Shown: positions 1 to 21,317 of the stretch, piece after piece
Layout: each line of letters opens with the position of its first letter
How positions within the stretch are numbered: position 1 is the first letter of the stretch
Virus record (IMG/VR): IMGVR_UViG_3300029448_000526
Coordinates: 1 to 21,317 of that record
Reading direction: 5' to 3' (one strand)
DNA length: 21,317 nucleotides
Origin: a virus
Made by a program: the position numbers and the translations under genes
The notes under the pieces: generated by a model
What the model was told of the DNA's origin: nothing
Database searches by the model: none
The model's input: the letters and a program-made list of their open reading frames with translations, nothing else

Positions 1-16
1 TAATTAGGTCTATCAT
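1..16 (-). CDS. 5' end of a further leftward gene (partial)
   Basis: An ATG at 16-14 overlaps the TGA stop (15-13) of the preceding leftward gene in the ATGA arrangement used repeatedly in this operon, and a GGAGAG ribosome site lies about 4 bases upstream of it. Only five codons (MIDLI) fit before the window ends, so nothing can be said about the product. Confidence 0.45.
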
Positions 17-231
17 GCAACTCTCCATACCCTGTAAGAGTTATCAGCTTCTTTCTTGAATGAAAATTTGCGACTCTTGAATACTCTGGTGTAGAAGTTA
101 AGCCTGTATTTATAGACTTCTTCTTTGGTTAGGTCTCCGATGCTATCGCCAATTTCTAAGGTGTCTAAGGCCTCACAGAATGGTGAGTTAAATCTGCGCA
201 CTGGTATATCTTTCTCTACTTTGTATTTCAC
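13..231 (-). CDS. small conserved-type phage protein, function unknown (72 aa)
   Basis: A 72-residue soluble protein with no signal peptide or membrane segment. The N-terminus (MKYKVEKDIPV), the GD-S segment near residue 28 and the C-terminal RVWRVA remind me of a family of short phage and plasmid proteins that end in a VWR motif after a basic stretch (FKSRKFSFKK). I know no function for that family; the basic C-terminal half could contact nucleic acid, but this is a guess. The start overlaps the previous gene's stop by 4 bases and the stop overlaps the next start, so it is translationally coupled on both sides and is the most distal complete gene of the unit that starts near 1380. Confidence 0.75.
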   Translation of the reverse strand: MKYKVEKDIPVRRFNSPFCEALDTLEIGDSIGDLTKEEVYKYRLNFYTRVFKSRKFSFKKEADNSYRVWRVA

Positions 232-413
232 TTTTTATCCTCATAAATGTTGTGTATCACACATGGTTTATTAACTGACTCATAAAATTCTTTAAGAATT
301 ACTTTTATTGGCAGTTTGTCTTGATGTATCAAAGTAAAACCCCTAGTTTGTTGTTTATTATCTAAGTAGTTATCCTTTTCTTTTTTAAGTCTATATCTGA
401 TTTCTGTTGACAT
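228..413 (-). CDS. small hypothetical protein (61 aa)
   Basis: A 61-residue, lysine-rich protein (MSTEIRYRLKKEKDN...) that I do not recognise. No membrane segment, cysteine cluster or repeat is visible. The ATG sits in a TAATG overlap with the preceding 30-aa ORF, and a GGAG ribosome site lies within the end of that ORF (CAGGAGAAATAATG). Its own stop overlaps the start of the next gene. The coupling and good ribosome site are the main evidence that it is real. Confidence 0.7.
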   Translation of the reverse strand: MSTEIRYRLKKEKDNYLDNKQQTRGFTLIHQDKLPIKVILKEFYESVNKPCVIHNIYEDKK

Positions 414-505
414 TATTTCTCCTGGTAAAAATTATTAATTAATTGTTCAGCTTGTTCGTTTACTTGGTCAGCTGCCCACCAAATTTGATAGAGTTCTTCT
501 AGCAT
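413..505 (-). CDS. very small hypothetical protein (30 aa)
   Basis: A 30-residue ORF starting MLEELYQIWWAAD and ending NNFYQEK. It fills the gap between two larger genes, starting one base past the stop of the gene at 507-689 and ending in a TAATG overlap with the gene at 228-413. The sequence GTGGAAGTAAAATG provides a GGAAG ribosome site at suitable distance. The peptide is acidic and amphipathic with a Trp-Trp pair, so it could be a short helix binding a partner protein. Function unknown; it may also matter mainly for translational coupling. Confidence 0.6.
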   Translation of the reverse strand: MLEELYQIWWAADQVNEQAEQLINNFYQEK

Positions 506-506
506 T

Positions 507-689
507 TTACTTCCACATTATTGTGTAAAATTCTTCTGCTATTTCAGGCTCTCCAATTTGATAAGCATGAATTGAATCAATCATTTCAGGTATCTTTATT
601 TCATTGTTAACAATGGATGTAAGTAAGCCTATCTCTGAATCGCCATCAAATTTATCTAGCCAATCTTTTACTGCGTCAATCGTTATCAT
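507..689 (-). CDS. small acidic hypothetical protein (60 aa)
   Basis: A 60-residue, strongly acidic, mostly helical-looking protein (MITIDAVKDWLDKFDGDSEIG... ending FYTIMWK). The N-terminal residues resemble the start of a small helical domain (ITIDAVKDWLDKF), and D/E residues dominate throughout. Small acidic proteins in early phage operons are often inhibitors of host DNA-binding proteins or DNA mimics, but nothing here proves that. It overlaps the preceding gene by 14 bases and is followed one base later by the 30-aa ORF, so it lies inside a coupled cluster. Confidence 0.7.
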   Translation of the reverse strand: MITIDAVKDWLDKFDGDSEIGLLTSIVNNEIKIPEMIDSIHAYQIGEPEIAEEFYTIMWK

Positions 690-852
690 TATGTTTCTCT
701 CCTATTGATATAATTTTTTGGTTCTCATAAGTTTCATTTATAACTTTATAATCTCCACTAAATAAAAATTCTTCAGCTTGTTCTTTTGTTTCAGCAATTA
801 CTTCAACGTCTTCAACAAAATCGCAAATTGCTTTTATCTTAAATGTTTTCAT
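676..852 (-). CDS. small acidic hypothetical protein (58 aa)
   Basis: Reads MKTFKIKAICDFVEDVEVIA and continues to ...GEKHNDND. The pattern of a beta strand with alternating hydrophobics (KTFKIKAICDF), then VEVIAETKEQAEEF, resembles a short strand-helix fold seen in many small phage proteins that modulate host functions; I do not recognise a family. An AAAGGAGAAGAAG ribosome site precedes the ATG. It overlaps the upstream gene by 14 bases and the downstream gene by 14 bases, in different frames, so it belongs to the coupled operon. Confidence 0.7.
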   Translation of the reverse strand: MKTFKIKAICDFVEDVEVIAETKEQAEEFLFSGDYKVINETYENQKIISIGEKHNDND

Positions 853-1093
853 CTTCTTCTCCTTTAAAATTAGTTAACAAGTCTGCGTCTTTGTGCGGAC
901 TTGGTATATGTTTTGGTTTGCGTTTGGATCTTAGATACTCAATATCTTTTGAGTCGTCATTGTAAACAGTGGTGTGAACGATCACACCTCCGGGAGTTTT
1001 GCGTTCTCCGAGGATGTATTTAACTTTCTTGCGCCAGTCTTCTAACTCAAGAAGCTTCTTATGCTTTTGTATTTTGGCCGTGTGTTCAGTCAT
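839..1093 (-). CDS. hypothetical basic/acidic protein (84 aa)
   Basis: The open frame extends further upstream (to 1156), but the ATG at 1093 is the best start: it overlaps the stop of the preceding small membrane protein in ATGA form and has an AGGATGG ribosome site about 9 bases upstream. From there the product is 84 residues: a basic helical N-terminus (KIQKHKKLLELEDWRKKVKYIL), a probable beta hairpin (GGVIVHTTVYNDD), a basic patch (RSKRKPKH) and an acidic tail (KGEEDENI). Unrecognised. Its alternating charge would suit nucleic-acid or host-protein binding, which is conjecture. Confidence 0.7.
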   Translation of the reverse strand: MTEHTAKIQKHKKLLELEDWRKKVKYILGERKTPGGVIVHTTVYNDDSKDIEYLRSKRKPKHIPSPHKDADLLTNFKGEEDENI

Positions 1094-1197
1094 TTTAATA
1101 ACCATCCTATAAATATTGACCAGAATAAATATGTAAATATTAAGATGGCGATCCAACTTACTACTAAAAATATTTTATCTTTATTTTTATCAGTCAT
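1090..1197 (-). CDS. single-pass small membrane protein (35 aa)
   Basis: A 35-residue ORF: MTDKNKDK, then an uninterrupted hydrophobic segment from about residue 9 to 34 (IFLVVSWIAILIFTYLFW and on), ending LLK. The charged N-terminus and single transmembrane helix predict a small inner-membrane protein with the N-terminus inside. A CAGGAG ribosome site lies 8 bases before the ATG; the ORF overlaps the upstream gene by 8 bases and the downstream gene by 4 (ATGA). Single-helix proteins of this size in phages may be pinholins, lysis regulators or superinfection-exclusion factors; no choice can be made from sequence. Confidence 0.7.
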   Translation of the reverse strand: MTDKNKDKIFLVVSWIAILIFTYLFWSIFIGWLLK

Positions 1198-1360
1198 ATT
1201 TGAACTCCTGAATTTCTTCTAAATGATTTATAGCCCTATCCAGACCATCACAAATACCATTAAATCTTTCATTGCTTATGTCTAAATCGTTAGCAGCGTC
1301 CGATTGTATGTCTGCTGATATATTTTTTAATCTATCAATGGTTATTTTAAGTTTACTCAT
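1190..1360 (-). CDS. small helical hypothetical protein (56 aa), first gene of its operon
   Basis: The ATG at 1360 is chosen over the longer open frame (to 1420) because it is preceded by CGGAGAAAAATA, the same leader and ribosome site used by the first gene of another unit (3575), and because the upstream extension overlaps the promoter. The product is 56 residues, predicted almost entirely helical with heptad-like hydrophobics (KLKITIDRLKNISADI ... AINHLEEIQEF), so a small coiled-coil or helical bundle protein. Function unknown. It leads the unit that runs leftward off the window. Confidence 0.75.
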   Translation of the reverse strand: MSKLKITIDRLKNISADIQSDAANDLDISNERFNGICDGLDRAINHLEEIQEFKYD

Positions 1361-1385
1361 TATTTTTCTCCGTTTATATCTATAA

Positions 1386-1413
1386 ATTATACAGACTTTT
1401 ACTATAAAAACAA
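1386..1413 (-). promoter_or_regulatory. sigma70-like promoter for the leftmost operon
   Basis: On the minus strand TTGTTT (1413-1408), a 16-base spacer, then a perfect TATAAT (1391-1386), about 25 bases before the start codon at 1360. The -10 is preceded by CTG rather than the GATG shared by the other leftward promoters here. Confidence 0.65.
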
Positions 1414-1516
1414 CACACAATTACACATCCCACATGATAACAACAGATAAAAAAAGTGTCGGTGATGAGATCCTTTATTGGCAATACAAAGCCTCCCACC
1501 CTCATTGCCTATACTT

Positions 1517-1593
1517 TTGCGTCCTTTTGCGTCCTTTCGCACCCCCACACCAGGTTTTGCGGCCTATTGCGTGCGGCCTTGCGTGCTTTTGCG
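1517..1593 (+). repeat. TTGCG word array A in a GC-richer intergenic island
   Basis: The words TTGCG, TTGCG, TCGCA, TTGCG, TTGCG, TTGCG and TTGCG begin at 1517, 1527, 1537, 1557, 1567, 1579 and 1589, so most are 10 bases apart with one position (1547) skipped. Within it, TTGCGGCCT at 1557-1565 recurs at 2388-2396 in island B. The island lies between a leftward terminator (1628-1651) and the next leftward promoter (1386-1413). I see no gene here. Together with the features at 1628-1867 it accounts for the gene-free stretch 1361-1887. Its role is unknown; protein-binding sites on one DNA face are one reading. Confidence 0.6.
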
Positions 1594-1627
1594 TACCCAG
1601 TCGTAAGCTTTCCCGGATCCCGGGCAT

Positions 1628-1651
1628 AAAAAAACCCGGCGTTAACCGGGC
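1628..1651 (-). terminator. intrinsic terminator (leftward) closing the candidate ncRNA
   Basis: CCCGG (1635-1639), a six-base loop and CCGGG (1646-1650) form a 5-bp GC stem; on the minus strand it is followed by seven U residues (A run at 1628-1634). Its stem resembles that of the terminator at 1845-1867. Confidence 0.75.
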
Positions 1652-1806
1652 TTAGTCGTTTCACAGATCCGGCCTCGTGAATTAAGATCCGCCATTCAGG
1701 ATCTTACTGGTAAGCTTTGGCGTGGTGGCTGGTTTCCACTTATCCACTTCAGTCCTAACCTATGTATATCTAGGCTTTTATAAGAACGCTGCCGTCATCA
1801 AAGCTT
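1628..1806 (-). ncRNA. candidate structured non-coding RNA, about 179 nt
   Basis: A promoter-terminator cassette with no convincing ORF. The predicted start, about 7 bases after the TATAAT at 1818-1813, falls at 1806, where the RNA begins AAGCUUUG; this pairs perfectly with CAAAGCUU encoded at 1719-1712 (8 bp closing a 79-base domain). Next comes a perfect 8-bp hairpin (TAAGATCC 1683-1690 with GGATCTTA 1699-1706, loop of 8), then the terminator stem and U7. The longest ATG ORFs inside are only 6 and 17 codons. I do not recognise it as tmRNA, 6S RNA or RNase P. Expression is inferred, not shown. Confidence 0.5.
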
Positions 1807-1812
1807 GTATTT

Positions 1813-1842
1813 ATTATACATCAATTCAACACTTAAATGCAA
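1813..1842 (-). promoter_or_regulatory. sigma70-like promoter (GATGTATAAT class) for the candidate ncRNA
   Basis: On the minus strand TTGCAT (1842-1837), an 18-base spacer ending TGTTGAATTGATG, then TATAAT (1818-1813) followed by AAAT. The -10 region and the spacer end match the promoters at 2263 and 3609 and nearly match that at 4834. No start codon with a ribosome site follows. Confidence 0.6.
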
Positions 1843-1844
1843 AT

Positions 1845-1867
1845 AAAAAACCCGGCATAAGCCGGGC
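1845..1867 (-). terminator. intrinsic terminator after the 114-aa gene
   Basis: CCCGGC (1851-1856), loop ATAA, GCCGGG (1861-1866): a perfect 6-bp GC stem, followed on the minus strand by six U residues. It lies about 20 bases after the stop of the leftward gene at 1888-2232. Confidence 0.85.
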
Positions 1868-1887
1868 TTGATTGTTGTTTAGCTTAC

Positions 1888-2232
1888 TTAGCAATCAGTA
1901 AAGATCACATCAAAGCCATAATAGCATTCTAAATACCAGTCATTGGGATTGCTAAACATGTCATAGCTTTTTGGGTGCGAGCTTAAAGAATAAGCAACGC
2001 CCCATTCCCAGGGACCGGCCTCGAAAGTTACCCAGATATCTTCTTTTTCTATTTCTTCCGGGTAGTCACCAGATTTTTTTGTCATTGATACTTCTGTATC
2101 TGGATCAAATCCCATGAGCTTTGCTTGTTTACGCAAAGCTTGATACAACATATCAGCCGCTTTTTCTTTTGGTACGGCCTGGCTAACCAAATCTGGTAAG
2201 ATCTTTGGATCTAAATTTTCTTGAACATTCAT
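1888..2232 (-). CDS. phage hypothetical protein (114 aa), single-gene unit
   Basis: A 114-residue soluble protein, MNVQENLDPKILPDLV..., with a helical N-terminal half (residues about 8-45, LVSQAVPKEKAADMLYQALRKQAKLMGF) and a tryptophan/tyrosine-rich C-terminal half (WVTFEAGPWEWGVAY, NDWYLECYYGFDVIF) that looks like a small alpha/beta domain. I do not recognise the family. It has a very strong ribosome site (CACGGAGGAAATTATG), its own promoter at 2263-2291 and its own terminator at 1845-1867, so it is transcribed as a monocistronic unit. That independent, well-initiated expression suggests a product needed in quantity. Confidence 0.85.
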   Translation of the reverse strand: MNVQENLDPKILPDLVSQAVPKEKAADMLYQALRKQAKLMGFDPDTEVSMTKKSGDYPEEIEKEDIWVTFEAGPWEWGVAYSLSSHPKSYDMFSNPNDWYLECYYGFDVIFTDC

Positions 2233-2262
2233 AATTTCCTCCGTGTTTTATTATGATTATTA

Positions 2263-2291
2263 ATTATACATCAAATAACACATGACTACAA
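2263..2291 (-). promoter_or_regulatory. sigma70-like promoter (GATGTATAAT class) of the 114-aa gene
   Basis: On the minus strand TTGTAG (2291-2286), a 17-base spacer ending in TTATTTGATG, and TATAAT (2268-2263) followed by TAAT. It lies about 30 bases before the ATG at 2232. Confidence 0.7.
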
Positions 2292-2306
2292 ATAAAAACC
2301 CAGTCC

Positions 2307-2333
2307 AAAAAAAAGGAGGCCTTGCGACCTCCC
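2307..2333 (-). terminator. intrinsic terminator of the 2442-3575 leftward unit
   Basis: On the minus strand GGGAGG, a short loop containing CGCAA, and CCTCC are followed by eight U residues (A run 2307-2314). It is about 110 bases past the last stop codon of the unit (2442), so the transcript has a structured 3' leader between gene and terminator. Confidence 0.75.
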
Positions 2334-2457
2334 TTAATGTATTTGTTTTTTGGAGAAAAACAATTATGAATTTGCGAACCATAACACTTGCGGCCTGGGA
2401 TGTAAAGACACCGGGCCTTGCGGCCCGGAGATCCCGGAGGATTAACTGGCTTGTGCG
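2322..2457 (+). repeat. TTGCG words and GC hairpin, intergenic island B
   Basis: TTGCG words begin at 2322, 2372, 2388 and 2418, with GTGCG at 2453. The copy at 2418 sits in the loop of a perfect 7-bp hairpin, CCGGGCC (2411-2417) with GGCCCGG (2422-2428), itself enclosed by TGGGAT (2396-2401) pairing with ATCCCG (2431-2436). TTGCGGCCT at 2388-2396 is shared with island A. The stretch is transcribed as the 3' end of the leftward unit. No gene is convincing on either strand here. Confidence 0.5.
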
Positions 2458-2597
2458 AGCTTGATTATGCATACACCGAACACGGATCCAGCTAGGAAGA
2501 CTAGGCCGCCAGGAATGACGGCCACATAATAACTTAGTTGAAAGGGAACACTCACCGCTAATGCGGTGAGTAGGCCCAGAGTGAATCCTTGTTTCAT
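2442..2597 (-). CDS. small two-helix membrane protein (51 aa)
   Basis: The ATG at 2597 overlaps the previous stop (ATGA) and has a strong GGCGGAGGAGG ribosome site. The 51-residue product is nearly all hydrophobic: MKQGFTLGLLTALAVSVPF, a short polar turn (QLSYY) and a second segment to about residue 47, with a short C-terminal tail (KLAQAS). Two closely spaced transmembrane helices suggest a small inner-membrane protein. The size is within the range of small phage holins, but no endolysin is visible nearby and holins have no reliable sequence signature, so the role is open. It is the last gene of the unit starting at 3575. Confidence 0.7.
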   Translation of the reverse strand: MKQGFTLGLLTALAVSVPFQLSYYVAVIPGGLVFLAGSVFGVCIIKLAQAS

Positions 2598-2764
2598 GAT
2601 ACCTCCTCCGCCTCAAAGCTTGTGTCTTCGCTTACATATTCCCATTCTTCATCTTGGGCTCGTTCTTCCGCCTCTTCCCAAGTGCGAGCAGTGACAAAGC
2701 ACACCTCCTTTTTAATTGAGGTGCGCCTAACTTCGTACTCTTTGAATTGTGTTGCATCACTCAT
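2594..2764 (-). CDS. small acidic hypothetical protein (56 aa)
   Basis: Begins MSDATQFKEYEVRRTSIKKE, then VCFVTARTWEEAEERA, and ends in a very acidic stretch (DEEWEYVSEDTSFEAEEVS). The strand, then the helix with the WEEAEE motif, resemble short phage proteins of the type strand-helix-strand where a tryptophan or alanine-rich helix follows a strand; no family is named with confidence. Its start and stop are both in ATGA overlaps with neighbours, indicating coupled translation in the unit 3575 to 2442. Confidence 0.7.
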   Translation of the reverse strand: MSDATQFKEYEVRRTSIKKEVCFVTARTWEEAEERAQDEEWEYVSEDTSFEAEEVS

Positions 2765-3144
2765 GCGATCACCTCCATTTGAGTTTCACTTAGATTGATG
2801 GTGATATCTCCACCACTTGCGATACGCATCAAAGCTTCTTCTTCAAAGGGCAGATTCTCTGCGAAGTCATCTCTGCTGACTTCGTATGTCCTGTCCCATA
2901 GATCATTATGTTTGTCATGCTTGGGATTGTATCCACTAGCATAGACAACACTGTTTACATTCTTTCTCTCACCATCTTTATTTACATAAGAATTCATGAG
3001 GTAGATGCCTTCATCCTTAACAAGAAAGAAACCTTTTTGATCTGTGGTTTCTTTCTTGTAAGCAATCTTAAACTTATCAGCGTTCAAGGTCTCCTTCGCA
3101 AGAGACCTTAAAGTTTTATTAGATTTGAATTTTAGCTTATGCAT
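2761..3144 (-). CDS. DUF3085-like phage/plasmid protein (127 aa)
   Basis: The central segment FFLVKDEGIYLMNSYV (residues about 38-53), then VVYASGYNPKHD and later DDFAENLP, match my memory of the DUF3085 family, whose members carry a VKD-G-YLM block, a VVYA-G-NP block and a DDF-E-L block. The family occurs on phages, plasmids and integrative elements and has no established function. The N-terminus (MHKLKFKSNKTLRSLAKETL) is basic and helical. The start shares a base with the upstream stop (TAATG), and the stop overlaps the next start. Assignment is from motif recall, not a search. Confidence 0.8.
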   Translation of the reverse strand: MHKLKFKSNKTLRSLAKETLNADKFKIAYKKETTDQKGFFLVKDEGIYLMNSYVNKDGERKNVNSVVYASGYNPKHDKHNDLWDRTYEVSRDDFAENLPFEEEALMRIASGGDITINLSETQMEVIA

Positions 3145-3575
3145 TACGCTACCTCTTCCATCATATCAAGAGTAACAACCTCATCAAGTGGTTTAAAATT
3201 TGTATGAAACCATTGACTCATTCCCTCGTAGGCTTGAGGCGTGCTGATATTATCAGACTGAGCAACATACCATTTTCCATCTTTAAAAAGATAAACAAAC
3301 TCAATCCATAAAGCGTCTAGTTCACGCATGAATAAACGCTCATTAGGATACTCAATAGGTTTGTCTTTGTGCACTCTGCCATCATTGATTAACTCAATGG
3401 TAGGCTGAAGAGAAGACATATAGCCATTGTCTACTAAGTCTCTAGCTTGTTTTTCTCCATTGTAATACTTCAAAAGCATTACTCCGTTATATTCGATATA
3501 ACCATCATAGTGGCAATAACTTGCAATGATTTTATCGTCCTCAGTTGCATATGCAACATTACTTCTTGTTCCCAT
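3144..3575 (-). CDS. MGTRSN-type conserved phage protein (143 aa), function unknown
   Basis: Starts MGTRSNVAYATEDDKIIASYCHYDGYIEYNG, the hallmark opening of a widely spread phage protein type in which MGTRS is followed by a short strand, H-DGY and then a segment like LLKYYN. The middle and C-terminal parts include FVYLFKDGKWYVA, as in related proteins that end in a Y-F-D-GEWY segment. No function is established that I know of. It is the first gene of the unit, 34 bases after the TATAAT at 3609-3614, with the ribosome site AACGGAGAAAAAATTATG. Downstream genes follow in overlapping order. Confidence 0.85.
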   Translation of the reverse strand: MGTRSNVAYATEDDKIIASYCHYDGYIEYNGVMLLKYYNGEKQARDLVDNGYMSSLQPTIELINDGRVHKDKPIEYPNERLFMRELDALWIEFVYLFKDGKWYVAQSDNISTPQAYEGMSQWFHTNFKPLDEVVTLDMMEEVA

Positions 3576-3608
3576 AATTTTTTCTCCGTTTTAGGTTAAC
3601 AATAATTT

Positions 3609-3637
3609 ATTATACATCGATTAACATATATAAACAA
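3609..3637 (-). promoter_or_regulatory. sigma70-like promoter (GATGTATAAT class) of the 3575-2442 unit
   Basis: On the minus strand TTGTTT (3637-3632), a 17-base spacer ending TGTTAATCGATG, and TATAAT (3614-3609) followed by AAAT. This is the best-formed member of the shared promoter class in the window. Confidence 0.75.
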
Positions 3638-3668
3638 ATTAATATTTTGTGCAATCTTTATATGTCAT

Positions 3669-3737
3669 TTGCGAATTGGCCTAGCTTTTGCGATCTTGTG
3701 CGTTCAATTCTTTTGCGATCTTTGGCGTTAGCTTGCG
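3669..3737 (+). repeat. TTGCG word array C in an intergenic island
   Basis: TTGCG or one-mismatch words begin at 3669, 3688, 3698 (GTGCG), 3713, 3723 (TGGCG) and 3733, with 10-base steps inside the groups 3688-3698 and 3713-3733. CTTTTGCGATCTT occurs twice exactly (3685-3697 and 3710-3722). As in island A, it lies between a leftward terminator (3810-3836) and a leftward promoter (3609-3637). No gene is visible. Confidence 0.6.
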
Positions 3738-3759
3738 ATCCTAAGTGTTGGAATTAGGA

Positions 3760-3808
3760 GCCAGTCCAGTAAACCAGGCCAGGTTTTGAAAAGCTGCTTT
3801 GGACTGGC
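3760..3808. other. cruciform-like nested inverted repeat
   Basis: GCCAGTCC (3760-3767) is perfectly complementary in inverted orientation to GGACTGGC (3801-3808). Inside are two smaller inverted repeats: AAACC with GGTTT (3771-3786) and AAAGC with GCTTT (about 3790-3800). The whole could fold as a three-way junction in either strand. It abuts the U tract of the leftward terminator, so it lies at or just beyond the transcript end. Role unknown. Confidence 0.55.
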
Positions 3809-3809
3809 C

Positions 3810-3836
3810 AAAAAAAAGGGGAGCAGTTGCTCCCCT
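3810..3836 (-). terminator. intrinsic terminator of the first leftward unit
   Basis: GGGGAGCA (3818-3825) and TGCTCCCC (3828-3835) form a near-perfect stem; on the minus strand it is followed by eight U residues (A run 3810-3817). It lies 17 bases after the stop of the leftward gene ending at 3853. Confidence 0.9.
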
Positions 3837-3852
3837 AGTTGGATCAGATTAT

Positions 3853-4380
3853 CTATTGCCACCTCCCATCGAATAGATCTTGCTCTTTCAGATCGAAGTA
3901 TCCATCTTCGTCTTCAAATTCTACACCCCAATCTAAAGATAGATTATGCTCATCGCAATACTCTTTCATCTTCAAATAGATTTTAGTGGGGCATGACCAA
4001 GCTGTTAAGAAATTGACATGCAGTTGATTCATATCATCTATGTCAATATCAACATCGTAAGCATTCCATTTGGTATCCCAATTGGCTAATCGCCAATCAT
4101 ACCAATTGTCAAAGCCATACTCTTTAATCCATCTTTTGCGAGTGAGTGGATCACTTGGGACAAGATGCCCCATGTCATTTTCCCATTCATCGCCATGGTC
4201 AAAAGGGTCAGCAACATCAAAAGACTTAGCTAAGTCTTTAGGCATTGGTATTATTCCCTCAAAATCAAATGTCCCACTATGAATGGAAAGCATGGTTCTA
4301 AGGCTATGCAATGCAAGTTGCTCTTTCGAGCAACCTGTATTAGTTTCAACTTCAACAAAGTTAGATGTATGATTTGGCAT
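3853..4380 (-). CDS. Api92/YubB-like (DUF1281-type) protein (175 aa)
   Basis: The start at 4380 (MPNHTSNFVEVETNTG) is chosen because the ATG overlaps the previous stop as TAATG and has an AGGA just upstream; the frame reaches to 4392 only by a TTG. The opening MPN----N, the block FEGIIPMPKDL near residue 40, then WYDWRLANWDTKWNAYDVD (about 109-127) and FLTAWSCP (about 140-147) match the pattern I remember for Api92-like/YubB ferredoxin-like-fold proteins of phages and plasmids. Their function is not established. The C-terminus is acidic (EFEDEDGYFD). Second gene of the unit beginning at 4733. Confidence 0.85.
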   Translation of the reverse strand: MPNHTSNFVEVETNTGCSKEQLALHSLRTMLSIHSGTFDFEGIIPMPKDLAKSFDVADPFDHGDEWENDMGHLVPSDPLTRKRWIKEYGFDNWYDWRLANWDTKWNAYDVDIDIDDMNQLHVNFLTAWSCPTKIYLKMKEYCDEHNLSLDWGVEFEDEDGYFDLKEQDLFDGRWQ

Positions 4381-4733
4381 TATCCTACCCAACCTTTAAT
4401 TACTAAAGATGAGTAAGCTTTGACTTCTCTTGGGGCAAAATGCTGCAATCTAATATCTGCCATCACTTTATCGCCTTTGAGAATGCCAATGACTTGCTTT
4501 CTATCTTTAGTGATAGTTGCATCAACCATGTTGACATCTGACCAATGCTTAAAAGTTCTAGGAACTCCAAAGCCTTGATCTTTCATTATGAGATTATTAT
4601 TAATCTCACGCCTTACTTCTGACTTCAACTGTTTCAGAATTTTATCGCACTCCAGAAAGTCTCTGACTTCTTGAGTCCTTGATAGTTTCAACTGATGTTG
4701 GGTCAGTTGGTTTATTTGGTCTAATTTTTTCAT
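4380..4733 (-). CDS. hypothetical protein (117 aa), first leftward gene
   Basis: A 117-residue soluble protein. The N-terminal 50 residues are helical and charged (MKKLDQINQLTQHQLKLSRT, then EVRDFLECDKILKQLKSEVRREI); the C-terminal part is strand-rich (DATITKDRKQVIGILKGDKVMADIRL) and ends SSLVIKGWVG. I do not recognise it. It is the first gene leftward of the central intergenic region, preceded by a long leader of about 95 bases containing an inverted repeat. A 10-codon ORF (MTTDNLEKQL) just upstream ends in an ATGA overlap with this ATG and might act as a leader peptide. Only a weak ribosome site (GGA) is visible. Confidence 0.8.
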   Translation of the reverse strand: MKKLDQINQLTQHQLKLSRTQEVRDFLECDKILKQLKSEVRREINNNLIMKDQGFGVPRTFKHWSDVNMVDATITKDRKQVIGILKGDKVMADIRLQHFAPREVKAYSSLVIKGWVG

Positions 4734-4785
4734 AATTGTTTTTCCAAATTGTCAGTTGTCATAATTTTTGGATATTTAATTACCA

Positions 4786-4802
4786 ACTGAACTACGTTCA
4801 GT
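4786..4802. promoter_or_regulatory. inverted repeat in the leftward leader (operator or hairpin)
   Basis: ACTGAAC-TAC-GTTCAGT is a perfect 7-bp inverted repeat with a 3-bp centre. It lies about 25-40 bases downstream of the predicted leftward start site (near 4827), so it could be a repressor operator or an RNA hairpin in the leader. The size and symmetry fit a dimeric helix-turn-helix operator, but no repressor gene is in the window. Confidence 0.5.
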
Positions 4803-4833
4803 ATATAGATTTATTAAACACTTTGCAACATTT

Positions 4834-4843
4834 GTTATACATT
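4834..4843 (-). promoter_or_regulatory. -10 region of the leftward promoter (AATGTATAAC)
   Basis: On the minus strand TGTAAATTAATGTATAACAAAT closely follows the shared promoter block of 1813, 2263 and 3609 with two changes (AATG for GATG, TATAAC for TATAAT). The -35 at 17 bases (ATTTTC) is poor, so the promoter may need an activator or the conserved spacer block. Confidence 0.5.
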
Positions 4844-4865
4844 AATTTACACACCAGAAAATATC

Positions 4866-5023
4866 TTTGGGTCTCTATTGGGTCGCGTCCCATTTTTTGA
4901 CAGCTTTATATTCCAGACCCCCACCCCCACGATTAGGGGGGTATGTGCTGTGTGTAGTGCTAGTAAAATAACAATAAACACAAACAATCAGCAAAAAATT
5001 AGTTTTGGGACCCCTATTGAGGT
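4866..5023. other. divergent intergenic region with imperfect direct repeat and C/G hairpin
   Basis: No gene is supported between 4734 and 5037. An imperfect direct repeat is present: TTTGGGTCTCTATTGGGT (4866-4883) and TTTGGGACCCCTATTGAGGT (5004-5023). GGGTCGCGTCCC (4880-4891) is a near-palindrome. A C-rich run leads into ACCCCC (4923-4929 area) facing GGGGGT (4937-4942), which would form a strong hairpin without a U tract. A -10-like TAAAAT at 4964-4969 has no clear -35. The position before terL would suit a packaging site or the rightward promoter, but neither is shown. Confidence 0.4.
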
Positions 5024-5024
5024 A

Positions 5025-5041
5025 CCATATTCCCCATATGG
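5025..5041 (+). promoter_or_regulatory. inverted repeat enclosing the terL start codon
   Basis: CCATAT (5025-5030), TCCCC, ATATGG (5036-5041) is a perfect 6-bp inverted repeat. The AUG of terL (5038-5040) lies in its 3' arm, and the only ribosome-site-like GAGG (5019-5022) is just 5' of the stem, 15 bases from the AUG. The hairpin could restrict terminase translation. Confidence 0.45.
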
Positions 5042-6507
5042 AGAAGGAAGCATTCTTAGGTCATGTTTCAGATGACTCTCTCAAAGAGATAGTCGCTATA
5101 CAAGATCGCATAAAAAAATTAGATACCAGCGGCAAAGCTAAGAAAGACTTCATCCATTACATCAAAAATGTATGGGACGGCTTCATCGAAGGCGAACACC
5201 ACAAGCTCTTCGCCAAAAAGCTCGAAGCTGTAGCCAACGGCAAATGCAAACGCCTAATCGTTAACATGCCCCCACGTCATACCAAATCTGAGTTTGCTTC
5301 GGTTTACTTCCCGAGCTGGATCATGGGCCTGAAGCCTGACATGAAAATTATGCAAACCACCCACACCGCCGAACTCTCGGCAAGGTTCGGCCGTAAGGTA
5401 CGTAACCTGATGGACACCACTGAGTACAAGCACATCTTTGAGAACGTGAGCCTATCGGCTGATTCCAAGTCGGCAGGTCGCTGGGAGACGAGTCACGGTG
5501 GCGAATACTTTGCTGCTGGAGTCGGTGGCGCGATTACAGGGCGAGGTGCGGATCTGCTGATTATTGACGACCCCCACTCTGAGCAAGATGCCCTTTCGCC
5601 CACTGCGCTTGAGTCGGCTTATGAGTGGTACACCTCTGGTCCGCGTCAGCGTTTGCAACCGGGCGGTGCTATTGTGATAGTCATGACTAGGTGGAGCACG
5701 CTTGATTTGACTGAGAAGCTCTTGAGACGCATGGGCGAAGATCACTCAGACCAATGGGAAGTCTTGGAACTCCCTGCCATTTTAGAAAGCGGTAAGCCTT
5801 TGTGGCCTGGTTTTTGGAAGCTCGAAGAACTTGAGTCAGTGAAAGCTTCTTTGCCGGTGGCCAAGTGGAACGCCCAGTACATGCAAAACCCTACCTCTGA
5901 GGAGGGGGCTTTGATTAAACGTGAGTGGTGGCAGATGTGGGAACACGATGAGCCACCCCCTTGTTCGTACATACTGCAATCTTACGATACCGCTTTTAGT
6001 TCTAAGCAAACTGCTGACTATAGTGCCATTACCACCTGGGGCGTGTTTCGTCCGAGTGATGGTGCACCTGAGTCGATTATTTTGCTTGATGCCAAACGTG
6101 GGCGTTGGGACTTTCCGGAGTTGAAAACCACAGCTTACGATGAATACATGTATTGGCAACCGGATACTGTCTTGGTAGAATCCCAAGCAAGTGGTACGCC
6201 TTTGACCCATGAGTTGCGGATGATGGGAATCCCGGTGGTGAACTATCGACCTACCAAAGGCAGAGATAAAGTTACTAGGGTGCACTCAGTGTCACCTGTG
6301 TTTGAAGCTGGTATGGTGTGGGCTCCAGAAGCTATTTATGCAGATGAAGTCATGGAAGAATGTGCAGCCTTTCCGTATGGCGAAAACGATGATTTTGTAG
6401 ATTCGACAACACAGGCTATACTAAGATTTCGTCAAGGTAACTTTGTGCGATTGGCAACTGACGAAGAGGATGAAGAGCCAATCCCTAGACAACGGATTTA
6501 TTATTAG
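5038..6507 (+). CDS. terL: terminase large subunit (ATPase-nuclease)
   Basis: The 489-residue motor that cuts concatemeric DNA and pumps it through the portal. From the ATG at 5038: Walker A variant MPPRHTKSE at 77-85 (Thr where Gly is usual), Walker B LLIIDDP at 173-179, coupling motif IVMTRWS at 214-220. The RNase H-like nuclease follows, with D317 (SYDTAF), E381 (VESQAS) and an acidic cluster at 451-455 (DDFVD). Length and order match the TerL families with a C-terminal Terminase_6C-type nuclease. In-frame TTG codons at 5005 and 5017 could extend the protein, but the ATG is the conservative choice although its ribosome site is poor. No small terminase is seen. The first half is GC-richer than its surroundings (35 of 60 bases G or C at 5641-5700). 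Confidence 0.96.
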   Translation: MEKEAFLGHVSDDSLKEIVAIQDRIKKLDTSGKAKKDFIHYIKNVWDGFIEGEHHKLFAKKLEAVANGKCKRLIVNMPPRHTKSEFASVYFPSWIMGLKPDMKIMQTTHTAELSARFGRKVRNLMDTTEYKHIFENVSLSADSKSAGRWETSHGGEYFAAGVGGAITGRGADLLIIDDPHSEQDALSPTALESAYEWYTSGPRQRLQPGGAIVIVMTRWSTLDLTEKLLRRMGEDHSDQWEVLELPAILESGKPLWPGFWKLEELESVKASLPVAKWNAQYMQNPTSEEGALIKREWWQMWEHDEPPPCSYILQSYDTAFSSKQTADYSAITTWGVFRPSDGAPESIILLDAKRGRWDFPELKTTAYDEYMYWQPDTVLVESQASGTPLTHELRMMGIPVVNYRPTKGRDKVTRVHSVSPVFEAGMVWAPEAIYADEVMEECAAFPYGENDDFVDSTTQAILRFRQGNFVRLATDEEDEEPIPRQRIYY

Positions 6508-6515
6508 AGGCCAAG

Positions 6516-6731
6516 ATGTCGAAAAAGAAAAAGTTCATAGATTCAATGAAAGATGTTTCAAAGAAAACTGCTGATAGAATTAGAACAGGAAAAATTAAAA
6601 TAAAGTCTGACGATCCAGATATACAAAAAGCTATTGACAAAGAGTTTCCACCATTGAAGCCAGTAAAGAAAATGACTGGTGGTGGCATTGCCATCAAAGG
6701 ACACGGCAAAGCATTTACAGGAAAAACATAA
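6516..6731 (+). CDS. small basic protein with Gly-rich tail (71 aa)
   Basis: Begins MSKKKKFIDSMKDVSKKTADRI and ends MTGGGIAIKGHGKAFTGKT. The body is basic and helical; the last 16 residues form a glycine-rich tail with the pattern GGG-A-KG-G-AF-G, which resembles the tail of the 57-aa protein at 9578-9751 (GGGAALRGTKFNG). A GAGG ribosome site precedes the ATG, and the stop is directly followed by the portal ATG. Position between terminase and portal would suit a small virion or DNA-binding protein, but the function is unknown. Confidence 0.8.
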   Translation: MSKKKKFIDSMKDVSKKTADRIRTGKIKIKSDDPDIQKAIDKEFPPLKPVKKMTGGGIAIKGHGKAFTGKT

Positions 6732-9194
6732 ATGGCAACAGTAGACAAAGCAATCACCATTGAGGATCAAGTTGATCTAAAGGTTAGAGACAGATCCAAA
6801 GAGATGGAGATTGAGGTTGATGTTCAAGAAGAACAACCAGAGCTCGATAACTTTGAAGAGTTAGAAGATGGGACTTTGGTCTTTGGTGAGGCCACGCCTC
6901 CTCTTGATAATACAGATTTCTATGCTAACTTGGCTGAAGTTATTGACAGCCAAGAGCTCAATGTAATTAAGAATGATCTCATGGACAGTGTTGAGTCTGA
7001 TAAAGATTCACGCAGCGATTGGGAACAAACTTATCGTGATGGCCTAGAGTACCTTGGCATGAAGTACGAAGAAAGGTCACAACCCTTTGAGGGTGCAAGT
7101 GGGGTGATGCATCCTCTGTTGGCAGAGTCTGTAACTCAGTTCCAAGCCCAAGCTTACAATGAGATCTTGCCATCGCAAGGCCCAGTCAAAACTCAAGTCA
7201 TAGGTATGACAAACCCTGAAACAGAACAACAAGCATCACGCGTACAAGAGTTCATGAACTATCAGCTCATGCAAGTGATGAAAGAGTATGACTCTGAAAC
7301 CGATCAGATGTTGTTCTATCTACCATTGAGTGGTTCAGCTTTTAGAAAAGTTTATTACGACCAAAATGTTAATCGAGCTGTCTCTAAATTTATTCCAAGC
7401 GAAGATTTGATTGTGCCCTATGGTACGACTGACTTGCACAGTGCCAATAGAGTAACTCATGTGGTGAGCATGTCCATGAATGATGTGCGCAAGTTACAGC
7501 AAGTAGGTTTTTACAAAGACATAGATATCAGTGATGACAGTTATAACGCTGATGAATATGACGATGTGCAAGAAGAGATAGATGATATTCAAGGAGTCAA
7601 GCCTAGCTATGGTGATGATGACATGTGTCAACTCCATGAGATTCACACTGATTTAGATATCACTGGCTACCAAGACATGAACGCTGAAGGTGAAGAGACA
7701 GGCATCAAACTGCCTTACATCGTTACCATTGCTGATGACAAAGTTTTATCTATCAGAAGAAACTACAAGCAAGAAGATCCACTCAAACAAAAAATTAATT
7801 ACTTTGTGCATTACAAGTTTTTACCAGGCCTAGGTTTCTATGGCTTTGGTTTAACGCACATGATCGGAGGCTTATCGAAAGCCTCAACTTCAATCTTACG
7901 ACAATTAATCGATGCAGGCACATTATCCAATTTGCCAGCAGGCTTTAAGGCTCGTGGGATTCGTATTCGCAATGACGATCAACCTTTACAACCTGGCGAG
8001 TTCCGTGACATGGACGCTCCGGGAGGAAGTTTGCGAGACGCCTTCGTACCGCTACCGTTCAAGGAACCTTCTCAAACGTTACTTTCTCTCCTGGGAATCC
8101 TTGTCGATAGTGGAAGGCGTTTCGCTTCGATTGCTGATTTGCAAGTGGGCGATGCCAATGCCAATGCACCAGTAGGCACAACGGTTGCCTTGCTTGAGCG
8201 TGGCACGAGGGTTATGTCTGCAATCCACAAACGTTTGCATTCAAGTCAGCGCATAGAGTTTGAACTCCTTGCGCAAGTCTTTGCTGAGTATTTGCCACCA
8301 GACTATCCATACATGACAGCCAATGGCAATCAAGTTATCAAGCAAACAGACTTTGATGAGCGTGTGGATGTCTTGCCGATCTCAGATCCGAATACTTTTT
8401 CTATGTCTCAAAGAGTCATGATGGCTCAAGAGTTACTTAGAACAGTACAAAGCAATCCCGAGATTCATGGCCCCAATGGTATTCACGAAGCTTACAGAAG
8501 AATGTATGCATCGATGGGTGTGCAAAACATAGAACAGTTATTGCCACCACCCCCACAACCACAACCCATGGACCCTGCAAGTGAGAACGCAGGTTTAATC
8601 TCTGGTATACCGCAACAAGCTTTTGCAGGCCAAGATCATGACTCTCACATTAATTCACACATGTCTTTGTATGGAACCATCACCGCACAAACCAATCCAG
8701 CGGTGCTGTCTTTGATACAGTCACACATTTACCAGCATGTATCTTTTAGAGCTTCTGAAATCGTTGACCAACAAAATGCTCAGAATCCAGAGTTCCAAGC
8801 AATGCTACAGCAAATCAGTATGTTGCCACCGGAAATGGCCATGGGCTATCAGCAACAACTACAGGATTCTGTGGCTCGTGATGTGGCCGCAGTGGTATCG
8901 CAGTTGACTGAACAAATCAATCAAATGTTTATGCCACCTCCGCCAATGCCAGATCCACTGGTAGAATTAAGGGGCAAAGAACTAGACATTAAAGCTGATG
9001 ATGTACAACGCAAGCGTGAAGAGTTTGCACAACGTCAACAGTTTGATGCAATGCGAGTCATGCAAAACAAAGATCTTGCAGAGCAAAGACTAGCAATCCA
9101 ACAAGAAATTGCTATGATGAAAGATGCTATTGCTCGTGAAAGAATAGATCAACAAAAGCAATTCAAAGCAATGGACATTATGAGAGGAAAATAA
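6732..9194 (+). CDS. portal protein
   Basis: An 820-residue protein, long as in P22-like short-tailed phages, that forms the dodecameric ring at the capsid vertex through which DNA passes. Visible: an acidic N-terminus; WEQTYRDGLEYLGMKYEERS followed by PFEGASGVMHPLLAESV (about 96-133); the block LPLSGSAFRKVYYD with PSEDLIVPYGTTDL (about 197-237), which I associate with marine phage portals; a central stem and wing region; and a C-terminal part rich in Gln, Met and Pro with a coiled coil over the last 80 residues (VELRGKELDIKADD onward). The ATG directly follows the previous stop, with AGGA 9 bases upstream. Portal identity is from motif recall and position after terL. Confidence 0.93.
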   Translation: MATVDKAITIEDQVDLKVRDRSKEMEIEVDVQEEQPELDNFEELEDGTLVFGEATPPLDNTDFYANLAEVIDSQELNVIKNDLMDSVESDKDSRSDWEQTYRDGLEYLGMKYEERSQPFEGASGVMHPLLAESVTQFQAQAYNEILPSQGPVKTQVIGMTNPETEQQASRVQEFMNYQLMQVMKEYDSETDQMLFYLPLSGSAFRKVYYDQNVNRAVSKFIPSEDLIVPYGTTDLHSANRVTHVVSMSMNDVRKLQQVGFYKDIDISDDSYNADEYDDVQEEIDDIQGVKPSYGDDDMCQLHEIHTDLDITGYQDMNAEGEETGIKLPYIVTIADDKVLSIRRNYKQEDPLKQKINYFVHYKFLPGLGFYGFGLTHMIGGLSKASTSILRQLIDAGTLSNLPAGFKARGIRIRNDDQPLQPGEFRDMDAPGGSLRDAFVPLPFKEPSQTLLSLLGILVDSGRRFASIADLQVGDANANAPVGTTVALLERGTRVMSAIHKRLHSSQRIEFELLAQVFAEYLPPDYPYMTANGNQVIKQTDFDERVDVLPISDPNTFSMSQRVMMAQELLRTVQSNPEIHGPNGIHEAYRRMYASMGVQNIEQLLPPPPQPQPMDPASENAGLISGIPQQAFAGQDHDSHINSHMSLYGTITAQTNPAVLSLIQSHIYQHVSFRASEIVDQQNAQNPEFQAMLQQISMLPPEMAMGYQQQLQDSVARDVAAVVSQLTEQINQMFMPPPPMPDPLVELRGKELDIKADDVQRKREEFAQRQQFDAMRVMQNKDLAEQRLAIQQEIAMMKDAIARERIDQQKQFKAMDIMRGK

Positions 9195-9443
9195 ATGAGT
9201 TCAGTTAGACAAAAAATGGCAGCAGTTAACAAGGCTGCAATGAAAGAAGAAGAGGCAAAATTAAATGGCAATCAACCGATCATCAATGAGGATGCAAGTA
9301 ACGAAGCCGAAAAGGTCGAGAAAAAAGCTGTTAAAAAAACAGTCGCTAAAGTTAAAAAAACTGAAGCTAAAGCCAAAAAAACTAAAGCTGTCGTTAAGAC
9401 TAAGGCCAAGGTAATTAAGAAGGCAGTTAAAAAGAAAAAATAA
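9195..9443 (+). CDS. lysine/alanine-rich histone-tail-like protein (82 aa)
   Basis: The N-terminal 35 residues are mixed and helical (MSSVRQKMAAVNKAAMKEEEAKL...); from about residue 40 the chain is almost only Lys, Ala, Val and Thr (KKAVKKTVAKVKKTEAKAKK and on to KKAVKKKK), as in histone H1 tails and bacterial AlgP-type proteins. Such tails bind DNA non-specifically. The ATG touches the portal stop with an AGGA ribosome site. The product might be packaged with DNA or act as a small head protein; this is inferred from composition only. Confidence 0.8.
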   Translation: MSSVRQKMAAVNKAAMKEEEAKLNGNQPIINEDASNEAEKVEKKAVKKTVAKVKKTEAKAKKTKAVVKTKAKVIKKAVKKKK

Positions 9444-9444
9444 C

Positions 9445-9600
9445 ATGCCTCTAAAAAAAGGTAGCAGTCGGAAGACAATATCTGCTAACATAAGTGAATT
9501 AACACGCAGTGGCAAGAAACAAAAGACTGCCATCGCGATTGCTCTACAAGCAGCAAGAAAAAGTAAAGGTAATAAAAATGGAAAAAGTAAAAGGCGTTAA
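9445..9600 (+). CDS. small basic MPLKKG-type phage protein (51 aa)
   Basis: MPLKKGSSRKTISANISELT, then KKQKTAIAIALQAARKSK and a basic end. I recall a common phage family opening MPLKKGKS--TIS-NI and continuing with a KQ-AVAIAL helix; this fits it closely (the DUF6496-type proteins, name given from memory). The family is basic, short and of unknown role, often found near portal or capsid genes. It starts one base after the preceding stop and its end overlaps the next gene by 23 bases in another frame. Confidence 0.8.
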   Translation: MPLKKGSSRKTISANISELTRSGKKQKTAIAIALQAARKSKGNKNGKSKRR

Positions 9601-9751
9601 AACAAGCGTAACCATCAAAGACCAAGGCACTGTAAACTACAAGCAAGTAGAAAGTATGCCAAACCCAGGCGCACCTAAACCATATGGCAAAGGTAAATCT
9701 CGTGGTGGAGGAGCTGCTTTAAGAGGCACTAAGTTTAACGGAGTTTCTTAA
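9578..9751 (+). CDS. small basic protein with Gly-rich tail (57 aa)
   Basis: The open frame extends upstream to 9509, but ATG 9578 is preferred: AAAGG lies about 9 bases upstream and the extension overlaps the previous gene. MEKVKGVKTSVTIKDQGTVNY looks like a short beta hairpin; then PNPGAPKPYGKGKSRGGG and a tail AALRGTKFNGVS. The tail resembles that of the 71-aa protein at 6516-6731. The ORF overlaps the preceding one by 23 bases. Function unknown; small structural or DNA-contacting protein is plausible. Confidence 0.7.
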   Translation: MEKVKGVKTSVTIKDQGTVNYKQVESMPNPGAPKPYGKGKSRGGGAALRGTKFNGVS

Positions 9752-10762
9752 ATGGCAATTGGTGATGCAATGGTTGCACCTGCTGGTTTACAAAATCAGA
9801 TGTATGGTCAACCAACCAGAGTTCCCGGATACGATCAAGGCTTAAGTCAAGCACCTGGACAAATGGCATTACCACCAGAACCTATGCCGATAGGCAGACC
9901 CACAGCAGTTGTGGGTGGACCAGCATATTTTACCCCCCAAGGCTACAATGCCCCACCCCAGCCCACTCAAGCTTTCATGCCAACTGATGTAAGACCTGAT
10001 CCAATTGGGCAACAGTTCATGCGTCAATACGAAAGCCCTATGGGTCAACAATTTATAGATCAGTACGAAGCAACGCAAGCTCCAATGAGAGAAGCTGAAG
10101 CAGCGGCTCGTGCTGAAGCGCAAGCAGCTCAAGATGCAAGATTCCAAGAAATGATGGATCGCATTGCAGAACTAGAAGGCCAGTTGGCTACACCAACTCC
10201 TTCTCCTGTACCGGAACCAGAACCTTTTGTACCAGGCGGTCCTTTTCCGGGAATACCAGATTTTATAAGAGACTTAGATTTTAGCGGCCTTCCTAATTTT
10301 GATATCGATTACGATGATCTTATGGATCAATATAGAGACAGAGAACCCAATGACAGAGAAACTGATGCTAGAAATGCTGCTCAAATAAGATCTGATGCTA
10401 TTAGACGAAACAGAGGAGAATTGCCTAATCCTAGAAATATTAAAATACGTACAGCACAAGAATTAGCTGATATTGGCTATGATGAGGCTGATGTTGAAGA
10501 AATATTAGAAAGACAACAAAGAAAATTAAATATACCAATAACAAGAGCAGAAGAGCCAGTATACACAACTATGCCAGTTGGAGAGCCAGTGCCTTTTGTT
10601 CCGCCTGTAATGCCTACAGCACCAATTAACATACCTAATATACCAAACATACCTAACATAGATTTTTCAAACTTACCTAAGTTTGAAATTCCAGAAATTG
10701 GAAAACCAGCTATGGGTGGAAGACCAATGATTCCAAGTTTTGGAAACTTTAATTTAAGATAA
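9752..10762 (+). CDS. proline-rich hypothetical virion-module protein (336 aa)
   Basis: Low-complexity N-terminus rich in Pro, Gln, Gly and Met, then two similar segments (GQQFMRQYES and GQQFIDQYEA, about 87-107), a coiled-coil helix (REAEAAARAEAQAAQDARFQ, then MMDRIAELEGQL), a Pro-rich linker (PTPSPVPEPEPF) and a C-terminal part with the related words DFSGLPNFDI (about 176) and DFSNLPKFEI (about 305) plus tandem IPN repeats. The architecture suggests an extended or partly disordered protein. Similar Pro/Gln-rich proteins sit after portals in marine phages, possibly as ejected inner virion or head-assembly proteins. I cannot name it. Confidence 0.85.
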   Translation: MAIGDAMVAPAGLQNQMYGQPTRVPGYDQGLSQAPGQMALPPEPMPIGRPTAVVGGPAYFTPQGYNAPPQPTQAFMPTDVRPDPIGQQFMRQYESPMGQQFIDQYEATQAPMREAEAAARAEAQAAQDARFQEMMDRIAELEGQLATPTPSPVPEPEPFVPGGPFPGIPDFIRDLDFSGLPNFDIDYDDLMDQYRDREPNDRETDARNAAQIRSDAIRRNRGELPNPRNIKIRTAQELADIGYDEADVEEILERQQRKLNIPITRAEEPVYTTMPVGEPVPFVPPVMPTAPINIPNIPNIPNIDFSNLPKFEIPEIGKPAMGGRPMIPSFGNFNLR

Positions 10763-10786
10763 ACATCACATCGGCAGGAGAGAGCC

Positions 10787-10981
10787 ATGGATAGCGTAAA
10801 ACTCGCGGAGTATTTTTTTAAGACTCTGCGCAAAAGAGAACAGGATTTAGTTGACAGTCTTTCAGCAGGGAATGTACAATCCATGGAAGACTACAAATAT
10901 CATATGGGTGCGTTGTCAGCCGTTCGCTCACTCATAGACGATTTAAAAGAAACGCTGCATATGGATGATATCGATGAATGA
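10787..10981 (+). CDS. small helical hypothetical protein (64 aa)
   Basis: MDSVKLAEYFFKTLRKREQD, then DLVDSLSAGNVQSMEDYKYH and a second helix AVRSLIDDLKETLHMDD. Two helices joined by a short loop suggest a helical hairpin, of the kind common between portal and scaffold genes in marine phages. It has a good AGGAGAG ribosome site and its stop overlaps the co-chaperonin start, so the two are probably coupled. The function is unknown. Confidence 0.8.
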   Translation: MDSVKLAEYFFKTLRKREQDLVDSLSAGNVQSMEDYKYHMGALSAVRSLIDDLKETLHMDDIDE

Positions 10982-11429
10982 CAAAGTCGCAGAAAATATA
11001 GAAGAAAAAGAAGAAGCCTCATTAGAAATTGATAAAGCTTTTGTAAAAGAAGAAGCAAGAGTTCTAGATCCTACCTTATTAAACAAACCACTATTAGATA
11101 GAATGCCGACTCCAACAGGTTGGAGAATCTTGGTATTGCCTTATCGTGGCAAAGGCGTAACTGAAGGCGGTATTCAATTGGTCAAAGAAACCATGGACAG
11201 AGAGTCTCTATCTACAGTGGTTGCTTACGTTCTAAAAGTTGGCCCTTTAGCTTATAAAGAAACAGAAAAATATGGAAACAAACCCTGGTGTCAAGAAAAA
11301 GACTGGGTATTGATTGGCAGATACGCTGGATCTCGTTTCCGTTTAGAAGACGATCACGAAGTCAGAATCATTAATGATGATGATGTAATTGGAACTATTT
11401 TAGATCCAGATGATATTAAATCTTTATAA
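10974..11429 (+). CDS. GroES-like co-chaperonin (Cpn10 domain)
   Basis: A 151-residue protein. After an acidic N-terminal extension of about 45 residues, the GroES fold is visible: TGWRILVLPYRGKGVTEGGI (about 51-70), then TVVAYVLKVGPLAY, WCQEKDWVLIGRYAGSRF (about 105-122) and VRIINDDDVIGTI, matching the order of strands in GroES (RILV-P, T-GGI-L, V-AVG, GD-VL---YAG, I---DI). Known relatives such as T4 gp31 replace host GroES so that GroEL can fold the large capsid protein. Here it precedes the scaffold and capsid genes, which suits that role. The flexible mobile loop is the segment around GKGVTEGGIQL. ATG 10974 is chosen for its spacing; ATG 10965 is possible. Confidence 0.9.
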   Translation: MNDKVAENIEEKEEASLEIDKAFVKEEARVLDPTLLNKPLLDRMPTPTGWRILVLPYRGKGVTEGGIQLVKETMDRESLSTVVAYVLKVGPLAYKETEKYGNKPWCQEKDWVLIGRYAGSRFRLEDDHEVRIINDDDVIGTILDPDDIKSL

Positions 11430-11438
11430 GAGGTAATT

Positions 11439-12443
11439 ATGGCTAATGAAGCAGAAAGTATAGATGTTGAAATAACAGAAGAAAAAATTGAAAAGGCCGC
11501 TCTGCCTGAAAAGAAAAGAGTTGAGGAAGAAGTTAGTGATGAGGCTGTTGAAATATCATTAGGTGATAATTCTCAAGCAGTGTCTCCTGTCACTGAAGAT
11601 GAAGTTAAAGAAGATTTTGAGGTTTCTCCTAAAGTAGAAGAAGAAGCAAAAGATTTATCTGAAGTAGAGAAAAGAGCATCTCTAGCACAAAACAGAATTA
11701 ACAAAGCAGTAGCGCAAGCCAAAGAGTTCCAAAGAAGAGAGCTTATGGCAGTGCAGTATGCTAAAGATCTTAAAGACCAAAACGAAAAATTAAGACAACA
11801 ACAAAAATCTTTCTCTAGTAGTTACAGTGATGAGTTCACCAACAGGGTTGAATCTCAAATGACTTTAGCAAAACAAGCTTTAAAGCAAGCAACAGAAGCC
11901 GGTGACCCGGAAGCCGTTGCTTCTGCTACTGAGGCTTTAACTTTGGCTACCACTGATAAAGCTAGACTTGAGCAATATTCTCAAGCACAAAAGCAATATG
12001 AAGAACAAGAAGCCGCTTATTTAGCGCAACAACAAAATCAACCTATAGAGACAGCTGCTCAAGCGGCTGAAGAGTTTAATGAGCCATCACCTAAAGCTCG
12101 TGAATGGGCGCAGAAGAATACTTGGTTTGGACAAGACCAGGTTGCAACGTCAGTTGCATTCGCTGTTCATAAGCAATTAGAGAATGAGGGCTTTGACACA
12201 GACTCAAATGAATACTATAGTGAGATAGATAAACGAGTGCGACAAGAGTTGCCTCACAAATTTAACGTGGAAGCTGACAAAAAACCCGTCCAAACAGTCG
12301 CTTCGCCAACACGCACAACATCGACTGGACGCAAACAAAAAAATCGTATCGAGTTGACACCGAGCGAACAGCTACTAGCTAAGAAGCTTGGAGTGTCATT
12401 TAAAGATTACGCAATACAAAAAGCGAGGCTACAAAAATCATGA
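11439..12443 (+). CDS. scaffold-like head assembly protein (334 aa)
   Basis: Acidic N-terminal third (many Glu; MANEAESIDVEITEEKIEKA), then a long helical, Gln/Lys-rich coiled-coil section (LAQNRINKAVAQAKEFQRRE and on, about 85-205), an Ala/Gln-rich stretch, and a C-terminal region with WAQKNTWFGQ (about 223) and a basic end (RLQKS). This charge distribution and its position two genes before the cement-like protein and capsid gene are typical of phage scaffolding proteins, which assemble the procapsid and leave before or during packaging; the basic C-terminus would contact the shell. Identification is by composition and place, not by a conserved motif. Confidence 0.8.
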   Translation: MANEAESIDVEITEEKIEKAALPEKKRVEEEVSDEAVEISLGDNSQAVSPVTEDEVKEDFEVSPKVEEEAKDLSEVEKRASLAQNRINKAVAQAKEFQRRELMAVQYAKDLKDQNEKLRQQQKSFSSSYSDEFTNRVESQMTLAKQALKQATEAGDPEAVASATEALTLATTDKARLEQYSQAQKQYEEQEAAYLAQQQNQPIETAAQAAEEFNEPSPKAREWAQKNTWFGQDQVATSVAFAVHKQLENEGFDTDSNEYYSEIDKRVRQELPHKFNVEADKKPVQTVASPTRTTSTGRKQKNRIELTPSEQLLAKKLGVSFKDYAIQKARLQKS

Positions 12444-12949
12444 GTAAGAAAGAGATAAAAGTAACAAGAGCTAACAGCAACGATGATAGAGCTCCAAGAG
12501 ATTCAGAATCTAGAGCTAGACAAGAGAGACCAAAAGCATGGAAAATGCCAAGTGCTCTTGAGTTACCTGAAGAGGCTATCGAAATTGCAAAATCTCAAGG
12601 GATTGTTTATCGCTGGGTAAGGGAATCTGTAGCTGGCCAAGATGACAAAACGAATGTCTCAAAAAGATTTCGTGAAGGATTCGAGCCGGTTAGACCAGAG
12701 GAACTCCCCGGATTTCATGATTTGCCTATAGTCGATGATGGTCGACATGCTGGAATTATAGGTGTTGGTGGGTTAATACTGTGCAAGATACCGAAAGAAA
12801 TCGCAGAACAGCGTAATGAATATTTCGCGGCCCAAACTGATAACCAAATGAATGCAGTAGAGAACGACCTAATGCGTGAAGAAAATCCTGCGATGCCTAT
12901 CTCTAGAGATATGAAATCAAGGGTAACATTTGGCGGAAGTAATAAATGA
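12440..12949 (+). CDS. conserved-type head-module protein (169 aa), function unknown
   Basis: A charged, Arg-rich N-terminus (MSKKEIKVTRANSNDDRAPR...) leads to RPKAWKMPSALELPE, then YRWVRESVAGQDDKTNVSKR, FREGFEPVRPEELPGF and a central GVGGLILCKIPKEIAEQR, ending RVTFGGSNK. I recall related proteins between scaffold and capsid genes in marine phages with the same order (P-W, RWVR, N-S--FREGWEPV, GGL-L-K-P). No function is known to me. The start overlaps the scaffold-like gene by four bases (ATGA). Confidence 0.8.
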   Translation: MSKKEIKVTRANSNDDRAPRDSESRARQERPKAWKMPSALELPEEAIEIAKSQGIVYRWVRESVAGQDDKTNVSKRFREGFEPVRPEELPGFHDLPIVDDGRHAGIIGVGGLILCKIPKEIAEQRNEYFAAQTDNQMNAVENDLMREENPAMPISRDMKSRVTFGGSNK

Positions 12950-12995
12950 CAATTTGTTTCTTCTTTTAATTTAACCTTATTTAAAGGACATAACT

Positions 12996-13574
12996 ATGGC
13001 AAACCAAAATGCTGCTTTCGGCTTAAGGCCCCTAGGTAAATTAGGTAGTAATGTAAACTCCGAAGGGACTACAGAATACTCAATTGCTTCAGGTGCAAGC
13101 GGAAACATATTTTCAGGCGATCCAGTTAAGATGGCGAGTACAGGTACTATTTTAGTAGCTGCTGCTGGCGATCAATTACTGGGAGTCTTCAGGGGATGCA
13201 GATTTACCAATGCGAGTGGAGAAGTAATTTATTCTTCTTACTGGCCTAACGGTACTGTCTCATCAGACGCGGTGGCTTTCGTAGTTGACGATCCTAATGC
13301 ATTATTTGAAGTAGAAAGTGCTGCAACTGGTTCAGTTGTACAAACAGTTGTTGGTAACAACGCTGACATTGTATACGCTGCTGGTTCAACATCAGATGGA
13401 CAATCTGCTGTTACTATCAGTGGAACCACTGCTGCTACTACTGCTCAACTTAGAATTATTGGAATTTCCAATGATCCTGAGAATAATACTTTAGGAACAG
13501 GCTCTCAATCAGCTAACGTCAATATGATAGTCAAAATTAACGAGCACTTTTACGCTCAAGTAACTGGAGTATAA
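12996..13574 (+). CDS. putative capsid cement/decoration protein (192 aa)
   Basis: Opens MANQNAAFGLRPLGKLGSNV, then SIASGASGNIFSGDPVKMAS. The start MAN-NAAFG-RP followed by a GDPVK word is one I associate with a common marine phage virion protein placed just before the major capsid gene and considered a head-decoration candidate. The composition is Ala, Ser, Thr, Gly and Val-rich with few charges, predicted almost all beta strand. An AAAGGA ribosome site precedes the ATG. No transmembrane or enzymatic motif is visible. The role is from context and resemblance. Confidence 0.75.
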   Translation: MANQNAAFGLRPLGKLGSNVNSEGTTEYSIASGASGNIFSGDPVKMASTGTILVAAAGDQLLGVFRGCRFTNASGEVIYSSYWPNGTVSSDAVAFVVDDPNALFEVESAATGSVVQTVVGNNADIVYAAGSTSDGQSAVTISGTTAATTAQLRIIGISNDPENNTLGTGSQSANVNMIVKINEHFYAQVTGV

Positions 13575-13577
13575 CCA

Positions 13578-14486
13578 ATGGCGATTAATCGTTCACAATT
13601 AGCGAAGGAGCTCGAGCCTGGTTTAAATGCCTTATTTGGCATGGAATACAACAGGTACGAAAACGAGCACGCGGAAATCTTTGACACTGAATCTTCAGAT
13701 AGAGCATTTGAAGAAGAAACCTTAATAGTAGGTTTCGGTAACGCACAAGTAAAACCAGAAGGAAACGGAGTCGCATTCGACAACGCTTCAGAAGGATTTA
13801 CTGCAAGGTATTCACATGAAACCGTTGCGTTAGCATTCGCTCTAACAGAAGAAGCAATCGAGGACAACCTCTACGATAGACTAGGAGCTAGATATACAAA
13901 AGCTCTAGCTAGATCTATGGCGCACACCAAGCAAGTAAAAGCTGCTTCTGTGTTGAACAATGCTTTCTCATCAAGCTTTACCGGTGGAGACGGAGTATCA
14001 CTCGTGAATACTTCTCACCCATTAGTAGGCGGAGGAACATTTTCAAACAGACCAAGCACTTATACTGACTTGAATGAGACTTCATTAGAAGATGCTCTTA
14101 TTTCTGTTTCAACTTTTGTTGATGACAAAAATATGATTCTTGCTTTACAAGGAACTAAGCTAATCATTCCACCACAACTTCAGTTCGTGGCTGATAGATT
14201 ACTTAACACTCCTGGTAGAGTTAGCACTTCTGACAATGACATCAATTCAATAAGAAATATGGGAATGGTCCCAGAAGGTTACACAGTTAACCATTTCTTA
14301 ACTGACACTGATGCATGGTTCTTGAAGACTGATTGCCCAGATGGCTTTAAACATTTTGAGAGATCTGCTCTTTCTACTTCTATGGAAGGCGACTTTGATA
14401 CTGGCAATGTCAGATTCAAAGCTAGAGAGAGATATTCTTTTGGTTTCTCAAACCCAAGAGCTGTCTTTGCATCACAAGGTGCATAA
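13578..14486 (+). CDS. major capsid protein (Mu gpT-like / HK97-fold)
   Basis: A 302-residue protein beginning MAINRSQLAKELEPGLNALF. Features of the HK97-fold capsid group related to Mu gpT: an N-terminal helix ending GLNALFGMEY, an FDTESSDRAFEEE segment for the N-arm (about 35-48), FTARYSHETVALAFALTEEA (about 74-93) with ALARSMAHTKQVKAASVLNNAF, a loop SLVNTSHPLVGG (about 141-152) and a C-terminal part ending FSNPRAVFASQGA. Length, placement after scaffold and cement genes, and a strong terminator 17 bases downstream all fit the most abundant virion protein. Motif assignment is from memory. Confidence 0.9.
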   Translation: MAINRSQLAKELEPGLNALFGMEYNRYENEHAEIFDTESSDRAFEEETLIVGFGNAQVKPEGNGVAFDNASEGFTARYSHETVALAFALTEEAIEDNLYDRLGARYTKALARSMAHTKQVKAASVLNNAFSSSFTGGDGVSLVNTSHPLVGGGTFSNRPSTYTDLNETSLEDALISVSTFVDDKNMILALQGTKLIIPPQLQFVADRLLNTPGRVSTSDNDINSIRNMGMVPEGYTVNHFLTDTDAWFLKTDCPDGFKHFERSALSTSMEGDFDTGNVRFKARERYSFGFSNPRAVFASQGA

Positions 14487-14502
14487 ACCCAATTCTATTG
14501 GT

Positions 14503-14530
14503 AAAGGGAGCTTCGGCTCCCTTTTTTTTT
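14503..14530 (+). terminator. strong intrinsic terminator after the capsid gene
   Basis: AAAGGGAGC (14503-14511), loop TTCG (14512-14515) and GCTCCCTTT (14516-14524) form a perfect stem with a stable tetraloop, followed by nine T residues (14522-14530). It should end most transcripts at the capsid gene. A further T-rich run (14532-14540) follows. Confidence 0.95.
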
Positions 14531-14647
14531 CTTTCTTTTTACATATATTTAACTTACAATCAAATAAACCGGGATTAACAAGTTGCACCAACTGGCTCGG
14601 CAGACTTACTCCAAAGATGGCGCAACATATTTAGTTAGGAGAAAATA

Positions 14648-15154
14648 ATGGCTAAATCAACTTTTTCAGGTCCAGTTAGATCTATATCTGGATTTATTTC
14701 AGCAGGTAATACTGCTATTGTCAGTTTAACTGCTGATACAACTTTAACCGTAGATGCACACTCAGGTAAGGTACTTACTTGTAATGATGCTGATGGTAAA
14801 TTTACTTTGCCCTCAATTGTCACAACTGCACCTACTGATCCTACAGATCCTAATTCGTTAAATAACTTAGGAGCTACTTTTATTTTTATTATTGAGACAG
14901 CAGCAACTGACCTCGATATTAAAACTGATGGTACAGATAAATTTGTAGGTGGGCTTTACACTGGCGTTACTAATGCAACAGGTAAAACTTTTATTTCAGG
15001 TGCATCTAACGATGTCATAACTCTTAATGGTTCAACTAAAGGTGGTCTTGCAGGATCTATAATTAAGTGTACTGCTATGGGATCTGCTAAGTATGCCGTT
15101 GAAGGTATAACACTTGGCTCTGGAACTTTAGTTACACCATTTGCTGACGCTTAA
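14648..15154 (+). CDS. beta-rich putative virion protein (168 aa)
   Basis: MAKSTFSGPVRSISGFISAG, then a strand-rich, Thr/Ala/Gly-rich chain that ends TLGSGTLVTPFADA. Proteins with the opening MA-STFSGP-RS or close to it are common next to capsid genes in marine phages and are usually regarded as structural. It begins a new block after the terminator at 14503-14530 with a GTTAGGAGAAAATAATG ribosome site. There are no enzymatic residues or membrane segments. A role as a second decoration protein or a head fibre is possible but not shown. Confidence 0.75.
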   Translation: MAKSTFSGPVRSISGFISAGNTAIVSLTADTTLTVDAHSGKVLTCNDADGKFTLPSIVTTAPTDPTDPNSLNNLGATFIFIIETAATDLDIKTDGTDKFVGGLYTGVTNATGKTFISGASNDVITLNGSTKGGLAGSIIKCTAMGSAKYAVEGITLGSGTLVTPFADA

Positions 15155-15169
15155 TATTAGGGGCTAATT

Positions 15170-15574
15170 ATGGCAGACGCAGTAACTTCAACAACTCTAT
15201 TGGACAGTGATAGGTTCGCTATAATACAGCTTACTAACACATCTGATGGAACAGGGGAGTCAGCAGTCAAGAAAGTAGATGTAAGCGCACTACAGGCTAA
15301 TAGTCATGGTGAAGCTTGCACAAGTGTTCGTCTTGGGAAGATAGTTTATTCAACTTTTGGAATGAGCGTAAAACTTCTATGGGATGCTACAACTGATACT
15401 ATTTGTTGGGATCTTAATTCAGATTACACAACAGATGAAGATTTCACTGATTTTGGTGGAATAAGAAATACATCAGGAACTGGTAAAACAGGCGACATAA
15501 TGCTTACAACGACTGGCCATTCAGGTGGCGACTCTTATGTAATAGTCTTAACCTTATTTAAAGATTACGACTAA
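15170..15574 (+). CDS. conserved-type virion protein (134 aa)
   Basis: MADAVTSTTLLDSDRFAIIQ, then TNTSDGTGESAVKKVDVSAL, a YSTFGMSVKLLWDATTD block and FGGIRNTSGTGKTGDIMLTT, ending YVIVLTLFKDYD. I recall the same order in phage proteins of marine T4-like and podovirus genomes (LTNVSDGTGE---KVDVS, MEVK-LW-A, FGG--N-AG-GKTGDI). These are predicted structural, all-beta proteins with no known enzymatic role. A GGGG-like ribosome region is 10 bases upstream; it lies 15 bases after the previous stop. Confidence 0.78.
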   Translation: MADAVTSTTLLDSDRFAIIQLTNTSDGTGESAVKKVDVSALQANSHGEACTSVRLGKIVYSTFGMSVKLLWDATTDTICWDLNSDYTTDEDFTDFGGIRNTSGTGKTGDIMLTTTGHSGGDSYVIVLTLFKDYD

Positions 15575-15588
15575 GTTTTAATTCTATA

Positions 15589-15888
15589 GTGGCGACAAAA
15601 CGAGCAAAGCCAATAAGAAGAACGACAAGAGGCTCTAAGGCTAACTATCGTCCTACAAAATCTGGCGCTGGTATGACCAAGCGTGGCGTTGCTGCTTATA
15701 GAAAAAAGAACCCAGGTTCTAAACTAAAAACTGCTGTAACTGGCAAAGTTAAAAAAGGGAGCAAGGCAGCTAAAAGACGCAAGTCTTATTGCGCTAGATC
15801 CCTTGGCCAACTTAAACGCAGTTCAGCTAAAACAAGAAACGATCCTAATTCTAGAATTAGACAGGCTCGTAGAAGATGGAAGTGTTAA
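15589..15888 (+). CDS. very basic DUF6321-like protein (99 aa)
   Basis: GTG start at 15589 (no ATG suits; the ribosome site is weak). The chain is about one third Lys and Arg: MATKRAKPIRRTTRGSKANY, GAGMTKRGVAAYRKKNPGSK, LKTAVTGKVKKGSKAAKRRK, then SYCARSLGQLKRSS and NDPNSRIRQARRRWKC. The blocks AYR--NPGSKLKTAVT, SYCARS-GQ and ARRRWKC at the end are the signature I remember for a small cysteine-containing family of cyanophage and marine phage proteins (DUF6321 by memory). Nucleic-acid binding is likely from composition. Cys68 and Cys99 could form a metal site or disulfide. Confidence 0.82.
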   Translation: MATKRAKPIRRTTRGSKANYRPTKSGAGMTKRGVAAYRKKNPGSKLKTAVTGKVKKGSKAAKRRKSYCARSLGQLKRSSAKTRNDPNSRIRQARRRWKC

Positions 15889-15906
15889 TTAAACTGAGGA
15901 TAAATT

Positions 15907-16083
15907 ATGTTTAAAAAAACTAAAGGATATGCAAATGGCGGCGCAGCAAAAGGCACCAAATATATGGCAAAAGGCGGAGCATCTAGTTCAGCTAAACCAA
16001 AAGGCACCAAGTACATGGCCAAAGGTGGAGCGCCTGGTGCAATGAAAGGAACTAAATATATGTCAAAAGGCGGCAAAGTTTAA
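15907..16083 (+). CDS. triple-repeat Lys/Gly protein (58 aa)
   Basis: MFKKTKGYANGGAAKGTKYM and on: the unit KGTKYMAKGGA appears at residues 15-25 and 32-42, and KGTKYMSKGG at 47-56, with a degenerate first copy KGYANGGAA at 6-14. The three clear copies differ in synonymous positions, so selection acts on the peptide. A GAGGA ribosome site precedes the ATG. The protein is basic and probably unstructured. It resembles Gly-rich tails of the proteins at 6516 and 9578. A role in contacting DNA or the capsid interior is conceivable; no function is known to me. Confidence 0.8.
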   Translation: MFKKTKGYANGGAAKGTKYMAKGGASSSAKPKGTKYMAKGGAPGAMKGTKYMSKGGKV

Positions 16084-16095
16084 TTTGCACCTTAC

Positions 16096-16779
16096 ATGTC
16101 ATATTTAATTTCTAATATACCTCAGTTTAAATGCTGGGTAAGAAAAGAATTTACGGCAAATCATAGCAACTATCATGGAGAGTATTTACATGCTCTTGTC
16201 ATAGCTGTTAATACAATTCCAGACAGATCTTTATCATTTCAAGTAGTATTTACTGGATGCGAAATAGATAACGAAGAAGACGCGCCAAATGTTCATGGTG
16301 GCGCTATGTGGGCAAGAATGCCTATACAAGCTTTAGTAGCAGACATCCCTCTAGAAGAATGGCCAACTCCAATGGAAGACCATTTAGCTCAACCTTGGGA
16401 TTGTTTAAGCCATGAGCACTCTGTTGTGGTTATGGACAGAGTAAGTTCATCTCCTTGGATATGCAAAATAGCAGGAGAATTTTATACAGGAAAGTATTTA
16501 TTTACTGTAGACTATACAGAGAACTCTATAGCAGATGATCCTGCTCAACATAAGCAATCACATGTGCTATATTTAACAGATGCTGGTGAATATACTGGCA
16601 GTTTTGTAGCTCTACCAAACAATAGAGTAAGAGCGACAAACCCTGCTTTATGGCGTGTAGGCGAAGGGGCACCGGATTTCATGCCCTCGCAATGGACACA
16701 TTCAGCAGAACAACATGAGAGCTATATGAATCCAAATATAACATTTGATAATTTGTATAACCAAGAGGATAATAAATAA
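16096..16779 (+). CDS. conserved-type marine phage protein (227 aa), function unknown
   Basis: MSYLISNIPQFKCWVRKEFT opens a protein type I recall from many marine phages, always in the structural block and beginning YLISNIPQFKCWVRKE. Further blocks are GGAMWARMPIQALVADIPLE (about 68-87), PWDCLSHEHSVVVMDRV (about 99-115), FYTGKYLFTVDYTEN (about 128-142) and a C-terminal NNRVRATNPALW. It is soluble, with mixed alpha and beta. No function is established. The stop TAA shares its last base with the next ATG. No clear ribosome site is visible before its own ATG. Confidence 0.8.
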   Translation: MSYLISNIPQFKCWVRKEFTANHSNYHGEYLHALVIAVNTIPDRSLSFQVVFTGCEIDNEEDAPNVHGGAMWARMPIQALVADIPLEEWPTPMEDHLAQPWDCLSHEHSVVVMDRVSSSPWICKIAGEFYTGKYLFTVDYTENSIADDPAQHKQSHVLYLTDAGEYTGSFVALPNNRVRATNPALWRVGEGAPDFMPSQWTHSAEQHESYMNPNITFDNLYNQEDNK

Positions 16780-16904
16780 TGGCAGAACTAACAGTTGCAC
16801 AAAAAAGAAAATTAGTTAGTGCATTAAAAAAAGCTTCTAAATCTCATCTTGCGCAAGCAAAAGTTATTGAAAAAAGTCTTAAAAAAACAAAACGTAAAAA
16901 ATAA
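16779..16904 (+). CDS. small lysine-rich helical protein (41 aa)
   Basis: MAELTVAQKRKLVSALKKAS, then KSHLAQAKVIEKSLKKTKRK. A single amphipathic, highly basic helix. The ATG overlaps the preceding stop (TAATG) and its stop overlaps the next ATG, so it is coupled on both sides; the GAGG of the previous gene's end (CCAAGAGGATAATAAATAATG) is the ribosome site. Small basic helices of this type between head and connector genes recur in marine phages. The function is unknown; DNA contact is plausible. Confidence 0.75.
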   Translation: MAELTVAQKRKLVSALKKASKSHLAQAKVIEKSLKKTKRKK

Positions 16905-17578
16905 TGGCATCTTCAGGTAGCACAGATTTTGAACCAAATGTAGCTGAGTTTATAGAGGAAGCATTTGAAAGATGCGGCCTGGAACTTAGAACTGGCTATG
17001 ATTTAAAAACAGCTAAAAGATCAATTAATCTTATGTTAGCTGAATGGTCTAATCGCGGTCTTAATCAATGGACCATAGAGCAAGAAACTGTCACCGTAGT
17101 ACAAAGTCAAAACGACTATACTTTAAACGCTAACATAGTTGACGTATTAGATTGCTCTATAAGAAGAACAGTTAGTGGAACAACCACTGATTTACAAATG
17201 TCTAGAGTTGGTAGATCTGAATACTTAAACATCCCAAACAAAGCAAGTGAATCAAGACCATCACAATATTTTTTAGATAAATTAAATACTCCTATTTTAA
17301 AAATATGGCCATCACCAGAAAACTCTACTGACATTTTAGTATTCAATAAAATCGTAAGAATGGATGATGCAGACGCAGCAACTAATACCATGGACATGCC
17401 ATTTAGGTTTTATCCTTGTTTTGCAGCTGGTCTGGCATATTACATATCTATAAAAAAAGCACCAGATAGAGCTGTCATGTTAAAGCAAATGTATGAAGAA
17501 GAATTTGAAAGAGCCCTATCTCAAGATGAAGATAGAGCTTCCTTTAGGATTGCCCCTTATTTAAGAAACGGATACTAA
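16904..17578 (+). CDS. head-tail adaptor-like protein (224 aa), first of two
   Basis: MASSGSTDFEPNVAEFIEEA, then the RSINLMLAEWSNRGLNQWTI block (about 44-63), SRPSQYFLDKLNTPILKIWP (about 116-136) and FYPCFAAGLAYYISIKKAP (about 166-184). The order, an N-terminal helical unit with LN-ML-EW, then a beta part with P--Y-LD--N-P-L-IWP, matches what I recall of the P22 gp4 / SU10-type adaptor proteins that sit under the portal and join the tail. Length is close to that of the SU10-type group. The start shares a base with the previous stop. A second adaptor-like gene follows at 18296. Confidence 0.8.
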   Translation: MASSGSTDFEPNVAEFIEEAFERCGLELRTGYDLKTAKRSINLMLAEWSNRGLNQWTIEQETVTVVQSQNDYTLNANIVDVLDCSIRRTVSGTTTDLQMSRVGRSEYLNIPNKASESRPSQYFLDKLNTPILKIWPSPENSTDILVFNKIVRMDDADAATNTMDMPFRFYPCFAAGLAYYISIKKAPDRAVMLKQMYEEEFERALSQDEDRASFRIAPYLRNGY

Positions 17579-17579
17579 T

Positions 17580-18299
17580 ATGGCATATGCTTCAGCAAAA
17601 TATGCAAGAGCTATTTGTGATAGATGTGGGTTTGAATACAAACTTGTAAAATTAAGAGAAGAATGGAATGGCTTAAAGACCTGTCCTTCTTGTTATGAGC
17701 CAAAACATCCACAGCTTGAACCATTGCCTCATGTTATTGACCCGGAAGCTTTATATGAACCCAGGCCCAACAATGACCAAGAGGTTGGCGAAGGTTTTGT
17801 AGTTGTAATCTACAGCGATATTACAAAACAACATTACATGGAGTCAGATATTATAGGCTCTAACTTTTTATTATCTAGAATGGATGGAGAGCTAGGCAGT
17901 GTTACCGTAAGCACTGATGGCTCAGTAACACCATCACCTAGTCCAGCACCTTCACCTAGTCCATCTGTTACAACTTATACAGTTACTGTGGCAAGTTATT
18001 ATGGCTCTAATTATTTTTACATCGATGGCTCAAGAGCTCCAACTTTAAATTTAACTGAAGGCCAAACTTACAAATTTGACCAATCAGATAGCACTAATTC
18101 AAGTCATCCTTTAAGACTTTCTACCACTGCAAATGGAACACATGGCGGTGGTTCTGAATATACAACAGGAGTTACAACAAGTGGAACACCGGGATCTTCA
18201 GGAGCTTACACCCAGATAGAAGTTGCAACTGGTGCACCTACGCTTTATTATTACTGTACTAATCATTCAGGTATGGGTGGTACAATAAATACAACATGA
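17580..18299 (+). CDS. zinc-ribbon plus cupredoxin-like fusion protein (239 aa)
   Basis: N-terminal zinc ribbon with four cysteines: ICDRCGFEY (C13, C16) and KTCPSCYEPKHPQ (C35, C38), a start seen in many marine phages (CDRCGFEYKL...EWNG). Next a middle region to about 112, then a Pro/Ser linker (TPSPSPAPSPSPS, about 117-129). From 132 a beta-rich domain carries all four ligand types of a type 1 copper site: H176 (NSSHPL), then C226, H229 and M232 (YYYCTNHSGMGG), as in plastocyanin-like folds, where Cys, His and Met lie near the C-terminus. Copper binding is unproven. The gene sits between two adaptor genes and shares an ATGA overlap with the second, suggesting a virion or connector role. Confidence 0.85.
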   Translation: MAYASAKYARAICDRCGFEYKLVKLREEWNGLKTCPSCYEPKHPQLEPLPHVIDPEALYEPRPNNDQEVGEGFVVVIYSDITKQHYMESDIIGSNFLLSRMDGELGSVTVSTDGSVTPSPSPAPSPSPSVTTYTVTVASYYGSNYFYIDGSRAPTLNLTEGQTYKFDQSDSTNSSHPLRLSTTANGTHGGGSEYTTGVTTSGTPGSSGAYTQIEVATGAPTLYYYCTNHSGMGGTINTT

Positions 18300-18979
18300 G
18301 CAGTCCAGTAACACTTACACAGTTAAAAACATTAATTCAAAACTACACTCAAAATAGTGAAGCCACATTTGTCAGCACTCTAGACGATATAATAAAAAAT
18401 ACTGAAGAAAGAATATTTGAGCTTGTTCAGTTTGATTATTTTAGAAAAAATGTAAAAGGCTTAATGACAACTGGTTCAAGATTTTTAACAACACCAGATG
18501 ATTTTGAATTGTCCTTTTCATTAGCAGTCATTAAATCAAATGGAGACTATAGTTTTTTAGATAAAAAACATACTAGCTTTATGCAAGAATACTCTCCAGA
18601 TCCAACAGACTCTGGCTCTCGTGGACTGCCTTTGTATTATGCAGACTTTGATAAAGACTTACATACAGGAACAAAGGAATCAACTATTATCATAGCTCCA
18701 GTGCCAGATCAAAACTATGATGTGGAACTGCATTACTTATACAAACCTAATTCATTGGTTACAGATACAACTGGTACATGGATATCAGAACATGCAAGAA
18801 ATGGACTCTTGTATGGTTGTTTGGTAGAGGCTTACACTTTTATGAAAGGTGATGCTGACATGATGAATTTATACGAATCTAGATTTCAACAAGAAATGTC
18901 TAGACTTAAAAACAAAGCAGAAGCAAGAGGTAGAAGAGACGAATATAGATATGACTCTTTAAGATTACCGGTTACATAA
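18296..18979 (+). CDS. head-tail adaptor-like protein (227 aa), second of two
   Basis: MSSPVTLTQLKTLIQNYTQN, DDIIKNTEERIFELVQFDYF, FLTTPDDFELSFSLAVIKSN, then PLYYADFD and APVPDQNYDVELHYLYKPNS (about 143-162) and a helical C-terminus. The order resembles the SU10-type adaptor fold: helical start, a P-D strand, a Y-Y strand pair and P-PD--Y-VEL--Y. Together with the gene at 16904 it would form the connector between portal and tail. The two share little visible identity but the same general plan. The start overlaps the cupredoxin-like gene's stop (ATGA). Identification is by fold pattern and place. Confidence 0.78.
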   Translation: MSSPVTLTQLKTLIQNYTQNSEATFVSTLDDIIKNTEERIFELVQFDYFRKNVKGLMTTGSRFLTTPDDFELSFSLAVIKSNGDYSFLDKKHTSFMQEYSPDPTDSGSRGLPLYYADFDKDLHTGTKESTIIIAPVPDQNYDVELHYLYKPNSLVTDTTGTWISEHARNGLLYGCLVEAYTFMKGDADMMNLYESRFQQEMSRLKNKAEARGRRDEYRYDSLRLPVT

Positions 18980-18989
18980 GGAGAGAAAG

Positions 18990-19733
18990 ATGGAACCAAT
19001 CAATAAGCTAGAGGGCAAAACTGTGGCCATAGTAGGTATGGGCAAAAGTTGGTTTGATTATAATTTAGCAAAATCACACGGTGCACACTTTGATGAAGTG
19101 TGGGCTATCAATTCAGTAGCATCAGTTATATTTCATGACAGAGTATTTATGATGGATCCAGCATCTAGATTTTTAGATACCGATGATGCAGGCGGCCAAA
19201 CCAATAGTATGTCTAAACTTCTTACTGAGCATGAAGGTCCAGTCTATACATGTGAGTTAGATGATCGTTGCCCCGGTCTTGTAGAATATCCAATCAATGA
19301 GGTATTAGGCGGATGTGGTTGTCACTACTTAAATAATACTGTTTCGTATGCAGTCGCTTTTGCTATTTGGAATAAAGTTGCAAAAATAAAAATGTTTGGC
19401 ATAGACTTTGGCTACAAAGGTAATTTATATTTTGCAGAAGCAGGACGTGCATCTGTAGAGTTTTGGCTTGGTAAAGCCATGAGTTTAGATATACAAGTTG
19501 AAGTTGCACACACAAGTTACTTGTTAGATACAGCAGTTCCAGATGATGAAAAACTTTATGGCTACCACAGGCTAGACGATCCTTTAGTTGTTATAACCAA
19601 TGAACATGGTCATTTAATATCTAAAAAAAGAAGCGAAGTTCAGCAATTTAAGAAAGAACCAGATCCTGTTTTGGTTGATAGAAATGATACACACTTGCAA
19701 AAAAATAAAGCTGGAGATCCAAAAGTATGGTAA
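18990..19733 (+). CDS. Rossmann-type putative enzyme, DUF115/MptE-like (247 aa)
   Basis: A soluble alpha/beta protein beginning with a nucleotide-binding-type strand-loop-helix: KTVAIVGMGKSWFDYNLAK (about 10-28), then VWAINSVASVIFHDRVFMMDP (about 37-57), KIKMFGIDFGYKG (about 132-144) and a C-terminal basic tail. The order VGMG-S, N-V, D-VF--D and FGIDFGY recalls DUF115/MptE-like proteins, some of which transfer or modify sugars or pterins. I cannot state the substrate. A GGAGAG ribosome site is present. In the tail block it might modify a virion or host surface component; this is conjecture. Confidence 0.75.
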   Translation: MEPINKLEGKTVAIVGMGKSWFDYNLAKSHGAHFDEVWAINSVASVIFHDRVFMMDPASRFLDTDDAGGQTNSMSKLLTEHEGPVYTCELDDRCPGLVEYPINEVLGGCGCHYLNNTVSYAVAFAIWNKVAKIKMFGIDFGYKGNLYFAEAGRASVEFWLGKAMSLDIQVEVAHTSYLLDTAVPDDEKLYGYHRLDDPLVVITNEHGHLISKKRSEVQQFKKEPDPVLVDRNDTHLQKNKAGDPKVW

Positions 19734-20053
19734 TGAGTTATAAAGCCGGGCCAGAGCTTGGTATGATTGAAGTTCATACAACAAGCAATGGGGGCCATTC
19801 AATAGAATTTTGGGCAGACTTATGTATAAAAAAAATTATAGCAGTTAGCGAAGATGCACCACAAGAAATAAAAGATCAAGTTAAAACCTATCAAGATAAC
19901 ATCCAAAAAGTTATTGAACAGTATATGCAAAATGCTATAAAATCTGATAGGATTACAATTAACAATGAATTAGAACAAGCAGGTTTGAAAGAAGCTGCTG
20001 ATTTAATTAGGAAAAACTATGGCAATATCATCAACTCTAACGACAAGCTTTAA
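19727..20053 (+). CDS. conserved-type small protein (108 aa), function unknown
   Basis: MVMSYKAGPELGMIEVHTTS, NGGHSIEFWADLCIKKIIAV, then a helical segment (QVKTYQDNIQKVIEQYMQNA) and KSDRITINNELEQAG. The block HT--NGGHS-EFWA followed by KII and a SDR--I-N-L end is one I recall from marine phages, with no known role. It begins before the preceding stop; either ATG 19727 (GGAG 10 bases upstream) or ATG 19733 (overlapping the stop) may be used. Its 3' end overlaps the next gene by 35 bases. Confidence 0.75.
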   Translation: MVMSYKAGPELGMIEVHTTSNGGHSIEFWADLCIKKIIAVSEDAPQEIKDQVKTYQDNIQKVIEQYMQNAIKSDRITINNELEQAGLKEAADLIRKNYGNIINSNDKL

Positions 20054-20444
20054 GAAAGAATTACTGCTTGGCAATCATAATTTTGCAACCAATGGTGACG
20101 CATACAAATTAGCTTTGTATACATCATCAGCTACATTGGGAGCTACTACAACTTCGTTCACAACAACTGGCCAAGCCAGCGGGACTGGTTATAGTACAGG
20201 TGGATCAGCTTTAACTAAAGTTGCACCCACTAGCTCTGGAACAACTGCTTTTACTGACTTTGCTGATTTAACATTCAGTACAGCAACAGTAACAGCTAGA
20301 GGTTGTATGATTTACAACTCAAGCGATAGCAACAAATCAGTTGCAACAATTGACTTTGGTGGGGATAAAACATCTACCGCTGGAGACTTTACTATTGTAT
20401 TTCCAGCAGCAGCATCCTCAACAGCGATTATAAGAATCGCCTAG
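20019..20444 (+). CDS. beta-rich putative tail/virion protein (141 aa)
   Basis: MAISSTLTTSFKKELLLGNH, then NFATNGDAYKLALYTSSATL, a Thr/Ser/Gly-rich middle, RGCMIYNSSDSNKSVATIDF and PAAASSTAIIRIA. The block opening with SFK-ELL-G-HNF and continuing to AYKLALY is common in marine phages near fibre genes and is taken as structural. The chain is all-beta with few charged residues. It begins inside the 3' end of the preceding gene (35-base overlap), so translation is probably coupled. No receptor-binding motif can be named. Confidence 0.78.
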   Translation: MAISSTLTTSFKKELLLGNHNFATNGDAYKLALYTSSATLGATTTSFTTTGQASGTGYSTGGSALTKVAPTSSGTTAFTDFADLTFSTATVTARGCMIYNSSDSNKSVATIDFGGDKTSTAGDFTIVFPAAASSTAIIRIA

Positions 20445-20450
20445 CCTTAA

Positions 20451-21089
20451 ATGGCTATTGTTAACGGTTGGGGTCGAGGCACGTGGGGTCAACTCACCTG
20501 GGGCCAACCCATACCAGTCACACTATCAGCTCCGGGAGCAGGAACTTCTGCTCTAGGAACAATATCAGTTGTAGCAAAAGCTACAGTATCACCTAGCGGT
20601 TTATCTGCCACAATTACTAATGGAGGCGTAGCGGTTGATGCTGGTGGTGTTGTAGGTGTAAATGGCTTTGCAGGCGTATCTGCTTTAGGTACAGCTACAA
20701 CCATATCAAACAATAGCATAAGTGTTAGCGGCCTTGCAGGTACAACAGGCGTTGGATCTATCGTCCCGGATGCAGAAGCAAATGTATCGGTAACTGGCCA
20801 AGAGGGTACTGGAGCTGTAGGTACCCCAACCACCATAGCCAAGGCCAATCAAGTTCCAACTGGACAAGCTGGAACATCAGCTTTAGGTACTGCAACGACT
20901 CAAACTGACAATAGATTTGAAGTAAATGTATTCGGTAATACCGAAGGATTAGTTGGAGATCCAAGCTTTAATTGCAAAGCTAATGTTACAATAACAGGCG
21001 TATCTGCTACAGGAGAACTTGGCACTCCTTTTAAATGGCAAGAAATTGACGATTCACAAACTCCTAATTGGACAGAAGTGGCGGCATAA
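20451..21089 (+). CDS. repetitive tail-fibre-like protein (212 aa)
   Basis: Begins MAIVNGWGRGTWGQLTWGQP, with the spaced Gly-Trp-Gly words seen in some marine phage fibre proteins, then degenerate repeats of about 25-30 residues, each with a V--G--G----GT--- core (examples: GAGTSALGTISV, GFAGVSALGTATT, GLAGTTGVGSIV, GQEGTGAVGTPTT, GQAGTSALGTATT). Such Gly/Thr/Ala beta repeats suit an elongated fibre or shaft. The C-terminus is DDSQTPNWTEVAA. No enzymatic motif is visible. It starts 6 bases after the preceding stop and is followed by another fibre-like gene. Host-range role is inferred only. Confidence 0.8.
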   Translation: MAIVNGWGRGTWGQLTWGQPIPVTLSAPGAGTSALGTISVVAKATVSPSGLSATITNGGVAVDAGGVVGVNGFAGVSALGTATTISNNSISVSGLAGTTGVGSIVPDAEANVSVTGQEGTGAVGTPTTIAKANQVPTGQAGTSALGTATTQTDNRFEVNVFGNTEGLVGDPSFNCKANVTITGVSATGELGTPFKWQEIDDSQTPNWTEVAA

Positions 21090-21116
21090 TCTAATATATA
21101 GACGAGGTAAAAAACT

Positions 21117-21317
21117 ATGGCAACTTACGTTAATAATCTAAGACTCAAAGAAATTGCAACAGGTGATGAGTCTGGAACTTGGGGTACTTCCACTAACACT
21201 AATCTGGAATTAATTGGTGAAGCTCTCGGTATAGGTACTGAAGCTATAACCACTAACGCAGATACTCACGCTACTACAGTAGCTGACGGTTCATCAGATG
21301 CTGGTCGAGCCTTTTAT
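21117..21317 (+). CDS. tail fibre-like protein, N-terminal part (cut by window end)
   Basis: Only 67 codons are present: MATYVNNLRLKEIATGDESG, then TWGTSTNTNLELIGEALGIG and ADGSSDAGRAFY at the edge. The order LRL-EI-TGDESGTWG--TN-NL-LI-EA and AD--SD--R is a pattern I recall at the N-terminus of tail fibre or virion-attached proteins in marine phages. A GACGAGGTAAAAAACT leader gives a GAGG ribosome site 9 bases upstream. The rest of the gene lies beyond the right edge. Confidence 0.85.
   Translation, partial: MATYVNNLRLKEIATGDESGTWGTSTNTNLELIGEALGIGTEAITTNADTHATTVADGSSDAGRAFY

Follow-up and report, generated by a model that had tools for sequence, protein, structure and literature searches.

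A candidate small RNA gene in a marine phage contig, with a 5′ domain belonging to a family spread over several marine phage lineages

Introduction

To our knowledge, few structured RNA families have been described from marine phages. The pRNA of phage phi29 is a single-copy phage RNA with paired ends, a three-way junction and a conserved fold over a drifting sequence; it is a required part of the packaging motor and is present throughout its phage group. The put RNA of phage HK022 suppresses termination through the zinc-binding domain of the RNA polymerase β′ subunit. It is a short structured phage RNA of about 70 nt made of two stem-loops, and HK022 carries it in two copies, one per early operon (PMC9378689).

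Here we analyse a cassette at positions 1628-1842 of a 21,317-base virus record, IMGVR_UViG_3300029448_000526, the whole of which is called the window below. The domain at the 5′ end of its predicted RNA, together with its relatives, shares with phi29 pRNA the single copy, the paired ends, the three-way junction and a fold kept despite sequence drift, but the family is optional, occurs with unrelated terminases and has no Rfam match. Like put RNA, it is a structured phage RNA able to begin at a transcription start, whereas its closed three-way junction of 80-140 nt differs from the two stem-loops of about 70 nt in put, and it has one copy rather than two and, in the window, its own terminator. 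The cassette resembles the trans-acting small RNAs of phages in its layout as a short intergenic RNA gene that has a promoter and an intrinsic terminator to itself; the family differs from them in being a highly structured three-way junction with a conserved core and a covarying closing stem, found in several marine lineages. Riboswitch and attenuator leaders, including manA and wcaG of marine phages, resemble it in their variable closing stem, conserved junction and variable peripheral hairpin, and a terminator-like end sometimes comes next in both, but in Rfam the family matches neither manA nor wcaG, nor any riboswitch, and the window transcript lacks an ORF.

Results

By family matching, the window's terminase belongs to phrog_38 and its portal to the SU10 type, and the nearest isolate terminases, at about 60% identity, come from marine phages, among them the Pelagibacter phages HTVC027P and HTVC023P. 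A row of small minus-strand genes extends to the left of the terminase. Several of them have the GATGTATAAT promoter element and intrinsic terminators, and the cassette is one unit within this row. Small accessory proteins of the phrog_1987 and phrog_12644 types, of unassigned function, are encoded at 3144-3575 and 3853-4392, and proteins of these types adjoin the RNA domain again in L192 and L253, which are otherwise dissimilar phages. Repeated TTGCG/CGCAA units (TTTTGCGTCC, CGCACGCAAGGCCGCACGCAATAG) abound in the intergenic stretches 1500-1600 and 3660-3740 of the window and 920-1060 of L006, and stretches rich in these units are kept among related contigs. The features that bound the cassette are these:

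1810-1823, minus strand: promoter core TGATGTATAATAAA, with the −10 box TATAAT at 1818-1813, six bases before 1806
1628-1806, minus strand: predicted standalone non-coding RNA of about 175-180 nt, its start placed by the −10 spacing and its end by a terminator scan
1628-1653, minus strand: cassette intrinsic terminator, stem 1653-1632 and U7 1634-1628, from the terminator scan
1848-1869, minus strand: terminator of the upstream gene (1888-2232), a nine-pair stem with a T tail, from the terminator scan

The initial annotation had proposed a sigma70-like promoter of a class common to the neighbouring genes, and this is borne out by the perfect TATAAT and by recurrence of the core at minus-strand 2260-2273 and 3606-3619; the element has 6 matches in all against 1.3 expected, and zero shuffles reach 6. 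The promoter is missing from a generic scan list because its −35 box is weak, and the same stretch is identical in the related contigs L003 and L004. Spacing from TATAAT predicts a start at 1806, the very base with which the long-range stem P1 begins, as that annotation had it. The U7 terminator and the second terminator said to separate the upstream gene were both recovered by the scan, the latter at 1869-1848, and the two are close to direct repeats of one another (25-nt self-match, 88%). The next gene past the cassette terminator has its own TATAAT promoter, and no ORF lies between that terminator and this promoter.

Within these boundaries the predicted RNA divides into a 5′ domain and a 3′ module:

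1712-1806, minus strand: 5′ domain, a three-way junction and RNA-family member; best match in the window of model R1 (see below), full length, E 0.018
1799-1806, minus strand: 5′ strand of P1, AAGCUUUG, pairing with 1712-1719
1712-1719, minus strand: 3′ strand of P1, CAAAGCUU, pairing with 1799-1806
1752-1787, minus strand: P2 (1787-1783 GUUCU with 1756-1752 AGGAC) and P3 (1775-1771 with 1762-1758), with internal loop UAUAAAA
1720-1747, minus strand: P4 (1747-1745 GUG with 1722-1720 CGC) and its conserved large loop, with P5 (UGG/CCA) inside
1658-1711, minus strand: 3′ module, H1 (1706-1699 with 1690-1683) and H2 (1681-1677 with 1664-1660)

P5 is a small hairpin, UGG-AAA-CCA in the window and CGG-AAA-CCG in L025. 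The two exact 8-bp pairings on which the case for a structured RNA was first built (1712-1719 with 1799-1806, and 1683-1690 with 1699-1706) are both present, but taken alone they are weak evidence: 5% of dinucleotide-shuffled versions of the 185-nt body contain at least two like them (P about 0.05). The folding z-score of the whole RNA is −1.9. The evidence from the window by itself is suggestive, short of conclusive. Nor do both stems belong to one fold, since the second lies in the 3′ module, and in L097 and L098 this module stands directly after the promoter, without the 5′ domain, and ends in a U-run. Judged from such comparisons, the H1/H2 part is a separate conserved module, distinct from the 5′ domain. 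The 5′ domain folded by itself has P1 in its minimum-energy structure, in keeping with the proposed closed-end RNA. The unconstrained minimum-energy fold of the full-length RNA omits P1 and beats the family structure by about 5 kcal/mol, so the sequence in which helices form as the RNA is made, or a partner, may play a part.

Comparison with described RNA classes gave no identity. No Rfam 15 family matched the window or 12 related loci at gathering thresholds, and permissive searches returned only matches far below threshold. ARAGORN found no tRNA or tmRNA in the window or 21 related loci, and a degenerate tRNA, suggested by the resemblance of AAAGCUU-ACCA to an acceptor stem, was rejected on the loss of ACCA in L003 (ACUA). 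An antisense RNA to the phage's own genes was likewise set aside, as every stretch complementary to a plausible mRNA of the window is shorter than 11 nt. No description of the family was found in the literature consulted on pelagiphage non-coding RNA or in the 2010 survey of structured RNAs. On these searches the family is new relative to Rfam 15, a comparison that does not extend to the survey's Ocean-VI motif or the older IMES motifs.

Relatives of the adjacent 114-aa gene (1888-2232) yielded contigs with the same cassette. It is almost identical to the window's in L001 and L102; L003 and L004, which have it at the window's locus, match the promoter flank exactly and the 3′ module nearly so, but the interior is strongly diverged. 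In L102 (1-400) the cassette occupies the place of the 114-aa gene, apparently through recombination between similar promoters. The motif in its L003 form matched 75 IMG/VR stretches; 59 members were compared, and model R1 was built from 24 of these with the window lineage excluded. Its best match in the window is 1712-1806 at full length, which at 17 bits and E 0.018 is modest by itself; it scores L003, at the window's locus, at 96 bits and finds members outside its training set, such as L187 (E 2e-26). A second motif, taken from the 5′ side, gained further contigs among the matches listed. Model R2, which includes the window copy, gives that copy 44.7 bits (E 4e-7), and by a hand count of R2 matches from the tables the family comprises at least about 135 distinct marine IMG/VR contigs. 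Six contigs form a subfamily II, with P4 as GGG/CCC and loop AUAGGCAGGAACCAUA. The family motifs, a URUAAAA internal loop and an AURAG...AAC...CCA P4 loop, are found in the window as UAUAAAA and AUAAGUGGAAACCAGCCACCA. One match to the window-type pattern, in L174, lay inside an ORF, was judged a chance hit and was dropped. Taken together, the comparisons support the assignment of the cassette's 5′ domain to an RNA family covering several marine phage lineages. The initial reading as a candidate new phage RNA is thus upheld, except that it had been seen as local and its 5′ domain is that of a widespread family. Searches of isolate phages and plasmids (blastn) and of GTDB genomes (exact patterns) returned zero family members, although distant forms could escape both, and a covariance model found none in HTVC027P, HTVC115P or 023Pt_psg01.

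The family architecture is a three-way junction with a variable P1, P2/P3 with an internal loop, and P4 with a conserved loop, and its helices change in a compensatory manner. At the window's own locus, L003 has a long stem AAGCUUUAUAG/CUAUAAAGCUU of eleven pairs where the window has AAGCUUUG/CAAAGCUU, and in it the base after AAGCUUU and its partner have changed jointly; L001 differs from the window by compensatory changes in P2/P3 (GCUCU/AGAGC, CCCG/CGGG). In the 59 members that we compared, the motif is flanked by arms that vary among lineages yet remain complementary, for example GUAGUUAG/CUAACUAC, GUAGGUUGG/CCAACCUAC, UAGCUAGGUAG/CUACCUAGCUA and UGGCUAG/CUAGCCA. Covariation was tested on a MAFFT alignment of 28 members (A4) that was not fitted to the structure. 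P1, P2, P3 and P4 together gave 84.7% paired cells against 22.6-46.5% when partners were slid by 1-3 columns, and 14 of 20 pairs had changed on both sides. None of 500 shuffles scored as high, but shuffles ignore relatedness, and for this reason the case depends on the slid control and on comparisons at the same locus. The covariance check on related contigs that had been proposed for the cassette thus comes out in favour of the structure. P4, which is GUG/CGC in the window, occurs in relatives as GUA/UGC, CACG/CGUG, CAUG/CAUG, CGCA/UGCG and GUCAU/AUGAC, and the last four emerged in members found by the second motif, which had been chosen without assuming P4. Several kinds of P3 hairpin exist, and a given kind can be combined with differing P4 types, subfamily II included, which suggests module exchange. 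L226 has a second P3-like hairpin, GAAGUCUGAGCUAUUUUAUAUAGAGUGACGAAG, outside the domain and after P1 (minus strand, downstream of 3562).

These changes bear on the suggestion that the segment is not a functional RNA at all and is instead either a small ORF or an intergenic repeat prone to recombination. Its flanks are indeed repeated terminators and promoters, and a short frame could begin in the P4 loop of many members. Compensatory changes in the helices contradict such a reading, as does the placement of the domain between ORFs in nearly all contexts. Moreover, the P4-loop ATG (the ATGAG string) is missing from 13 complete distinct members, the window included, on which ground a peptide gene was rejected and the earlier statement that the cassette has no convincing ORF agrees. 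We regard a non-RNA origin as very improbable.

The domain is a single-copy element: all 24 records of 15-61 kb had one strong match (E <0.001), and so did each of 11 more positive records, 2 of them with weak extra matches (E 0.05-0.1). Most records are fragments, so one copy means one per record. Diverged tandem second copies, the second scoring 25 bits, were seen in L184 (1633-1872) and L213 (50-289). No match was found in 25 other records, among them three sequenced phages and terminase relatives as long as 58 kb, and the domain is absent from most of the terminase relatives examined. Its neighbour genes vary among lineages, with no constant downstream gene, and the phages that carry it have terminases of two families at least, phrog_38 and phrog_979. 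Taking the single copy, the sporadic presence, the differing neighbours and the two or more terminase families together, the pattern as read from these records is that of an accessory gene rather than a repeated cis signal. It also bears on a structural or packaging RNA working like phi29 pRNA, for which the single copy, the sealed 5′ and 3′ ends, the three-way junction and the drift of sequence under a kept structure would all speak. A packaging part should not be optional, however, and the domain is sporadic, being absent from relatives with a related terminase and present with different terminase families; we give this role almost no credence.

How the cassette may be gained and lost can be glimpsed in L002, where the flanks are 96-98% identical to the window's and what is absent is precisely the cassette between the two repeated terminators, an indication that it was gained or lost when such terminators recombined. 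In the close relatives L006 and L008 the 5′ domain is followed by a hairpin and terminator unlike the window's. At the locus of these two, L006 and L007 have a similar promoter and 3′ hairpin to L008, L252 and L255 but differ from them in the allele of the 5′ domain, the P1 arms being wholly dissimilar. A domain that is sporadic and swapped at fixed loci is as would be expected of an accessory trans-acting RNA gene.

Expression signals vary across the family. Of 43 non-redundant members, 13 have a good −10 box that stops 4-10 nt short of P1 (4.2 expected), and such boxes at the P1 base stand in unrelated contexts; many members have further RNA-like modules after the domain, not an ORF. Five or more consecutive U, starting no further than 6 nt past P1, are found in 7 of 37 non-redundant members (0.3 expected, and none at shifted positions); in these P1 may double as a terminator stem, the U-run lying directly past it. 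Several other phages have the domain between genes of the same orientation, at 14-35 nt from a start codon and without an evident promoter of its own, the genes that follow including DNA primase/helicase, and L103 has the succession promoter, domain, 3′ module, U7, ribosome site, ORF. Both the window and L006/L008 have separate terminators and no evident ORF between domain and terminator.

Starting at the predicted first transcript base in about one third of non-redundant members, and often having terminators next, the domain could be thought a processive antiterminator that binds the emerging RNA polymerase as the HK022 put RNAs do, which are likewise short, structured and phage-borne (PMC9378689). 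The put RNAs have two stem-loops, in contrast to the closed three-way junction of the family, and HK022 has one per early operon, against one copy here that is often inside an operon; in the window readthrough would be unneeded, the next gene having its own TATAAT promoter. Antitermination therefore seems improbable to us.

A more serious contender is a cis-acting leader, aptamer-like or an attenuator, in which P1 and the U-run would form a conditional terminator before an ORF and the window copy would have been relocated or have lost its gene. The U-runs after P1, the distance of 14-35 nt from the end of P1 to a start codon in many contexts and the order in L103 all argue for it, and some other phages do show the arrangement of domain, terminator and ORF. 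It does not suit the window, where the terminator is followed by no ORF before the next TATAAT promoter and its gene, nor the many members with RNA-like modules after the domain, and downstream genes that vary among lineages, with one copy per record, are unlike a riboswitch tied to a pathway and to a constant class of gene. Outside the window lineage, a standalone RNA and an attenuating leader would have the same anatomy, and an attenuator role in those phages is possible; as an account of the family, we consider a leader conceivable, if rather unlikely. For the window, the ORF-less transcript and the separate promoter of the next gene favour a trans-acting RNA.

Arrays of RNA-like modules follow the domain in L117, L131, L143, L100 and others. 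One pseudoknot-like module, ACUC...CCUAGAG...GAGUAUAA...UAGG, was found by pattern on 35 locus strands, one copy each, and its loop and partner change and stay complementary (ACCUA/UAGGU, CCCUA/UAGGG, GCCUA/UAGGC). H-type pseudoknot-like modules with an A-rich loop adjoin the domain in L107, L140, L187, L202 and L131, for example ACAG-UU-GCUAG-AC-CUGU-AAAA-CUAGC and GUGUAGG-UU-GGUAG-U-CCUACAC-AAAAAA-CUACC (27 and 24 by pattern); they have no Rfam match at the loci searched. A third module, the hairpin UUGUCCGAG...GGACAA, stands right after the domain in L143, L130, L106 and L196 (29 by pattern).

Discussion

The reading that we prefer, and hold to be probable, is that the cassette is an accessory single-copy phage RNA gene, the product of which would be a discrete RNA of about 175-180 nt acting in trans as a folded binding platform. 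A sigma70-type RNA polymerase would start at about 1806 and stop at 1632-1628. The first 95 nt would form the three-way junction sealed by P1, with the 5′ end tucked into a helix, and P2/P3 with the URUAAAA internal loop would make up, together with the P4 loop, the conserved core. Both the discrete transcription and the action in trans are what we infer from the anatomy of the locus; the most likely partner would be a host or phage protein, and we prefer a binding platform to an antisense RNA or a peptide message.

A bolder form of this proposal, which we offer tentatively and think possible rather than probable, is that the family represents a new class of trans-acting phage RNA machine, single-copy and horizontally exchanged, which would bind and reprogramme a component of the host or of a rival phage and the alleles of which would be exchanged at fixed loci in the manner of an arms race. 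Candidate targets, named with the same reserve as the proposal itself, would be RNA polymerase, a defence protein or a regulator.

The family is common in marine viral metagenomes, and its absence from the sequenced isolate phages that were searched may explain why it was overlooked earlier; its conserved core invites structural work. Because a model that detects it now exists, it can be searched for in the transcriptomes of infected cells. Single copy, accessory distribution and exchange of alleles resemble those of the protein genes for host takeover and counter-defence, with the difference that the predicted product here is an RNA, and phages appear to exchange this small RNA gene among marine lineages.
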